Source of the DNA: Microvirga roseola
GTDB taxonomy: Bacteria; Pseudomonadota; Alphaproteobacteria; Rhizobiales; Beijerinckiaceae
DNA: 64,000 nt
Direction of reading: 5' to 3'
Assembly: GCF_020866965.1 (NCBI RefSeq)
Contig: NZ_JAJATX010000018.1
Coordinates: 1-64,000 of the forward strand
In this document: piece after piece, positions 1 through 64,000 of the stretch
How the letters are laid out: each line of letters starts with the position of its first letter
Position numbering within the stretch: position 1 is the stretch's first letter
Position numbers and translations under genes: made by a program
Notes under the pieces: generated by a model
Told to the model about the DNA's origin: nothing
The model's input: only the letters and a program-made list of their open reading frames with translations
Database searches by the model: none

Positions 1-367
1 ACAAAGAAATAACGCTCGCAGAAATGAAATCATCCCTGCGTGGACCTTTGTTTCAAGCAACTCGCGTCGCCTTAAAACTTTGCTATCTCGTCAGAGGAGC
101 CACGGGAAGCGTCCGTTCAACGGAGCTGTTGGCTCGTGCCGTCGATCAGAACCTTTTGGGGATCTTGATCTGACCCGAACTAGTGCGGAGCTCCTGAGAG
201 CCTGCCTGCGTCCGGTGAGGGTTTGGAGTCCGCCTGGACTCACGTCCGGCGGGGCTGCGGATATGACGATTACCGGACGGCTTGTCAACACCCTGGATGC
301 GAGAAAGAAGGTCTTCCCTTTCTGCCCCTACCGGAGCCCTCGATTATCGCAGAAGCGAGGCCCGAGA
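1..367. other. No gene recognised at window start
   Basis: Open frames here have no recognisable domain and sit opposite or beside the end of the phospholipase D gene. I see no tRNA, terminator or repeat. The left neighbour lies outside the window. Confidence 0.4.
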
Positions 368-1864
368 TCAGCGAGAACGCTTCTGGCGCGGAGAGCGGAG
401 GTTACGCGCCATATAGAAGCCGCTTGCAAATCCCACGGTCGCAGCCAGAAGCGCCTTGGGAGGGAGGGCGAGCGCAGCGCGCTTGACGGCGTGTTCCAGG
501 CGCGATTCCGGCTGATCCGGCCGCTCCGGGTCCGCGATGCGGAGGCCGACGACAGCCTCCTCAACCGGGTTGACAGACCGGACGGGAAGAGGACGGAGAG
601 ATCTGCCGTGGGATTTTACCAGGGCCTCGACGGCATTCACGAGCGAACCGCTGATGGTGATTGCCCCCCTCACGTCTTCGATTCCGACATCGAGATGCTC
701 GGCCAGCAGGTCGTTGCGCATGCGTTGAATGGCATCCCGTGTCGCACGGTCGGGCTCCGCGGCTTCGATAGCGAGGTCGCATTCGGAATCGAAGCCCATG
801 GAGCGGTTGTTGATGTTCGACGATCCGACCCGCATGAGCCGGTCGTCCACAATCAGAATTTTGGCATGGACGTAGATCGGCTGCCCCGCCTCGTTCACCG
901 GATAAAAGATCCGAAACCGGCCGTGCCGATCTGCGCGCAAGACCCGCTCGAGACATACGTCCCGGGCCACGCCCATTGTCTCCTGCTCGAGCCATCCCTC
1001 CGTAGAGCGTGGATTGACCACCACTATCTCGGGGCCGTTCGCTTCCTCGAGGCGATCGGCAAGCGCGTCACAGATGAGAGCGGATGCGAAATACTGGCTC
1101 TCCAGGTAGATGGACCGCGTCGCAGAGCGGATCGCCTCCAGGTACAGGCTTTCGACCTCCCGGATTTCAGGGCGGCCACCATAGGCCGGCATCGTTCGTG
1201 CGATGCCCACCTCCACATTGCGGAGTTGGGGCCTCAGCCCCTCAGGCCAGAGAGGCTCGACCCGCTCGACGGCGGGGAGTCGCTCGCCTGTCGCAAAGCG
1301 CCAGCGCTGACGCGCCAAGTCGCCCAGCGCTCGCGCGGCCGGCCCATCGACAGCTGCAGTGGCATCGTGCCATGGGCCATAGCGGGAGCTATCGGGCCTC
1401 CTACGGCAAGTGTCCTTGGGCAGATGCCCCCGCGTGTCCCACCGGTCCGTGGTCATGTCGATACCGCCGCAGAAGGCAAGCGCATCATCAATGACGACAA
1501 TTTTCTGGTGATGCGCCGAGGTCCAGGGGTGGGTGCTGTCAAAGCGCAGATGTGTCCTGCCGCGGGTCATGATGTCGAGCGCCATGAGCGGCAGCACCTG
1601 ACGGCTTAGAGTGTAGACGACGGCCATGTCCCATTTCAGGATGAAGATCTCGAGGTCCGGGCGCTGCCGGATGAGTTTCTTCATGAATTGTCCCAGCTGA
1701 CTGTCTTCCTTATCCGCATCGTCTGCAGGCGTGAGGTCGATCCGCAGGTCGAAGTCCCATCCGATCAGCAGGATGGAGCGGCGTGCCTTCAGCATGGCAT
1801 CCTTGGCATAGGAGAAGTAATCCGCAGCATCCACTATAAGGGCAAAGCGGTCCGCCCGCTCCAT
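368..1864 (-). CDS. Phospholipase D/cardiolipin synthase-like protein
   Basis: This 498-residue protein carries the two HxKxxxxD catalytic motifs of the phospholipase D superfamily: HHQKIVVIDD (His119, Lys121) and HAKILIVDD (His333, Lys335). Family members hydrolyse or transfer phosphatidyl groups through a phospho-histidine, so a role in phospholipid turnover or cardiolipin-type synthesis is likely; the exact reaction cannot be read. The C-terminus (about residues 465-490) is a hydrophobic, Gly/Ala-rich segment that could associate with the membrane. The N-terminus lacks the two transmembrane helices of typical Cls enzymes. I use the ATG at 1864; a longer frame to 1966 adds 34 residues without family resemblance. 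No operon partner is visible. Confidence 0.85.
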   Translation of the reverse strand: MERADRFALIVDAADYFSYAKDAMLKARRSILLIGWDFDLRIDLTPADDADKEDSQLGQFMKKLIRQRPDLEIFILKWDMAVVYTLSRQVLPLMALDIMTRGRTHLRFDSTHPWTSAHHQKIVVIDDALAFCGGIDMTTDRWDTRGHLPKDTCRRRPDSSRYGPWHDATAAVDGPAARALGDLARQRWRFATGERLPAVERVEPLWPEGLRPQLRNVEVGIARTMPAYGGRPEIREVESLYLEAIRSATRSIYLESQYFASALICDALADRLEEANGPEIVVVNPRSTEGWLEQETMGVARDVCLERVLRADRHGRFRIFYPVNEAGQPIYVHAKILIVDDRLMRVGSSNINNRSMGFDSECDLAIEAAEPDRATRDAIQRMRNDLLAEHLDVGIEDVRGAITISGSLVNAVEALVKSHGRSLRPLPVRSVNPVEEAVVGLRIADPERPDQPESRLEHAVKRAALALPPKALLAATVGFASGFYMARNLRSPRQKRSR

Positions 1865-2307
1865 GCGCCAGCATGTCTCTCCTGGGCGCAGGACACCACG
1901 TGGCGGGGATGCCCCTGTCCCAGCCGGATGCTCGATGCCCAGACTTGTTTCGATGCAGGATCTCAATTGCAGTATCTCTATCCCTTCGTGTTCGTAAGGC
2001 TCATGGCTGGAGCCTTAGACGGCTTCACCGAGATTGAACGGCTCCGTCATCGTCCTGCACCCGCTTCACTTCATCGGATCGCAACCATCAATTCGCAAAC
2101 AGAGCACTGCCTCCGCAGGTTCCAGATAGCGAAGCAATAAGGCCCCTACCCTTCTGCCCACCGCCAAAGTGGGTTCTGCACACGCAACATCATTCGGCGG
2201 ATCCGGCGACACTGTAGCTAACCCTCTTCGCGCCAGACGCTGCTGAACTTACGCCTTGAAGCTCTAGGTTAAGGGCGGACCACCTCAAGAAGCTTCTGGA
2301 AGGGGAA
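1865..2307. other. Intergenic region between divergent PLD and sugar operon
   Basis: This 443-bp region must hold the promoters of the PLD gene (-) and the sugar operon (+). No convincing sigma-70 pair was found. On the minus strand, GGAAC and TGTT are spaced 17 bp apart at 2098-2123, a weak match to an EcfG promoter. No regulator gene or tRNA is present. Confidence 0.4.
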
Positions 2308-2313
2308 ATGGGC

Positions 2314-3798
2314 ATGTCCAACTTTCTCGGCATCGATATCGGCACGTCCGCCATCAAAGCCCTCATCGTCGATGAGCGGCAGATTGTCTTCGCCGAAGCG
2401 GATGTTCCTCTTGAAGTCTCGCGCCCGCGCGAGCTCTGGTCCGAGCAGGATCCCGAGGCTTGGTGGCAGGCGGTTCAAGCCGCCATCGAGCACTTGCGGA
2501 CCCACGCACCGTCCGCTCTGGCCGATGTCCAGGGGATCGGCTTGTCGGGACAGATGCACGGCGCCGTGCTGCTCGACGATCAGGATCGCCCCCTTCGCCC
2601 GGCCATTCTCTGGAATGATGGCCGCTCCTTCCAGGAGGCGGATGAACTCAAGGTCAGGCATCCCGGCCTATCACGGATGATGGGCGTCATCCCCATGCCC
2701 GGCTTTACGGCCCCCAAACTCCTGTGGCTCGCCCGGCATGAACCGGAGACATTCCGGGCCGTCCGGAAGGTGCTGCTGCCGAAGGACTATATCCGGCTGA
2801 AGCTGACCGGCTCGCGCACGACCGATATGTCCGACGCCGCCGGCACCTGGTGGCTCGACGAGGCGGCGCGGGCATGGTCGGACGAGGCTCTTGCCGCAAC
2901 GGGGCTGGAGCGGTCCCAGATGCCCGATCTCGTCGAGGGCTCCTCCCCTTCCGGCGTGCTGCGTCCGGAGATCGCCCGGCAATGGGGAATGCGCAGCAAT
3001 GTCGTCGTGGCCGGCGGGGCCGGAGATGCGGCAGCGGGCGCGGTCGGACTCGGGGCCGTCGACAATGGATCGGCCTTCATCTCCCTTGGAACCTCCGGAC
3101 AGCTCTTTGTAACCACCCGGGAGTTCAGCCCGGCGCCCGAGGCCCTGGTCCATTCCTTCTGCCACGCGGTTCCCGATCGCTGGTTCCAGATGGCAGCCAT
3201 GCTGAACGCTGCGAGCTGCCTCGCCTGGGCGGCCGGGCTCCTCAAGGCCGATATCGCCGAACTTCTGCGCCAGACCGAGGCGGAATACAGAAAGCCGTCC
3301 AGCCTGCTCTTCCTTCCCTACCTTGCCGGGGAGCGCACGCCCCATAACGACCCCTACGCCCGCGGCGTGTTCTTTGGGCTCTCGCCGGAGACACGGCAGA
3401 CCGATCTGGTGCAGGCAGTCCTGGAAGGTGTCGCCTTCAGTTTCGCGGATGCGAAGGCTTGCCTTGCGCAGGCCGGGACGAAACTCGATGGCGCAGGCCT
3501 GATCGGAGGCGGATCGCGCAGCCGATTCTGGACGCAGATCCTCGCAAACGTCCTCAACATTCCGCTCCTGCGCTACGAGGGGAGCGAGAAAGGACCGGCC
3601 TTCGGGGCAGCGCGGCTGGCGCGGCTCGCGGTGACAGGGGAGCCCATCGAGACCGTCTGCACTGCACCCGCCGTGATCGAGACCGTCGAGCCACAACCCA
3701 GCCTCGTGGAAGCCTATGCTCCCCGTGTCGAAGCCTTCCGAAACCTGTACGAAGCCCTGAAGCCGGAATTTCGCGGCGCTTCGGGAAAGGGCAATTGA
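2314..3798 (+). CDS. xylB: Xylulokinase (FGGY family)
   Basis: This 494-residue FGGY kinase starts with the nucleotide-binding motif FLGIDIGTSAIKALIVD and has the QMHGAVLLD segment typical of XylB, plus the late glycine-rich motif LIGGGSRSRFWTQILAN. It phosphorylates D-xylulose to D-xylulose-5-phosphate for the pentose phosphate pathway. Length is normal. AGGGGA at 2301-2306 is 7 nt from the ATG at 2314, so I prefer it over the ATG at 2308. It is the first gene of a run of eight + strand sugar genes, 156 bp ahead of the ABC ATPase. Related FGGY kinases can prefer other ketopentoses, but the XylB assignment is strong. Confidence 0.88.
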   Translation: MSNFLGIDIGTSAIKALIVDERQIVFAEADVPLEVSRPRELWSEQDPEAWWQAVQAAIEHLRTHAPSALADVQGIGLSGQMHGAVLLDDQDRPLRPAILWNDGRSFQEADELKVRHPGLSRMMGVIPMPGFTAPKLLWLARHEPETFRAVRKVLLPKDYIRLKLTGSRTTDMSDAAGTWWLDEAARAWSDEALAATGLERSQMPDLVEGSSPSGVLRPEIARQWGMRSNVVVAGGAGDAAAGAVGLGAVDNGSAFISLGTSGQLFVTTREFSPAPEALVHSFCHAVPDRWFQMAAMLNAASCLAWAAGLLKADIAELLRQTEAEYRKPSSLLFLPYLAGERTPHNDPYARGVFFGLSPETRQTDLVQAVLEGVAFSFADAKACLAQAGTKLDGAGLIGGGSRSRFWTQILANVLNIPLLRYEGSEKGPAFGAARLARLAVTGEPIETVCTAPAVIETVEPQPSLVEAYAPRVEAFRNLYEALKPEFRGASGKGN

Positions 3799-3954
3799 CG
3801 CAACGGCATACGCTCCTAGTTCTTCCTCATCCTGAACCAAGAAGCCGCTCCGATCCGCAATCGGGCACATCAGGGAGGATTTCGTGTCGTTGGGCTCTGC
3901 CATGGGGAGACTGGGTTCGGATCCCACCATCTTCGGACTGTGGGAGAGACGCCC

Positions 3955-5487
3955 GTGACGGAGGCGGCTCCCATTCTCGAGATGCGCGGCATTTCGAAAA
4001 CCTTTCCTGGCGTCAAGGCGCTCACGGACGTGGCGCTGACGGTCTATCCGGGCAAGATTCATGCGCTCATGGGCGAGAACGGTGCCGGCAAGTCCACCCT
4101 GATGAAGATTCTGTCCGGCGCCTATCAGGCGGATCCGGGCGGCGAGATCCGCATCAACGGCCGGCCCGTCCATATCGACGGGCCCCTCACGGCGCGGCAT
4201 CACGGCATCTCGATCATCTATCAGGAGCTTTCCCTTGCACCGAACCTGACGGTGGCTGAGAACGTGCTTCTCGGGCGCGAGCACAAGACCGGCCCGATGG
4301 TGGATCGCCGCTCGATGGCGGATGCCTGCCGCTCCGTCCTCGACAGGCTGGGCGTAGCCTTCACTCCCACGACGCTCGTCAGCGAATTGTCCATGGCCGA
4401 GCGGCAGCTTGTCGAGATCGCCCGAGCGCTCATCGCGAATTCCCGCATCCTCGTCATGGACGAGCCGACCACCTCCCTCTCCTCACGCGAGACGGAGGCG
4501 CTCTTCGCGCTCGTGCGCCAGCTTCGGTCCGAAGGGCTGGCCATCATCTACATCAGCCACCGCATGGCCGAGGTCTACGAATTGGCCGACCGGGTCTCGG
4601 TGCTCCGCGACGGCTCCTATGTCGGAACGCTCGTGCGGGACGAGATCTCCGCGGAGCGGCTGGTGCAGATGATGGTCGGGCGCGACCTGTCATCGTTCTA
4701 CAAGAAGGAGCACAACGCCCACGAGAGCCGCGGCCCCGTGATCCTCTCCGTCCGAAATATCGGCGATGGAAAGCGCGTGCATGACTGCTCCTTCGAGTTG
4801 CACGAAGGCGAAGTCCTCGGCATTGCGGGCCTCGTCGGCGCCGGCAGGACGGAGCTCGCCCGTCTCATCTATGGAGCCGACCGCCGCACCAGCGGCGAGA
4901 CCGTCCTCGATGGCAAGCCGCTTTCCATCAACCGCCCCGAGGACGCGATCCGCTCCGGCGTGGTCTACCTCACCGAGGACCGCAAGCATCTGGGTCTCTT
5001 CCTTGACCTGTCGGTGCGCGAGAACGTGAGCATCAGCGTGCTGGGACGCGATGCCCGCGCGGGTGGCGTCCTGAACCTGAAGGCCGCCAAGGAGCGCGCC
5101 GCCAGCGCCATCCAGGCGCTCGGGATCCGGGTTGCGGGCGATACCGTGCCCGTGGGCAGCCTTTCCGGCGGCAATCAGCAGAAGGTCCTGCTCTCGCGCC
5201 TGCTCGAGACCCAGCCGCGGGTCCTGATCCTCGACGAGCCGACCCGCGGCGTCGATATCGGCGCGAAATCGGAGATCTACCGCCTGATCGACGACCTCGC
5301 CCGCAATGGCGTCGGCGTCATCGTCATTTCGAGCGAGCTTCCTGAGGTCGTCGGCATCTGCGACCGGGTGCTCGTCATGCGCGAAGGGAGGATCGCGGGC
5401 GAAGTCGGCGGCGGGCCCGATCATCCGCCGATCACGCAGGAGAACATCGTAGCCATTGCGACAGGTGTGAGGAAGACAGCCGCATGA
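3955..5487 (+). CDS. Sugar ABC transporter ATP-binding protein (RbsA/XylG type)
   Basis: Two tandem ABC domains, as in ribose/xylose/galactose importers. The first has Walker [10 protein letters not shown], signature [15 protein letters not shown] and Walker [11 protein letters not shown]. The second has the degenerate [13 protein letters not shown], signature [15 protein letters not shown] and [12 protein letters not shown], the usual asymmetry of this family. It powers uptake with the following permease and binding protein at the inner membrane. I choose the GTG at 3955 because GGGAGA at 3942-3947 is 7 nt upstream; an in-frame GTG at 3940 lacks a site. The stop overlaps the permease start (ATGA), indicating translational coupling. 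The transported sugar cannot be read from the sequence. Confidence 0.9.
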
Positions 5488-6515
5488 CCCCTCCGAACGA
5501 TACGAGTACATCGATACAGGGAACGGGCCCGGGAGGCGCGAAGACCGGCAACCAGAGCAGTCAGCGCCGCCTCGCATGGCGATCCACCCTGCAGGCAGTC
5601 GGCATGCTGCCGGTGCTGATCATCCTTGCGATCGTCTTCGAGCTTATGTCCGGCCGGTTCATGAGCTTCCAGAATCTCTCCATCGTCGCGCAGCAGGCTG
5701 CGATCAATATCGTGCTGGCTGCTGGCATGACCTTCGTGATTCTGACCGGCGGCATCGACCTTTCCGTCGGCTCGATCCTGGCCGCCTCCGCCATGGTCGC
5801 CATTCTCGGCTCCCTGATCCCCGAATGGGGCATGGTCGGCATACCGGCCGCCCTGCTGATGGGCCTGGCGCTCGGTTTTGTGAACGGCGCCCTCATCGCC
5901 TTCGCGCGATTACCGCCCTTCATCGTCACCTTGGGATCGCTGACGGCGGTGCGCGGCCTCGCACGCCTTCTCGGCGGCGACACGACCCAGTTCAACCCGC
6001 AGCTGCCTTTCGCCTTTATCGGGAACGGAACCCTGTTCGGCGTACCCTGGCTGGTCTGGATCGCCTTCGCGGTCGTGGTGATCTCATGGTTCATCCTGCG
6101 CCGCACCGTGCTCGGCGTTCACATCTATGCCGTGGGCGGCAACCCGGATGCAGCGCGCCTGACAGGCATCAAGGTCTGGGCGGTGCTGCTCTTCGTCTAC
6201 TGCTTCTCCGGCCTCGCAGCCGGGCTCGGCGGGGTGATGTCGGCAGCCCGCCTCTATGCCGCCAACGGCCTGCAGCTCGGGCAATCTTATGAGCTCGACG
6301 CGATTGCCGCCGTCATTCTCGGCGGCACGAGCTTCGTCGGCGGCATCGGCTCGATCTGGGGCACGCTTATCGGCGCCCTGATCATCGCCATTCTGTCGAA
6401 CGGCCTGATCCTCGTCGGCGTGTCCGACATCTGGCAGTTCATCATCAAGGGGCTCGTGATCATCGGTGCCGTAGCGCTCGACCGCTACCGGCTCAGGGGG
6501 TCCGCACGCACCTGA
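5484..6515 (+). CDS. Sugar ABC transporter permease (RbsC/AraH type)
   Basis: This 343-residue inner-membrane permease has many hydrophobic segments and the conserved motifs [12 protein letters not shown] and [21 protein letters not shown] of the BPD_transp_2 family. It forms the channel of the carbohydrate importer together with the upstream ATPase. An unusually long hydrophilic N-terminus of about 35 residues precedes the first helix. It overlaps the ATPase stop by 4 nt and lies 100 bp upstream of the binding protein, so the three form one transporter operon. Confidence 0.9.
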
Positions 6516-6525
6516 GCGGAATACC

Positions 6526-6545
6526 AGCGCCCGCACCCGGGCGCT
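6526..6545 (+). other. Short hairpin between permease and binding-protein genes
   Basis: AGCGCCCG pairs perfectly with CGGGCGCT around a 4-nt loop. No T-run follows, so it is not a classical terminator. Such hairpins before binding-protein genes can stabilise the mRNA end or mark a processing site; that role is inferred. Confidence 0.45.
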
Positions 6546-6615
6546 TGTATGCGCGGCTTTCGGAAGCTGGACCAGATTCCTGAAGCCGCTTGTCACAAGA
6601 TACCAGGAGGAAGCA

Positions 6616-7557
6616 ATGGTACTCTCTCGACTGACACTGAGCCTGGCCGTCATCGCCGGACTGGCAACCTCTGCCTATGCGCAGGAAAAGAAGCTCGAGA
6701 ATGTCGGCATTTCCGTCGGCTCGCTCGGTAATCCCTTCTTCGTCGCGACCATCAAGGGCATCACGGACAGGGCGAAGGAGATCAATTCGGGCGTGAACAT
6801 CACCTCCGTCTCGTCGGATTATGACCTCAACAAGCAGTTCACGCAGATCGACAACTTCATCGCCGCTGGCGCCGACGTCATCATGCTGAACGCGGTCGAT
6901 CCGGTCGCCATTGCTCCCTCCGTCAAGCGTGCGCAGGATGCCGGCATCGTCGTCGCCGCCTTCGACGTCGCGGCAACGGGTGCGGACGTGACGGTCATGA
7001 CCGACAACGTCAAGGCCGGTGAGCTCTCGTGCCAGTACATTGCCGATCAGCTGAAGGGCAAAGGCGACGTCATCATCGTGAACGGGCCGCAGGTATCTTC
7101 GATCATCGATCGCGTGAAGGGCTGCAAGCAGGTCTTCTCGAAGCACCCGGATATCAACATCCTGTCCGACAACCAGGACGCCAAGGGCTCCCGTGAAGGC
7201 GGCTTCGCCGTCGGCCAGAGCCTCCTGACCCGCTTCCCGAAAGTGGATGCGATCTTCGCCGTCAACGACCCGACCGCGATCGGCGTCAACCTGGCCGCGA
7301 AGCAGCTCAACCGCAACGAGTTCATCATCACGGGCGTCGACGGCGCTCCGGATATCGAGCAGGAGCTGAAGTCGGGCAGTTCGCTGATCAAAGCCTCCGC
7401 CTCTCAGGATCCGTACACCATGGCGGGCCAGTCGCTCGAACTGGCTGCCGGAGTTCTCAAGGGAGAGCAGCCTGCGCAGAAGGTTGTCCTGCTCGAGCCG
7501 AAGCTGATCACGGCCGAGAATGTCGATGAGTACAAGGGCTGGACGGCAGCGCGCTGA
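6616..7557 (+). CDS. Sugar ABC transporter substrate-binding protein (RbsB-like)
   Basis: This 313-residue periplasmic binding protein of the type I fold starts with a clear signal peptide (about residues 1-22, cleavage after SAYAQ). The mature protein opens with the typical GISVGSLGNPFFVATIKG strand and later has AIFAVNDPTAIG and ITGVDGAPD, as in RbsB-type proteins. It captures the sugar and delivers it to the preceding permease/ATPase. A strong site AGGAGGAAG lies just before the ATG. A terminator follows the gene, the usual way to keep the binding protein in excess over downstream genes. Confidence 0.9.
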   Translation: MVLSRLTLSLAVIAGLATSAYAQEKKLENVGISVGSLGNPFFVATIKGITDRAKEINSGVNITSVSSDYDLNKQFTQIDNFIAAGADVIMLNAVDPVAIAPSVKRAQDAGIVVAAFDVAATGADVTVMTDNVKAGELSCQYIADQLKGKGDVIIVNGPQVSSIIDRVKGCKQVFSKHPDINILSDNQDAKGSREGGFAVGQSLLTRFPKVDAIFAVNDPTAIGVNLAAKQLNRNEFIITGVDGAPDIEQELKSGSSLIKASASQDPYTMAGQSLELAAGVLKGEQPAQKVVLLEPKLITAENVDEYKGWTAAR

Positions 7558-7570
7558 CCTCCCGCGATCC

Positions 7571-7602
7571 GGCGGCCACGGCTCCTGTCGTGGCCGCCTT
7601 TT
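7571..7602 (+). terminator. Rho-independent terminator after the binding-protein gene
   Basis: GGCGGCCACG pairs with CGTGGCCGCC over 10 bp around an 8-nt loop and is followed by TTTT. It lies inside the sugar operon, so it probably acts as a partial terminator between the transporter and the catabolic genes. Confidence 0.75.
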
Positions 7603-7639
7603 CATAAGAGCAGGCCGTTTCGATCCGAGGAGGAGTCCC

Positions 7640-8335
7640 ATGCTGAGGCAGCTGCGGGAGCAGGTTCTGGAAGCCAATCTGGAAGTGGTTCGCCGCGGGC
7701 TTGTCCTTTACACCTTCGGGAACGTCAGCGGCATCAGCCGCGAGGATGGGCTCGTCGTCATCAAGCCGAGCGGTGTGCCCTATGAGCGCATGAGGGCGGA
7801 CGACCTTGTGGTCACGGACCTCGACGGAAAGACCGTCTGGGGCGAGCTTCGTCCTTCCTCCGATCTTGCGACGCATCTCCATCTCTACAGGTCTTTTCCG
7901 CAGATCGGTGGGATCGTGCACACGCATTCCGAGCATGCCACGGCCTGGGCGCAGGCCGGGCGCCCGATCCCTGCTCTCGGCACGACCCATGCCGATTACT
8001 TCTACGGCCCCGTCCCGGTCACGCGCGAGCTGACTGCGGAAGAAATCGGCGGCGACTACGTTCACGCGACCGGTGTCGCCATCGTCGAGACCTTCGGCAA
8101 CCGCGATCCCATGGAAGTCCCGGCGGCTCTCGTGGCTGGGCATGCCCCGTTCTGCTGGGGAAAGACGCCGGACGACGCCGTTCATAACGCGGTTGTGCTC
8201 GAAGCCGTTGCCCGTATGGCAATGTACACGCTTTCGCTGGAGCCCAACGCGAAAGGCGTGTCCCAGGCGCTCCTGGACAGGCACTATTTCCGAAAGCACG
8301 GCTCGACAGCGACCTATGGTCAATCCAACAAATAA
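7640..8335 (+). CDS. araD: L-ribulose-5-phosphate 4-epimerase (class II aldolase family)
   Basis: This 231-residue protein shows GNVSGISR, KPSGVPYE, the metal-ligand motif VHTHSEHATAWAQ and GTTHADYFYGPVPVTR, all characteristic of AraD, which converts L-ribulose-5-P to D-xylulose-5-P through Zn-dependent C-C cleavage. GAGGAGGAG just upstream fixes the ATG at 7640; the frame extends upstream to 7520 without family similarity. It sits between the importer and a ribulokinase-type kinase, which fits L-ribulose processing. Fuculose-phosphate aldolase is a less likely relative. Confidence 0.88.
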   Translation: MLRQLREQVLEANLEVVRRGLVLYTFGNVSGISREDGLVVIKPSGVPYERMRADDLVVTDLDGKTVWGELRPSSDLATHLHLYRSFPQIGGIVHTHSEHATAWAQAGRPIPALGTTHADYFYGPVPVTRELTAEEIGGDYVHATGVAIVETFGNRDPMEVPAALVAGHAPFCWGKTPDDAVHNAVVLEAVARMAMYTLSLEPNAKGVSQALLDRHYFRKHGSTATYGQSNK

Positions 8336-8362
8336 CATTTGCATTCCGCTCTGGAGACCGAG

Positions 8363-9964
8363 ATGGCCGTTGTAGCCGGTGTCGATTTTGGAACCCTCAG
8401 CGTGCGCGTCACCCTTGTCGATGACCGCAAGGGTCCTCTTGGGCTTGCCACCGCGGAGTACCCGCTCCACCGCAGACGGGACGATCCCGATCACGCCACC
8501 CAGTCCCATGCCGATCACATGGATGCGCTGGCGCGCGCCATGCGCGGCGCCCTGGCATCCGCGGGCGTGAAGAGGGACGATGTTGCTGCCCTTGCCATCG
8601 ACACCACCGGCTCCAGCGTCGTCATGGTCGGCGAAGGCTTTGAGCCCCTTGGCGAGTACTATCTCTGGTGCGACCACCGCGCGAAAGCCGAAGCGGAAGA
8701 GATCACGCGGCTGGCACACCAGGAGGGCCTTGAGGCGATCCAGTGGTGCGGCGGCGTCTATTCACACGAATGGGGCTTCTCGAAGCTGCTCCACTGGCTG
8801 CGGCACAATCCAAACAGGCGCGACCGGCTGGTGACCGCGATGGAGCACTGCGACATGGTCGCGGCCACTCTGACAGGCGCAACCCGTCTCGATCAGCTGA
8901 AGCGCAGCGTCTGCGCCATGGGCCACAAGTGGATGTGGAACCCACGCTGGGGCGGACTTCCTTCGCAGGAGTTTCTCTCCAAGGTCGACCTGCTCTTCGA
9001 CGGGATCCAAGACAAGCTTGCGGGCGAGTACAGGACGTCCGATACGATTGCCGGACACCTCGCGCCGGAATGGGCCGAACGTCTGGGCCTCAAGGCCGGC
9101 ATTCCGATCCCGGTCGGCGCCTTCGATGCCCACTGGGACGCCATCGGGGCAGGCTGCCGCGTCGGCGATGTGGTGAATGTCGTCGGCACCTCGACCTGCA
9201 TCATTGCGATGGCAGAGCAAACCAGCCTGATTCCGGGTGTCTGCGGGGTCGTGCCGGGCAGCGTCGACCCAAGCCTCGTCGGAATCGAAGCCGGTCTTTC
9301 GGCGACAGGCGACATCTTCGAGGCGATTGCGCGTCGCGCCAATACCAATGTCCGGGAGTTGTCGAAAGGACTTGAGCAGTATCGCGCCGGCCAGACAGGC
9401 CTCCTGCGCCTGACCTGGGACAACGGAGACCGGACCGTTCTCGTGAAGGCGGATCTCGGTGGCGTCACGCTGGGCTGGAATCTCCTGCACACGGCGCAGG
9501 ACGAGCTCTTCGCCGCCATCGAGGGCACGGCCTTCCACACCCGCATCATCCTGGAGCGCATGGCGGAGGGAGGCGTCCCGGTCGAGCGGGTGATCAATGC
9601 GGGCGGCATCCCGCAGCACAATGCCGTCTTGAACCAGGTCTATGCCAATGTGCTCGGGCGACCCGTCCTCGTTCCGAATGGGATTCCGACCGGCCTCGGC
9701 TCCAGCATCTTCGCGAGTTTGGCGGCGGGCTCCTACCAAAGCCTGGAAGAGGCTCAGCGGACCATCTGCCTCCCCTTCCGGACCTTCGAACCGGATCCTG
9801 CCGCCCATGCCGTTTACGAGCAGCTCTTCCGGCATTACAGAGCGCTGTATTTCGGCTTCGGCGGCGTCAGCGGGCCCGTTGCGCTGGGCGACATCCTGCG
9901 TGATCTCAAGCGCATCGCCGCGCTGCCCTCGCAGCCTGCTCCTGCCGATCCCGTTCCGGCCTGA
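8363..9964 (+). CDS. araB: Ribulokinase-type FGGY carbohydrate kinase
   Basis: A 533-residue FGGY kinase, long like AraB rather than XylB. It begins VAGVDFGTLSVRVTLVD and includes IDTTGSSVVMV, WCDHRAKAEAEEI and GAFDAHWDAIGAG, hallmarks of the ribulokinase branch. It should phosphorylate L-ribulose (possibly D-ribulose or ribitol) to the substrate of the adjacent AraD. GGAGA at 8353-8357 precedes the ATG at 8363; a TTG at 8339 is less likely. No arabinose isomerase AraA is present in the operon, so the ketose or its polyol may be imported directly. Confidence 0.87.
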   Translation: MAVVAGVDFGTLSVRVTLVDDRKGPLGLATAEYPLHRRRDDPDHATQSHADHMDALARAMRGALASAGVKRDDVAALAIDTTGSSVVMVGEGFEPLGEYYLWCDHRAKAEAEEITRLAHQEGLEAIQWCGGVYSHEWGFSKLLHWLRHNPNRRDRLVTAMEHCDMVAATLTGATRLDQLKRSVCAMGHKWMWNPRWGGLPSQEFLSKVDLLFDGIQDKLAGEYRTSDTIAGHLAPEWAERLGLKAGIPIPVGAFDAHWDAIGAGCRVGDVVNVVGTSTCIIAMAEQTSLIPGVCGVVPGSVDPSLVGIEAGLSATGDIFEAIARRANTNVRELSKGLEQYRAGQTGLLRLTWDNGDRTVLVKADLGGVTLGWNLLHTAQDELFAAIEGTAFHTRIILERMAEGGVPVERVINAGGIPQHNAVLNQVYANVLGRPVLVPNGIPTGLGSSIFASLAAGSYQSLEEAQRTICLPFRTFEPDPAAHAVYEQLFRHYRALYFGFGGVSGPVALGDILRDLKRIAALPSQPAPADPVPA

Positions 9965-10032
9965 GGCGAGACGACCATGTGGAATGCGAAGACGAGCACA
10001 GCCATCGTTTATCCCTCAGGGAAGACCCTGCC

Positions 10033-10983
10033 ATGATCCTCGTCTGTGGCGAAGCTCTGATCGATCTCTTCGTCGGAGCCCCCTCCCCGGCAGGGCTTTC
10101 GGCGGAAGCCATTGCGGGCGGCTCGCCTTTCAATGTCGCCCTCGCCATCGGCCGGCTCGGCCGCCCGGCAGGATTTCTCTCGACGCTCTCGGAGGATGCC
10201 TTCGGCGCTTTCCTCGCCAGCCGCCTTGCCGAGGGGGGCGTCAGTTCCGAATACCTGCAGCGCAGCCCGAAGCGGACCACGTTGAGCATCATCGCCACAA
10301 ACGCAGCGGGGCAGCCGCAATACTCCTTTTATGCGGAGGAGAGCGCGGACCGGGTGCTGAGTCCTGAAGCGCTCCCCGCGCAACTGCCTGCGGAAGTGAA
10401 CGCCATCGCAGCCGGCTCCTATTCGCTCGGTGTCGAGCCGGTCGCCAGTGCCATCGAGGCCCTGCTCCGCCGCGAGGCCGGCTCGCGTGTCATCTCTCTC
10501 GATCCGAACGTCAGGCCGCGCGTGGTCGGCGACCTGACCGCCTACCGGGACCGTTTCGAGCGCCTGCTTGCCCATGCCGACGTCGTGAAGGCGAGCGACG
10601 AGGATATCGAGCTGCTCTACGGAACACGTGATCTCGTTTCCGCCGCGCACGCATGGCTTCGCCTTGGCCCCAGTCTCGTCATTGTCACACGCGGCGAGAA
10701 GGGGCCCCTGGCGGCATTCCACGACACCGTCCTGGAGCGTCCGGCCCCTCGGATCACGGTCGTGGACACGGTCGGAGCCGGGGATACCTTTCATGCAGGA
10801 CTGCTTTCGTGGCTCGATGCGAAGGGCCTTCTCACCCCTGAGCACATCGCGAGCCTCAGTGAGGCTCAGGTGGCGGAGGCGCTCAACTTCGCCGCCGCCG
10901 CCGCTGCCATCGTCTGCACGAGACGTGGCGCGAACTCGCCCTCGTGGGACGAGGTCGTGGAGTTCATGTCGGTGGGAGCCTGA
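10033..10983 (+). CDS. PfkB-family carbohydrate kinase, fructokinase-like
   Basis: A 316-residue ribokinase-fold kinase. The N-terminal MILVCGEALIDLF and GGSPFNVALAIGRLG match fructokinases, and the C-terminal VDTVGAGDTFHAGLL contains the catalytic Asp and anion hole. It most likely converts fructose to fructose-6-phosphate. The ATG at 10033 has AGGGAAG upstream; an in-frame extension to 9979 looks non-coding. It is followed after 19 bp by an AGE-family epimerase, which can make fructose from mannose, suggesting a mannose-fructose-F6P branch. Confidence 0.85.
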   Translation: MILVCGEALIDLFVGAPSPAGLSAEAIAGGSPFNVALAIGRLGRPAGFLSTLSEDAFGAFLASRLAEGGVSSEYLQRSPKRTTLSIIATNAAGQPQYSFYAEESADRVLSPEALPAQLPAEVNAIAAGSYSLGVEPVASAIEALLRREAGSRVISLDPNVRPRVVGDLTAYRDRFERLLAHADVVKASDEDIELLYGTRDLVSAAHAWLRLGPSLVIVTRGEKGPLAAFHDTVLERPAPRITVVDTVGAGDTFHAGLLSWLDAKGLLTPEHIASLSEAQVAEALNFAAAAAAIVCTRRGANSPSWDEVVEFMSVGA

Positions 10984-11002
10984 GCGAGATGGAGTTGAAA
11001 CG

Positions 11003-12256
11003 ATGACGACCACCCAGCCCGTCCTCCCTCCCCTTGGCTCCCCCTGGCGGACCAGGCCGTTCCACCGGCATTGGCTGGCCGAGCAGGCGAACAACCTGTT
11101 CGGTCTTTTCCAGAACCGGATCATCAATCCGGAAGGCGGGTTCTTCGAACTCGGCACTGCCGGTGAGCGCATCGACACCGGCAATCCCGTCCGCCAGATC
11201 CACAACACCACGCGCATGGTGCATTGCTTCGCCATCGGCACGCTGCTGGGCAGGCCTGGATGCGATGCGATCGTGGACCACGGCATGGAATACCTCTGGA
11301 ACGGGCACCGGGACAGCCAGCACGGCGGCTACGTCTGGTCTCTGAATAATGACGGGCCGAAGGACGATACCAAGCAGGCCTACGGGCATGCTTTCGTCCT
11401 GCTGGCCGCCTCGAGCGCCAAGGTGGTCGGACATCCCCTCGCGGATCGCCTCCTGGAGGACATCACGCAGATCCTGGAAGAACGCTTCTGGGAAGAGCAG
11501 CACGGTGCCGTGGCCGAGGAATTCGCCCGGGACTGGTCGCCCCTGAGCGAGTATCGCGGCCAGAACTCCAACATGCACCTGACGGAGTCGCTGATGGCCG
11601 CCTTCGAGGCGACCGGCGACAGGTCCTATCTCGACAAGGCCGAACGCATCGCCGACCTCATCATCGGCCGCCACGCTGCCGCACTCCGCTATAGGGTGGC
11701 GGAGCATTTCAATGCGGATTGGTCGCTCGACCGTGACTACCGCGGCTATGACGTGTTCCGTCCCTATGGCACGACACCGGGCCACTGGCTCGAATGGGCA
11801 CGGCTCCTGGTCCAACTCTGGACGCTCGGCGGCAAGCGGCACGACTGGATGCCGGAAGCCTCCCGCGAATTGTTCAGGCAATCCATCGAGCTCGGCTGGG
11901 ACGAGGAGAATGGCGGCTTCTTCTATGCTCTCGATTGGGACGACGAACCCAGGCTGCCGCAGAAGCTCTGGTGGCCCTGCGCGGAAGCCATCGGCGCGGC
12001 GGCTTTCCTGAACGAACACTGCCCGAGCGAATTCCACGAGGCTTGGTATCGTACACTCTGGGGCTTTGCCGACCGTCATCTGATCGACCACGAACACGGG
12101 GGATGGCATCCAGAGTTGTCCGAGGACCTGAAGCCCGCCAGCACGCTGTTCACGGGCAAGCCCGATCTCTACCACGTCCTTCAGGGCTGCCTCATTCCTC
12201 TCTTCCCCGCAACGGGAAGCCTGACCCGCGTCATCCCGCAGGAGACAGGGAGCTAG
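11003..12256 (+). CDS. AGE-family sugar epimerase/isomerase (mannose isomerase-like)
   Basis: This 417-residue protein belongs to the N-acylglucosamine 2-epimerase superfamily, an (alpha/alpha)6 barrel. It has the repeated aromatic and His motifs expected: TTRMVHCFAIG, HGGYVWSLNNDG, QNSNMHLTESLMAAFEATGD and GGWHPEL. The NMHxxES segment resembles the active site of mannose isomerase and YihS-type aldose-ketose isomerases, so interconversion of mannose (or a related aldose) and fructose is plausible; N-acylglucosamine epimerisation is less likely in this context. It is the last + strand gene of the operon, with a convergent ribokinase 20 bp beyond its stop. Confidence 0.85.
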   Translation: MTTTQPVLPPLGSPWRTRPFHRHWLAEQANNLFGLFQNRIINPEGGFFELGTAGERIDTGNPVRQIHNTTRMVHCFAIGTLLGRPGCDAIVDHGMEYLWNGHRDSQHGGYVWSLNNDGPKDDTKQAYGHAFVLLAASSAKVVGHPLADRLLEDITQILEERFWEEQHGAVAEEFARDWSPLSEYRGQNSNMHLTESLMAAFEATGDRSYLDKAERIADLIIGRHAAALRYRVAEHFNADWSLDRDYRGYDVFRPYGTTPGHWLEWARLLVQLWTLGGKRHDWMPEASRELFRQSIELGWDEENGGFFYALDWDDEPRLPQKLWWPCAEAIGAAAFLNEHCPSEFHEAWYRTLWGFADRHLIDHEHGGWHPELSEDLKPASTLFTGKPDLYHVLQGCLIPLFPATGSLTRVIPQETGS

Positions 12257-12276
12257 TTCGGAGAAGGCCGCTGAAG

Positions 12277-13200
12277 TCAGGAGACTTCCAGCGAATCTCT
12301 CGTCGGCATGCCGGCCTGCGCCCCTGCGGTCAGGCAGGCCTGGGATGCCGCAAGACAGGCCCGCTGCAGGGCCTTGCCAATCTCAAGTCCCTCGGCAAAG
12401 CCATTGGCAAACACGCCGACGAAAGTGTCTCCCGCACCGGTCGTATCCACCGGCGTGATCGGCGGAGCGGAGGCGTGCACTCGAGAACCGTCCGGCCCAA
12501 TTGCGATGGCGCCGCGCGCTCCTGCCGTGACGATGCAGGTCGGACCATAGGTTCTTGCCAGGAGCGCCGCAGCTTCGAGATAGTCGTCTCCGACCTGCTC
12601 CCCGGCAATGGCGGCGGCGGATACAGACTCGTGCTCGTTGACGATGAGAAAGTCGGTCGCCGAGAGCAGGTCGGCGATGTCCGCCTGCCGAAGGTCGGTC
12701 GGAACCGGCGCGAAGTTCCAGATGACCGGCACCCCGTTCCGCTTGGCCTGTCGGGCGACTTCCAGGCTCTCTGTAACGGGCACCTCCATCTGCAGGACGA
12801 GAGCCTGGGCCTCCGACAGGAAGTCTGCCAGTACATCTCCGGCACGAAGTCCCATATTCGCGCCGCTGGCCACAGTGATGGCATTCTCCCCCGCTTCATC
12901 GACCGTGATGAAGGCGCAGCCTGTCGGCTCGTCGGCGATCCTGACCGCCCCGGCATCGACTCCGTTCTCCCGGAGATTGTCGAGGCAGGCCGTCCCGAAA
13001 GCATCGTCGCCGACGGCTCCGATCATGGCAACGGTGACCGGACCGCCCCGGCTGATCCGGGCGGAGGCCACCGCCTGGTTCGCTCCCTTGCCGCCGAAGA
13101 AGCTGTCGGCCTGACGCGAGAGAACCGTCTCCCCTGGTCGGGCGATGCTCCGCACCCGCGCAACGAGATCCATGTTGATCGATCCGAACACGACGATCAT
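12277..13200 (-). CDS. rbsK: Ribokinase
   Basis: This 307-residue PfkB-family kinase starts MIVVFGSINMDLVARV and has GGKGANQAVASARI and DTTGAGDTFVGVFANG, the signature 1 and 2 regions of ribokinase. It phosphorylates D-ribose to ribose-5-P. The ATG at 13200 is preceded by GAGGCAGGA; an upstream TTG at 13215 is rejected. It faces the sugar operon, with its stop 20 bp from the epimerase stop, and lies downstream of the RND genes on the same strand. It is the second of three PfkB-family kinases in the window. Confidence 0.9.
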   Translation of the reverse strand: MIVVFGSINMDLVARVRSIARPGETVLSRQADSFFGGKGANQAVASARISRGGPVTVAMIGAVGDDAFGTACLDNLRENGVDAGAVRIADEPTGCAFITVDEAGENAITVASGANMGLRAGDVLADFLSEAQALVLQMEVPVTESLEVARQAKRNGVPVIWNFAPVPTDLRQADIADLLSATDFLIVNEHESVSAAAIAGEQVGDDYLEAAALLARTYGPTCIVTAGARGAIAIGPDGSRVHASAPPITPVDTTGAGDTFVGVFANGFAEGLEIGKALQRACLAASQACLTAGAQAGMPTRDSLEVS

Positions 13201-13284
13201 GCGGTCCTGCCTCAAGCCTCTGACAGACCGAGCATATAGAGTATCCGCCCGAACCGGCGAGAGAACATGACACGGAAAGGATAC

Positions 13285-16200
13285 TCAGACGGTTGTGCCC
13301 TGATGCTCCCGGTCCAAACGATCCTCGCCGGACAGCGTGGATCGCTTGCCGAAACGCCCTCTCAACCAGCCGGACACCTTTGCGCCGAGCACCAGCATCG
13401 ACGGGGTGAGAACGAGTGTCAGGATGGTGGCGAAGGTAAGACCGCCCGCAATGGCGCTCGACAGCTCCGTCCACCACTGGGTCGAGGGAGCGCCGACGGC
13501 CACGTCCCGGTTGACCAGATCGATGTTGACCGCGAGCACCATCGGCATCAGTCCGAGAACGGTCGTGATCGAGGTGAGGAGCACCGGGCGCAGGCGCTGT
13601 GCGCCGGTCCGCAAGGCTGCCTCGACCGGCCCGACGCCGCGCCCGCGCAGGTCGTTGTAGGTATCGATCAGCACGATGTTGTTGTTGACCACGATACCCG
13701 CAAGCGCGATCACGCCAATGCCGCCCATCACCACGCCAAAGGGCCTTCCGGTGATCAGCAGGCCGAGCAGAACGCCCGCCGTCGAAAAGATGATAGCGCT
13801 CAGCACCAGCACGGCCTGATAGATGCTGTTGAACTGCGTCACCAGAATGATGAGCATGAGGAAGATGGCGGCGGCGAAAGCGACCGTGAGGAACTGCGCG
13901 GCCTCGCGTTGCTCCTCGTCCTGCCCGGCAAATTCGTAATTCGCTCCCTCGGGCAATTCGGCTGCCCCGAGCGCAGCCCGAAGCTGCTGGATTTTGTCGT
14001 TCACCAGGACGCCTTCCGGCACGTCGGCGCTGACCGTGATGACGCGCCTCGCATCCACCCGGCTCAGGGTGCCCGTGCGCGGGGATGGTTCGAAGGTGAC
14101 GAAGTTTCGGATGGGCACCAGCCCTTCCTGCGTCGGAATGCGCAACTGTTCGAGCTGCTCCAGGCTGCGATTGGTCGCAGGGAACCGGACGCGGATCTCC
14201 ACCTCCTCGTCCGCATCGTTCGGGCGATACTCGGCGACCTGGAGCCCCCGGGTCAGCAGCTGCACCGCCTGCCCCAGCAATGTGACGTCCGCACCGTAGC
14301 GGGCGGCCTGGGCGCGGTTGACGTTCAGCTGCCATTCGACCCCCGGAAGGGGCCTGCTGTCCTCCACATCGACGAAGCCGCCTATCTCGCTCATCAGAGC
14401 GCGGATGCGTTCCACCACGCCCGCGAGCGTATCCGGGTCGCGGGCGCTGACCCGCAGCTGGATCGGCTTGCCTTGGCTCGGCCCCTGCTGCTGTTCCCGG
14501 ATCTGCAACTGGATGCCGGGGATCGATGCGGTCCGCTCGCGGATATCCTGCGCAATGACGGCGGCCTTGCGTCGGCGGTCCCATTCGGCAAGCTCCAGCT
14601 GAATCACGCCGACCACATCCTCGGCGAGCTCGCGCCCACCGAGGCGCACGCCGATCGTGCGGGCATAGACGGTCTGGACTTCCGGCAGGTCGAGAATGGC
14701 CTCCTCCAGGCGCCGCACCAGCGCGTCCTTTTCGTAGACCGAGAGATTGCCCCGCGCCTGAACCTGAACCTGCACGAAATCCGGCTCGATTTCGGGAAAG
14801 AACGTCACCCCTCTCCCGTACCGCGCATAGCCGACAATGGCTGCTGCGAGCATGGCGAAGGCGACAACGAGGCTGAAGGTGGGACGGCTCACGAACCAGC
14901 GCAGCAGGCGCAGATAGGCGCCGGTGCCCCCGGCGATCTGGTCGAGGCTACCGGTCTCCGCAGCGCGAATCGCCGCCAGCTGCTGCTCGCTCTGTGCGCC
15001 CGAGCGCCCGATCATGCCGCCAAGGACGGGGATGAAGACCAGCGCCATGAGCAGGGATGCGGTGAGCGTGATGATGACGGTAATCGGCAGGAACTTCATG
15101 AACTCGCCGACAACGCCTCCCCAGAACAGAAGCGGCAGGAACACGGCCAGCGTCGTCGCTGTCGATGAGATGATCGGCCAGGCCATTCGCTTGGCCGCGA
15201 AGGAATATGACTCGCGCGGCGACGCCCCCTCGGCCATGCGCCTGTCGGCCAGCTCCGTCGTGACGATGGCGCCGTCCACCAGCATGCCGACGACGAGTAT
15301 AAGGGAGAACAGGACGATGATGTTGAGCGTATAGCCGAGCCCGTAGAGCACGATCATGCCCGCCAGGAACGCGCCCGGAATCGAGAGCCCCACGAGGATC
15401 GAAGACCGAAGCCCCATGGTCGCAACGATGACGATCATCACCAGGATGATCGCGCTGAGCACATTGTTCTGCAGGTCGCCGAGCATGGTGCGGACCTGCT
15501 TGGATTCGTCCTGGAGATAAGTGACAGAGACCGTGGAGGGCCAGGTCTGCTGGCGCTCGGCGATGAGCGCGCGCACGCTCTCCACCGTCTCGATGATATT
15601 GGCGCCCGTCCTCTTCTTGATCTCCAGGGCGACGGAAGGCTGACCGTTGATGCGCGCGAAGCTCTCGGGGTCGCGGAAGGTACGGCGCGGCACGGCGACG
15701 TCCTGGAAGGTCACGACAGTGCTGCCGACGACCTTTACCGGCAGATTCAAGACATCTTCGATGTTCTCGATGACGCCAGGGACCTTGAGCACGATGCGCC
15801 CGGCCTCCGTCTCCAAGGCACCGGCCGCGATCAGGCGATTATTGCGCTGGATCTGGCTGATCAAGGTCTCGAAGGAAATGCCATAGGTCTCCAGCGCCAC
15901 AGGATCGATCAGGACCTCGAGCACCTCCTCCCGGTCGCCGCCGATATCGACCTCCAGCACGCCGGGCAGAGCCTCGATGCGGTCCTCGAGATCGTTGGCG
16001 AGACCGACCAGCGCGCGCTCGGGGATGGGGCCGGACAGCACGGCCGTCAGGACGGGAAACAGGGCGGTGTTCACCTCCTGCACGACCGGCTCTTCCGCGC
16101 CGGACGGCAGCTCCACCTTCGCCCGATCGACGGCCTCGTGCACCTCGTCGAGCGCCTCGTCCGCATCGAAGCCGGCGTCGAACTCCAGCGTGACGGAGGC

Positions 16201-16467
16201 ATAGCCCTCGGCCGCCGTCGCACGGATCTCCTTCAGCCCTTCGATGGTCTGGAGCTCGGTCTCGAGCGGTCGCACGAGGAGCCGCTCCGCATCCTCGGGC
16301 GAGATGCCTTCATAGGGCACCGACACATAGATGGTCGGGATCGGAATATCGGGCGAGGATTCCTTCGGGATGGTCAGGTAGGAGAGCACGCCGAAGCTCA
16401 GGATCAGCAGCAGCAGCAGCAGGACCGTGCGGCTTCGGCTGAAGGCGGCGTCGATGATCGCATTCAC
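13285..16467 (-). CDS. RND efflux transporter permease (AcrB/HAE1-like)
   Basis: At 1060 residues this has full RND length. It starts with a single helix after a short cytoplasmic tail, then the large periplasmic loop (IPKESSPDIPIPTIYVSVPYEG), a helix bundle with GMLVDGAIVTTELADRRMAEG, a second periplasmic loop and a final helix bundle with AGIVVNNNIVLIDTYNDLRGRG. Substrates are exported by proton exchange through an outer-membrane channel. The adaptor gene upstream overlaps its start by 4 nt. The TM4 segment carries DGAI rather than the DNAI common in AcrB. No outer-membrane factor or regulator is adjacent. Confidence 0.92.
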   Translation of the reverse strand: MNAIIDAAFSRSRTVLLLLLLILSFGVLSYLTIPKESSPDIPIPTIYVSVPYEGISPEDAERLLVRPLETELQTIEGLKEIRATAAEGYASVTLEFDAGFDADEALDEVHEAVDRAKVELPSGAEEPVVQEVNTALFPVLTAVLSGPIPERALVGLANDLEDRIEALPGVLEVDIGGDREEVLEVLIDPVALETYGISFETLISQIQRNNRLIAAGALETEAGRIVLKVPGVIENIEDVLNLPVKVVGSTVVTFQDVAVPRRTFRDPESFARINGQPSVALEIKKRTGANIIETVESVRALIAERQQTWPSTVSVTYLQDESKQVRTMLGDLQNNVLSAIILVMIVIVATMGLRSSILVGLSIPGAFLAGMIVLYGLGYTLNIIVLFSLILVVGMLVDGAIVTTELADRRMAEGASPRESYSFAAKRMAWPIISSTATTLAVFLPLLFWGGVVGEFMKFLPITVIITLTASLLMALVFIPVLGGMIGRSGAQSEQQLAAIRAAETGSLDQIAGGTGAYLRLLRWFVSRPTFSLVVAFAMLAAAIVGYARYGRGVTFFPEIEPDFVQVQVQARGNLSVYEKDALVRRLEEAILDLPEVQTVYARTIGVRLGGRELAEDVVGVIQLELAEWDRRRKAAVIAQDIRERTASIPGIQLQIREQQQGPSQGKPIQLRVSARDPDTLAGVVERIRALMSEIGGFVDVEDSRPLPGVEWQLNVNRAQAARYGADVTLLGQAVQLLTRGLQVAEYRPNDADEEVEIRVRFPATNRSLEQLEQLRIPTQEGLVPIRNFVTFEPSPRTGTLSRVDARRVITVSADVPEGVLVNDKIQQLRAALGAAELPEGANYEFAGQDEEQREAAQFLTVAFAAAIFLMLIILVTQFNSIYQAVLVLSAIIFSTAGVLLGLLITGRPFGVVMGGIGVIALAGIVVNNNIVLIDTYNDLRGRGVGPVEAALRTGAQRLRPVLLTSITTVLGLMPMVLAVNIDLVNRDVAVGAPSTQWWTELSSAIAGGLTFATILTLVLTPSMLVLGAKVSGWLRGRFGKRSTLSGEDRLDREHQGTTV

Positions 16468-17909
16468 TGCCCGCTCCCCGCCGTGGCGCGCGCGCGCAAG
16501 CGCTGCAGGAGTTCGGGATCGGGCTCGCCCGTGACCGGCAGGCCGAAGCGCGCCTGGGCGGAGCGGATCGCGTCAACGGTTTGGGGGCCTGGGACGCCGT
16601 CGGCCGGCCCGGGGTCGAAGCCTGCGGCTGCAAGCGCGAGCTGGATCTCCGCGATGGAAACAGGAACCGGGAGCGTGGGAGTGGGCTCTTCCGGAGAAGG
16701 AGCAGCGGCCACCACGGCGGGAGGCGCTGTCTGAGCGGCCTGGGACCGGTCTGCGGACTCCGGGGGTGCGGGGGCGGTGCTCCCGGCGGCAGGAGCCGGT
16801 TCACGCGCAGTCGGGACGGTCTGGGGAAGCGCTGGCGGAGCGGGCTGCGCATTGCTGCTCTCCGCGACCGTGACGCGCTCTCCTGCGCGGACGAAGCCCT
16901 GGCCGGTCGTGACCAGCCGGATCTGCGACGGCAGGCCGGACACCCAGATTCCGTCGGCCTGAGCCCGCACGATCTCGACCGGATAGAAGCGGACGACATT
17001 GTCTGCATCCACGGTCTTCACCCCGAGTGCGCCGTCCGTCCCGAGGGACAGCAGTGCAGGAGAGAGAAAATGGGCCGGCACCGTCTCGATGGGGATGCGC
17101 GCCTCGGCGCTGATGCCGGATGGCGTCCGGCCATCGGGATTGGGTACCTCGACATCCACCCGGAAGGTCCGTGTCTCGCGCTGCGCATTGGCGGAAACAT
17201 AGGTAATCCGTCCCTGGGCCTCGCGGCCCGTCACGAAGGTCACGTTGGCGGGCGCGCCGACGCTGACCTGATCGATGCTCTGCTGAGGCACGTTCACGGT
17301 GACGACCAGCGGGTCGTTGTCGATCAGCGTGGCGACCGTCCCGTTCGCCGACACGAACTCGCCGACCTCGACCGCAACCTCGTTGACGATCCCGGAGAAC
17401 GGCGCCTCGATCGTCGTGTTCTCGATCTCCTGCTCGATACGCGCCAGGGCCGCGCGGGCGGCCTGCAGCTGGGTGAACGCCTCGCGGACGCGCTGTTCGG
17501 GCGTATAGCCCCGCTCCCCCAACCGCGTGGCGGCCTCGTAGTCGGCCTCTCTTTGCGCGACTTGGGCCCGCACCTCCTCGCGCCTTGCGACGAGTTCCTC
17601 GAGAGCGAGGCGCACAACGAGCGCGCCCTCCTCGATCCGCCCCCCCTCCTCCACCGGGATCTCGGCCACGGTGCCGTCGGCCTCAGAGCGCAGAACCACC
17701 TCGCGAACGGGGCGGACTTCGCCCTGGATAAGCAGAGAGCGCGTGACCGGCTGCGCCGACAGTCTCCGCGCCTCCACCAGCACGTCGCCGGCGGCCCGCG
17801 GCGGCTCCGGGGGCGCCGCATCCTCGGTCTCAAACAGCATCCCACTTGCAATCCAGCCGACGAGCGCCACGACGAGCACGATGGAGATCAGCACGGAGCG
17901 GTTCACCAC
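16464..17909 (-). CDS. RND efflux periplasmic adaptor with C-terminal peptidoglycan-binding-like domain
   Basis: This 481-residue membrane fusion protein has an N-terminal anchor (SVLISIVLVVALVGWIASGM), a lipoyl/hairpin region with heptad-rich coiled coil (about residues 100-175), and beta-barrel segments such as APFSGIVNEVAVEVGEFVSA. After about residue 345 comes a Pro/Ala-rich linker and then a domain of about 65 residues (AEIQLALAAAGFDPGPADG, then PQTVDAIRSAQARFGLPVTG), which matches the PG_binding_1 fold. Ordinary adaptors end near residue 380, so the extra domain is unusual and could tether the pump to the cell wall. Its stop overlaps the permease start by 4 nt. Confidence 0.88.
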   Translation of the reverse strand: MVNRSVLISIVLVVALVGWIASGMLFETEDAAPPEPPRAAGDVLVEARRLSAQPVTRSLLIQGEVRPVREVVLRSEADGTVAEIPVEEGGRIEEGALVVRLALEELVARREEVRAQVAQREADYEAATRLGERGYTPEQRVREAFTQLQAARAALARIEQEIENTTIEAPFSGIVNEVAVEVGEFVSANGTVATLIDNDPLVVTVNVPQQSIDQVSVGAPANVTFVTGREAQGRITYVSANAQRETRTFRVDVEVPNPDGRTPSGISAEARIPIETVPAHFLSPALLSLGTDGALGVKTVDADNVVRFYPVEIVRAQADGIWVSGLPSQIRLVTTGQGFVRAGERVTVAESSNAQPAPPALPQTVPTAREPAPAAGSTAPAPPESADRSQAAQTAPPAVVAAAPSPEEPTPTLPVPVSIAEIQLALAAAGFDPGPADGVPGPQTVDAIRSAQARFGLPVTGEPDPELLQRLRARATAGSGQ

Positions 17910-18512
17910 ATCACTCCTGGCCGAAGGCCCAGATCGGCAATCGGCGCGATGCCGTATCGAGACGCAGTCTATGCCTGTCCATAATTCCCTGGCCGGTTTG
18001 GTGTGATCTAACGGGCTGCCGGGGAGAGAACTCGGTCTCGGCGTTTCCGTTCACGGGCGACAGCTGGCATTGGCCCAGCAATGACCCTGCCGAGCTTGAG
18101 CCCAAGTGCCTGATCCGGTTGCCTGGGCAAGTCCGGCTTCCTGGGCAAGCGCAAACGCTCAGCTTCGCCTTGCCGACTACCACCTGAACTTCGGCCAATC
18201 AGGCGGACGGAGCGTACCGGGACCCATCCGCCTACCCCTCAGCGCCGACGTTTCACGAGTTTCCATACCTGCCGCAGCAGAAAGATATTTCGAATGAGCC
18301 TGAACATTGCGTCGATCTCCTGAAAACCTGATGAGGATTCAAGAGGACCAGGAGACGAATGTTCCAGGGTTCACCGTTTGCGATGCGCTAAGCCGCCTAA
18401 CGATACCGGCAGCCCACTGCCGAATTGGCCAGGACAACTGGCGCTCAGGACCCGCCGCAATCGACCCGGTATCTGGAGCAGAGGCAGCGGCATTATTTTC
18501 TAGGGACTTTGG
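17910..18512. other. Intergenic region between RND operon and tRNA-Gly
   Basis: About 600 bp without a convincing gene. It must contain the promoter of the RND operon. The only repeat I noticed is a short direct repeat of CCTGGGCAAG near 18123-18149. Frames here show no domain and no good ribosome binding site. Confidence 0.4.
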
Positions 18513-18584
18513 AGCGGGCGATGGGAATCGAACCCACGACATTCAGCTTGGGAAGCTGACGTTCTACCTCTGAACTACGCCCGC
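18513..18584 (-). tRNA. tRNA-Gly(CCC)
   Basis: The minus strand folds into a full cloverleaf. The acceptor pairs GCGGGCG with CGCCCGC, the D-arm is GTTC/GAAC, the anticodon stem is TCAGC/GCTGA around the loop TTCCCAA (anticodon CCC, reading GGG), and the T-arm is GTGGG-TTCGATT-CCCAT. CCA is not encoded; the discriminator is T. It stands alone, 43 bp from the end of dcd. Confidence 0.95.
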
Positions 18585-18627
18585 ATGACTCTATTCATAC
18601 CGGTGTTATCCCCTATCCGGCAAGGGG

Positions 18628-19719
18628 TCAGCGGAAATGCTTCGAGAGTTTGAGGCCCTGCGCCTGATAGTTGGAGCCCGCTCCTGCGCCGTAGAGCACC
18701 TTTGGCCTCTCCGCCATGCGCTCGTAGACAAGGCGACCGACGATCTGCCCATCCTCCAGGATGAAGGGAACATCGCGGGATCGGACCTCCAGGACTGCAC
18801 GGGCCCCCTCCCCTCCCGCTTCCGCATGGCCGAAGCCTGGATCGAAGAAGCCGGCGTAGTGGACCCGGAACTCGCCCACGAGGGGGTCGAAGGGCACCAT
18901 CTCGGCGGCGTAGTCCGGCGGCACATGAACCGCCTCCTTGGAGGCGAGGATATAGAACTGCCCGGGGTCGAGGATCAGGGTGCGGCTGGAATCCGCATAG
19001 AGCGGCTCCCAGAAATCGGCGATCCGGCAGGATCCGGGCTTATCCACGTCGATGAGGCCCGTATGCCGCTTGCCGCGGTAACCGATGAGCTTGTCGGCCC
19101 CGAAGCCCGCCAGATCTACGCTGACGGCGACGCCATCCTGGATCGAGGGCTCGGCCGAGGTCACCACCCGCTCGCGCTGGTGCAGGGCATGGAGTTCGGC
19201 ATCGCTCAGGCGGACGTCTCCCTTCCGCAGCCGTAGTTGCGAAAGGCGCGTCCCCGTCCGGACTAGGACCGGAAAGGTTCTCGGCGAGACCTCGGCATAG
19301 AGCGGACCACGGTAGCCGGCGCCGATAGTGTCGAATTCCTGGCTGCGGTCGGTGATGACGCGGGTGAACACGTCGATCCGCCCCGTCGAACTCTTGGGGT
19401 TTGCTGCGGCGGAGAGATCCTGAGGTAGGGCAAGGCCTTCCTGCAGCTCAGCGATATAGACACTTCCCGTCTCCAGGATGGCCCCGGGGCCGAGATCGAT
19501 CTCGTGAAAGCTCAGCTGGGTCAGCCGGTCGCGAACCGTGTGGTTGCGGCCGGGCAGAAAGCTGGCGCGGACCCGGTAGGCCCGCTTGCCCAGCCTCAGA
19601 TCGAGGCTCGCGGGCTGCACCTGATCGGATGCAAAAGGCGTCTCGGGCGCGATCACGCCTGCTTCCGTCAGGCGCATGATGGCATCAGCCGATTGGATCC
19701 CGTCCTTCAACGCTACCAT
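18628..19719 (-). CDS. dcd: 2'-deoxycytidine 5'-triphosphate deaminase, long two-domain form
   Basis: This deaminates dCTP to dUTP in pyrimidine nucleotide synthesis. At 363 residues it is nearly twice the E. coli enzyme, matching the alphaproteobacterial double-domain type. The N-terminal half has QVQPASLDLRLG and NPKSSTGRIDVFTRV, and the C-terminal half repeats the dUTPase-like elements (YAAEMVPFDPLVGEF, HYAGFFDPGFG). The ATG at 19719 has GGAG upstream. It lies just upstream of tRNA-Gly on the same strand and 71 bp downstream of the phosphatidyltransferase gene. Confidence 0.9.
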   Translation of the reverse strand: MVALKDGIQSADAIMRLTEAGVIAPETPFASDQVQPASLDLRLGKRAYRVRASFLPGRNHTVRDRLTQLSFHEIDLGPGAILETGSVYIAELQEGLALPQDLSAAANPKSSTGRIDVFTRVITDRSQEFDTIGAGYRGPLYAEVSPRTFPVLVRTGTRLSQLRLRKGDVRLSDAELHALHQRERVVTSAEPSIQDGVAVSVDLAGFGADKLIGYRGKRHTGLIDVDKPGSCRIADFWEPLYADSSRTLILDPGQFYILASKEAVHVPPDYAAEMVPFDPLVGEFRVHYAGFFDPGFGHAEAGGEGARAVLEVRSRDVPFILEDGQIVGRLVYERMAERPKVLYGAGAGSNYQAQGLKLSKHFR

Positions 19720-19790
19720 GATCTTGCTCCGACGGGCCTTCGCCCTGTGTTGTCCAGTGTGGCTTCTCTCTAAGCCATGTTACGGAATTC

Positions 19791-20417
19791 TTAATCCGTT
19801 TCCTCATTCTCGTCGCGAAACACGTGCCATGCCAGGGTCACACGCGCCAAAGCGCTCATGAAGGTTAACCCCGCGAAGGCATAGGCCAGGACCGGGAATC
19901 GGTCCGGCACCAGGATCATGACGAGGAAGAACAGGATGGTCTCGGTGCCCTCCATCAGGCCAGCGGAGAAGTAGAAGGACTTGATCCCGCGGGACGAGCC
20001 CTCGATCCCGCGCTTGGCCGCCACCGCCGCAAAGGCCAGGAAGCTCGCTCCATTGATATAGAAGGAGAGGAGCAGGATGGCGGCCGGCAGTGCATGAGCC
20101 TCAGGCTCCCGCAGGGCGAAGGCTGCCGGCACGGCCCCGTAGATGACGAAATCGAAGACGATATCGAGGAATCCGCCCCGGTCGGTGCGCTGGCTGGCGC
20201 GTGCGATCGCGCCGTCGAGTCCGTCGAGCAGCCTGTTGAGGGCGAACAGGACGAGCGCCGCCGCATCGAACTGCAGCACGATCATAAGGGCGGCTCCGAG
20301 CCCGGCGACCAGCCCCAAGGCGGTCGCTGCATCCGCGGAGAGCCCGGCTTTCGCCAGGCTCCGCCCGGCCCGGTCCAGGGGCGGATCGATCAGGGGCCGC
20401 ACCCAGCCGTCGAGCAT
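19791..20417 (-). CDS. CDP-alcohol phosphatidyltransferase family membrane protein
   Basis: This 208-residue integral membrane enzyme has the diagnostic motif LDGLDGAIARASQRTDRGGF followed by LDIVFDF, that is DGxxAR(x8)G(x3)D(x3)D with metal-binding Asp residues. Family members join a CDP-linked lipid to an alcohol during phospholipid synthesis; the acceptor alcohol cannot be deduced. Several hydrophobic helices follow. I choose the ATG at 20417, with AGGAGATG upstream, rather than the longer frame to 20489. It is divergent from apaG, 89 bp away. Confidence 0.85.
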   Translation of the reverse strand: MLDGWVRPLIDPPLDRAGRSLAKAGLSADAATALGLVAGLGAALMIVLQFDAAALVLFALNRLLDGLDGAIARASQRTDRGGFLDIVFDFVIYGAVPAAFALREPEAHALPAAILLLSFYINGASFLAFAAVAAKRGIEGSSRGIKSFYFSAGLMEGTETILFFLVMILVPDRFPVLAYAFAGLTFMSALARVTLAWHVFRDENEETD

Positions 20418-20506
20418 GGCATCATCTCCTCTGCCTCGATTGACGAGGTTCAAGGGCGGGCTTACCACGGACCTGCAGCGATCTTCCACCTTTGATAGAG
20501 GAGCCC

Positions 20507-20899
20507 ATGTACAAGGCCATAACCCGTGGCATCAGCGTGACGGTGACGCCCCGCTACATGCCCGAAGAATCGTCCCCGGATGATGGCCGGTACTTCTTCG
20601 CCTATACGGTGGAGATCATCAACACGAGCCTGGAACGGGTTCAGCTTCGCGCCCGCTGCTGGACTGTCACCGACGAGCGGGGCCGCGTCCAGGAAGTGCG
20701 GGGCGCCGGGGTCGTCGGCGAAGAGCCGATCCTAGGACCAGGCGAGAGCTTCAGCTACACTAGCGGCTGCCCCTTAACCACGCCGGGCGGCACCATGCAG
20801 GGCAGCTACGTGATGGAGACCGCCAGCGGCGATGTCTTCAACGCGGAAATTCCCGCCTTCTCGCTCGATGTTCCGCGCACCAACCGCATTCTTCACTGA
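20507..20899 (+). CDS. apaG: ApaG protein
   Basis: A 130-residue ApaG/DUF525 protein with a single fibronectin-like beta-sandwich. Conserved stretches are ISVTVTPRYMPEESSP, YFFAYTVEIIN, GAGVVGEEPILGPGESFSY and TPGGTMQGSYVM. ApaG has been linked to Co2+/Mg2+ resistance and Ap4A levels, but its biochemical role is unsettled. GAGGAG lies only 3 nt before the ATG at 20507. It is followed 7 bp later by argE, so the two are probably co-transcribed. Confidence 0.92.
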   Translation: MYKAITRGISVTVTPRYMPEESSPDDGRYFFAYTVEIINTSLERVQLRARCWTVTDERGRVQEVRGAGVVGEEPILGPGESFSYTSGCPLTTPGGTMQGSYVMETASGDVFNAEIPAFSLDVPRTNRILH

Positions 20900-20906
20900 G
20901 GTCTGA

Positions 20907-22079
20907 ATGTCTCCCACAGGTCAGCGGCTGGCGCCGCTCGAAATGCTCGCAAAGCTGGTTTCGCTCGATACTGAAAGCTCAAAATCCAATCTGCCCCTGA
21001 TCGAGTTCGTCGAGGGCTATCTGCAGAGTTGGAACGTGCCTTACGTCCGCCTTCCGAATGCGAGCGGTGACAAGGCGTCGATCTATGCCACGATTGGCCC
21101 GCAGGATCGGGGCGGCGTCGTTCTCTCCGGTCACACGGATGTTGTGCCGGTCAAGGGTCAGGCGTGGACGTCGGATCCCTTCACGCTGCGCGTCGAGAAT
21201 GGGCGCGCCTATGGACGCGGCGCGGTGGACATGAAGGGCTTCGATGCGCTGACCCTGGCGCTCATTCCCGAGTTCCTGGCGGCCGACCTCAAGACGCCGA
21301 TCCACATCATGCTTTCCTATGATGAGGAAACCACCTGCCTCGGCGTCGTCGACGGCATCCGCAGAATGGGCCGCGATCTGCCCATGCCGAAGGCCGCCAT
21401 CGTCGGAGAGCCGACCATGATGGAAGTCGTGGATGCACACAAAAGCGTCGTGACCTTCTCCACCACCGTGCACGGGTTCGAGGCGCATTCATCGAAACCC
21501 TATCTCGGCGCGAGCGCCGTGATGACGGCAGCGGAGCTGATCGCGGAGCTCAACCGGATCGCTGACGAGATGATGGAGCGCGGTGACACGAGCGGACGCT
21601 TCGATCCTCCCTATACTACGGTCCATGTGGGGACCGTCTCCGGCGGAACAGCCCGCAACATCCTTTCCAAGTCATGCAACTTCCATTGGGAGTTCCGCGG
21701 CCTCCCGAGCCTCGACCCGCAGGAGATCCCGAACCGTCTCGACAAGTTCGTTCAGGAGGTCGCCTTGAAGCGCCTCAACCGCTTCGGAGATTTCGGCCGG
21801 ATCGAGACGCAGCTCGAAGTGGCGGTGCCGGGCCTTGCACCGGAGCCGGGCTCCGCCGCGGAAGTGCTGGCGCTGAGGCTTGCGGGCAAGAACCATACGC
21901 AAACCGTGCCCTTCGGCACGGAGGCTGGTCATTATCAGGCGGCCGGTATTCCCACCGTCGTCTGCGGCCCCGGCTCCATCGACCAAGCTCACCAGCCCGA
22001 CGAATACATCACCCTGGAGCAACTCGAGGCGGGCGCGGCCTTCATGCGTCGCCTCGCTGCCACCTGCGCAAGCTCCTGA
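20907..22079 (+). CDS. argE: Acetylornithine deacetylase
   Basis: This 390-residue M20 metallopeptidase-fold enzyme hydrolyses N-acetylornithine to ornithine in arginine synthesis. The di-metal motifs are LSGHTDVVP, GRGAVDMKGF, YDEETTCLG, GEPTMMEVVDAHK and FGTEAGHYQAAG. The ArgE-specific length and motifs favour it over succinyl-diaminopimelate desuccinylase. It is convergent with hslO-argF-argD, so three arginine-pathway genes lie within about 4.4 kb. Confidence 0.92.
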   Translation: MSPTGQRLAPLEMLAKLVSLDTESSKSNLPLIEFVEGYLQSWNVPYVRLPNASGDKASIYATIGPQDRGGVVLSGHTDVVPVKGQAWTSDPFTLRVENGRAYGRGAVDMKGFDALTLALIPEFLAADLKTPIHIMLSYDEETTCLGVVDGIRRMGRDLPMPKAAIVGEPTMMEVVDAHKSVVTFSTTVHGFEAHSSKPYLGASAVMTAAELIAELNRIADEMMERGDTSGRFDPPYTTVHVGTVSGGTARNILSKSCNFHWEFRGLPSLDPQEIPNRLDKFVQEVALKRLNRFGDFGRIETQLEVAVPGLAPEPGSAAEVLALRLAGKNHTQTVPFGTEAGHYQAAGIPTVVCGPGSIDQAHQPDEYITLEQLEAGAAFMRRLAATCASS

Positions 22080-22148
22080 CGATTGATCCGCATTATGGCT
22101 GTGCCTGTTCCGGCCATTACGTCGTTGAAAGATGACGTCCCAATCGCC

Positions 22149-22173
22149 CATGCCCGCAACGAATGCGGGCATG
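22149..22173. terminator. Hairpin between convergent argE and hslO
   Basis: CATGCCCGCA pairs with TGCGGGCATG over 10 bp around a 5-nt loop. There is no T-run on either side, so it may be a weak bidirectional terminator or an RNA-end stabiliser. Confidence 0.5.
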
Positions 22174-22211
22174 GTAGGTAATGCGAAGAATAGGCTGCTT
22201 CGGGCGCTCCC

Positions 22212-23201
22212 TTACGCCTCTGACTTCGCAATTTCGGCCTCGACCGCAGTGGGGTCTAGGTCATAGAATTCCGAGCAGAATTCGCAGGTCACGCCGATGC
22301 GGCCGTTCTCGCCGACCATGTCGCGGCGATCCTCCGGCGAGAACCGGCGCATCATGGCCATGATGCGATCATGCGAGCATGTGCATTCCTCATGCACATG
22401 CTGTCCTTCGAAGACGCGCACGCCGCGCTCGTGGAAGAGGCGATAAAGCAGGCGCTCGCTGGAGACGGCGGGATCGACGAGTTCGTGATCTTCGACTGTC
22501 GCGAGCAGGTGCTTGGCCTCGACCCAGGCATCGTCCTCCGACGGGGCATCGAGATCGTGCGACGGATGCCCCTCCGGAATATCGCCGGGCGCGAGATCGG
22601 CCTGACGCAGGCGATCCGGCGACGTGGGAAGGAACTGGATCATCAGCCCGCCGGCGCGATAGGTGTGCCGCCCATTCTCGAACTGTTCGGCAACGGCTAG
22701 CCGCACTTGGGTCGGGATCTGCTCCGACTGGCGGAAATACTGGTGCGCCGCCTCTTCGAAGCTTTGCCCTTCGAGCGCGACCACACCCTGGTAGCGGCTG
22801 CGGTCCGTGCCCTGGTCGATGGTCATGGCGAGATAACCAGAGCCCAGAAGGTCCCCTGTCTTCAGCGAACCTGCACCGAGAGCCTCGAGCTTCTCCTTGT
22901 CGAAGCGAGCGGTGGCGCGCAGCCGGTCCGGCGCATTGAAGTCCACGACCACCATGTCGATGATGCCGTCGGTCTTGGTCTGGAGCTGAAAGCGCCCTTC
23001 GAGCTTGAGGGAGGCTCCGAGCATGACCGTGAGTGCAGCCGCCTCGCCGACGACGCGGGCGACCGCATCCGGGTAGTTATGACGCGCCAGCAGGGTGTCG
23101 ATGGAAGGCCCGAGACGGACGACCCGCCCGCGCACGTCGAGAGGCTCGACCGCGAAGGGCAGGACGATGTCGTCGTTTCCTTCGAACGGGGCTGAACTCA
23201 T
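22212..23201 (-). CDS. hslO: Redox-regulated chaperone Hsp33
   Basis: This 329-residue cytoplasmic holdase is activated by oxidation. Its C-terminal zinc site is seen as CTCSH near residue 265 and CEFC near residue 302, the CxC...CxxC arrangement that releases zinc when oxidised. The N-terminal body contains [15 protein letters not shown] and [12 protein letters not shown]. The ATG at 23201 overlaps the argF stop (ATGA), so translation is coupled to arginine genes; this argD-argF-hslO order is common in Hyphomicrobiales. Confidence 0.93.
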
Positions 23202-24124
23202 GCCTCTGCTGCTCCCAAGCACCAGGCCAGGATGCCCTTCTGTGCATGAAGCCGGTTTTCCGCCTCGTCGAAGACGACCGATTGGGGCCCGTCCATGACC
23301 TCATCCGTCACTTCCTCGCCGCGGTGGGCGGGAAGGCAATGCATGAAGACGGCGTCCTTGGCAGCCACGCTCATGAGCCTGGAATTGACCTGATAGGGCT
23401 TCAGCAGATTGTGGCGGCGGAACTCGTCGTCGTCCCCCATGGACACCCAGCAATCGGTAACCACGGCGTCGGCACCCTCTGCGGCCTCGAAGGCATCGGT
23501 CGTCACGCTGATCTCCGCTCCTTCTTGTTTCGCCCATGACAAAAGCTCCGGACGGGGAGCAAGTTCCGGCGGAGAGGCGATCTTGAGCCGGAAATCGAGC
23601 TTCGCCGCAGCATGAACCCAGGAAGCGAGCACGTTGTTTGCGTCGCCCGTCCAGGCGATCGTGCGTCCCTTGATCGAGCCACGGTGCTCCTCGAAGGTCA
23701 TCACGTCCGCCATGATCTGGCAGGGATGCGTCATCTTGGTGAGCCCGTTGATGACCGGGATCGAGGCGTACTGGGCAAGCTCCGCCACCATCGCATGATC
23801 GAGGGTGCGGATCATGATGGCGTCCACGTAACGGGACAGGACGCGGGCCGTATCGGCGATGGTCTCGCCGCGGCCGAGCTGCATCTCCTTGCCCGTGAGC
23901 ATCAGCGTCTCGCCACCCAGTTCCCGCATGCCTACATCAAAGGAGACACGGGTGCGGGTGGACGGCTTGTCGAACACCATGGCCAGGACCTTGCCCTCAA
24001 GGGGACGCTCCTTGGCGCGCTCGCCTCTGCGGCGCTTGGCTTTGAGCTCCAGTCCGACATTCAGGACGTGGCGAATCTCGGCGCCGGAAAAATCGCTGAG
24101 ATCGAGGAAGTGACGGGTCTTCAT
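23198..24124 (-). CDS. argF: Ornithine carbamoyltransferase
   Basis: This 308-residue enzyme makes citrulline from ornithine and carbamoyl phosphate. The carbamoyl-phosphate motif STRTRVSFD, the HPCQIMAD loop and the ornithine-side [15 protein letters not shown] are present. Length is standard. Both ends overlap neighbours by 4 nt (argD upstream, hslO downstream), which indicates tight translational coupling. Confidence 0.95.
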
Positions 24125-25329
24125 TGGGCAGCTCCCCGCTGAGCGGTAGCGTTCAGCTCAGCTTCAATGGCCAAACAGGCGGCATCCATGCGGTCGAAAG
24201 CTTCCGTGATGTCCGCCTCGGTGATGATCAGGGGCGGAAGAAGGCGGGCGACGTTGTCCCCGGCCCCGATCAGGATCAGCTTCTGGGCACGGGCCGCAGC
24301 GATGAATTCGGTATTGGGCACGATAGTGCGCAGGCCCATCATGAGGCCATGCCCCCGCACCTCGGCAATGACGCCGGGGTGACGGTCCTTGAGTTCGGCG
24401 AGGCGCTGCTTGAGGAGCAGTCCCATCCGCTCGACATTCTGCAGGAACCCGGGCTCAAGGATCACGTCGAGCACCGCATTGCCGACAGCCATGGCGAGCG
24501 GATTGCCGCCGAAGGTGGTGCCGTGCGTGCCGGCCGTCATGCCCTTCGAGGCCTCGGCCGTGGCGAGGCAGGCGCCCAGAGGAAAGCCGCCGCCGATGCC
24601 TTTCGCGACCGACATGATGTCCGGCGTCACGCCCGTCCACTCATAGGCGAAGAGCTTGCCGGTACGGCCGACGCCCGTCTGGATCTCATCGAAGATCAGG
24701 AGCAGTCCGTGCTGGTCGCACAGCGCGCGCAGTTCCTTCAGGAAGGCGTTCGGCACCGACCTGATGCCGGCTTCACCCTGGATCGGCTCGATCATGAGGG
24801 CGGCGGTCTCGGGACCGATGGCGGCCTTCAGGGCCTCCATGTCATCGAAAGGAACCTGATCGAAGCCTTCGACCTTCGGGCCGAAGCCCTCGATATACTT
24901 GGCCTGGCCGCCGGCCGCGATGGTCGCCAGGGTCCTGCCATGGAAGGCGCCCTCGAACGTAACGATGCGGAAGCGCTCCGGATGCCCGCCGGCGGCATGA
25001 TATTTGCGCGCCATCTTGATGGCCGCCTCATTCGCCTCGGCGCCGGAATTGGAGAAGAACACCACATCGGCGAAAGTATTCTCCACAAGCCGCCGGGCCA
25101 GCCGCTCCCCTTCCGGGATCTGGAACAGGTTCGACGTGTGCCAGACCTTGGCGGCCTGCTCCGTCAGGGTTTTCACGAGGTGCGGATGGGCATGGCCCAG
25201 AGCGTTCACGGCGATGCCGGCCCCGAAATCCAGATATCGCTCACCGTCTCGGTTATAGAGCCAGGGGCCCTCCCCTTTTTCGAAGGAAAGCTCGGCGCGC
25301 GCGAAAACGGGCAGCAATGGCGATGTCAC
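24121..25329 (-). CDS. argD: Acetylornithine/succinyldiaminopimelate aminotransferase
   Basis: This 402-residue class III PLP aminotransferase makes N-acetylornithine in arginine synthesis and may also serve lysine synthesis. Visible motifs are [34 protein letters not shown] and the PLP lysine in [14 protein letters not shown]. The start is taken as GTG at 25329 because GGAGA lies 7 nt upstream; a GTG at 25365 is an alternative. The leader between promoter and gene holds a terminator-like hairpin. Confidence 0.93.
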
Positions 25330-25373
25330 GGGGCTATCTCCGCCTAGAGGGACCCAAGGTCGCACCCGGGCCC

Positions 25374-25404
25374 GAAAAAGAAAGCGCCGCCCAAGCTGGG
25401 CGGC
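25374..25404 (-). promoter_or_regulatory. Terminator-like hairpin in the argD leader (putative attenuator)
   Basis: On the minus strand GCCGCCCA pairs with TGGGCGGC over 8 bp around a 3-nt loop, followed at once by GCTTTCTTTTT. It sits just downstream of the predicted argD promoter and about 45 nt before the GTG. There is no upstream gene on this strand for it to terminate, so control of argD by premature termination is the simplest reading. The trigger is unknown. Confidence 0.55.
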
Positions 25405-25413
25405 ACAAAAGAA

Positions 25414-25441
25414 ATTCTAACGAGGCCTGAGACCCTGTCAA
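25414..25441 (-). promoter_or_regulatory. Predicted sigma-70 promoter of argD-argF-hslO
   Basis: The minus strand has TTGACA (25436-25441), a 16-bp spacer and TAGAAT (25414-25419). Transcription would begin near 25406, right before the hairpin in the argD leader. Confidence 0.65.
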
Positions 25442-25523
25442 TTCAAGAGAAATGAAGTGACCCATCACAGGCAAATTTTCCCGAAGTCGACTTCCCTGGG
25501 GAAAACGACATGGCATGTGCGGG

Positions 25524-25669
25524 GACTCTTGCGCCCGAGTCCACCGATCTAGTAACTTCGCAGCAGTCGAGTACGACATCCCGTACGGCGGCCTTCACCC
25601 TCAGGAGCGACCCTCGCAACGCGGTCGGACATTTTTGCTCTGTCCGCGAGGCATGGGGGATTCTGAGTC
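25524..25669 (+). promoter_or_regulatory. Cluster of four GANTC sites upstream of gcrA
   Basis: GACTC at 25524, GAGTC at 25537, GATTC at 25659 and GAGTC at 25665 lie within 146 bp, where about 0.6 would be expected by chance. GANTC is the CcrM methylation site whose state GcrA reads in Caulobacter. The pair at 25659-25669 is about 32 bp before the gcrA start. Confidence 0.5.
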
Positions 25670-25700
25670 AAAGGCGGCCCTGATGGAGGCAGGAAACAAA

Positions 25701-26234
25701 ATGATGGATGCGGGCGCAACCTGGACGGACGAGAGGGTCGAGCTTCTGAAGAAGCTCTGGGCCGATGGTTTGAGCGCGAGCCAGATCGCAGCCGAGCTCG
25801 GCAACGTGACCCGCAATGCGGTGATCGGCAAAGTCCACCGCCTTGGCCTCTCGGGCCGTGCAAAGGACGCAAAGCCCGCCTCCGCTGTCTCCCAGCGCCC
25901 CCGCAAGGCCTCGCGCGTTCCCAGCGCCCCGGCCCCAATTGCGCCTCAGACCCACAGCAATGTGGTGATCGCTCCGATCTCCCTGCAGCCGGCTGCCATG
26001 GAGACGGAGGTTCTGGTCGAGGAGAATATGGCCATCCCGATGTCCGAACGCGTGACAATCATGGAACTGCGTGAATCCATGTGCCGCTGGCCCATGGGCG
26101 ACCCGACCAAGCCCGATTTCCGTTTCTGCGGCGCCCGCTCCATCACGGGCCTGCCCTATTGCACCCATCATGCCCGCATCGCCTATCAGCCGGTTGCCGA
26201 TAGGAAGCGCGAGCGGAAGCTGGCCCGCGCCTGA
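25701..26234 (+). CDS. gcrA: GcrA cell cycle regulator
   Basis: A 177-residue alphaproteobacterial regulator that binds DNA and sigma-70 RNA polymerase at CcrM-methylated promoters. The N-terminal helix-turn-helix is WTDERVELLKKLWADGLSAS followed by NVTRNAVIGKVHRLGLSGR, then a Pro/Ala-rich linker, and a C-terminal domain with CRWPMGD, FCGARS and CTHHARIAY. The start is taken as ATG at 25701 because AGGAAA is 4 nt upstream; the ATG at 25704 fits equally well. The usual MSWTDER start is extended here by about seven residues. A strong terminator follows. Confidence 0.93.
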   Translation: MMDAGATWTDERVELLKKLWADGLSASQIAAELGNVTRNAVIGKVHRLGLSGRAKDAKPASAVSQRPRKASRVPSAPAPIAPQTHSNVVIAPISLQPAAMETEVLVEENMAIPMSERVTIMELRESMCRWPMGDPTKPDFRFCGARSITGLPYCTHHARIAYQPVADRKRERKLARA

Positions 26235-26257
26235 GCGACTCTGCAGGACAAAACAAA

Positions 26258-26295
26258 AAGGGCGCAGCGATGATGGTCGCTGCGCCCTTATCTTT
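26258..26295. terminator. Strong terminator between convergent gcrA and phoB
   Basis: AAGGGCGCAGCGA pairs perfectly with TCGCTGCGCCCTT over 13 bp around the loop TGATGG, with ATCTTTT after it on the + side and an A-rich tract before it that gives T residues on the minus side. It can serve both genes. Confidence 0.88.
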
Positions 26296-26312
26296 TGCCT
26301 ATGAGGAGATCG

Positions 26313-27035
26313 TCAGCCTTCGGCCTTCAGGGGCTGCTCCTCGCGTGCGAAAGTCTCGTCGAAGGAATAGCCGGCCCCGCGCACGGTGCGGATGGGATCG
26401 GGCCTGCGAGGCAGGTTGATGGCCTTGCGGAGCCGACCCACATGCACATCGACCGTCCGCTCGTCGATATAGACATCGTGCCCCCAGACCGCATTGAGCA
26501 GGTGCTCGCGGCTGAAGACCCGCCCAGGGCTCTGCATGAGGAACTCGAGAAGCCGGAATTCCGTGGGGCCGAGATGCAGTTCCTTGCCCGCCCGGCGGAC
26601 CCTGTGCGTTTCCCGGTCCAGCTCCATGTCACCGGCCCGCAGCAGGGTCGCGATATGCGCCGGCTTCGTGCGACGCAGGAGCGCGCGCACGCGCGCGAGC
26701 AGTTCCGGCACGGAGAAGGGCTTGACGATGTAGTCGTCCGCTCCGGTGGACAGGCCGCGGATGCGGTCGCCCTCCTCGCCCCGCGCCGTCAGCATGATGA
26801 CGGGAAGACGCTCCGTCTCGGGCCGGACGCGAATGCGCCGGCAGAGCTCGATGCCCGACAGGCCCGGCAGCATCCAGTCCAGCAGCACGATGTCTGGAAC
26901 CTGCTCCCGCAGGCGGATCTCGGCCTCGTCCCCCCGGGCCACGCTATCCACGTCATAGCCCTCGGCCTCGAGGTTGTAGCGCAGGAGGAGAGTAAGCGGC
27001 TCCTCGTCCTCGACGATCAGAACGCGCGGCCCCAT
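26313..27035 (-). CDS. phoB: Phosphate regulon response regulator PhoB
   Basis: This 240-residue OmpR-family regulator has a receiver domain (RVLIVEDEE, phospho-acceptor Asp in IVLLDWMLPG, Lys in IVKPFS) and a winged-helix domain (LGPTEFRLLEFLMQ, DERTVDVHVGRLRKAI, IRTVRGAGYSF). Phosphorylated by PhoR, it binds Pho boxes such as the one upstream of pstS. It is the last gene of the cluster, 4 bp after phoU. Confidence 0.95.
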   Translation of the reverse strand: MGPRVLIVEDEEPLTLLLRYNLEAEGYDVDSVARGDEAEIRLREQVPDIVLLDWMLPGLSGIELCRRIRVRPETERLPVIMLTARGEEGDRIRGLSTGADDYIVKPFSVPELLARVRALLRRTKPAHIATLLRAGDMELDRETHRVRRAGKELHLGPTEFRLLEFLMQSPGRVFSREHLLNAVWGHDVYIDERTVDVHVGRLRKAINLPRRPDPIRTVRGAGYSFDETFAREEQPLKAEG

Positions 27036-27039
27036 AGTG

Positions 27040-27753
27040 TTAGGCTCCTGTATGGACCGTCGTATCGATGGATCGGTCGTTCTTGGGACGGTCGATCGCC
27101 AGCGTCTCGCCGGTGACGAGGTAGTGGACCGTCTCCGCGATGTTGGTGGTGTGATCGCCGATGCGCTCGATGTTCTTGGCGCAGAAGAGAAGATGCGTGC
27201 AGAACGAGATGTTGCGCGGGTCTTCCATCATGTACGTGAGCAGTTCACGGAAGAGCGACGTGTAGAGCGCATCGATAGCCCCGTCGCGCTGCCAGACGTC
27301 GAGCGCCTTCGCCGTGTCCTGCAGCGTGTAAGCATCGAGCACGTCCTTGAGCTGCCCCATCACGAGGTCGCTCATGTGCTGCAGTCCGACCACGATCTTC
27401 TGCGGCTGGAAATCGCTGCCGATGGCGAGCGCGCGCTTGGCGATGTTCTTCGCCAGATCCCCAATGCGCTCTACGTCGCCGGACACGCGGATCGCGGAGA
27501 TGGTCTCGCGCAGGTCGACCGCAAGCGGCTGACGCCGGGCGATGGTGAAAATCGCATTCTCCTCGACCTCGCGCTGCAGCGCATCGAGGCGGGGATCGGC
27601 CGAGATGACGGCTTGGGCCAGGGCCTTGTCGTGCCGCACGAGCGCCGAGATGGAATCGACGAGCATCTTCTCGGCGATGCCGCCCATTTCGGTGATCCGT
27701 CGCCTGAGACCCTGCAGGTCTTCGTCGTAGGAGCTGACGATATGCTCCGCCAT
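27040..27753 (-). CDS. phoU: Phosphate signalling protein PhoU
   Basis: This 237-residue all-helical protein links the Pst transporter to PhoR and dampens signalling when phosphate is plentiful. It begins MAEHIVSSYDEDLQGLRRRI and has the two PhoU repeats, for example DVERIGDLAKNIA and NIERIGDHTTNIAETVHYL, which carry the metal-binding acidic motifs. It lies 26 bp downstream of pstB. Confidence 0.95.
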   Translation of the reverse strand: MAEHIVSSYDEDLQGLRRRITEMGGIAEKMLVDSISALVRHDKALAQAVISADPRLDALQREVEENAIFTIARRQPLAVDLRETISAIRVSGDVERIGDLAKNIAKRALAIGSDFQPQKIVVGLQHMSDLVMGQLKDVLDAYTLQDTAKALDVWQRDGAIDALYTSLFRELLTYMMEDPRNISFCTHLLFCAKNIERIGDHTTNIAETVHYLVTGETLAIDRPKNDRSIDTTVHTGA

Positions 27754-27779
27754 GGGAGGCCTCCCTCGTAGCGCTTCGG

Positions 27780-28598
27780 TCAGCCGAAGCGTCCCGTGAT
27801 GTAATCTTGAGTTTGCTTCTTGCCGGGGTTCATGAACATCTTGGCCGTCGGCCCGAATTCCACGAGCTCGCCGAGATACATGAACGCGGTGTACTGCGAT
27901 ATGCGCGCCGCCTGCTGCATGTTATGCGTGACGATCACGATGGTGAATTCGGAGCGCAACTGCTCGATCAGCTCCTCGATTTTTCCGGTGGAGATCGGGT
28001 CGAGGGCGGATGTGGGCTCGTCGAGCAGGATCACCTCAGGCCGCTGCGCAATGGTGCGCGCGATGCACAGGCGCTGTTGCTGACCGCCGGACAATCCCAT
28101 GCCCGACTGGCGTAGCTTGTCCTTCACCTCGTCCCAGAGCGCAGCCTTGCGCAGGGCCTCCTCGATACGGTCGTCGAGTTCGCCCCTCGGCAGCTTCTCG
28201 TAGAGGCGAATGCCGAAAGCGATGTTGTCGTAGATCGACATGGGGAACGGCGTGGGCTTCTGGAACACCATGCCGACTCGGGCGCGCAGCTCGTTCACAT
28301 CGATGGAGGACGACAGGACGTTCTGGCCGTCGAGCAGGATCTCGCCGGTGGCGCGCTGCTCGGGGTACAGGCTGTAGATGCGGTTGAAAGTACGCAGCAG
28401 CGTCGACTTTCCGCAACCGGAAGGCCCGATCAGAGCCGTAACCTGCCGATCGAAGAAATTCAGAGAGATGTCCTTCAGACCCCGGAAATCGCCGTAGTAG
28501 AAATCAAGGTTCCTGACAGCGATGCGGACAGACGCGTTGGCGTCGGCCGCGGCCGCATTCCCGATGCCGCCGCCGGCATTGACTGCAATCGTGCTCAT
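27780..28598 (-). CDS. pstB: Phosphate ABC transporter ATP-binding protein
   Basis: This 272-residue ATPase has Walker [11 protein letters not shown], the PstB-specific [18 protein letters not shown], signature [16 protein letters not shown] and Walker [14 protein letters not shown]. It drives high-affinity phosphate import with PstC and PstA. Its start overlaps the pstA stop by 4 nt. Confidence 0.96.
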
Positions 28599-29488
28599 CG
28601 GACTTTATCCTTCCTCAAGAGCAGGCGCGCGGTGATCGACAGCGCCAGGATCGACAAGGTGATGATGAGGGCACCGGCCCAGGCCAACTGCTGCCAGTTG
28701 GAATAGGGCGCGAGCGCGAACTGGTAGATCGTGACAGGCAGGTTCGAGACGCCGCCCATCAGGTTGGGGCTGAACCAGAAAGTATTGTTGAGCGCCGTGA
28801 AGAGCAGCGGCGCGGTCTCTCCGGCGATGCGGGCAGTCGCCAGGATCACGCCGGTGACCATGCCGGCTCGCGCCGCCTTCCAGCTGATCTTGACGATCAC
28901 CGTCGACATCGGAGCTCCGAGGGCGGCGCCGGCTTCGCGCAGAGAGCCCGGCACGAGACGGAGCATGTCCTCGGTCGCCCGCACGACGACCGGAACCGCG
29001 ATGATGGCCAGAGCCACGCCGCCCGCCCATCCGGAATAGCCGCCCATCGGCTGCACCATGAGCATGTAGACGAACAGGCCGATCAGGATGCTCGGGGCGG
29101 CCAGAAGGATGTCGTTGACGAAGCGAATGACCATCGCGAGCTTCGATCCCTTGCCGTATTCGGCGAGGAACGTTCCCGCGAGAACACCGATCGGCGTGGC
29201 AACGATAATGCCGAGCGCCGTCATGATCAGGCTGCCGACGATGGCATTCGCGATGCCGCCGCCCTCGCTGCCTGGACCGGGAGTGGTCTCGGTGAAGACC
29301 GCAGGCGAGAGAGCGCCGAAGCCCCTGTAGAGGAGCATCAGCAGGATCCAGCCGAGCACGGTCGCCCCGAGGACCGTGAACAGGACGCAGATGATCTTGA
29401 GCGCGCGGTCAGCCACGTAGCGGCTGCGGCGGACACGTCCCCACGGAGCAGGAGCGGCAATCGTCTTGTCTTGCAGCGCAGTGTCCAT
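28595..29488 (-). CDS. pstA: Phosphate ABC transporter permease PstA
   Basis: This 297-residue inner-membrane protein has about six helices and the BPD_transp EAA-type loop ([19 protein letters not shown]). It pairs with PstC to form the phosphate channel. The hydrophilic N-terminus of about 30 residues is followed by a helix at [20 protein letters not shown]. It lies 10 bp downstream of pstC and overlaps pstB. Confidence 0.95.
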
Positions 29489-29498
29489 GAGCCGCCCC

Positions 29499-30470
29499 TT
29501 AGTGAGTTTGAACGCGCGAGATCAGAAAGCGCGCGAACATGAGAACGATGAAGGTGACCAGGAACAGGATACAGCCGAGTGCGAGGAGCGCGTGCATCTG
29601 CATGCCGGCAGCTTCGTTGAACTCGTTGGCGATACGCGATGCGATCGTGGAGCTCGGATCGAAGAGCGAGAGAGAGAGCCTGTTTGCATTGCCGATCACG
29701 AAGGTCACGGCCATGGTCTCGCCGAGGGCGCGGCCGAGGCCCAGCATAATCGCACCGATGATGCTCACGCCCGCCTGCGGCAGGAGGACGTAGCGGACCA
29801 CTTCCCAGGTGGTGCAACCGATGCCGTAGGCGCTTTCGCGCAGCACGGTCGGGATCTGGTCCAGGATGTCCCGGGCGATCGAAGCGATGAAGGGAATGAT
29901 CATGATCGCCAGGATGATCCCGGCCGTCATCATGCCGACGCCCGAGGGCACTCGCGCATAGAAGATCGTGCCGAGGATCGGAATCCCTTCCACCAGCTCG
30001 GAGACGGGGATTTGGACAAACCGGGCAAAGAACGGGGCGAAGACGAAGAGGCCCCACATGCCATAGATGATGCTGGGAACCGCCGCGAGCAGTTCGATGG
30101 TCGTGGAGACCGGGCGCTTGAGCCAGGGCGGGCAAAGCTGCGTCAGGAAAATCGCGATGCCGATGGAGATCGGCACACCGATGACGAGGGCAATCAGGGC
30201 CGAGGTCAGAGTGCCGGAGATGGCGACCCAGGCGCCATACTGATCCTCGCCTACATTCCAGACGCTGGAGGTAATGAAACTGAAGCCGAATTCCTGGAAG
30301 GCGGGCCACCCGCCATAGAGCATGGCGCCCAGGATTCCGGCGAGGACGGCGAGAACGACCAGGGCGGAGCCGTAGCTGGCCCAGCGAAAACCCTGGTCGA
30401 AGCCGGGCGAGGTGCGACGGCGGACGGTCTGCATGTTCGACATAACGACTTCATCAGACAAGACAGCCAT
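29499..30470 (-). CDS. pstC: Phosphate ABC transporter permease PstC
   Basis: This 323-residue inner-membrane permease has PstC features: [40 protein letters not shown] and the EAA loop [19 protein letters not shown]. It works with PstA, PstB and PstS. The ATG at 30470 gives the longest product; an internal ATG at 30443 is possible. It follows pstS by 37 bp. Confidence 0.95.
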
Positions 30471-30507
30471 CCGCCATACCCCATTTTACCGGTCGTTAGC
30501 CAGCCAC

Positions 30508-31551
30508 TTACATCTTGTAGACGGGCTGACCCGACTTGTTCTTGATTTCCTTCGCCCAGGTTGCACGAACCTGCTCGACGACGTTGTCGGGAAGGGGAAC
30601 ATAGTCGAGGTCGGCGGCCAGCTTGTCGCCGTTCTTGTAGGCCCAATCGAAGAACTTCAGGACCTCGGCAGTCTGCTCCGGGTTCTCCGGGTTCTCATAG
30701 ACCAGGATGAAGGTCGGAGCGGTGATCGGCCAAGCCTCGTCGCCGGGTTGGTTGGTCAGCGAGATGCCGAAGCCGGGAGCGGCCGTCCAGTTGGCGTTAG
30801 CAGCAGCAGCCTGGAAGGACTTGGTCTCCGGCTGCGGATACTTGCCGGCCTGGTTCTGGAGCAGAGTGTAGGGAATGTTGTTCTGCTTGGCGTAGGCGTA
30901 CTCGACGTAGCCGATCGAGTTCGGAACCTGCTTCACCGTGGCGGCAACGCCCTCGTTGCCCTTACCACCCTGACCGGCCGGCCAGTTGACCGTGGTGCCG
31001 GCGCCGAGGTCCGACTTCCACGCGTTGGAAACCTGCGAGAGATAAGTGGTGAACACGCTGGTCGTGCCCGAGGAGTCCGAGCGGTAGACCGGAGTGATGT
31101 TGGCGTCGGGCAGCTTCACGCCGGAATTGAGCTGGGCGATCTTGGGATCGTTCCACTTGGTGATCTTGCCCTGGAAGATGTCAGCCAGGACCGGACCCGT
31201 CAGCTTGACCTGACCGGACTGCACGCCCGGGATGTTGACGACCGGCACGACGGCGCCCATCACGGTCGGGAACTGCACGAGGCCGCTCTTCTCGAGAACC
31301 TCGGCCTTCAGAGGAGCGTCGGTGGCGCCGAAATCCACGGTCTTGGCCTGGATCTGCTTGATGCCGCCGCCAGAACCGATGGACTGATAATTCAGGCCGG
31401 TTCCGGTCGCCTTCTTGTAGGCCTCAGCCCACTTCGAATAGACCGGGAAAGGGAAGGTCGCGCCCGCGCCGGTGATGTCAGCGGCAGACGCCGTAGTCGT
31501 AAGGCTCGCGACGGCAAGGCCGACCGCAACCGCGTAGGACATGATTTTCAC
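30508..31551 (-). CDS. pstS: Phosphate ABC transporter substrate-binding protein PstS
   Basis: This 347-residue periplasmic phosphate-binding protein has a signal peptide ending near ASA-ADITGAGATFPFPVYSKWA. Phosphate-contact motifs visible are GAGATFP, GSGGGIKQI, DFGATDAPL and YRSDSSGTTSVFT. The start is GTG at 31551 with AGGGAGA 6 nt upstream. A consensus Pho box lies 108 bp upstream, so expression should rise under phosphate limitation. Confidence 0.96.
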   Translation of the reverse strand: MKIMSYAVAVGLAVASLTTTASAADITGAGATFPFPVYSKWAEAYKKATGTGLNYQSIGSGGGIKQIQAKTVDFGATDAPLKAEVLEKSGLVQFPTVMGAVVPVVNIPGVQSGQVKLTGPVLADIFQGKITKWNDPKIAQLNSGVKLPDANITPVYRSDSSGTTSVFTTYLSQVSNAWKSDLGAGTTVNWPAGQGGKGNEGVAATVKQVPNSIGYVEYAYAKQNNIPYTLLQNQAGKYPQPETKSFQAAAANANWTAAPGFGISLTNQPGDEAWPITAPTFILVYENPENPEQTAEVLKFFDWAYKNGDKLAADLDYVPLPDNVVEQVRATWAKEIKNKSGQPVYKM

Positions 31552-31658
31552 GATAAATCTCCCTGTTCATACAAGCGCGACAGGTGGCTCAGCTTATGTA
31601 GGCCGGGCCGCGCGAGGGGACCCCTAGGACCCGGGCATGTCGCCTCTACGACACTTGA

Positions 31659-31676
31659 ATGACAGTTAGATGACAG
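31659..31676 (-). promoter_or_regulatory. Pho box upstream of pstS
   Basis: The minus strand reads CTGTCAT-CTAA-CTGTCAT: two identical 7-bp repeats 11 bp apart, the layout PhoB dimers bind. In PhoB-dependent promoters this replaces the -35 element. It is the only match I found in the window. Confidence 0.9.
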
Positions 31677-31793
31677 CTTGAGCGAAACCCTTCTGCTGCT
31701 TGGGTTCTTAGTTTTTCCACAGGCGTGGAAAACGAGCCATTCTGCTCACGAGGACGGCACCGGAGAGACCTGTTCAAAGACTCGTGACTATGG

Positions 31794-33104
31794 CTAGACT
31801 CGCCCGCTGGCGCCCGCCTCCGGAAGCGTCACCGTGAACTGGGCGCCCTGCCCCGGCTGGCTTTCGACGTCGAGATGACCGCGGTGCCGGTTGACGATGT
31901 GCTTGACGATGGCAAGCCCCAGCCCCGTACCGCCCTTCTCACGACTTTGCGCCACGTCGACCCGGTAGAACCGCTCGGTCAGGCGCGGCAGGTGCTCGGG
32001 CGCGATGCCGGGCCCGTAATCCTTGACAGAGACCGTCAGGAACGGCCCCTGCTGGCCATGGGAGACACCGGTGCGGCCCAACTCGATCTCCACCTTCCCG
32101 CCGCTCTCGCCGTACTTCACCGCATTCTCGATGAGGTTTTCCAGGACCCGGAGCAGTTCGTCCCGGTCGCCCAGCACATGGGCCGGGAGATCAGGAAACT
32201 TGGATTCGATGTCGACGCCTCTTTCCTTGGCCAGAGGCGAGAGGGTCTCGATCATGTGCGCGGCGAGGGCCGTCAGATCCACGGGCTCGGTTGGCGGAAC
32301 GTGGGCGCGCATCTCAATGCGCGACAGGGAGAGAAGATCGTCGATCAGGCGCTTCATGCGCTGGGCCTGGACCCGCATGATCTCGAGGAAGCGCTCGCGG
32401 GCCTTGGGATCCTCGCGGGCAGGACCCTGTAGGGTCTCTATGAAGCCGAGCAGGGATGCCAGGGGCGTGCGCAGTTCATGGCTGGCATTGGCGACGAAAT
32501 CGGCCCGCATGGCCTCGAGACGCCGGGCCGAGGTCAGATCTCGGAAGAACAGGACCACGCCGGACTGCATATCGGCCGCAGAGGCATTGTGTTTCAAGGG
32601 GCCGATATGGACCTCGAAAACCCGCTCCGTCGGGACCCGCTCGCCATACTCGACCCGCAAGGGGGCTTGGGAGGATAGAACCCGCTCGATGCCGTCGAGG
32701 ACATCCGGGCTACGGAGCGCGAAGGACAGAGGATGCCCCGTCTTGAGGGCCGGCAGCAGGTTGTGGGCAGCCTCGTTCGCCTCGACCACCACGGCGCGCT
32801 GATCCACCAGAATGACCGGATCCGGAATATGGGCCAGGAGCGCCTCGGCATGGCCTGCGCGCAGGGACCCTCTGGGCGAGCGCTGCCTGCCGCTGCCCAG
32901 ACCCCGGGCCCGACCGGCCACAAAGACACTGAGTACGAGAGCCAGAGCCGCTCCCAGAAGCAACCATCCATCGAAGCGCCCCTGCGCAGCCGCGATCAGG
33001 ATCAGCAGGAAACAGGCGATCGCGGCGCCGCGGAAGGCAGCGCGTCGCGCAGACACTTCGCTCTTGGGCCCGGCTGTCGGCCGGGTCTCGTCGGGATCGC
33101 TCAT
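31794..33104 (-). CDS. phoR: Phosphate regulon sensor histidine kinase PhoR
   Basis: This 436-residue membrane kinase has two N-terminal helices (about residues 25-65), a PAS domain (IPDPVILVDQRAVVVEANEAA region), the HisKA box FVANASHELRTPLASLLGF with the phospho-His, and an HATPase_c domain with N-box NLIENAVKYG, VKDYGPGIA and GGTGLGLAIVKHI. It phosphorylates PhoB under phosphate limitation and is restrained by Pst/PhoU. It lies upstream of the Pho box in the same direction, so pstS may be expressed both from phoR read-through and from its own promoter. Confidence 0.94.
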   Translation of the reverse strand: MSDPDETRPTAGPKSEVSARRAAFRGAAIACFLLILIAAAQGRFDGWLLLGAALALVLSVFVAGRARGLGSGRQRSPRGSLRAGHAEALLAHIPDPVILVDQRAVVVEANEAAHNLLPALKTGHPLSFALRSPDVLDGIERVLSSQAPLRVEYGERVPTERVFEVHIGPLKHNASAADMQSGVVLFFRDLTSARRLEAMRADFVANASHELRTPLASLLGFIETLQGPAREDPKARERFLEIMRVQAQRMKRLIDDLLSLSRIEMRAHVPPTEPVDLTALAAHMIETLSPLAKERGVDIESKFPDLPAHVLGDRDELLRVLENLIENAVKYGESGGKVEIELGRTGVSHGQQGPFLTVSVKDYGPGIAPEHLPRLTERFYRVDVAQSREKGGTGLGLAIVKHIVNRHRGHLDVESQPGQGAQFTVTLPEAGASGRV

Positions 33105-33172
33105 GGGGACGGTGGAGGCTTTTGGAGGGACGACATTCTCTTTAGGACGCTCCCTCCCCTCCTGCCAAGCCT

Positions 33173-34219
33173 CTACTCGGCCGGAACCTCTTCACTGTCC
33201 GGCTTAAAGGAGTCCCGCGCCGCGCGGATGCGGTTGCGGATCTCGTAGGCTCCGAGCAGCGCAAGGGCGACGACGAAAGGCACGAGGTAATAGCAAAGGC
33301 GGTACAGCAGCAGGGCGCCCAGAACCGGCTCGCGGGGATAGCTGGAGAGCGCCAGGAGGATCGTGGCCTCAAAAACGCCGAGCCCTCCCGGCGCGTGGCT
33401 TACGACCCCGAGCATCACGGCGAAGATGTAGACCGCCAGGAACGTCTCGAAGCTGATATTGTGGCCGCCGGGAAGGAGGACGAACAGGACGGCCGCACCG
33501 GCGCAGACGTCCCCGGCTCCGATCAGGATCTGCGCCAGGGACAGGCGGAACCCGGGCAACTCTAGCTTCCAGCCCTGGATCCTTACGGAGCGCCGCTTGA
33601 GGGAGACCCAGACCATGTAGCCGGCGACGAAGATGGCCGCGACCAAGCCGATGATCTGGTTGACCCAGATATTCGTGTAGACGAGGCTTGCCAGCTCGTC
33701 GGCCTGGCGGATCAGGCTCCAGGCCAGCACGAGGGCCATGCCGAGCCAGAAGGTCACCCCCGCGATCACGGTCAGACTCGCGACCCTCCCGGGGCGTATG
33801 CCCCTGGACGAGTAGATCCAATAGCGGACCGTACCCGCCGTCAGCAGCGGAAATCCCAAGGTGAAGCTGACCGCATAGCTCGTGAAGGAAGCCAGGGCCG
33901 TGGTGCGGTATGGGATTTGCAGCTTGAGCTGCCTGAGAGCAATCGCATCGTAGCAGGTCAGAAGACTGTAGCTGACCGCTGTGAAGAGAATAGCCAAGCC
34001 GATCTGTCGGGTGCTCGCTGCCGTGAAAGCAGCCTTGAGCTCCGTGACCTCGATATCGGACACGATATGCCAGAGAACGGCCAGAGACGCGACGAACAGG
34101 ATGGCGCTCGCCGCCATTCCGATCCAGGCGAAGCGGCGGGAGCGCTTTTCCCTCGGATGGAGGGCGTCGGCGGACGACATCTCGGGAGGCGAGACCGGAT
34201 GAGGGCTCATATCGTTCAT
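33173..34219 (-). CDS. YbhN/lysylphosphatidylglycerol synthetase-type membrane protein
   Basis: A 348-residue polytopic protein of the UPF0104/MprF-N family, with about eight helices and the conserved segment SHAPGGLGVFEATILLAL (the HxPGGxGxxE motif). It lacks the cytosolic aminoacyltransferase domain of MprF, so it may act as a lipid flippase-like protein; its function is unproven. The ATG at 34219 is used; a TTG at 34231 is possible. It is 68 bp upstream of phoR in the same direction. Confidence 0.8.
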   Translation of the reverse strand: MNDMSPHPVSPPEMSSADALHPREKRSRRFAWIGMAASAILFVASLAVLWHIVSDIEVTELKAAFTAASTRQIGLAILFTAVSYSLLTCYDAIALRQLKLQIPYRTTALASFTSYAVSFTLGFPLLTAGTVRYWIYSSRGIRPGRVASLTVIAGVTFWLGMALVLAWSLIRQADELASLVYTNIWVNQIIGLVAAIFVAGYMVWVSLKRRSVRIQGWKLELPGFRLSLAQILIGAGDVCAGAAVLFVLLPGGHNISFETFLAVYIFAVMLGVVSHAPGGLGVFEATILLALSSYPREPVLGALLLYRLCYYLVPFVVALALLGAYEIRNRIRAARDSFKPDSEEVPAE

Positions 34220-34468
34220 GAAAACTGTCAACCGGCCTCGGCGTAGGAAGGATCACTCGATGGTTCGAGGGCTCGCGCCTGCATTTATGCGCTCAGGACC
34301 GGAAGCGCCAGACTCAGGTCGCTTTTAGTGGCTTCGGGCCGGCTGGGCTACCCTTCGGCGTCCGGAATCGCGCATTCGTCCGGATTTGGGTTGTCAGCTT
34401 CAAAAAGCCTTACAACAATGGCGTCATGAGGAGACTTGGCGGTATAATGCCTGACCAGGGAGTTCCCG

Positions 34469-35863
34469 GTGGATTTCAACGAGACCGAAAACCAGTTCGC
34501 TGTTCTGGCGGAAACCCTTCCGCAACTCGTCTGGTCGGCGCGCCCTGACGGCTATCATGACTATTTCAATCGCCGCTGGCAGGAATTCACAGGGCTTACG
34601 CCCGAGCAGTCGGGAGGAGAAGGATGGCAGGCGGCGATCCATCCGGATGACCTGCCTCACCTGCTTTCCCGGTGGCGCTACTCGCTCGAAACCGGCTCCC
34701 ATTACGAGGAGGAGCACCGGATCCGAAATACGGCCGGAGATTACGAGTGGGCGCTCACTAGGGCCATTCCCATCCAGGACCTGTCGGGCAACATCGTGCG
34801 CTGGTTCGGGACCAGCACCAATATCGATGCTCAGAAGAAGGCGGAAGAAGCTCACCGGATTCTCGAGAGCCAATGTCGCCTGGCTCTTGAAGCCGCCAAG
34901 CTCGGAACCTGGAAGATCGATCTCGAGAGGGAAGAGATCGCCTGGGATGAAGGAACCTGCGCCCTCTACAACATCCCGCATGACGGCCTCTACAGCCTCC
35001 CCCTCAAGGAGGCCATGCTTCTGATCCATCCGGAGGACCGGCGGGATGTGCAGGAGCGCATCGCCGCTGCCGCAGATCCAGGCTCGAACGGCCGCTACGA
35101 GTCCGAGTACCGTGCGGTCCTGCCGGATGGAAAGCTCCGGTGGGTCCGTTCGCACGGACAGGCCTTTTTCGTTCGTGAGGATGGCAAGAGCCGTGCGGTG
35201 AGCCTCTCGGGCGTTGTGAGCGACGTTACCGAACGCCGCGCCTCGGAGGAGGCCCAGCAGCTCCTAACCCGGGAGCTGAACCACCGGGTCAAGAATCTCT
35301 TCGCCATCGCAAACGGCATGGTCTCCATGACGGCCCGCACGGCCAAGGACCCGAAGGAAATGGCGGCCGCCCTGAGGGGCCGCCTGAGCGCCCTCGCGAA
35401 GGCGCACGAACTGGTGCAGCCTGCCTTTCCGCCCGGCAGGGGGACGGGGCATGAGGTCGGCCTCTCACAGCTGATCGACGCCGTTCTCGAACCCTATCGG
35501 CAGGCCGGGCACAACCAGATCGTGATCGAGGGACCGGACGTGCGCGTGGGCTCGAATACGACCACGAGCCTTGCTCTGGTCCTGCACGAACTTGCGACAA
35601 ATGCCGCAAAATATGGCTGCCTGTCGAGCCCGGGCGGGAATCTCGCCATTCGGTGGATGATCGAGAATGCGACTGTCGTGGATCTTCTCTGGACTGAGAC
35701 CGGCGGTCCCCTCATCGAAAATCCTCCGGATTTCGAAGGCTTCGGATCGCAGCTCTCCCAGAGAAGCATCGCCGGCCAGCTCGGCGGCAGCTTGGATCGG
35801 GAGTGGCGGCCCGAGGGTCTTTTTGTCCATATGACGCTGCCTCTCAACCGCCTGACCGATTAG
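34469..35863 (+). CDS. PAS-PAS HWE-family sensor histidine kinase
   Basis: This 464-residue soluble kinase has two PAS domains (about residues 9-130 and 135-260), an H-box RELNHRVKNLFAIANGMV with phospho-His at 272, and an HWE-type ATPase domain with HELATNAAKYG and WTETGGP, where the W-x-E of the family name is visible. HWE kinases are common in Hyphomicrobiales and often control stress or light responses. No membrane helix or cognate regulator is adjacent. The start is GTG at 34469 with AGGGAG 6 nt upstream. Confidence 0.9.
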   Translation: MDFNETENQFAVLAETLPQLVWSARPDGYHDYFNRRWQEFTGLTPEQSGGEGWQAAIHPDDLPHLLSRWRYSLETGSHYEEEHRIRNTAGDYEWALTRAIPIQDLSGNIVRWFGTSTNIDAQKKAEEAHRILESQCRLALEAAKLGTWKIDLEREEIAWDEGTCALYNIPHDGLYSLPLKEAMLLIHPEDRRDVQERIAAAADPGSNGRYESEYRAVLPDGKLRWVRSHGQAFFVREDGKSRAVSLSGVVSDVTERRASEEAQQLLTRELNHRVKNLFAIANGMVSMTARTAKDPKEMAAALRGRLSALAKAHELVQPAFPPGRGTGHEVGLSQLIDAVLEPYRQAGHNQIVIEGPDVRVGSNTTTSLALVLHELATNAAKYGCLSSPGGNLAIRWMIENATVVDLLWTETGGPLIENPPDFEGFGSQLSQRSIAGQLGGSLDREWRPEGLFVHMTLPLNRLTD

Positions 35864-35875
35864 TGGAACAGTTCC

Positions 35876-36421
35876 ATGAGTTTCCATCGCCGCGCCCTTG
35901 TTCTGGGCGGCGCCCGTTCCGGCAAGAGCCGCACGGCGAAGCAGCTTGCCGAGACCGCCGCCCCGGCGCGGCTCTACATCGCCACAGCCCAAGCCTTCGA
36001 CGAGGAGATGCGGGAGCGCATCGCCCACCACCGGGCCGAACGGGACGGCTCGTGGCAAACGCTTGAAGCCCCCTTGGAACTGGCCGGTATCATCCGCGAA
36101 ACGACCAGCCCGGAACGGGTCGTGCTCGTCGACTGCCTGACGCTCTGGCTCTCGAATCTCCTGCTGGCGGAGCGCGATGCGGAGCGTGAGGCGGATGGTC
36201 TGGTGCAGGCCGTCAGGGAGGCCGCGGGACCGCTGATCCTCGTCTCCAACGAGGTCGGCCAGGGAATCGTGCCCGCGACACCCTTGGGACGCCGTTTCCG
36301 GGACGAACAGGGACGCCTGAACCAGCGGCTCGCGGAGGCTTGCGATGCGGTCGTTTTCGTGGCCGCGGGATGCCCGGTATTGCTCAAGCCGGCCCCGCCC
36401 CTCCAGTTGGCACTTAGCTGA
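35876..36421 (+). CDS. cobP: Adenosylcobinamide kinase/guanylyltransferase
   Basis: This 181-residue bifunctional enzyme of cobalamin assembly and salvage (CobP/CobU) phosphorylates adenosylcobinamide and then attaches GMP. The P-loop is LGGARSGKSRTAKQLAE, and the family motifs IATAQAFDEEMRERIAHHR, VDCLTLWLSNLL and SNEVGQGIVPATPLGRRFRD are intact. It starts 12 bp after the HWE kinase stop and converges with the btuF-like gene, next to a cobalamin riboswitch. Confidence 0.95.
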   Translation: MSFHRRALVLGGARSGKSRTAKQLAETAAPARLYIATAQAFDEEMRERIAHHRAERDGSWQTLEAPLELAGIIRETTSPERVVLVDCLTLWLSNLLLAERDAEREADGLVQAVREAAGPLILVSNEVGQGIVPATPLGRRFRDEQGRLNQRLAEACDAVVFVAAGCPVLLKPAPPLQLALS

Positions 36422-36433
36422 CGGGTTCTTCCA

Positions 36434-37306
36434 CTACCGAACTTTCAGGGCGACCTCCGCCGCGAGCGCTTCGATCATCGCCGGCGTCGAGGGGCCGCCG
36501 CAGATCGTCAGCCTGGCCGGGACTTTCAGACGCCGCTCCAGAGGCACGGTTTTCACCAGAGCCGGATGGACGAAAAGCGCCGAGCCTTGGTCGACGGCCT
36601 GGCTCGAGCCTTCGTCCACGAGCATGTAGTCCGGCGGCGAGGTCAGGAGCGCCTCCATCGAGACGGTGCCCCCCTGCATCAGGCCGAGAGCCTTCTGGTG
36701 AGGGACGAACCCCATATGGGCCAGGATCTCGTTCTGCATGGAATCCAGTGACGGAACCCACCCCCGCCTGTCGTAGATCAGGATGCTGGACCGGGAGGGC
36801 ACGATGTCCTTCGTCCGCGCAAGCGCAGCGTCGATCCTCGCGATCAGGGCCTCGCCCCGTTCCGGGTGGCCGAGACGGCGGGCCAGGGCCCGGATCTGCT
36901 CTCTTCCCTGCTCCAAGCGCGTCCAGGGCCCGAGCCTCAGGACGTCTAGGCCCTGCGCCTGGAGCAAAGCGGCCTGATGCTGCTGGCCGTAGGTGCCGGC
37001 CAGGACGAGGTCGGCCCCGCCGAATAGGACAGCCTCCGCCCGCCCCTCATTAACCGGAAGAGCAGCCGCCTCCTCCGCCAGGAAGGACAAGGACGGGTCG
37101 CGCGAGAGAAAGCTCAAGGAGGCGATCTGCTCGCGGTCCGCCAAGGCCAGCAGGAGCTGATCGGCGCAGAGATTGAGCGACACCACGCGTTGGGGTTTCG
37201 GCTGCGCAACGGCCAGCCCTCCTCCAAGCCACAAGGTCAGGACGAGCGGCACGATCCATCTGGATAGGAGCCTGAGATGGAGTTGCGGGACCACTGACAC
37301 CTTCAT
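36434..37306 (-). CDS. BtuF-like cobalamin ABC transporter substrate-binding protein
   Basis: A 290-residue periplasmic protein of the type III (helical-backbone) binding fold. A signal peptide (LVLTLWLGGGLAVAQ) precedes RVVSLNLCADQLLLALADRE, the usual opening of BtuF/FecB-type proteins. Its place between cobP and a cobalamin riboswitch suggests cobamide uptake; a siderophore-binding role cannot be excluded. No permease or ATPase genes are adjacent. The ATG at 37306 lacks a good ribosome binding site, and an alternative GTG at 37369 would lie inside the riboswitch DNA on the opposite strand. Confidence 0.8.
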   Translation of the reverse strand: MKVSVVPQLHLRLLSRWIVPLVLTLWLGGGLAVAQPKPQRVVSLNLCADQLLLALADREQIASLSFLSRDPSLSFLAEEAAALPVNEGRAEAVLFGGADLVLAGTYGQQHQAALLQAQGLDVLRLGPWTRLEQGREQIRALARRLGHPERGEALIARIDAALARTKDIVPSRSSILIYDRRGWVPSLDSMQNEILAHMGFVPHQKALGLMQGGTVSMEALLTSPPDYMLVDEGSSQAVDQGSALFVHPALVKTVPLERRLKVPARLTICGGPSTPAMIEALAAEVALKVR

Positions 37307-37324
37307 GACAGGAGAACTGACGCT

Positions 37325-37512
37325 GATGCCTCGGTACCGAGGTGAAACGGGAACACGGTGTGGACACACGTCCAGTGCCGTGGCTGTCCCACGCGACTGT
37401 GGGCGGTGAGCGGCGGTCCTTCATGCCATTGAAGCGCCGGGAGGGAAAGCGCGGCAAGATTTGGGAAGGCGGATCGCCGCGATGAACTGCAAGCCAGGAG
37501 ATCATCCTGCCC
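37325..37512 (+). ncRNA. Cobalamin riboswitch
   Basis: Conserved blocks appear in order on the + strand: GAAACGGGAACACGGTG, a TCC then GCCGTGGCTGTCCC segment, GCGACTGT, GAGCGG, CCATTG, GGGAAGGCGG and the closing GCCAGGAGATCATCCTGCC. This is the full adenosylcobalamin aptamer layout. It would control a + strand gene just downstream, but only a remnant of a btuB-like receptor gene is found there. Its promoter must overlap the start of the divergent btuF-like gene. Confidence 0.9.
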
Positions 37513-37525
37513 ATCGCGCCCGGCG

Positions 37526-37749
37526 GTCTTCGTCGGCGAGCGCTTCTCGTCCGGCGGCTCAAGAGACAGGCTCGAGTCCTGCGCCCGCCTGGATGTCAAT
37601 GCCGACGACAGGATCAATGACACCATCAGCGTCTATGCCCGCGCAAAAGCCTGGCTGATGTGCACCTTGAGGAAGTCTTCAACTATGGAGCGACCGGCCG
37701 CGCGTTCTATGCGGGCCCGCACGCAACTGGAAATCGACAGCAAACTTGA
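37526..37749 (+). pseudogene. Remnant of btuB-like TonB-dependent receptor, C-terminal end, frameshifted
   Basis: One frame reads VFVGERFSSGG...RLDVNADDRINDTISVYAR, and the frame shifted at about 37643-37648 continues LADVHLEEVFNYGATGRAFY then AGPHAT before a TGA. Together these match the last strands of BtuB-type receptors (D-x-R-I-x-D-x-x-S-V-Y-A-R-x-x-N-L, then Y-G-x-x-G-R-x-F-Y-A-G). Only about 75 of roughly 600 residues remain, and a one-base deletion separates the frames. The riboswitch ends 14 bp upstream and a terminator follows, so an internal deletion removed most of the gene but left both ends. Confidence 0.75.
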
Positions 37750-37761
37750 CGTTAATCTGAG

Positions 37762-37791
37762 CGGGAGGGCGAGATCCCTCCCGTTTTCTTT
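37762..37791 (+). terminator. Rho-independent terminator after the btuB remnant
   Basis: CGGGAGGG pairs with CCCTCCCG around a 6-nt loop and is followed by TTTTCTTT. Confidence 0.85.
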
Positions 37792-37926
37792 GCAAGTCCT
37801 TCGCATTGCCCTTGGCTTTGCTTGCCAAAATCGCGGCGGGTGGTCGCACCATGGAACTAATTCTCTCCGGCACAGCCAAGCTGACCCATTCTGGACATAT
37901 CGACCAAGCAGAGAACCCGCAGGTGA

Positions 37927-39108
37927 ATGAACAAGGACCGCGCAGCTGCCTTCCGGCGACGCGACATTTCCTGGGGGTTTCTCCGAATGCAAATCGACCT
38001 GACAGCGTCTCTCGACGCGTGCCAGTCATCGGCGTATTGCCAAGAGAACAACATCCAGTGGCTCCGTTCCCGCATCCTGCGGAGCCGCTCCAGCGCAAGG
38101 GGATGGAAAGCGCTGCTGAACATGACCACGAGCCTCGGGCTCGGGATCTGCCTCGTGATGGCCACGGCCAGCGCGGTGACGGATTCCGCTAAGGCCGCCG
38201 AGCCTTTCGCCATGCAGGGACAAAACGCGGCCCGATCACCGCATGTTCCCGTTGCGCCCGCTGTCCGGGCATACGGGTCTGATCCCCTGGAGGCGATCGT
38301 CCCGGTTCCTGCTGCCGACCTCAGCGACCATGCAGAACTGCAGAAGCTGATCATCACGTCGATCCCCATGACCGAGCCGCCCGCGGCGGAAGGCGGCGAG
38401 GACGAGCAGCAGATCTTCGCCGATCCCGTCGAGCACCTTGAGTTCGAGGAGATGCGCGTGCCGCTCTGGATCGTGGATACGATCCTGCGGGCGTCCAAGC
38501 TCACCGGCGCGGATCCCGTCTACATGATGGCCCTCGCCGACAAGGAATCGAGCTTCATCCCGGCCAACAAGGCTTCGACCTCGTCGGCGGAAGGGCTGTT
38601 CCAGTTCATCACGAGCACCTGGTTCGAAACCGTCCGGACCTTCGGTCCCAAGCATGGGCTCGTCATGGAGGCGAAGGCCATCGAGGGCGTGCCCGGGAAC
38701 CTGGATGTGCGGGACAAGTCCCTGCGCGAGCACATTCTCGGCCTGCGCCGTAACCCCTACATCGCCGCCCTCATGGCTGCCGAGCTGATGCAGCGGGACA
38801 AGACGAAGATCGAAGGCAGGCTCGGGCGCAAGCTCACCCGGTCGGAGTTCTATCTCTCCCACTTCTTCGGCGTGGACAGCGCCAGCAAGTTCATCGCGCT
38901 GGTGGATGACGAGCCGAAGAAGAGCGCCCCAAGCACCTTCCCGTCGGCGGCTAAGTCCAACAAGTCCCTGTTCTTCACGAAGGACGGCAAGAAGACCCGC
39001 GAGCTCACCGTGGCCGAGGTCTTCGGCAAGATCGAAGGCATGATCGACAAGCGCCTCGACCGCTATCAGGACGTCTCGCTTCGCGCGACGGCTGACGCGT
39101 CCTTCTGA
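37927..39108 (+). CDS. Lytic transglycosylase-like protein
   Basis: A protein of up to 393 residues with an SLT/lysozyme-like domain. The catalytic Glu lies in MALADKESSFIPAN, followed by SSAEGLFQFITSTWFETVR, the ES...GLFQF pattern of family 1 lytic transglycosylases. It should cleave glycan strands of peptidoglycan without hydrolysis. A hydrophobic export segment (TSLGLGICLVMATASAV) sits near residue 75, so the N-terminus is unusually long; starts at 37927, 37987 (Met-Gln-Ile) or 38125 are possible. Its last 43 bp overlap the convergent MFS gene. Confidence 0.82.
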   Translation: MNKDRAAAFRRRDISWGFLRMQIDLTASLDACQSSAYCQENNIQWLRSRILRSRSSARGWKALLNMTTSLGLGICLVMATASAVTDSAKAAEPFAMQGQNAARSPHVPVAPAVRAYGSDPLEAIVPVPAADLSDHAELQKLIITSIPMTEPPAAEGGEDEQQIFADPVEHLEFEEMRVPLWIVDTILRASKLTGADPVYMMALADKESSFIPANKASTSSAEGLFQFITSTWFETVRTFGPKHGLVMEAKAIEGVPGNLDVRDKSLREHILGLRRNPYIAALMAAELMQRDKTKIEGRLGRKLTRSEFYLSHFFGVDSASKFIALVDDEPKKSAPSTFPSAAKSNKSLFFTKDGKKTRELTVAEVFGKIEGMIDKRLDRYQDVSLRATADASF

Positions 39109-40397
39109 TCGGGACTTACGGCTTCTCCTTCGCTCGGAGCCGCCTCCGGTGAGACCATTGCCTCATCGGGGATGGCGACCTCGGCCCGCGGCGTCAGGGC
39201 GGGCGACGCGGAGCTGGTGGGGGAAACCACCGCGAAGCCGCCTCCCGCGGCAGGCCGCTTCACCTGCCGGATGCGGGTGATGACGAAGGCCGTCAGCGCC
39301 AGCGAGACGACGGCCGCATAGATGAAGAGCCCCCGCGGCCCGAGGATCTCCATGGCGCCGGCCCCGAACAGCGGGCCGACGGTGACACCCGCAGCCCAGG
39401 AGAACAGGAGCGTTCCGACGGTCGAGACAATCTGGCCCGGCTCCACGATATCGCAGGCATGGGCCACGCAGACCGAGTAAATGCACAGCGCCAGTCCGCC
39501 CCAGACGGCGAAGGACAGAAGGACCAGCATGTCCGCGCCCTGCATGCTCGCCATGAGGATCAGCATCGAGACGAGGCTCGTCCCTGCGGCCAGCCCCGCG
39601 ATCACGTAGCGCCGGTCGGACCGGTCCGAGAGCCAGCCCAGCGGCCATTGCATCACGAGGCTTCCGGCCTGGAGCGCGAAGAGGAGCGCGGCAGCCTTGT
39701 CCTGGCCCAGGCCGATGCTGATGCCGAAGACAGGCGTGATGGCGATGACGGGACCGTTGACGAGGCCGACCACGAAAGCTCCGACCACGGCCGAGGGCGC
39801 GGACCGGAACAAACCCTTCACATTGATCCGCACGCCAAGGGGAGCGGGCGGTTCCGCTGTGGTGGTGGCGGCGATGGGAAGGAGCGAGAGCGTCATCACG
39901 GCGCTCACCGCCATGAACAGCCCGTCCGTCCGGACGTCGCCGAAGCTGATGCCCAATGGCGAGAGCATCAGGGCGACTTTGGTGCAGATCATGTAGATCG
40001 ACAGAATCCGCCCGCGGTGGCTCGAGGTCGCGCGGGCGCTGATCCATCCGTCCGTGACGGTGAAGATACAGGCGAGTGCCACCCCCGTCAGGCCGCGCAG
40101 GAGCGCCCAGGCGAGCGTCGAATGGGCCTGGGTCATGAGCAGCACCATGACGGAGACAATGGCTGCCAGGCTTGCAAAGGCGCGAATATAGCCGACGTGC
40201 CGGATGAAGGCGGGGGCGAGAAAGCAGCCTGTCGAGAAGCCGAGCCCGTAGGCTGCCGCAACAACACCGATGGACGAGACGGAGAGGCCCTCCGCCTGCA
40301 TCCGCAGGGGCATCAGGGCCTGGAGGAGACCGTTGGCGGCCTGCAGAAGAGTCGTTGCAGCCGTGATCGTCCAGATGAGGGCAAGAGAGGAATTCAC
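39066..40397 (-). CDS. MFS transporter
   Basis: This 443-residue major facilitator has 12 predicted helices. The first half contains AAYGLGFSTGCFLAP and the loop motif SSHRGRILSIYM; the second half has QWPLGWLSDRSDRRYVIAG, the classical motif-A repeat. A long cytoplasmic tail of about 60 residues rich in Ser, Pro and Glu ends the protein. It resembles YcaD-type transporters; the substrate is unknown. The start is GTG at 40397. Its 3' end overlaps the transglycosylase gene tail to tail. Confidence 0.88.
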   Translation of the reverse strand: MNSSLALIWTITAATTLLQAANGLLQALMPLRMQAEGLSVSSIGVVAAAYGLGFSTGCFLAPAFIRHVGYIRAFASLAAIVSVMVLLMTQAHSTLAWALLRGLTGVALACIFTVTDGWISARATSSHRGRILSIYMICTKVALMLSPLGISFGDVRTDGLFMAVSAVMTLSLLPIAATTTAEPPAPLGVRINVKGLFRSAPSAVVGAFVVGLVNGPVIAITPVFGISIGLGQDKAAALLFALQAGSLVMQWPLGWLSDRSDRRYVIAGLAAGTSLVSMLILMASMQGADMLVLLSFAVWGGLALCIYSVCVAHACDIVEPGQIVSTVGTLLFSWAAGVTVGPLFGAGAMEILGPRGLFIYAAVVSLALTAFVITRIRQVKRPAAGGGFAVVSPTSSASPALTPRAEVAIPDEAMVSPEAAPSEGEAVSPDQKDASAVARSETS

Positions 40398-40551
40398 GGT
40401 CCGGTCAGGAGAGATGCGAAGCGGCGGGCGCGAGGAGACACCCAGATAGAGAACAGTCGCCGCGTAAGATCAAGAGCCGTTTGGGAAAGGACCGTGCGTG
40501 GGGAGCGGGACGGGCATGCCCAGGTTGGGGCATGCCCAAGGCGAGGAGCAC

Positions 40552-40788
40552 TCAGGCGCGGATGGCCCGGCGCTCCTTCTGGAAGCTGGCATAGAGATAA
40601 AAGCCGTTGTACCGGACGCCGGTCTGGGCCGCTTTCCGGTCGAAGCCAAGCGGAGCCTCCCGCTCGTCGACACGTCCGCCGAACTCCCAATGCGGTCCCA
40701 TCACGAAAGGCGGAACCGAACGCTCTTCCGGAACTGCGCAGACGAGGCCGTCGGGCTTCGTACTGCGGAACAGATTATAAGCGTACAT
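40552..40788 (-). CDS. Small conserved-type hypothetical protein
   Basis: A 78-residue acidic-to-neutral protein beginning MYAYNLFRSTKPDGLVCAVP and ending in a basic tail. GGAGGAGG 3-4 nt before the ATG at 40788 supports translation. It has no signal peptide or membrane helix, and it contains many aromatic residues (EFGG, YNGFYLYASF). I do not recognise the family. It stands alone between the MFS gene and ggt. Confidence 0.65.
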   Translation of the reverse strand: MYAYNLFRSTKPDGLVCAVPEERSVPPFVMGPHWEFGGRVDEREAPLGFDRKAAQTGVRYNGFYLYASFQKERRAIRA

Positions 40789-40987
40789 GTCCTCCTCCAT
40801 CGCATCGCTTCAGCCGCGAATCTCAACCTAAAGGAGAAGAATGACGGGAGTGTGATGAAACTGAAGTGCGGATTCATTTTCTGCTCCCCCTGCCCTCCCG
40901 AATGGTGGTGGCGCGACCCGTCCGGCCTTTGTTAGGCTGCTCTTTAACCGGATCTGCCGGATATCGACCTGAGGGAGCACCAGCGGA

Positions 40988-42742
40988 ATGATCGCACGAG
41001 GAACTTTCTGGCAAAGCCTTGGCGGGCTTGGCCTTGCCGCAAGCCTGTCCCTGCCCGCGTCCGTCTGGGCCCAGCCTGCCGCGCCGGCTCCCGAGGCCCC
41101 TACCGGGCGCACGGCGAAATCCGTCGGCACGGCCACGAAGGACATGGTCGCCGCGGCCAATCCGCTGGCCGCCAAGGCCGGCCAGGACATCCTCGCAGCC
41201 GGCGGCAGCGCCGTCGATGCAGCCATTGCGGTGCAGCTCGTCCTCAACCTCGTCGAGCCACAGAGTTCCGGCATCGGCGGCGGCGCCTTCATGGTGTACT
41301 GGGACGGCAAGACCATGACGACCCTGGATGGCCGCGAGAAGGCACCAATGGCCGCCAGGCCCGAACGTTTCCTCGGCCCTGACGGCAAGCCGATGAAGTT
41401 CTATGACGCCGTGGTCGGCGGCCTCTCGGTGGGCGTCCCCGGCACCCTGCGCCTGCTCGAAGCCGCCCACAAGAACTGGGGCAAGCTGTCCTGGCAGCAG
41501 CTAATCGAGCCGGCCGCCCGCCTTGCGGAGGAAGGCTTCGCCATCTCCCCCCGGCTCAACGGGTTGCTCTCCAAGGAGAAATATCTCCAGAACGATCCGG
41601 TTGCGCGGGCCTATTTCTATGAGGCGGACGGCACGCCCAAGGCTGTCGGAACGATCCTGAAGAACCCGGCCTTCGCCCAAACCCTCCGGACCATCGCCGA
41701 AAAGGGGGCGGACGCCTTCTATACGGGCGAGATTGCGCAGGACATCGTGGCGACCGTTACGGGCCATCCCACCAATCCGGGCGACATTACCCTGGAGGAC
41801 CTGAGAAGCTACAAGATGGAAGAGCGCGACGCCCTCTGCGGGCAGTACCGCGCCTATAGGGTCTGCGGCATGGGCCCGCCCTCCTCCGGCCAGCTTGCCG
41901 TGCAGCAGATGCTCGGGATCCTCGAAACGCAGGATATGGCGGCCTTGAAGCCGGGCCCCAAGGCGGCCCATTGGATGTCCGAGGCCGGTCGCCTCGCCTA
42001 TGCGGACCGGTCGCTCTATGTGGCGGATCCCGCCTTCGTGAGCGTGCCGGTGAGGGGGCTGACCGATCCCGGCTACCTGAAGAGCCGCGCGGCCCTGATC
42101 GACCCGAACAAGTCCATGGGCAAGGCGGAGCCCGGCGCCCCGCCCTTCCAGAAGACCTTCCTGTGGGGGGCATCCGAGGGGATCGAGTTCGGCACCAGCC
42201 ACATCTCCATCGTGGACCGGGACGGCAACGCCGTGTCCATGACCACGACCATCGAGGACGGGTTCGGCGCAAGGCTCATGACCAAGAGCGGCTTCCTGCT
42301 CAACAACGAGCTGACCGACTTTTCCTTCGCCACGACGGAGGACGGTAAGCCCATCGCGAACCGGGTCGAGCCGGGCAAACGGCCGCGCAGCTCCATGGCC
42401 CCTACCCTCGTGCTCGACGGCAGCAGCAAGCTCTACGCCGTTGTCGGCTCGCCGGGCGGCAGCCTGATCCCCAATTACGTGGCGAAGACCCTCGTCGGCA
42501 TCCTCGACTGGAACCTCGACCCTCAGGTTGCGGCGGACCTTCCCAATTTCGGCAGCCGCAACGGCCCGACCGAGCTGGAGGCGGGCACCGAGGCCGAAGC
42601 CTGGAAGACGGCGCTCGAGGCCAAGGGCCACGAGGTCAGGCTCATCGACCAGAATTCCGGCATCCACGCCATCGTGGTCACGCCTGCGGGCCTCGTCGGC
42701 GGCGCGGACAGCCGGCGCGAAGGCGTTGCCATCGGCAATTGA
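40988..42742 (+). CDS. ggt: Gamma-glutamyltransferase
   Basis: This 584-residue periplasmic N-terminal-nucleophile hydrolase cleaves glutathione and other gamma-glutamyl compounds. A signal peptide (GLGLAASLSLPASVWAQ) is followed by the large subunit with SSGIGGGAFMVYWDGK. Autoprocessing should occur before Thr403 in EFGTSHISIVDRDGNAVSMT, and GSPGGSLIPNYV of the small subunit supplies the oxyanion site. Length and motifs are complete. A terminator lies just after the gene. Confidence 0.94.
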   Translation: MIARGTFWQSLGGLGLAASLSLPASVWAQPAAPAPEAPTGRTAKSVGTATKDMVAAANPLAAKAGQDILAAGGSAVDAAIAVQLVLNLVEPQSSGIGGGAFMVYWDGKTMTTLDGREKAPMAARPERFLGPDGKPMKFYDAVVGGLSVGVPGTLRLLEAAHKNWGKLSWQQLIEPAARLAEEGFAISPRLNGLLSKEKYLQNDPVARAYFYEADGTPKAVGTILKNPAFAQTLRTIAEKGADAFYTGEIAQDIVATVTGHPTNPGDITLEDLRSYKMEERDALCGQYRAYRVCGMGPPSSGQLAVQQMLGILETQDMAALKPGPKAAHWMSEAGRLAYADRSLYVADPAFVSVPVRGLTDPGYLKSRAALIDPNKSMGKAEPGAPPFQKTFLWGASEGIEFGTSHISIVDRDGNAVSMTTTIEDGFGARLMTKSGFLLNNELTDFSFATTEDGKPIANRVEPGKRPRSSMAPTLVLDGSSKLYAVVGSPGGSLIPNYVAKTLVGILDWNLDPQVAADLPNFGSRNGPTELEAGTEAEAWKTALEAKGHEVRLIDQNSGIHAIVVTPAGLVGGADSRREGVAIGN

Positions 42743-42747
42743 CTTCC

Positions 42748-42785
42748 CGAAGCGGCCCCTCTCCTATGGGGTCGCTTCGTTTGTT
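42748..42785 (+). terminator. Rho-independent terminator after ggt
   Basis: CGAAGCGGCCCC pairs with GGGGTCGCTTCG (12 bp with one G-T pair) around an 8-nt loop and is followed by TTTGTT. Confidence 0.82.
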
Positions 42786-42810
42786 CTGAACTGAGGAGGG
42801 TTCGGGTCCC

Positions 42811-43716
42811 GTGCGCATCATCGTCATCGGCAAGGAAGGACAGGTCGCCCGCGCCCTTCACGAGCGCGCTTCGGCCCATGGTGCGAAGGCGGTTCTCCTT
42901 GGCCGTCCCAAGCTCGATCTCGCCGATCCCTCCGGCATCGAGGACATCCTCTTCGAGACCCGCGGCGACGTGATCGTGAATACGGCGGCCTATACCGCCG
43001 TCGACCAGGCGGAGTCCGAGCCCGAACTGGCCGAGGCCATCAACGGCATCGGCGCGGGCGTCGTCGCAGGCGCCGCGGTGGCGATGAAGGTGCCCATCGT
43101 TCATCTGTCCACCGACTATGTCTTCGACGGAACTCTCGACCGGCCTTACAGGGAAGAGGACAAGGTTCGTCCCATCGGCGTCTATGGAGCCTCGAAGCTC
43201 CTGGGCGAGCAGGCGGTGGCGGAGGTGGCGGAGAACCATGTGATCCTCAGGACGGCCTGGATCTACAGCCCCTTCGGCAAGAACTTCGTGAAGACCATGC
43301 TGCGCCTTGCGGCCTCGCGGGACGAGATCGGCGTAGTGGGAGACCAGGTCGGCTCGCCGACCTGCGCCTTCGCGATCGCTGACGGCATTTTCACCGTGTG
43401 CCGCAATCTTTTGGAGAAGCCTCAGGATAAATCCCTGCGCGGCCTCTTCCACATGACCTCCACCGGCTCTGCCAGTTGGGCGGAATTCGCTTCCGAAATC
43501 TTCGAGCAGTCCGCCCGGTTCGGCGGCCCGAGCGCACGGGTGAAGGCCATCACGACAGCGGATTATCCCACCCCCGCCAAGCGGCCCGCCAATTCGCGGC
43601 TCGACTGCACCAAGCTGGCGGAGGCGCACGGCGTCGTGCTTCCGCACTGGAGAACTTCCCTGGAAGCCTGCATCAAGCGCCTGATCGAGGAGGCGCGGGC
43701 CGAGGTCGCACGGTAG
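42811..43716 (+). CDS. rfbD: dTDP-4-dehydrorhamnose reductase
   Basis: A 301-residue SDR-type reductase that makes dTDP-L-rhamnose, the last step of the rhamnose donor pathway. Motifs are VIGKEGQVARAL (nucleotide binding), NTAAYTAVDQAE, STDYVFDGTLDRPY and the catalytic YGASKLLGEQ. The start is GTG at 42811 behind GAGGAGGG. The other rml genes are not in the window, so this is an isolated copy. Confidence 0.92.
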   Translation: MRIIVIGKEGQVARALHERASAHGAKAVLLGRPKLDLADPSGIEDILFETRGDVIVNTAAYTAVDQAESEPELAEAINGIGAGVVAGAAVAMKVPIVHLSTDYVFDGTLDRPYREEDKVRPIGVYGASKLLGEQAVAEVAENHVILRTAWIYSPFGKNFVKTMLRLAASRDEIGVVGDQVGSPTCAFAIADGIFTVCRNLLEKPQDKSLRGLFHMTSTGSASWAEFASEIFEQSARFGGPSARVKAITTADYPTPAKRPANSRLDCTKLAEAHGVVLPHWRTSLEACIKRLIEEARAEVAR

Positions 43717-43775
43717 GGGAAATTCTACAGAAAGAGCCGGTTGTTCTTTTTACAGAACATTCGTAAGCTCGTTGC

Positions 43776-44963
43776 ATGACGACATCGAACCCCGACTACC
43801 ACCTGGAAACCCGCCTCGTTCACGAGGGCCATGAGCGCACGCCCTTCGGCGAGACCTCCGAGGCTCTCTTCCTCACGCAGGGTTTCGTCTACGAGAGCGC
43901 AGAGAGCGCGGAGAGGCGCTTCCTGAACGAGGAGCCGGGCTCCAGCTATACCCGCTTCTCCAATCCCACCGTTACCGCCTTCGAGGAGCGGATGGCCTCG
44001 CTCGAAGGGGCGGAGGCCGCCCGTGCCACCGCGACGGGGATGGCAGCCGTAACCGCCGCGATGATGGGGCAAGTCCAGGCCGGGGATCATGTGGTGGCGG
44101 CCCGCGCCCTCTTCGGTTCCTGTCGCTGGGTGGTCGAGGACCTCCTGCCCCGTTTCGGCGTCGCCTGCACGCTGGTGAACGGTCCCAATCTTGACGAGTG
44201 GCGGAAGGCGGTGCGCCCCGAAACCAAGGCCTTCCTGCTCGAGACGCCGGCCAATCCGAGCCTCGAGATCATCGATGTTGCGGGCGTCGCGGCGATTGCG
44301 CGCGAAGCCGGCGCGACGCTCACCGTAGACAATGTCTTCGCCACCCCCCTCTTCCAGAGGCCGCTCGGGCTCGGCGCCGATTGCGTTGTCTATTCCGCGA
44401 CCAAACACATCGACGGGCAGGGCCGATGTCTGGGCGGCGTGATCCTCGCCTCGACCGAATTCATCGAGACGAAGGTGCAGCAGTTCCTGCGGATGACCGG
44501 CCCGACGATCTCGCCGTTCAACGCATGGGTCCTGCTGAAGGGGCTTGAAACCCTCACCCTTCGCGTCGAACGGCAGACCGCGAGCGCGGGCTTTCTCGCC
44601 AACGCCCTGCACGACCACCCGAAGCTTCGACGCCTCACCTATCCGGGCCGCCCGGACCATCCCCAGGCCGAGTTGATATGCCGTCAGATGAACGGCGGCT
44701 CCACGATGATCGCGCTCGATGTCGAGGGCGGCAAGGAAGGCGCGTTCCGCTTCATGAATGCGTTGAGGCTCATCTGCATCTCCAACAATCTGGGCGACGC
44801 CAAGAGCCTCGTCACGCATCCGGCGACGACAACCCACCAGCGCTTCGCGCCGGAGCTGCGCGCCGAGATGGGCATCCCGGACGGCCTCGTGCGCCTGTCC
44901 GTCGGCCTCGAACATCGCGAGGATCTTCTGGCCGATCTGGGACAGGCGCTCGAGCGCGTCTGA
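43776..44963 (+). CDS. metZ: O-succinylhomoserine sulfhydrylase
   Basis: This 395-residue Cys/Met-metabolism PLP enzyme forms homocysteine from O-succinylhomoserine and sulfide. It shows YTRFSNPTVTAFEERMASLE, the ETPANPSLEIIDV segment and the PLP lysine in VVYSATKHIDGQGRCLGG, typical of MetZ. I saw no SAM riboswitch in its short leader. Its stop is only 4 bp from that of the convergent small gene. Confidence 0.93.
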   Translation: MTTSNPDYHLETRLVHEGHERTPFGETSEALFLTQGFVYESAESAERRFLNEEPGSSYTRFSNPTVTAFEERMASLEGAEAARATATGMAAVTAAMMGQVQAGDHVVAARALFGSCRWVVEDLLPRFGVACTLVNGPNLDEWRKAVRPETKAFLLETPANPSLEIIDVAGVAAIAREAGATLTVDNVFATPLFQRPLGLGADCVVYSATKHIDGQGRCLGGVILASTEFIETKVQQFLRMTGPTISPFNAWVLLKGLETLTLRVERQTASAGFLANALHDHPKLRRLTYPGRPDHPQAELICRQMNGGSTMIALDVEGGKEGAFRFMNALRLICISNNLGDAKSLVTHPATTTHQRFAPELRAEMGIPDGLVRLSVGLEHREDLLADLGQALERV

Positions 44964-44967
44964 AGAA

Positions 44968-45378
44968 TTACTGGAAGGATTGCGACTGGCCCGGTGATGG
45001 CGAGAAGGGCTGAGTGGTCCCCTGCCCCTGCTGCGGTCCCTGCTGCTCCACGCTGTTGAGCAGGCGCAGCGCGGCATTCACGCAAGCTTCGGTCGATTCC
45101 TGCGTGCTGCAGACGACGCCGAGCCGCCTGTCGCCGTTGCGCAGGAAGAAGCGGGCCCCGGTCTCCTTGCCATCGTGATCACCCCGCATGCCGTGTCTCA
45201 TGCCATGCCGCATGTGATGACCACGTCTCTCGTCAGCACCGCGATCCCAGCCTCTGCCGCTCTCGCGCCGGTCCCAACGGTCGTAACCGCCGCCGCCACC
45301 ATAATAGGGCGAGCCCTGACTCCATGCCGAGGTCGCAAGCAATGCAAATCCCGCTGCCATGACGAATGTCTTGCGCAT
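44968..45378 (-). CDS. Secreted small protein of unknown function
   Basis: A 136-residue protein with a signal peptide (MRKTFVMAAGFALLATSAWS). A Gly/Tyr/Asp-rich stretch and a His/Arg/Met-rich segment (RRGHHMRHGMRHGMRGDHDG) come next, then a short globular part with two cysteines (VVCSTQESTEACVNAALRLL) and a Gln/Ser/Pro tail. The His/Met cluster could bind metal, by inference only. GGAGACTGGAC precedes the ATG at 45378. The family is not recognised. Confidence 0.7.
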   Translation of the reverse strand: MRKTFVMAAGFALLATSAWSQGSPYYGGGGGYDRWDRRESGRGWDRGADERRGHHMRHGMRHGMRGDHDGKETGARFFLRNGDRRLGVVCSTQESTEACVNAALRLLNSVEQQGPQQGQGTTQPFSPSPGQSQSFQ

Positions 45379-45540
45379 GTCCAGTCTCCGTGAGGCGCAT
45401 GCTGAAAGGCAGACCAGTCGTCTCCTCCGCAGCAGCACCGGTTCGCGAGTGGGTCCTCCCCTTTGAACCGGCCGGGAGACAGGTGGTTCCGTCGCCCATT
45501 CCCATTGCGGGAGATTGTTCAGCGCAAGGAGCCGGAGCGG

Positions 45541-45702
45541 TCACCCCCGCCCGGAACGCAGCGCACGCCAGAAATCCCAAACGGCCATCAGCACGGCCGC
45601 GGCAAGGACGATCATCAGGTCCCATTCGGGCACGAAGACTGCGAGAACGGCAACGAAGGCAACGAAGCAGGCAATGGCCAGGATGCCGATGATCGTGTCC
45701 AT
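45541..45702 (-). CDS. One-helix membrane mini-protein
   Basis: A 53-residue frame beginning MDTIIGILAIACFVAFVAVL with a second hydrophobic stretch (LMIVLAAAVLMAVWDF) and the basic end WRALRSGRG. GGGGAGG lies 9 nt upstream of the ATG, and the gene starts 17 bp after the amidase stop, so it belongs to the TRAP-amidase operon. Function unknown; a small accessory membrane protein is plausible. Confidence 0.65.
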   Translation of the reverse strand: MDTIIGILAIACFVAFVAVLAVFVPEWDLMIVLAAAVLMAVWDFWRALRSGRG

Positions 45703-45719
45703 GTTCACAAACCTCCCCG

Positions 45720-47051
45720 TCAGTCCGCCTTCGACAGATAATCCGTGAGCCAGCGGGCGGTTCGCAGGAGCCGTCCGTCATGGCCCCGTCGGCCGACGAG
45801 CTGCACGCCCACGGGAAGCCCGTTCGGCCCCTGAAGCAGGGGCAGCGACACCGTCGGCACGCCGCAGAACGTCCAGAGCACGCAGAAAGCCGGGTTGCCG
45901 GTCGTCTCCAGGCCGAGAGGCGCCTCGCCGATAGCGGCCGGCGTGATGAGGGCATCGTAGCGCTCAAAGATGCGTTCCAGCCCATCGTTCAGGACCTCGC
46001 GCCAGTCGAGCGCTGTCAGGTAGTCCACCGCCTTGACGTCCCGCCCCTCCTCGATGGTCCGGCGCACGACCTCGCTCACCGCATCGTGGTGGCGCTCGTA
46101 GTAGGGCCTGAGATTGCGGGCGAAGCCTGTGGTCATCAGCTGGCGATGAGCGGCCTCCGCCTGACCGAAGGCATCGGGCAGATCGACCGTGTCGCAGGCT
46201 TCGCTAAGAGCCTCCACCAGTTCGGCAAACCCCTGCTGCGTTTCCGGAGCCGCCCGGTCCCAGACGGGTCCCTTGACGAAGGCGAGGTCGGGTCGCACCG
46301 GAGGCCGGCCCGAGGCAAGCTCCAGAAGCCGGGGTGGCGCAATGGGACGGGTGTCCGGATCGCCGGGATCGTAGCCAGCCAGAACGTCCGCGAGCAGCGC
46401 CGCATCCTCTACGGTCCTGCCGAAAGCGCCGACCGTATCGAGGGGTGGCGCCTGCATCAGGATGCCCGTGCGCGGCACGAGACCGTGGCTCGGCTTGAAG
46501 CCGACGATGCCGCAGAAGGAGGCTGGGCGGATCACAGAGTCCGCCGTTTGCGTGCCCACCGCCAGCGGCACATGGCCCGCAGCCACGGCGGCGGCCGAGC
46601 CGGACGAGGATCCGCCCGGCGTCCGGCGCGGATCGTGCGGGTTCCGGGTTTCTACGGGCGTGAAATAGGAAAGCTCGGTGCAGGCTGTCTTGCCGAGGAT
46701 CACCGCGCCAGCCGCCCGAAGCCGGGACACGACGACGGCGTCCTGCGACGGCCGCCGTCCCGCATCGATCACGGTTCCGCGCTCTGTTGGCATGTCGGCG
46801 GTGTCGATGCTGTCCTTGATGCCGACGGGCACGCCATGCAGCGGGCCGAGCGGATGCCCGCTGGCGCGGTAGCCATCGAGCCGCTTCGCATGGTTGAGCG
46901 CAGCATCCCGGTCGAGATGAGCCCATGCGCGGAGCTCACTCTCGGTCGCGTCGATCCGCTCGAGGCAGGACCGAACAACATTCTCCGCGCTCAGCTCGCC
47001 GCGAGCGATCCTGTCGCGCAGGTCCGTGGCGAAAAGATTGATGGATGACAT
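45720..47051 (-). CDS. Amidase (amidase signature family)
   Basis: This 443-residue enzyme has the amidase-signature core: catalytic Lys in VGIKDSIDTADMPTERGT and the Ser-cisSer-Lys region GGSSSGSAAAVAAG with the nucleophile in TADSVIRPASFCGIVGFKP. It hydrolyses an amide to acid plus ammonia; the substrate is unknown. The start is taken as ATG at 47051, since the upstream ATG at 47090 lies within dctM without a ribosome binding site. It follows a TRAP importer in the same operon, suggesting that the imported compound is an amide or its product. Confidence 0.88.
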   Translation of the reverse strand: MSSINLFATDLRDRIARGELSAENVVRSCLERIDATESELRAWAHLDRDAALNHAKRLDGYRASGHPLGPLHGVPVGIKDSIDTADMPTERGTVIDAGRRPSQDAVVVSRLRAAGAVILGKTACTELSYFTPVETRNPHDPRRTPGGSSSGSAAAVAAGHVPLAVGTQTADSVIRPASFCGIVGFKPSHGLVPRTGILMQAPPLDTVGAFGRTVEDAALLADVLAGYDPGDPDTRPIAPPRLLELASGRPPVRPDLAFVKGPVWDRAAPETQQGFAELVEALSEACDTVDLPDAFGQAEAAHRQLMTTGFARNLRPYYERHHDAVSEVVRRTIEEGRDVKAVDYLTALDWREVLNDGLERIFERYDALITPAAIGEAPLGLETTGNPAFCVLWTFCGVPTVSLPLLQGPNGLPVGVQLVGRRGHDGRLLRTARWLTDYLSKAD

Positions 47052-47079
47052 CTTCACGCGTTCACTCCCGTATGCGCCA

Positions 47080-48501
47080 TCAGCGGCCATAAACCTGGTT
47101 CGGCAGCCAGAAGGCTATCTCCGGGAAGATGTACAGCATCGCCATCGCCACGAACACCAAGGCCAGGAACGGCATGCATCCGCGGAAGATCTGGACGAGC
47201 TGAACATGCGGCGGCGCGATGCCTTTCAGGTAGTAGGCGGACATCGCCATGGGTGGAGTCAGGAACGAGGTCTGCAGGTTCAGGGCCACCAGGATTCCGA
47301 AGAACAGCGGATCGATGCCGAAATGCGGCAGCAGCGGCAGGAAGATCGGCACGAAGATGATGATGATTTCCGACCATTCCAGCGGCCAGCCGAGCAGGAA
47401 GATGATCAGCTGCGCGAGGATCAGGAAGGCCAGCGGCGACAGGTCGAGGCCGGTGACGAACTCCTTGATGATCTGCTCGCCGCCCAAATAGGAGAAGACG
47501 GAGGAGAAGGTCCAGGATCCGACGAAGAGCCAGCACACCATAGCTGCGGTGCGCACGGTAAGATAGACCGATTCCCGCAGGCGTTGCCATGTGAGCGCCC
47601 GGTAGATCGCCGCAAGCAGCAGACCGCCGAGAGCGCCCACCGCAGCGGCTTCCGACGGCGTCGCAAGCCCCAGCAGGATGGCGCCGAGGACCGACAGGAT
47701 AAGCAGAGCGAGCGGCAGGAACGACGTGAGCAGCATCACGATCAGACGTCCCGTCGAGATGTCGCCGATATCCTCTTCCTTCGGCTTAGGAGCGATCTTC
47801 GGCTGGAGCCAGGAACGGACGATCACATAGACCAGATAGAGGCCCGCCAGCAGCATGCCCGGGAATAATGCCCCGGCGTAGAGCTGGACGATGGAGACGC
47901 CCGAGGCCGCGGCATAGACGATCAGCATGATCGACGGCGGGATCAGGATGCCGAGCGTGCCACCGGCGCAGATGACACCGGAGGCGAAGCTCGTGTCGTA
48001 GCGGGCCTTGAGCATTGCGGGGAAGGCCAGAAGTCCCATGAGTGTGACGACGGCGCCGACGATGCCTGTCGCCGTGGCGAACAAAGCGCAGGTGACGAGA
48101 GCTGCAACCGCCATCGCTCCCGGCACACGGCGTGCGGCGATATAGAGCGTGTGGAACAGGCGATCGACGATGTTGGCGCGCTCGACGATGTAGCCCATGA
48201 ACAGGAAGAGCGGCACTGCGGTCAGCACGTCATTGGCCATGACCGAGTAGGTCTGGTTGACCAAGAGATCGAAGATCCGGTTGTTGAAGAAACCGCCGAC
48301 CCATTCCTGCATTTGCGTCCATGTATCGGCATCGTTTCGGACGGCCCTGTCATAGGCCCGCCACATCCGACCCGCGTCGAAGTAGGCATAGTATCCGAAC
48401 CCGACGCCCATCGCCATGAGCGTGAAGGCGATGGGGAAACCGAGCAGAATGATGAAGATGAATGTCCCGAGCATCAGCAGGGCGACTTGCGGATCGGTCA
48501 T
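47080..48501 (-). CDS. TRAP transporter large permease (DctM)
   Basis: A 473-residue membrane protein with about 12 helices and DctM motifs AGGTLGILIPPSIMLIVYA and ATPSEAAAVGALGGLLLA. It forms the Na+-driven transport unit with the small subunit 6 bp upstream. An extra hydrophilic insertion near residue 230 (PKPKEEDIGDIS) matches the longer DctM subgroup that serves keto-acid or mannitol-like substrates. Confidence 0.92.
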   Translation of the reverse strand: MTDPQVALLMLGTFIFIILLGFPIAFTLMAMGVGFGYYAYFDAGRMWRAYDRAVRNDADTWTQMQEWVGGFFNNRIFDLLVNQTYSVMANDVLTAVPLFLFMGYIVERANIVDRLFHTLYIAARRVPGAMAVAALVTCALFATATGIVGAVVTLMGLLAFPAMLKARYDTSFASGVICAGGTLGILIPPSIMLIVYAAASGVSIVQLYAGALFPGMLLAGLYLVYVIVRSWLQPKIAPKPKEEDIGDISTGRLIVMLLTSFLPLALLILSVLGAILLGLATPSEAAAVGALGGLLLAAIYRALTWQRLRESVYLTVRTAAMVCWLFVGSWTFSSVFSYLGGEQIIKEFVTGLDLSPLAFLILAQLIIFLLGWPLEWSEIIIIFVPIFLPLLPHFGIDPLFFGILVALNLQTSFLTPPMAMSAYYLKGIAPPHVQLVQIFRGCMPFLALVFVAMAMLYIFPEIAFWLPNQVYGR

Positions 48502-48507
48502 GGGCCG

Positions 48508-49137
48508 TCACCCTTTTCTGGAAGGATCGAGATTGGAAGGCACGTCGACCGCCTCCGGCCCGTGCCGGATGATTTCGGCCTCGCGCTCTTCCATCAGCTT
48601 CTTCTCGGTTTCTTCGACATCATCGGCAGCGCGAATCCACTCGCCCGTCCTGATACAGACGATGCAGCGGCAGACCTGTGCGATTCCCTGGATGAGAAGC
48701 AGCAGCCCGGCGGCGACAATGATGGACTTGAACTGGTAGATCGGAATACCGGCGGGCGAATTGACGCTCACCTCCTGGAAGCGCCAGGAGCGTGCTGCGT
48801 ATTTCCAGCCGGCCAGCACCAAGGCCAGCACGCCTGGGAAGAAGAAAAGGAAGTAGAGGACCAGCTCGACTTTGGCCTGCGTCTGCGGCCTCCAGAGCCG
48901 GTACAGGAAGTCACCTCGGACATGCCCGTTTCGTGAGAGCGTATAGGCGCCCGCCATCATAAACAGCGTTCCGTACATGATGTACGAAATGTCGAAGGCC
49001 CAGCTCGTCGGCCTGTTCATGACATAGCGGACGAAAACTTCGTAACCGGTGCCGAGCGTCATAATCATGATCGCCCAGGCGAAGGCCTTGCCGAACCATG
49101 CCGAAACGCGATCGGCAAACATGATATAGCGAACCAT
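48508..49137 (-). CDS. TRAP transporter small permease (DctQ)
   Basis: A 209-residue membrane protein with four helices and the DctQ-type segment MNRPTSWAFDISYIMYGTLF. A charged cytoplasmic tail of about 45 residues is longer than usual. It lies 86 bp downstream of the binding-protein gene and 6 bp upstream of the large permease. Confidence 0.9.
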   Translation of the reverse strand: MVRYIMFADRVSAWFGKAFAWAIMIMTLGTGYEVFVRYVMNRPTSWAFDISYIMYGTLFMMAGAYTLSRNGHVRGDFLYRLWRPQTQAKVELVLYFLFFFPGVLALVLAGWKYAARSWRFQEVSVNSPAGIPIYQFKSIIVAAGLLLLIQGIAQVCRCIVCIRTGEWIRAADDVEETEKKLMEEREAEIIRHGPEAVDVPSNLDPSRKG

Positions 49138-49223
49138 GGAGATCCCGCGCTGCTCTGGTCACAGGGCGACCCGGCGGTTCGTTATCCGCCGCCGGGCCGT
49201 ATGGATGGACGTATGGATCGTTC

Positions 49224-50354
49224 TCAGATCTTCAGCTTGCCCGGGAAGTAATGCTCATAGGCGAGAGCATAATCCGGGGCATTCATGATCTCGTAGAACA
49301 CCACCCGCTCCACGAACTGGCGCTGACTGTCCATGACGCGTTTCATGAACTCGTCCTGCTCCAGCGTCGGGATGAGTTTATCCCAGGCCTGGAGCTGGGC
49401 GTCGAGAACATCCTGCGGCGTGCGGATCACGTTGACGCCGCCTTCCTGCAGCTTGCGCAGATCCTGCGAGTACTGGTCGAGAGCCAGCGCATGGTTGGAG
49501 GTGCTCACCGCTTCGACGCCATGCTGCAGGATTGCCTGCAGATCCTCGTCAAGATCGTCGAAGAAGTCCTTGTTGAAGAGGAACTCGAACGACTCGCTCG
49601 CCTGATGGTAGGAGGACAGCATGTAGTTCTTGGCCACGTCCTGTGCGCCGAAACGCATGTCGGATGACGGATTGTTGAACTCGAAGGCGTCGATCACGCC
49701 GCGTTCCATGGCCGGCACGATTTCGCCGCCCGGCAGCTGGGCCACGCTCATGCCCATCTGCTGCATGAGGTCCGCAGCCAATCCGACGGTACGGTACTTC
49801 AGGCCCCGTACATCGTTGACCGAGGTCACCGGGTTCTTGAACCACCCGAAGGGCTGGGCCGGCATGGGGAAGCCATAGAACCCGTAGACGTTGAGGCCGA
49901 GGATGTCCTGGGTCAGCTCCTTGTAGAAATCCTGCCCACCGCCGGCATAGAACCAGGCCAGCATGGTCGCGGCGCTGCCGCCCCAGACCGGCCCCGTCCC
50001 GAAGAGGGAAGCCGCCTTGTGCTTACCGTACCAATAGACCGGCACGGTGTGGGCGGCGTCGATGACGCCGTCATGCACGGCATCGAGCACCTGGAAGGCG
50101 CCGACCACCGCGCCCGCCGGCAGGAGGTCTATCTTGAGCCGCCCGCCGGACATCTTCTCGACTCGCTCGACATATTGCCGGGCGAAATCCATCCAGATGT
50201 CCGAGGACGGCCACGAGGTCTGCATCTTGATGACGACGGGACTCTGCGCCTTTACGGCTGGAGCCGCCACGGTGCCGGCTGCCGCGCCGGCGACGAGGGC
50301 GCCGCGTTTCAGGAACCCGCGGCGGGTATCGGCAATGCTCTCAGTGGCTGACAT
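49224..50354 (-). CDS. TRAP transporter substrate-binding protein with Tat signal
   Basis: A 376-residue periplasmic binding protein of the DctP family. The N-terminus has the twin-arginine motif DTRRGFLKRGALVAGAAAG, so it is exported folded by the Tat system. The mature part includes MQTSWPSSDIWMDFARQYVE, GLKYRTVGLAADLMQQMG and EFNNPSSDMRFG, similar to the TakP-like branch that binds 2-oxo acids. GGGAGG precedes the ATG at 50354. It heads the TRAP-amidase operon. Confidence 0.92.
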   Translation of the reverse strand: MSATESIADTRRGFLKRGALVAGAAAGTVAAPAVKAQSPVVIKMQTSWPSSDIWMDFARQYVERVEKMSGGRLKIDLLPAGAVVGAFQVLDAVHDGVIDAAHTVPVYWYGKHKAASLFGTGPVWGGSAATMLAWFYAGGGQDFYKELTQDILGLNVYGFYGFPMPAQPFGWFKNPVTSVNDVRGLKYRTVGLAADLMQQMGMSVAQLPGGEIVPAMERGVIDAFEFNNPSSDMRFGAQDVAKNYMLSSYHQASESFEFLFNKDFFDDLDEDLQAILQHGVEAVSTSNHALALDQYSQDLRKLQEGGVNVIRTPQDVLDAQLQAWDKLIPTLEQDEFMKRVMDSQRQFVERVVFYEIMNAPDYALAYEHYFPGKLKI

Positions 50355-50894
50355 CGTTTCCTCCCTGTCTGGTTTTCTGAGTTCAGCCGCCTCCGCCTAC
50401 GGTCTTCTTCGGCCAGGGCGGCCCTAGCGGAGGCCAAGATGCCGTGAGACGAGGCCAGCCCTGGATGGCGTTATGCCGAAGATGTTCAGGAAAGCTGCCG
50501 CGCGAGATCATCGCGAGGTCCGCATCGGACGCGAAGTTACTCTTGCGGCGAAGCAAAAGGAGGGGCTCATCTTCGCAGCAGCGAGATGGAGCTACCGGAC
50601 TGCAGGCCAATGCGCGTCCTCCCAAACCTGTGGTGTTCCGCCGCTCAGCCTCAACGCCGAAGGCGCAATCACCCTGATATCCGCGGCCCGTGAAAGTTCG
50701 CCGTCGGACACAACGTACAGTCAAGTTATGATAGGCCGCACCAGCTTGGTTTCAAGACGCTATTATCGGCCAGCGAATAAAGCGGAAGAATTCACGATTG
50801 CGGCACCGCTTTGTTGCACCGCAATACAATGCGACAACCTTCCACTGTTTCAGTTCGTGCTTGGGAAAGTCAAAACTGGCGGATCATGCTCCCC
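50355..50894. other. Intergenic region, no gene recognised
   Basis: About 540 bp between the TRAP operon start and the stress-type cassette. A 159-residue + frame from 50473 has no domain, a poor start and unusual composition, so I do not call it. The region should hold the TRAP operon promoter. Confidence 0.4.
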
Positions 50895-50919
50895 GGAACC
50901 CCATCTTATCCCTCACGTT
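50895..50919 (+). promoter_or_regulatory. EcfG-type general stress promoter
   Basis: GGAAC and CGTT are separated by exactly 16 bp, the consensus of the alphaproteobacterial general-stress sigma factor EcfG. It lies 30 bp before the ATG of the first Cys-rich mini-protein, so that gene is probably induced by stress or in stationary phase. Confidence 0.75.
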
Positions 50920-50948
50920 GCCTCACACGTATCAGAAAGGAGACCACC

Positions 50949-51113
50949 ATGAGGTGCCGATTCTGCCAGCAGGACGTGGAGAATCCCTGCAGTAACGTGC
51001 AGGAGATGCAGCAGCGGGCTGCAAGCCACGTCTCCCGTTGCGAGACTGCCCTCATGAGGCAGTACGAGACCGGAACGGGCTCCGGCGACGCCGACATGCT
51101 CAGTCGCAGGTGA
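50949..51113 (+). CDS. Cys-rich mini-protein, copy 1
   Basis: A 54-residue protein starting MRCRFCQQDVENPCSNVQEM then QQRAASHVSRCE. Cysteines at 3, 6, 14 and near 30, with His near 27, suggest a small zinc-binding fold. AGGAGA is 5 nt before the ATG. It is a paralogue of the gene at 51541; the two share CxxCQQDVxxPCxNxQEMQQRA. Function unknown. Confidence 0.78.
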   Translation: MRCRFCQQDVENPCSNVQEMQQRAASHVSRCETALMRQYETGTGSGDADMLSRR

Positions 51114-51116
51114 GCC

Positions 51117-51311
51117 ATGGCCGAGGACCGCGCCAAGGGTTTGGCCGCGCAAAGCGTGAAGGCCAGCATCAGGCATCCCAACCAGAGCAGCCCCGACCAC
51201 CAGGAACAGGGCGACCTGACGCAGAGCAACCGGAGCCTGACCGGAAATGACGAGCCAGCGGACAAAAAGGATGCCGACAGCCCGTCGCAGGAAGACCGCT
51301 ACAAGCCATAG
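51117..51311 (+). CDS. Small hydrophilic protein of the stress cassette
   Basis: A 64-residue charged, probably disordered protein (MAEDRAKGLAAQSVKASIRH, then a Gln/Asp/Ser-rich tail ending EDRYKP). It starts 3 bp after the previous stop, so the two are co-translated. No known family is recognised; the composition resembles stress-induced hydrophilins. Confidence 0.65.
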   Translation: MAEDRAKGLAAQSVKASIRHPNQSSPDHQEQGDLTQSNRSLTGNDEPADKKDADSPSQEDRYKP

Positions 51312-51322
51312 GAGGTGAATCG

Positions 51323-51424
51323 ATGGCCAAGAAAGCCCGCATGAGACCGTCTTGGAAGAAGCACAAGCGCAACGAGGGCAGGCCCTCCGGATCGCGCAAG
51401 GCGCGCGTGACGCAGCGCAGCTAA
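51323..51424 (+). CDS. Very small basic protein
   Basis: A 33-residue frame (MAKKARMRPSWKKHKRNEGR followed by PSGSRKARVTQRS) behind a strong site GGAGGTGAA. About 40% of its residues are Lys or Arg, suggesting nucleic-acid contact. It lies 11 bp after the hydrophilic gene and before a terminator. It could be a tiny ribosome- or DNA-associated protein; not recognised. Confidence 0.6.
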   Translation: MAKKARMRPSWKKHKRNEGRPSGSRKARVTQRS

Positions 51425-51447
51425 GCTGCTGCAATTCCAATCATAAG

Positions 51448-51471
51448 CGGCCCGCTTCCGCGGGCCGTTTT
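51448..51471 (+). terminator. Rho-independent terminator within the stress cassette
   Basis: CGGCCCGC pairs with GCGGGCCG around TTCC and is followed by TTTT. It closes the first unit of the cassette. Confidence 0.85.
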
Positions 51472-51483
51472 GAATTGTTCTGA

Positions 51484-51508
51484 GGAACCGCGACTCCGCC
51501 TCCACGTT
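51484..51508 (+). promoter_or_regulatory. Second EcfG-type promoter
   Basis: GGAAC-N16-CGTT again, 32 bp before the second Cys-rich mini-protein. The match in both sequence and spacing to the first copy supports a duplicated stress-regulated unit. Confidence 0.75.
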
Positions 51509-51540
51509 GGCCTTCAAGCCCGAACCCAAAGGAGGCTAAT

Positions 51541-51717
51541 ATGATCTGCGCATTCTGCCAGCAGGACGTGAACGATCCCTGCCATAACATCCAGGAAATG
51601 CAGCAGCGCGCCGAGCACCATATCGATCGCTGCGAGCGCGCCTTCGAGAGACAAGGCGGCGGCAACCATCCTCAGCGTGCGCCCTCGACCGACATTCAGA
51701 GCGGCGGCAAGGCTTAA
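51541..51717 (+). CDS. Cys-rich mini-protein, copy 2
   Basis: A 58-residue protein, MICAFCQQDVNDPCHNIQEM then QQRAEHHIDRCERAF, with Cys at 3, 6, 14 and near 30 and two His residues near 27, the same ligand spacing as copy 1. Its tail differs (Gly/Gln/Pro-rich). AAAGGAGG lies 6 nt upstream of the ATG. Probably a zinc mini-protein; function unknown. Confidence 0.78.
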   Translation: MICAFCQQDVNDPCHNIQEMQQRAEHHIDRCERAFERQGGGNHPQRAPSTDIQSGGKA

Positions 51718-51729
51718 AGGAGACAAGAC

Positions 51730-51897
51730 ATGGCTCAGAACGCAGGCGCCAATAAGGGCGGCGTCAACAAAGCCCGCGACAAGAGCGCCGATAGCCATCG
51801 CAAGAGCGATGAACGCACCGGCCAGAACCAGACCGTGGTGAAGCCGATCGATCCCGGCACGCGCACGGATGGCGACGGACCGCCCCGTCAGCGCTGA
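51730..51897 (+). CDS. Small hydrophilic protein of the stress cassette, second unit
   Basis: A 55-residue disordered-looking protein (MAQNAGANKGGVNKARDKSA, many Lys, Asp, Gly and Gln). AAAGGAGA precedes the ATG, 12 bp after the Cys-rich gene. Its position matches the hydrophilic gene of the first unit. Not recognised. Confidence 0.65.
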   Translation: MAQNAGANKGGVNKARDKSADSHRKSDERTGQNQTVVKPIDPGTRTDGDGPPRQR

Positions 51898-51953
51898 CGG
51901 CGTTTGGCTCAACAACTCCGGCGAAAGCCGGCCCGACAGGGAGACATGGCCTC

Positions 51954-52115
51954 ATGGCCAACGAGATCAAGAAAGGCCCTGCGAGCAACAAGAACGCTCC
52001 GGGCGTCGGCAACCCGAGCGAGGGCGGAGGTGTCGGCAACCAGAAGACCGGCGGCATCGGCAACATGAACACCGGCGCCGACCGCAAGACCGACAAGCAG
52101 AGCAACAAGAGCTAG
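51954..52115 (+). CDS. Gly/Asn-rich mini-protein
   Basis: A 53-residue protein with loose repeats of G-V/I-G-N (GVGNPSEGGGVGNQKTGGIG, then NMNTGADRKTDK). AGGGAGA is the likely ribosome binding site. Very hydrophilic and without Cys or hydrophobic core. It is the last gene of the cassette. Confidence 0.6.
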   Translation: MANEIKKGPASNKNAPGVGNPSEGGGVGNQKTGGIGNMNTGADRKTDKQSNKS

Positions 52116-52160
52116 AGCAGCGCCCCGTTGAGGCTAAGGCTCCTGTCCGGTGACTCTCAA

Positions 52161-52186
52161 GAAAGCGGGCTGTACAGCCCGCTTTC
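52161..52186 (+). terminator. Inverted repeat ending the stress cassette
   Basis: GAAAGCGGGCTG is followed, after TA, by its perfect complement CAGCCCGCTTTC. In RNA this forms a long stem with an A-rich 5' side and a T-rich 3' side, consistent with a terminator usable from either direction. Confidence 0.7.
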
Positions 52187-52356
52187 TCCATGGCTGCTCG
52201 CTGGTCCACTCTCTCCTGTTCAGGAGAACGCATCAGAGCCGAATAGCCCAATGCTGCACTTGGAACATCGTAGGTAACCATTCGGGGGGCAGCCTCTCCC
52301 CGTGATAGTACGTTGCCCACCGGCACCTCCGGCACGACATTAGCATCCGAGCATAT

Positions 52357-52373
52357 TGCCGTACCTGCCGTAC
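52357..52373 (+). repeat. Short tandem repeat upstream of the NRPS gene
   Basis: TGCCGTAC occurs twice with 1 bp between copies, 9 bp apart start to start. It lies about 140 bp before the NRPS start and could be an operator half-site pair, by inference only. Confidence 0.3.
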
Positions 52374-52511
52374 TGACGGTCCTGTCAACGCCCCGCGGGT
52401 TACCGCATGGGAAGGAACCTGACAGGCCCGATTCATTGCGAAGTGGAGATGGTTTTGCGGCCCACTGGGCCCTCCTGTCGGCGGCACGGTCTTTGGAAAG
52501 GGAGTTCGACA

Positions 52512-55500
52512 TTGTTCGAAACGGACGTGACGTCAGATCGCCCGCCCGTTGACTGGGCTACCAAGCTTGATGGCGCCCCTTCCATCCTCGAACTGCCCAC
52601 CGACCGATCCCGTCCGACAAAGCTGACGGGGGAAGTGCTGTCGGTCTCACGTATCTTGAACAAGCAGCAAACCGACGATGCGCAGGCCTTCGCGAGATCA
52701 TGCGGAATCGCGCTGAATGCCGTGCTGCTGGCGCTGTGGCAGGCACTCCTCTGCCGGCATACGGATCAACGCGATCTGGTCATGGGCTGCGCCGTTCTCG
52801 ACCCGGCTGGGAACGACAGTCCCGGTTGGGCCATTCTTCGCTCTCCCGCCGACAGCAGCAGATCATTGCGTCAGATGGTGGCGAATGCTTCGCGAGAACT
52901 AGTTGAGGGAGAGCTTGCCCGGATCATGATGCCTGATCTCGTTGCGGCCCTCGGGATCGAGCCCGGCAACAGCAAGCATCCTGTCTTCCAGGTCGCGCTC
53001 GCAGAGTGCCGTCAGCCCCTGAACGAGGTTGCGCCACTCACGGACGGCCGTTTCGCTCCCTGCGACCTCACGCTTCTCTGGCACGAATCCGAGGCCGGCA
53101 TTGCCCTGCGCCTGGACTATGCGCCCCAGCTCTTCGAACCCCGGCGGGTGGAGCGCCTCCTTGCCCGCTTCGAAGTGTTGCTCAGCGGAGCCCTTGCTGA
53201 CCCGGATGCGCCTGTCGATGAGCTCACTCTGCTCACGGAGGACGAGCAGGACAGCCTTCGCAACTGGAATGCCACCGCGAGGCCGAGAGAAGACCGGCGC
53301 ACTATCGCAGAGATGTTTGCCGAACAAGTCGCCCGTACCCCGGAGGCGGTCGCCGTCGAGTTTCAGAAAGAGACGCTCACTTATCGCGAGCTTGACGCGA
53401 AAGCGAACCGGCTCGCGCAGGAACTGGTCCGCCGCGGTATCGGATCTGATGTAACGGTCGGCGTCAGCATCGAGCGCTCCATCGGCATGGTCGTGGCGGT
53501 TCTCGCCGTTCTCAAGGCCGGCGGCGCCTATGTGGCGATCGATCCGGCCTATCCGGCGGCGCGGCGCGACTATATGGTCGCGCAATCAGGCGCGCGCCTT
53601 TTGCTGACCGACAGAGAAGGCTCCGAGGACGGCACCATCGAACGCTTGATGATCGACGAAGCGCTTGCTGGTGCAACCGATGCTCCGCTGGCGGCTCCCG
53701 ACAGCGCGGCGACGGGGGACAATCTCGGTTACGTGATCTTCACTTCCGGCTCGACCGGCCAGCCGAAAGCTGTCGCGCTGCCGCAGCGGGCGCTCACAAA
53801 CCTGATCGAGTGGCAGCTCGCACGCCCCGATTTCACGCCCGGCGCCCGCACCCTGCAATTCGCCTCGCTCAGCTTCGACGTATCCTTCCAGGAGATCTTT
53901 TCCACCTGGTGCTCCGGCAGCTCGCTCGTGCTGATCCCGGATACGGTGAGGCGCGATCCGCGCGGCCTGCTCGACTACATCCGCACCCATGCGGTCAATC
54001 GCATCTTCCTGCCCTTCGTGGCGCTGCGCGGTCTTGCCGATGCGGCCGTGGCCACGGGGCAGTCTCCCGAGACCTTACGCGAGGTCTATACGGCGGGCGA
54101 GCAGCTCGTGGTCGACGATACGATCCGCAGCTTTTTCTCAAGCCTGTCCGACTGCCTGCTCGAGAACCAGTACGGTCCATCGGAGAGCCACGTGGTCACC
54201 GCCTATCGCCTGACCGGTGCGCCGCAGACCTGGCCGACGCTGCCGCCCGTCGGCGCGCCAATTGCGAATTCCACGGTCCACGTGCTGGATGCCAAAGGAT
54301 ATCCGCGCCCCATCGGCGTGCCGGGAGAGCTCTATCTCGGCGGAACCTGCCTTGCCCGCGAGTATCTGGGGCGGCTGGATCTGACCGCCGAGCGTTTCGT
54401 CGAGCGGCCCCATGCAGCGCCGGGCGAGCGGCTCTACAAGACGGGCGATCTGGCGCGCTGGCTTGAGGACGGCACGCTCGAATTCCTCGGCCGCATCGAC
54501 CATCAGGTCAAGTTTCGCGGCTACCGCATCGAACTCGGCGAAGTCTCCTCGGTGCTCTCGGGCTTTCCGGGCGTCAAGCAATGCGTGGCGTCGATCGTGC
54601 GTCTCGACGGGGTCGGCCCGCGGCTTGCCGCCTATGCCGTTCCCCGCGACGGCGCAATCCTCTCGCTGCAGGATCTGCACCGCTTCGCCAGGAGCAGCCT
54701 GCCGGACTACATGGTCCCCTCGCATTACCTCGTGCTCGACTCCCTGCCGCTCACGCCCAGCGGCAAGATCGACACCGCGCGTCTTCCCGCTCCCGCCTTC
54801 GACCGCGGTATTCTCTCCACGGCCTATGAAGAGCCTGCCGGCGAGGCTGAACGGCGGCTTGCTTCCATCTGGCAGGAACTTCTCGGCATCTCGGAGATCG
54901 GGCGTCACGACGATTTCTTCGACCTCGGCGGCGACTCCATGATGGCGGTGGAGATGTTCCTGTTGATCGCCGAGCAGTTCGGGCAGGAACTGCCCCTTGG
55001 AGCGCTGGCGCAGTTTCCAACCATCGCAGGATTGGCAGGCCTGCTGGAAAACCACATGCAAGAGAACAACTGGCAGGTTCTGGTGCCGCTGAAAACAGGC
55101 GGCGAGAGGACGCCCCTGTTCTGCGTCCATGGCGGCTCCGGCAACATCGCGAGCTTCCCGAAGCTCGCACGCGCCATGCCGCCCGATCAGCCGGTCTACG
55201 GCCTGCAGTGGGACGGCCTTGAAGGCCGCGGCGGAGCCCGCACCATCGAAGCGATGGCAAAGCGCTACCTGCAGGACATCCGCACCGTGCAGCCGCACGG
55301 ACCCTATCTGCTGGCGGGCCAGTGCATCGGCGGCATCGTGGCCCGCGAGATCGCGCACAAGCTTGTGGATGCGGGCGAGGAAGTCGCGCTGCTGGTAATG
55401 TATGAGTCGCCGAACATGTGCTCTCGCGAGTTCCGGCTGCTGGAGCCCCTGCCCGCCTTTCCGTCGCTTCTCTCTCCCCTGCTGCTGCGTTCGGCGGGAG

Positions 55501-55952
55501 CGACGATCATGGGCCTTAAGGTGCTGCTGGGAAAATACAAGCGGGAGCAGATTCTCAGGATCAGGTCGCGAGACCTCAGCGGACGACAGGTCGCCCAGGA
55601 GGACCGTAACCTTCATGGCAGCCTCGTGATGGTGCGGGCGATGTGGAAGTACACGATCAGGCTCCTGCCGGTGCGCACGCTTTACTTCCATAATGGCAGC
55701 GAAAACGGCCGCCCCATGGCGCTCGCCGGCCGCTGGCGCGACGGCATGAAGGGATGGTCGGGCCACGTATCAAAGGATTTCGAGGTGCACAAGGTGGATG
55801 CCGAGCACAACGACATCCCCTTCGCCCCGGCGGCCCTTGCGCTCCTTGCAGAAGAGCTGGAGCAGATCCACCGGTCGCGATCCGGCCAGCGCCCTGCGGA
55901 CGAGGATGACGCATCGGCCATTCTGAACGAGCCGCTGGCGCAGGCCATGTAG
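52512..55952 (+). CDS. Single-module NRPS: partial condensation-A-PCP-TE
   Basis: About 1146 residues if started at TTG 52512 (GGGAG 8 nt upstream); the frame opens at 52407. Order: C-terminal lobe of a condensation domain (about 20-255, beginning with the SILELPTDRSRP region and lacking the HHxxxDG lobe); adenylation domain (about 260-755, with VIFTSGSTGQPKAV, LENQYGPSESHVV and PLTPSGKID); carrier domain with LGGDS (Ser809); thioesterase (about 850-1120) with GQCIGG in place of GxSxG (Cys938). The pocket residues, aligned by hand to GrsA, read D-V-Q-F-Y-A-Q-V-V-K, near the proline code. No MbtH, phosphopantetheinyl transferase or second NRPS is adjacent. Confidence 0.85.
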   Translation: MFETDVTSDRPPVDWATKLDGAPSILELPTDRSRPTKLTGEVLSVSRILNKQQTDDAQAFARSCGIALNAVLLALWQALLCRHTDQRDLVMGCAVLDPAGNDSPGWAILRSPADSSRSLRQMVANASRELVEGELARIMMPDLVAALGIEPGNSKHPVFQVALAECRQPLNEVAPLTDGRFAPCDLTLLWHESEAGIALRLDYAPQLFEPRRVERLLARFEVLLSGALADPDAPVDELTLLTEDEQDSLRNWNATARPREDRRTIAEMFAEQVARTPEAVAVEFQKETLTYRELDAKANRLAQELVRRGIGSDVTVGVSIERSIGMVVAVLAVLKAGGAYVAIDPAYPAARRDYMVAQSGARLLLTDREGSEDGTIERLMIDEALAGATDAPLAAPDSAATGDNLGYVIFTSGSTGQPKAVALPQRALTNLIEWQLARPDFTPGARTLQFASLSFDVSFQEIFSTWCSGSSLVLIPDTVRRDPRGLLDYIRTHAVNRIFLPFVALRGLADAAVATGQSPETLREVYTAGEQLVVDDTIRSFFSSLSDCLLENQYGPSESHVVTAYRLTGAPQTWPTLPPVGAPIANSTVHVLDAKGYPRPIGVPGELYLGGTCLAREYLGRLDLTAERFVERPHAAPGERLYKTGDLARWLEDGTLEFLGRIDHQVKFRGYRIELGEVSSVLSGFPGVKQCVASIVRLDGVGPRLAAYAVPRDGAILSLQDLHRFARSSLPDYMVPSHYLVLDSLPLTPSGKIDTARLPAPAFDRGILSTAYEEPAGEAERRLASIWQELLGISEIGRHDDFFDLGGDSMMAVEMFLLIAEQFGQELPLGALAQFPTIAGLAGLLENHMQENNWQVLVPLKTGGERTPLFCVHGGSGNIASFPKLARAMPPDQPVYGLQWDGLEGRGGARTIEAMAKRYLQDIRTVQPHGPYLLAGQCIGGIVAREIAHKLVDAGEEVALLVMYESPNMCSREFRLLEPLPAFPSLLSPLLLRSAGATIMGLKVLLGKYKREQILRIRSRDLSGRQVAQEDRNLHGSLVMVRAMWKYTIRLLPVRTLYFHNGSENGRPMALAGRWRDGMKGWSGHVSKDFEVHKVDAEHNDIPFAPAALALLAEELEQIHRSRSGQRPADEDDASAILNEPLAQAM

Positions 55953-55983
55953 CCTATCTCGTCGGGGCTATTCCTCCAGCGGC

Positions 55984-56232
55984 TTAGAAGACGAGCCATG
56001 CGGCGCAAGACAGGAGCGACAATCCCGCCAGCCACAGGCCGATACTGGTCCAGCGTGGAATGTGGTGCTCCCAGATGTGCGTCTGGTGCTCCACCTCCTC
56101 CGTCAGCGGCGCCTTCAGAAGGGCATGGAACCGTCGGCGCGCGTACCAGGCGAGAACGAGCGCGCCAATGGCGAGCCAGCCGGAGAGAACCGCCAGATTC
56201 CACATCAGCGCAGGAGTATCGTCACCGGTCAA
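55984..56232 (-). CDS. Small two-helix membrane protein
   Basis: An 82-residue protein with two hydrophobic helices (about residues 10-28 and 62-81) joined by a charged loop with Glu/His residues (EEVEHQTHIWEHHIPRW). The start is probably TTG at 56232 with AGGAG 9 nt upstream; an ATG at 56205 lacks a site. It converges with the NRPS gene. Function unknown. Confidence 0.6.
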   Translation of the reverse strand: MTGDDTPALMWNLAVLSGWLAIGALVLAWYARRRFHALLKAPLTEEVEHQTHIWEHHIPRWTSIGLWLAGLSLLSCAAWLVF

Positions 56233-56302
56233 GGCAGAGGCTCCTCATCATGTCGGATCTGATGATTGTGCCGGCCCTTTGTGGAAATTCAATCGAAAGC
56301 GC

Positions 56303-57226
56303 TCAGAGCGACGCTCCATAGAGGCGCTCCACATCCTCGCGTCGGCATAGCTCCGTCCCCGGCGTCATAACGGTCGCGGCCCCAGCCGCCATGCCGAGGC
56401 GGATCGCATTGCGCAGGTCAAGCCCCCGCGCCAGACCGTATGTGATCGCAGCGACCATGCTGTCACCCGCGCCGACGGCGCTTCTGACAGGCACCTCGAT
56501 GGGCGCAAGCCTTTCGTGCATCTCCTCTGTCACGAGGAGAGCGCCCTCCGCACCGAGGGAGATCACGATGATCTCGCAGATGCCCCGCCCGATCAGCTGC
56601 CGCACAGCCTCGATCTGCTGCGCCTCGCTGCGCAGCTCGCTGCCGGTCCATTCGCGCAGCTCGCGGATGCTCGGCTTCAAGAGATGAACCCCGGAGCGCA
56701 TGTGCCTCAGCGCCTCGCCGGATGTATCCAGGACGAAGCGGATCCCGAGCCCTTTCGCAACATCGGCGGCCTTTTGATAGAAATCCGCTCCAACCCCTGA
56801 CGGCAAACTGCCGCTCGCCACGATGAAGCGAGCATCACTCGCCGCCTCGGCGAGCCCATCGAGGCAGGCCTTATGCTCGGCCTCCGAGAGCACAGGCCCC
56901 GGCAGCACGAAGCGGTATTGCTGGCCGCTGCGCCGTTCGTCGACGGTAAAGCTCTCACGCGTCGGACCGAAAATCGGAATGCGGCGATGGGGAGCGCCAT
57001 CCCTTTCGAGCAGCGTTTCGAGCGCGAGCCCCGCCGGCCCGCCCGCAGGATACACCGCAAGCGCATCGCCCCCGAGGGTCCGCACCACCCGGGCGACATT
57101 GATGCCCCCGCCGCCGGGATCGTGCCGGGGCGGCGAGCAGCGCACCTTGTCGGTCGGCACAACGGCCTCCGCGCTCGTCGCGATGTCGAGCGCCGGATTC
57201 ATGGTCAGCGTCACGATGTCGGGCAC
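56303..57226 (-). CDS. pfkB: Hexose-phosphate kinase, 6-phosphofructokinase II/1-PFK type
   Basis: A 307-residue PfkB-family kinase. It opens IVTLTMNPALDIATSAEAVV, with GGGGINVARVVRTLGG and SAVGAGDSMVAAI, diagnostic of the FruK/LacC/PfkB subfamily that phosphorylates fructose phosphates or tagatose-6-P. PfkB of E. coli shares the TLT-x-NPALD opening, so 6-phosphofructokinase 2 is my preferred call. The start is GTG at 57226 with GGAGG 8 nt upstream. Confidence 0.82.
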   Translation of the reverse strand: MPDIVTLTMNPALDIATSAEAVVPTDKVRCSPPRHDPGGGGINVARVVRTLGGDALAVYPAGGPAGLALETLLERDGAPHRRIPIFGPTRESFTVDERRSGQQYRFVLPGPVLSEAEHKACLDGLAEAASDARFIVASGSLPSGVGADFYQKAADVAKGLGIRFVLDTSGEALRHMRSGVHLLKPSIRELREWTGSELRSEAQQIEAVRQLIGRGICEIIVISLGAEGALLVTEEMHERLAPIEVPVRSAVGAGDSMVAAITYGLARGLDLRNAIRLGMAAGAATVMTPGTELCRREDVERLYGASL

Positions 57227-57271
57227 GCATTCGCCTCCGTGGTGTAAGCCTTCTTCAGTACAGCAATATAG

Positions 57272-58964
57272 GTGCCATATAGGGTGGCCGGCAGCGGCAA
57301 GACGTCGGTCGCACTCGGACGTCTCAAGTTCTTCGCCAACTTCCGCTCGGGCGAGAATGCGGAGGAGTATGGGCTACGCCAGGAGGATTGGGCGGATTTC
57401 GATGCGAGCAATATGATTGGCTTCGTTTTGAGCCCGAGCCTGGTGTCCTATCTGCAGCAGACGGCGGAAAGCCTCGAGTTGAAGGGGATGAAGATCCAGG
57501 ATTTCGAAGAATTCCTGAATCGCGAGCGAAATCAACGCGACATCTTCAGCAAGCCGTTCAAAAAATCGTCGGAGAATGGACATGGAGAGCAAAAGACAAT
57601 CACTTGGCTGAAGGCGCTCGACATTGTCGTCGCGCGGTACCTTGCCGACGGTATTCTGGCGATCCAGGCCGAACCGCTGCTCCGGCCTGAAACCAATGAT
57701 GGCGAGAGCATCACCGACAGCCGATGGCAGGATCTGGTTTCGACGTATTGGAAAAAAGGAACGCTTCCGGGGCGGATCAGAGGCCTGGCCAATGGTCTGA
57801 CCGTCAAGCATTCGGTTGACCAGAAAGGGTTTCTTATCCGAGGCCTCGCGCGCGACATCGGCCAGAGCGTGCGTCTTGGCGACAACGAGGTCGGAACACT
57901 TAGAATTGAAGAGAGGCGCGCTCTGCGCGACGCCGTTGAGAATGTCCAACTTCGGATGTTTCGCCTCCTCAACCCGCAGGAGATGTTCCTCCAGGTCTTC
58001 AAAGATGACGCGTACCGGATCCTGCTGGAGGACCTCTGCCGCCAACACCAGGGCTCGGTCGCCGATGTGGTTGAGCCGATCCGTCGGCGGGTTAGCGAGA
58101 ACAAGGTCACGGACGACGACATCATCAACGCCCTGTGCCTGAATGCCTTGTCCTGCGAGCGCTTCGTGCGCGACATCAAGGCCGTGCGTTACCTGCATGC
58201 GTTTGCCGAGAATGTCGGTGTGTTCATCGACGAGTATCAGGATTTCAGTGAGCTTCAGGTGCTCCTGATGGGGTACAAAGCCCTGTCCAAATATGCGCTT
58301 GTCACTGTCTCAGGCAACAGCAGTCAGCGCCTGCACAAGGGAGGCCTGGCCGAGATCACGAAGGCGTTTCCGCAGATCTCGTCACCGCCTCGCCAGATTC
58401 TCCTCGACCGCAATATGCGGCAGACCGAGCCCCTCGCGCGTCTGTCGACGTGTTTCCGCTCGTTGACAGACCCAACCGTTGCAATGCCTGACAGCGCCTG
58501 TCGCGCTCCGCTCGCGGTCTACGGACAGCAACAGCTCTTTGCCGATGCCACCATCGCGAAAATCCTCAATCTTCCTGAGGCCGCCAGCGTTGCGGTCATT
58601 TGCCCGAACCAAGACGAGGTGGAACGGTTTGATGCAGGAAGAGTTGGAGGCGGGCTTTCGGAATCCAATGATCTCCGACAGGGCGAAGCTCACGACGCGC
58701 TACCACACACATTTCATCACAGCCCTAGAGGCGAAGGGCCTCGAGTTCCATGCTGTCGTCGTACCCGACCTTTCCACCTTTGATTGCGCCGATCCGACCG
58801 GCTGCAATTCGCTGTACGTTGCGGTCAGCAGGCCACGACATGCCCTTCTTGTCGGCTGTCACAGTTCAGGGCTGGATCAGACAGAAATCAAAAGGCTCAT
58901 CAACCTCGACCATCTGTCCGTGGTTATAGGCGAGAGCGAGGCTACCCCGGCGTATGCGGCATAA
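57272..58964 (+). pseudogene. UvrD/Rep-like helicase, truncated and frameshifted
   Basis: The first frame (to about 58627) starts only six residues before the Walker A AGSGKTSVALGRL and contains motif II FIDEYQDFSELQ and LDRNMRQTEPLARL. The second frame continues with LEAKGLEFHAVVVPDLSTF and motif VI YVAVSRPRHALLVG, ending at 58964. The join fits an extra T in the TTT at 58628-58630. The N-terminal region that normally precedes the P-loop is missing because the gene begins 45 bp from the divergent pfkB. It is likely an inactive relic of an acquired helicase. Confidence 0.75.
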
Positions 58965-59258
58965 CCCGAGACTATCGATTTCGGCATAGGGCCGGACGAT
59001 GCCGCAGGGCCAATCGTGCTCTTCGACGCCACAGAGTGCGCTCCCCTGTTCTCGGTCTCGACCCGTTCCGTGAAAGCCGAGAGGCGGGTTGCTTACCTCT
59101 CCCTCCAGCGTCCCCGTGCACCGGGAGGCTGGCTGAAACGGTTTGCAGTCCGCACACGGACGAATTGGTCGCATGAATGTGCCGCCTTCATCGGCGTGCC
59201 GAGACGTGGCGCACTTCAAGTTCGGCACCTACTAAGACCTGTCGTCTCCGCAACCGAC
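58965..59258. other. Region after the helicase relic, no firm gene
   Basis: Open frames exist on both strands (for example a minus-strand frame of 120 residues that overlaps the helicase end), but none has a recognisable domain. A terminator follows on the + strand, so some transcript probably ends here. Confidence 0.35.
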
Positions 59259-59290
59259 AAGGCCCGGGGAGACCCGGGCCTTCTTGTTTG
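59259..59290 (+). terminator. Rho-independent terminator
   Basis: AAGGCCCGGG pairs with CCCGGGCCTT over 10 bp around GAGA and is followed by CTTGTTT. It lies between the helicase relic and the convergent ihfA-like gene. Confidence 0.75.
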
Positions 59291-59480
59291 CTTCTAGGAC
59301 GTGCCTAACGCACCGCTAACCTTTCCCCGGTAGGTTGGCCCAAGCCGTGGAACGCACTGCGGCTGCCCCCACAAGGCCCCGTTCGGATCTACCGCGTGCG
59401 GCGCCTTTTCGCGCCGTCCTGTCCCAGCTACTTTGTACTTGGGCCGGTTACACATGCCCGGCCTCCCCTCGGAGCCCCGT

Positions 59481-59798
59481 TCAGTCCCTAGGCTGGGCGG
59501 GGCTCTTATGGCCGTTCACGTAGGCCTTGAGAATGTTGGACGCATGGAATGTGACGACTCGGCGGGGTTCGATGGGCACCGCTGCTCTGGTCTTTGGATT
59601 GCGGCCAACGCGCTGCCCCTTCTGGCGCACAGTAAAGACCCCGAACGAGGACAGTTTCACATCCTCTCCTGCTTCGAGCGTGGCGCAAATCTCTTCGATG
59701 ACCTGTCCGATCAGTCCTGCCGCTTCTGCCCGCAAGAGCCTGACCTCCTGGTAGACGACCTCCGCCAAGTCCGTCCGGGTGATGTTCCTGTCTGCCAC
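59481..59798 (-). CDS. Integration host factor alpha-like DNA-bending protein
   Basis: A 105-residue HU/IHF-family protein. It opens ITRTDLAEVVYQEVRLLRAE, has GEDVKLSSFGVFTVRQKGQR, and the beta-arm GRNPKTRAAVPI carries the intercalating Pro. The alpha-subunit features (GxxVKLSSFGxF) favour IhfA. A short N-terminus and a position beside a helicase relic raise the chance that this is an extra paralogue. GTG start at 59798 with GGAG upstream; a 10-bp hairpin with one mismatch lies 19 nt before it (59817-59843). Confidence 0.85.
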   Translation of the reverse strand: MADRNITRTDLAEVVYQEVRLLRAEAAGLIGQVIEEICATLEAGEDVKLSSFGVFTVRQKGQRVGRNPKTRAAVPIEPRRVVTFHASNILKAYVNGHKSPAQPRD

Positions 59799-60194
59799 GT
59801 GCTCCGTTCAAGGAGAAACGCCCCGGCTCATCACCGAGGCGTTCCCCGAGGACCCAAGGGAGTGCCCCGCAGCCCTTCCACTTTGGACCGGAACAGAGTG
59901 CCCGGATTGCCGGGGTGTGGCTGTACCCGGAACGACACAGAGGCATGGGATGCGCGAGGTTCTAGGCGCTATCCCACATCACCCTCTTGCGCTGTCTCGG
60001 CGAGCCATGAGGCCAGATCCAAGGTTTGCTTAGGGGCACACGAGCAGTCCACCCAGCGCGGCCAGAACCTCGGCATCGGAGCACGAAGAGGAGACCATCC
60101 TCCCGCTCGCAGCCCTTACCTTCCGCTCGCGCCAAGAGGGCCGAGCCATACTCGAATTCTGAGGGCCGGGCCTTGAGCCACAGCCTTGAGCTCC
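59799..60194. other. Intergenic region with a hairpin
   Basis: About 400 bp between the IHF-like gene and the GST gene. AACGCCCCGG and CCGAGGCGTT form a hairpin (59817-59843) that could end transcripts from the GST operon or lie in the ihfA leader. Minus-strand frames here show no recognisable domain. Confidence 0.4.
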
Positions 60195-60797
60195 TCACCC
60201 AAGCCGCGTTTCGCGCATCGACGGCCTTTCGTCGAACCTTGCATACCAGTCCCTCGCCGCCGGATAGCGGTCGCGCCATCCCAGATCCTCAAACCGCAAG
60301 TCGAGATAGCCGAGAGCGCATCCGGAGGAGATCGTCCCAATATCGACCCGCTCGCCCCAATCGGGAGCTGCTCTTTCGATGCCAGCGAGAGCCGAGTGGA
60401 TCTTGTCGATCTGACCATCGAGCCACTCCTGCCAGAGCTTTTCCGGCGGACGGACTGCGCGCTCATAGCGGCCGAGAAGAGCCGCATCCAGCAATCCGTC
60501 CGCAACCGTCTGCTCGACCAAGGCGTCCCATCGCCGGGGGCCCGCAGGGAAGATCGAGCCTCCCGCCAGATCGTTCAGATACTCGCAGATGACGCGGCTG
60601 TCCGCGAGCATCCGCCCGTCCTCGAGCACCAGGGTCGGAACTTGGCCGAGGGGGTTGTGCGCAATGATTGACTGATCCCGATTGACCGGGTGGGCGGCGC
60701 AGGAGACGCGTGCGATCCTGTCGGCGAGCCCCAGTTCATGGGCGACCACGAGAACCTTGCGCACGAAAGGCGAGGTCGGAGAGTAGAACAGCTTCAT
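60195..60797 (-). CDS. Glutathione S-transferase family protein
   Basis: A 200-residue GST. The thioredoxin-like N-terminal domain starts MKLFYSPTSPFVRKVLVVAH, with the glutathione contacts NPLGQVPTLVLEDG and DSRVICEYL, then an all-helical C-terminal domain. It is closest in style to bacterial GSTs that detoxify or dehalogenate xenobiotics. It starts 23 bp after the flavoprotein stop and is the last gene of the four-gene operon. Confidence 0.9.
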   Translation of the reverse strand: MKLFYSPTSPFVRKVLVVAHELGLADRIARVSCAAHPVNRDQSIIAHNPLGQVPTLVLEDGRMLADSRVICEYLNDLAGGSIFPAGPRRWDALVEQTVADGLLDAALLGRYERAVRPPEKLWQEWLDGQIDKIHSALAGIERAAPDWGERVDIGTISSGCALGYLDLRFEDLGWRDRYPAARDWYARFDERPSMRETRLG

Positions 60798-60820
60798 CGC
60801 AGCAGGTGCTCCTTGATGGT

Positions 60821-62527
60821 TCAGGCAGGCGGGCGGGCCATTTCCTGGCCGGCAATATAGCCGAAGGTCAAAGCGGGACCGAGCGTGATGCCAGCCCCCG
60901 GGTAGGCTCCGGCCATGATCGAATTCATGTCGTTGCCGCAGGCGAACAGTCCTGGGATCGGTTCGCCGCCTCGGTCGAGCACGCGCGCCCTGGCGTCGAC
61001 CTTGAGACCGGCCGCCGTCCCGATGTCTCCCGGCCAGACGCGAACGGCATAGAACGGCGCCGTTGCAATCGGGCCCAAGCACGGATTGGGCTCGTGAGCC
61101 GGGTCGCCGAGGTAGCGGTTGTAGGCGCTCGCCCCTTTGCCAAACTCGGGATCCTGCCCGGATGCGGCATACTCGTTCATGCGCCGCACCGTGTCCGACA
61201 GGGCATCGGGATCAATGCCCAGCTTTCCGGCGAGCTCGCGAATGGTGCCGGCTTCGACAAGGTAGCCTGCATCGATGAAGGGGCGCAGACGGCGCAGGCC
61301 AGGACGGACGAGGCCCAAGCCGTAGCGGCGGATGAAGCGCCGGTCGCAGATCAGGATGGCAGGAATCGTCGGCGCCGTTTCATGGGAGCGGTGCATCGCT
61401 TCGACGAATTCGTGATAGGACGTCGCCTCGTTCACGAAACGCCTCCCTGCGCCGTTCACGGCAACGAGCCCCGGCTTCTGACGGTCGAGGATGAGATGCG
61501 GGAACCGGATCTCCGTTCCGTCGGCTCGCCGGAGCGTCGAGACGGGCGCCCAGAATGCGTTTCCGATGTTGTCCTCCTCGATCACCCCGCCCGCTGCGAG
61601 GGCGAGCCTGATGCCGTCGCCTGCATTGGCGGCGGGCGCCATGGATCTGTGCGCGTCGGCAAACGGGACGAACTGCGACCGCATCGCGTCGTTGGCGGGA
61701 AACCCGCCCGCAGCCAGCACGACCCCGCGACGCGCGCCTATGGTGAGCATTCGCCCCTGGTGCTCTGCAACGAGCCCGGTCACGCGGCCATCGGCCAGCA
61801 CCAGCTGCCTGGCGGCGGTTCGCGTGCGCAGGGCGATCCTGACGTCGAGGGCCGACTTCAAAAGCCGCCCCGCCAGCGCATTGCCCATGAGCAGGCGCGT
61901 GCCGCGCGGATACGAAAGCCGATCGGTGAAGTACCGGAGGAGGATCTCCATGCCATGGCGAAAGTTCGAAACCGACCTCGGCATCCCGAGCAGGGCATCG
62001 ATGTCCTTCCGATTCACCATCATGCCGCCGAAGGCGAGGAACTCCTTCAAGGGAGGACGAAGAAGGCCGAAGTTGCGGCCCAATGCCCTGCCGTCGAACG
62101 GCACGGGATCGATGGTCCGCCCCCCGAGTGCGGCGCCTGGCACGTCGGGCTGATAATCCGGTGAATATGCGCGCGCCTGGAAGATGACGTCGGTTTCCCG
62201 CTCCAGGAACGACACCATCCGCGGGCCATTCTCAAGAAAGGCCTCGATCAGGTCCGGGCGCAGGCGGTTGCCGAGAATCGCGCGGAGATAGGCCATCACC
62301 TGTGCATCGTCGTCGTCGAGGCCGACATCGGCGAGATGCGGGTTCTTGGGGATCCACACGGCGCCCCCCGAGATGGCCGTGCTGCCCCCGATCCAGTCGG
62401 TCTTCTCAAGGACGATCACGTCGAGCCCCGCCTTGCGGGCCGCCAGAGCCGCCGCCATGCCGCCCGCCCCGGACCCTACGACCACGACATCGAAGACTTC
62501 ATCGAACCTGCCGCTCTGATCATTCAT
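60821..62527 (-). CDS. FAD-dependent dehydrogenase of the ketosteroid dehydrogenase/fumarate reductase family
   Basis: A 568-residue flavoprotein. The dinucleotide motif is VVVGSGAGGMAAALAARKAG, followed by LEKTDWIGGSTAISGG, and the C-terminal end AYPGAGITLGPALTFGYIA resembles 3-ketosteroid delta-1-dehydrogenases. It probably introduces or reduces a C=C bond next to a carbonyl in a cyclic substrate; steroids are one option. The ATG at 62527 is preferred to a TTG at 62545, which would overlap the SDR stop. Confidence 0.87.
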   Translation of the reverse strand: MNDQSGRFDEVFDVVVVGSGAGGMAAALAARKAGLDVIVLEKTDWIGGSTAISGGAVWIPKNPHLADVGLDDDDAQVMAYLRAILGNRLRPDLIEAFLENGPRMVSFLERETDVIFQARAYSPDYQPDVPGAALGGRTIDPVPFDGRALGRNFGLLRPPLKEFLAFGGMMVNRKDIDALLGMPRSVSNFRHGMEILLRYFTDRLSYPRGTRLLMGNALAGRLLKSALDVRIALRTRTAARQLVLADGRVTGLVAEHQGRMLTIGARRGVVLAAGGFPANDAMRSQFVPFADAHRSMAPAANAGDGIRLALAAGGVIEEDNIGNAFWAPVSTLRRADGTEIRFPHLILDRQKPGLVAVNGAGRRFVNEATSYHEFVEAMHRSHETAPTIPAILICDRRFIRRYGLGLVRPGLRRLRPFIDAGYLVEAGTIRELAGKLGIDPDALSDTVRRMNEYAASGQDPEFGKGASAYNRYLGDPAHEPNPCLGPIATAPFYAVRVWPGDIGTAAGLKVDARARVLDRGGEPIPGLFACGNDMNSIMAGAYPGAGITLGPALTFGYIAGQEMARPPA

Positions 62528-62541
62528 CACGCATTCTCTGT

Positions 62542-63291
62542 TCAAAGACCCATGCCCCCGCCCAGGGACTTGCCCCCGTCCACCAGGAGAACCTGGCCGG
62601 TGATGAAGTCGGTTCCGGGCGCGGCCAGAAACGCCACGGCGTTTGCGATATCCTCCGGGCGCCCGGCCTTCCCGGTCGGCTGGAGCGCCAGCTGCGCGGC
62701 GAGCCGCTCCGGCGTGAGCGCCGCCAGCAAAGGCGTATCGATCAATCCGGGAGCAACCGCGTTCACGAGAATCCCGCGCCCGGCAAGCTCCATCGCCATG
62801 GCCCGGGTCGCCCCGACGACCGCAGCCTTCGACGCCACGTAATGCGTGTGGTTTTTCGCCCCCAGGAACGCCCGCGACGCAATGTTCACGATCTTGGCTC
62901 CGGCAGGCATCCTCTGCGCGGCGGCCTGCGACAGCGTGAACAGAGCGACGAGGTTGATCTCGTATGCCCGCCGGAAATCCTCTGGCGTCAGGTCGAAGAA
63001 GCCTCGCTCGTCAAAGATCCCGGCATTGTTCACCAGGGCCGAGAGCGCCGGCAGCCGCGCCACCAGGGCACGAACGCCCGCATGGTCGGTCAGATCGATG
63101 CATTCCGGCTGCACGGAAAACCCGCGCGCCTCCAGGTCCTGCGCGGCAGCGCCGGCCGCGGCCCCGTCACGGTCGAGGATCACGACGTGGAAGCCGTCGC
63201 CGGCAAGCCGTTCGCTGATCGCGCGCCCGATGCCGCGCGCGCCGCCCGTAACCAGGGCGACAGGCATCGGATCGGCCTTCATGCCGGTCAT
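62542..63291 (-). CDS. SDR-family oxidoreductase
   Basis: A 249-residue classical short-chain dehydrogenase. VALVTGGARGIGRAISERLA binds NAD(P), LVNNAGIF is the NNAG motif, and the catalytic Ser (NIASRAF), Tyr and Lys (HYVASKAAVVG) are present. It probably oxidises or reduces a hydroxy/keto group of the same substrate as its neighbours. The start at 63291 overlaps the upstream SDR stop (ATGA); an internal ATG at 63282 is possible. Confidence 0.9.
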   Translation of the reverse strand: MTGMKADPMPVALVTGGARGIGRAISERLAGDGFHVVILDRDGAAAGAAAQDLEARGFSVQPECIDLTDHAGVRALVARLPALSALVNNAGIFDERGFFDLTPEDFRRAYEINLVALFTLSQAAAQRMPAGAKIVNIASRAFLGAKNHTHYVASKAAVVGATRAMAMELAGRGILVNAVAPGLIDTPLLAALTPERLAAQLALQPTGKAGRPEDIANAVAFLAAPGTDFITGQVLLVDGGKSLGGGMGL

Positions 63292-64000
63292 GCTTTCGCT
63301 CCGGAACCCGTGGGGGATGGCTTCATGGCGAAATCGGCGCCCTGTTCGCGGGTGAGAAAGCCCGCCGTCAGGCCACCGTCGACCGCGAGCACCGCACCGT
63401 TCACGTAGGCCGCATCGTCTGAGAGCAGGAACGCGGCCGCGGCAGCGATTTCCTCGGGCCGGGCAAGACGCCCAAGCGGCGTCCGATCGAGCATCACGCC
63501 TTCGAGGAAGTGGGCCGGGATGCCGTCCCGGATCATCGGCGTATCGACGCCGTTCGGCGCAACCGCATTGACCCGCACGCCGCGTCTGCCCCATTCCGTG
63601 GCGAGGGTCTTGGTCAGACCGATCAGGCCCCATTTCGATGCGGCGTAGTTGGCCCGGCCCGGCTGACCGCCGAGAGCCGTGATCGACGCGATGGTCACGA
63701 TCGCACCCCTGCCATGGCTCAGCATCGCCCGGCCTGCGGCGCGGCACGTGAAGAAGACGCCCGTGAGATTGACGCCAATCACCGCCGCCCAGTCGTCGTC
63801 CGGCATGAGCTCCGCTGGCGACGCGCGCGCGATCCCCGCACAGGGCACGGCGCCCCAGAGAGGCCCCAAATCCCCTTCGGCCGCGGCGACGAAACGAGCG
63901 ACGTCCTCCGGGCTCCTGGTGTCGAGCACCCGGGTCAGAACCGGCGTCCCCCGCGCATCGAGTTCCTCCTGCAAGCCGACCAGCCCCTGGTGGTCGAGGT
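63288..64000 (-). CDS. SDR-family oxidoreductase, cut by window end
   Basis: The C-terminal 237 residues of a second short-chain dehydrogenase are visible: the NNAG position reads PCAGIARAS, then the catalytic Ser in TIASITALGGQ and Tyr/Lys in NYAASKWGLIGLTKTLATEW. The N-terminal nucleotide-binding strand lies beyond base 64000. It overlaps the next SDR by 4 nt, so this operon runs from outside the window through to the GST gene. Confidence 0.88.
   Translation of the reverse strand, partial: LDHQGLVGLQEELDARGTPVLTRVLDTRSPEDVARFVAAAEGDLGPLWGAVPCAGIARASPAELMPDDDWAAVIGVNLTGVFFTCRAAGRAMLSHGRGAIVTIASITALGGQPGRANYAASKWGLIGLTKTLATEWGRRGVRVNAVAPNGVDTPMIRDGIPAHFLEGVMLDRTPLGRLARPEEIAAAAAFLLSDDAAYVNGAVLAVDGGLTAGFLTREQGADFAMKPSPTGSGAKA

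What the first reader, a model, noticed from the sequence alone, without database searches (positions are those of the whole stretch)
50895..52115. Duplicated EcfG-controlled units of Cys-rich mini-proteins
Two units share a layout: GGAAC-N16-CGTT, then ~30 bp, then a CxxCQQDVxxPCxNxQEMQQRA mini-protein, then a hydrophilic mini-protein. The Cys/His spacing suggests a zinc fold of about 40 residues. Six genes of 33-64 codons in 1.2 kb, most below common annotation cut-offs, may form a stress-response system with no described function.
Basis: partly seen in the sequence, partly recalled or inferred. Interest (0 to 1): 0.7.

Follow-up and report, generated by a model that had tools for sequence, protein, structure and literature searches.

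The report
Stress-promoter mini-protein operons of Microvirga
Two side-by-side operons of very small proteins, including a predicted tiny zinc-binding protein, sit behind general-stress-type promoters, and their first gene recurs in most Microvirga genomes examined, so they are probably real stress-response genes whose job is still unknown.

Summary
Two GGAAC-N16-CGTT sites (50895-50919, 51484-51508) lie 29 and 32 bp before two related Cys-rich genes, A1 and A2. Six ORFs of 33-64 codons form two putative operons, A1-B1-C1 and A2-B2-D, each followed by a strong hairpin. All six families show codon-level purifying selection (D from three sequences only). A was found only in Microvirga: 41 of 48 genus genomes, 1-6 copies, with no credible hit in wider samples. 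Of 67 distinct A genes in fetched loci, 60 have an EcfG-type site at the same distance, against 2 of 298 long ORFs there. The genome carries phyR-nepR-ecfG. Corrections: only promoter plus A is shared by the two units, and the family is not alphaproteobacteria-wide. New: modules are shuffled. Away from A, B2 has its own EcfG-type site in 5 of 6 loci checked and a C gene downstream in 7 of 7 places. Function is inferred: a zinc mini-domain with a hydrophilic tail, encoded beside hydrophilic proteins and a polycation, most likely stress protection (Ruc-like, hydrophilin-like). EcfG dependence, zinc binding and function are untested.

The parts
50895..50919 (+). EcfG-type promoter of unit 1, GGAAC-N16-CGTT
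   Evidence: conserved position in relatives; consensus in PMC7083833 (passages)
50949..51113 (+). A1: 54-aa Cys-rich mini-protein (C3, C6, C14, H27, C31)
   Evidence: pN/pS 0.26 in its subfamily, 30 sequences
51117..51311 (+). B1: 64-aa hydrophilic acidic protein
   Evidence: pN/pS 0.45, 27 sequences
51323..51424 (+). C1: 33-aa polycationic protein (pI 12), RPSWKK family
   Evidence: pN/pS 0.31, 20 sequences
51440..51482 (+). terminator-like hairpin after unit 1 (GC stem 51448-51467 followed by TTTT)
   Evidence: -23.2 kcal/mol, z -5.15; the consensus scan listed this stem on the - strand only
51484..51508 (+). EcfG-type promoter of unit 2, GGAAC-N16-CGTT
51507..51540 (+). leader of A2 with inverted repeat TTGGCCTTC / GGAGGCTAA whose 3' arm covers the Shine-Dalgarno
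   Evidence: covariation not significant; z only -0.85
51541..51717 (+). A2: 58-aa Cys-rich mini-protein
   Evidence: (up to 95% identity, M. splendida); pN/pS 0.24, 8 sequences
51730..51897 (+). B2: 55-aa hydrophilic basic protein, 13% Gly
   Evidence: 10 of 48 genus genomes; pN/pS 0.33, 9 sequences
51954..52115 (+). D: 53-aa hydrophilic protein, 21% Gly
   Evidence: 3 of 48 genus genomes; pN/pS 0.28, 3 sequences
52155..52195 (+). hairpin after unit 2, terminator-like (T-rich end lies inside the stem)
   Evidence: -21.2 kcal/mol, z -4.67; not listed by the consensus scan

Best explanation
Two adjacent effector operons of the alphaproteobacterial general stress response. When stress activates PhyR, it takes NepR off EcfG; EcfG-RNA polymerase then transcribes A1-B1-C1 from 50895 and A2-B2-D from 51484, each up to its own hairpin (promoter motifs, genes and hairpins are shown by sequence and, for promoters and genes, by conservation; co-transcription and the regulatory step are inferred, the latter from the known PhyR-NepR-EcfG switch). 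A is a one-zinc mini-domain (CxxC, C14, then a helix carrying H27 and C31) with a short hydrophilic tail (inferred). B1, B2 and D are hydrophilic, probably disordered, proteins; C is a 33-34-residue polycation. The most likely role is protection of the stressed cytoplasm: A as a redox/zinc-switched holdase resembling Ruc in design, B and D acting like hydrophilins, C neutralising or binding nucleic acid or ribosomes. Genomes mix the parts (A-B1-C, A-B2-D, B2-C), as expected of separate effectors serving one response. Breakdown: coding genes 0.97; EcfG-controlled 0.9; A binds zinc 0.75; protective role about 0.4.
For: Motif at fixed distance: 33 of 34 A genes first collected; of 67 distinct A genes in named loci, 57 with a strict pattern and 60 with the published -10 variants, control 2 of 298. 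Third own copy keeps it. B2 away from A has GGAAC-N16/17-GGTT in 5 of 6 loci checked (L147, L148, L149, L152; L151). phyR, nepR and ecfG together on contig C17, second nepR-ecfG pair on C55 (EcfG named from context and PhyR-like sigma domains). pN/pS 0.21-0.45 in every family tested. Ligand set kept in 60 of 67, H15 in only 49. Model: helix 17-38, mean pLDDT 87-91 for residues 1-30, about 50 in the tail. Hydropathy and pI. Ruc: zinc N-domain with four Cys plus variable hydrophilic disordered tail (PMC7448276, sections 8 and 9 read).
Against: No expression, metal or phenotype data. Loose motif not enriched genome-wide. 7 of 67 A genes lack the motif in the relaxed N16-17 form (one of them, L085, has an N15 site), so some copies are decayed or otherwise driven. 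One B2 locus (L150) lacks a GGTT/CGTT/TGTT box, and in L151 the expected B2 start codon is not ATG. No fold match (one hit, E 9.1); mean pLDDT 75, pTM 0.46. A lacks the second CxxC of a zinc ribbon. B1 is only 5% Gly. No link to chaperone genes was seen, unlike ruc; in 24 of 60 loci a TRAP transporter is near. Three of 22 C1 genes following B1 look truncated or frame-shifted (L056, L063, L076). Nothing links A, B and C physically.
Confidence: 0.45

Rival explanations
1. A is a small nucleic-acid- or RNA-polymerase-binding zinc finger that tunes transcription or translation under stress, and C is a nucleic-acid or ribosome-binding polycation working with it.
For: 38 of 63 A members match Pfam Phage_zn_bind_8, a putative DNA-binding zinc domain, at E up to 1, the best at 1.2e-4 and 22.2 bits, over the stretch holding the Cys/His. 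C1 is 42% charged, pI 12, and linked to A or B2 in several arrangements.
Against: The best of these matches is below the family cut-off of 24 bits. A1 and A2 are near neutral (pI 6.5 and 6.0). No related solved structure found by sequence or fold.
Confidence: 0.27
2. A is a zinc or thiol buffer (metallothionein-like or redox sink) induced by stress, with no specific partner.
For: Four conserved Cys and one His in about 40 residues; 2-6 copies in many genomes.
Against: Non-ligand positions are as conserved as the Cys: P13 and R23 invariant, F5, Q8, V10, A24, R30, A34 and L35 in at least 90% of 63 rows, which a mere metal buffer would not need.
Confidence: 0.12
3. The GGAAC-N16-CGTT sites serve another ECF sigma factor or are vestigial, so the operons are not part of the general stress response.
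For: ECF -35 boxes are alike (recalled); the genome motif count is not above the reversed control with loose spacing; several A copies have lost the motif.
Against: The motif equals the published EcfG consensus (PMC7083833 and PMC4814048, passages), with the same spacing and -10 variants; N16 spacing stands out.
Confidence: 0.08
4. The six ORFs are chance ORFs in GC-rich DNA, or antisense ORFs (such as 50913-51440 and 51514-51915) are the real genes.
For: The antisense ORFs are longer (175 and 133 aa) and stay open across many relatives (for example in 26 of 30 A genes of the 54-aa type). For C1 and D the antisense register that shares third codon positions is open in 17 of 20 and 2 of 3, so codon position alone does not exclude it there.
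Against: Differences fall on sense third positions (0.45-0.63), which are not the third positions of those two antisense ORFs (they fall on sense position 1, or 2 for C1). The antisense register that does share third positions is closed in nearly all relatives of A1, A2, B1 and B2 (open in 1 of 30, 0 of 8, 1 of 27, 1 of 9). Starts, Shine-Dalgarno and gene order are conserved.
Confidence: 0.02
5. A selfish or toxin-antitoxin-like small-gene cassette spread by mobile elements.
For: Multi-copy, also on plasmids of four Microvirga records.
Against: A TRAP transporter flanks A in 24 of 60 loci; no match in phage records for A1 or in viral contigs for the family; purifying selection; stress-type promoter.
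Confidence: 0.04

Closest known systems
EcfG (PhyR-NepR-EcfG) regulon genes of unknown function
   Same: Same promoter consensus, spacing and -10 variants; regulator genes present. In S. meliloti 150 of 202 genes induced by rpoE2 overexpression lack a predicted function (PMC3616915, passages).
   Different: The window's six proteins match no Pfam or NCBIfam model over its cut-off; A and C were found only in Microvirga in the samples searched; B1, B2 and D were searched only within Microvirga loci or genomes.
Ruc (Rv0991c family), redox-regulated zinc chaperone
   Same: Small, N-terminal zinc domain with four Cys, variable hydrophilic disordered tail (PMC7448276, abstract and sections 8, 9).
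   Different: A has one CxxC plus separate C14, H27, C31; no zinc-ribbon match to E 1; no chaperone neighbours seen; genus-restricted against Ruc's wide bacterial spread.
Pfam PF24623 Phage_zn_bind_8
   Same: Weak profile similarity over about residues 3-34 in 38 of 63 members.
   Different: Best 22.2 bits, below the cut-off of 24; no phage relative found.
Haloarchaeal one-domain zinc-finger micro-proteins
   Same: Under 70 aa; deletion phenotypes in stress adaptation, biofilm and swarming (PMC6562870, title and abstract).
   Different: Those are picked by two C(P)XCG motifs (PMC11241148, start of abstract in a listing); A has a single CxxC and a His/Cys helix.
Hydrophilins (definition recalled)
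   Same: B2 and D are Gly-rich and strongly hydrophilic.
   Different: B1 is 5% Gly; no sequence relation to any named hydrophilin was tested.

Membership tests
EcfG regulon | GGAAC-N16/17-CGTT type promoter upstream | tested here: met
EcfG regulon | phyR, nepR and ecfG encoded in the genome | tested here: met
EcfG regulon | Transcription lost in an ecfG mutant | not testable with these tools
   needs a mutant and RNA
Ruc / zinc-ribbon chaperones | Zinc-ribbon sequence match | tested here: not met
   no zinc-ribbon model among the Pfam families listed to E 1
Ruc / zinc-ribbon chaperones | Oxidation-activated holdase that releases zinc | not testable with these tools
   needs purified protein
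PF24623 Phage_zn_bind_8 | Score over the curated cut-off of 24 bits | tested here: not met
   best 22.2 bits
C(P)XCG zinc micro-proteins | Two C(P)XCG motifs | tested here: not met
   sequences printed: a single CxxC, no CPxCG
Hydrophilins | Gly over 6% and hydrophilicity index over 1 (recalled) | tested here: inconclusive
   Gly 13% (B2), 21% (D), 5% (B1); GRAVY -1.26 to -1.61; the published index was not computed
Zinc protein | Conserved ligand set | tested here: met
   C3, C6, C14, H27, C31 all present in 60 of 67
Zinc protein | Bound metal | not testable with these tools
   needs purified protein

The most novel reading that the evidence does not exclude
Microvirga carries a shuffled kit of EcfG-driven mini-proteins (zinc mini-domain A, disordered B1/B2/D, polycation C) recombined into operons A-B1-C, A-B2-D and B2-C. 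Together they could make a stress-induced protective assembly, for instance a polycation/disordered-protein coacervate gated by the redox state of A's zinc site, with a leader inverted repeat over the ribosome-binding site as a second control layer.
Probability: 0.15. Interest if true: 0.75.

Novelty: new variant of a known kind. Interest (0 to 1): 0.5.

Why it matters
Much of the general-stress regulon of alphaproteobacteria is made of genes without known function (in S. meliloti 150 of 202 rpoE2-induced genes; PMC3616915, passage). Here is a compact, conserved, multi-copy set of candidate effectors with promoter, boundaries and family membership defined well enough for deletion and biochemistry. 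If A proves to be a redox-switched zinc protein, it would be a lineage-specific parallel to Ruc tied to EcfG.

Tried and rejected
Pfam and NCBIfam scans of all six proteins: no match over a curated cut-off (the best sub-threshold NCBIfam hit is ribosomal protein L44e, E 0.0091, for A2). PHROGs, which has no cut-off: weak hits only, best E 0.0011 (phrog_16376, 4 of 63 A members) and 0.0012 (phrog_8924, 56 of 63), both of unknown function. Solved-structure profile search: best E 0.42. Foldseek PDB: one hit at E 9.1, treated as none. Phage records: none for A1; viral contigs: 67 pattern stretches, none confirmed. A C relative in plasmid records: none. Rfam over 50300-52450: one hit far below its cut-off (rsmX, 21.4 bits against 56), rejected.

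Order-wide profile hit in G982 (20.8 bits): no Met in the frame before the match and no EcfG motif; taken as chance. The C hit in G284 (first 14 positions inside a 315-aa frame) is likewise taken as chance.

Leader hairpin: complementarity of the segment after the -10 box with the Shine-Dalgarno region is high (mean 16.1, shuffled arm 10.8). Swapping partners among the 60 sequences still gives 15.2 (1 of 1000 swaps reaches the observed) or 15.6 within size groups (9 of 1000), and relatedness can cause that excess. On 56 of the 57 leaders listed, 81.1% of cells pair (shuffled 79.8; 15 of 500 as high; slid registers 28-50%), but pairs with a change on both sides are not in excess (2, shuffled mean 2.1). 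A PMC3616915 passage gives start sites 5-12 nt from the promoter end (the promoter class is not clear from the passage), so the 5' arm may not be transcribed. Left unexplained.

EcfG control of the 45-aa C relative: no motif upstream in 9 of 9, so not claimed for that form.

Limits. The GTDB scan used two peptide patterns and would miss distant relatives. In the wide genome searches at most 16-26 first-look candidates were scored per genome. The 298 control ORFs use first-ATG starts and include antisense ORFs, so they are a loose control. Rows dropped: one duplicate (L087); masked rows (L098, L104), exact repeats and L085 (37 aa) from A4; one search tested only three A subtypes, so members outside them were not tested, and by a slip in my filter its 58-aa set held the masked 44-aa-type row L104 (ratio 0.30 with it, 0.24 without). 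L151 was missed by the pattern and read; the seventh B2 place (G627:C77:103121) was not fetched, so its promoter is unchecked.

Papers: Microvirga + EcfG, 0 papers; Microvirga + general stress response, 6 papers, 5 listed, one looked at by passages and not about this; Microvirga + small proteins, 4, listing only. Searches (0 papers), 88, 89 and 97: no description of these families in the listings and abstract beginnings seen. Most subscription papers are not held.

Full report
What is there. The region 50895-52195 holds two short putative operons on the + strand. Unit 1: GGAAC-N16-CGTT (50895-50919), A1 (54 aa), B1 (64 aa), C1 (33 aa), then a hairpin of -23.2 kcal/mol (z -5.15) followed by TTTT. 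Unit 2: GGAAC-N16-CGTT (51484-51508), A2 (58 aa), B2 (55 aa), D (53 aa), then a hairpin of -21.2 kcal/mol (z -4.67) (the consensus scan did not list either as a + strand terminator). A1 and A2 are 57% identical. B1 and B2 show no similarity, nor do B2 and D. So what is duplicated is promoter plus A, not the unit.

Are the genes real? Pairwise pN/pS in the sense frames: A 54-aa type 0.26 (30 sequences), A 44-aa type 0.21 (14), B1 0.45 (27), C1 0.31 (20); A 58-aa type 0.24 (8, correcting); B2 0.33 (9), D 0.28 (3). Differences fall mostly on third codon positions (0.57-0.63, B1 0.45). The two long antisense ORFs would put their third positions on sense position 1, or 2 for C1. The antisense register that shares third positions is closed in nearly all relatives of A1, A2, B1 and B2, but open in 17 of 20 for C1 and 2 of 3 for D, so for those two the case rests on the ratio, start sites and gene order. 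Counts are over related sequences, not independent events.

Where are they? All 60 loci found in the GTDB species collection are titled Microvirga. A profile finds A in 41 of 48 genomes of the genus, 1-6 copies; in 17 of 298 genomes of the family sample, all of this genus; in 1 of 289 of the class sample, the own genome; in 2 of 397 of the order sample, the own genome plus a 20.8-bit hit that looks like chance. Family C is in 36 of 48 and, in the family sample, in 12 genomes of the genus plus one chance-looking hit, of 298. B2 is in 10 of 48, D in 3 of 48. Four plasmid records carry A, all Microvirga. In one of them (M. terrae, 462 features) neighbours are annotated and A is not; a second record opened has one listed feature in all and tells nothing.

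Promoters. Of 34 A genes first collected, 33 have the motif upstream. Of 68 A genes in the 60 named loci, 67 distinct, 57 have GGAAC-N15-17-[CT]GTT 29-38 bp before ATG, 52 of them N16. With GGAA[CT]-N16-17-[CTG]GTT, 60 of 67 do, against 2 of 298 long ORFs of the same loci. Some misses are altered sites at the same place. Genome-wide, GGAAC-N15-17-CGTT is not in excess of its reversed control (126 vs 140), but N16 makes up 62 of the 100 listed hits. The motif is the EcfG consensus: GGAAC-N16-CGTT, with TGTT, CATT and GGTT also used (PMC7083833, passages), and GAAC-N16,17-C/GGTT in Methylobacterium (PMC4814048, passages). The genome has phyR, nepR and an ecfG-like gene together on contig C17 and a second nepR-ecfG pair on C55; four NepR matches in all pass the cut-off.

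Shuffled modules. B1 follows A in 26 of 60 loci, and a C1-like stretch follows in 22 of these 26, three of which look truncated or frame-shifted. The tandem A arrangement of the window recurs in five other loci (L047-L050, L052), so the duplication is probably older than these species, though the tree resolves few forks. M. vignae (L081) has A-B2-D like unit 2. Of 11 B2 places, 7 lie away from any A found; in 7 of 7 a C gene follows 63-185 bp downstream. In 5 of the 6 of these loci that were read, GGAAC-N16/17-GGTT stands upstream, 34-36 bp from ATG in L147, L148, L149 and L152; in L151 it is present but the expected start codon is not ATG; L150 lacks it. In 8 of 9 cases the 45-aa C relative lies tail to tail with an A gene of the short subtype; it has no EcfG motif in 9 of 9.

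What the proteins look like. In 60 of 67 A genes C3, C6, C14, H27 and C31 are all present, while position 15 is H in 49, so H15 is unlikely to be a ligand (window A1 has S there). The model of A2 from 63 sequences gives residues 1-30 with mean pLDDT 87-91, a helix 17-38 and a loose tail; overall pLDDT 75, pTM 0.46. No fold match. 38 of 63 members resemble Pfam Phage_zn_bind_8 weakly, the best 22.2 bits under a cut-off of 24. B1, B2 and D are very hydrophilic; D is 21% Gly; C1 has pI 12.

How it most likely works. Shown by sequence: genes, hairpins, conserved promoter, conserved Cys/His set. Inferred from established biology: PhyR frees EcfG from NepR under stress, and EcfG transcribes both units. 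Inferred with less certainty: A binds one zinc and, with its hydrophilic tail and four Cys, works like Ruc, which loses zinc on oxidation and then prevents aggregation of unfolded proteins (PMC7448276, outline with abstract and headings, sections 8 and 9 read); B and D act as hydrophilin-like protectants; C is a polycation for nucleic acid or ribosomes. The main rival is a nucleic-acid-binding regulator. A is not a member of the Ruc-type zinc ribbon or Phage_zn_bind_8 families by the tests made here.

Verdict. The finding is a modular set of EcfG-type mini-protein operons, spread through one genus. Function remains to be tested.

Noticed in passing
window 51507-51540; leaders of A genes in L047-L104: Right after the -10 box most A genes carry TTGGCC(TCC) complementary to the Shine-Dalgarno region (GGAGGCCA). 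Strongly conserved, but covariation is not shown; it is degenerate in the window's A1. A similar TTGGCT follows the -10 of the unrelated B2-C operons.
   Followed up: partly
window 47080-50354 (-): A dctPQM TRAP transporter lies beside the A units; DctM relatives are within about 4 kb of A in 24 of 60 loci, in two orientations, with DctP identities to the window's of about 54% or 42-44%. Repeated linkage or old synteny is undecided.
   Followed up: partly
G000 contigs C17, C57, C55, C149: Four NepR-like genes over the Pfam cut-off in one genome, at least two with an adjacent ecfG-like gene.
   Followed up: partly
L092, L095, L096, L102 near 4132-4269 (-); L105 4129-4266 (-); L082 4891-5028 (-): A 45-aa RPS[WF]KK protein lies tail to tail with, and overlaps by a few bases, the short A subtype; no EcfG motif upstream.
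   Followed up: partly
L148, L149, L151, downstream of C: A further 69-aa His/Gly-rich hydrophilic ORF (MTTRNHNNRSEKQKGH... or close) follows the B2-C genes.
   Followed up: no
L151 near 1498-1504 (+): The B2 frame is open and conserved but the codon expected to be ATG is not, although the EcfG-type site is kept: start lost, another start, or a sequencing error.
   Followed up: no
window 52407-55952 (+): A single-module NRPS (condensation, adenylation, carrier, thioesterase) starts about 290 bp after unit 2.
   Followed up: no
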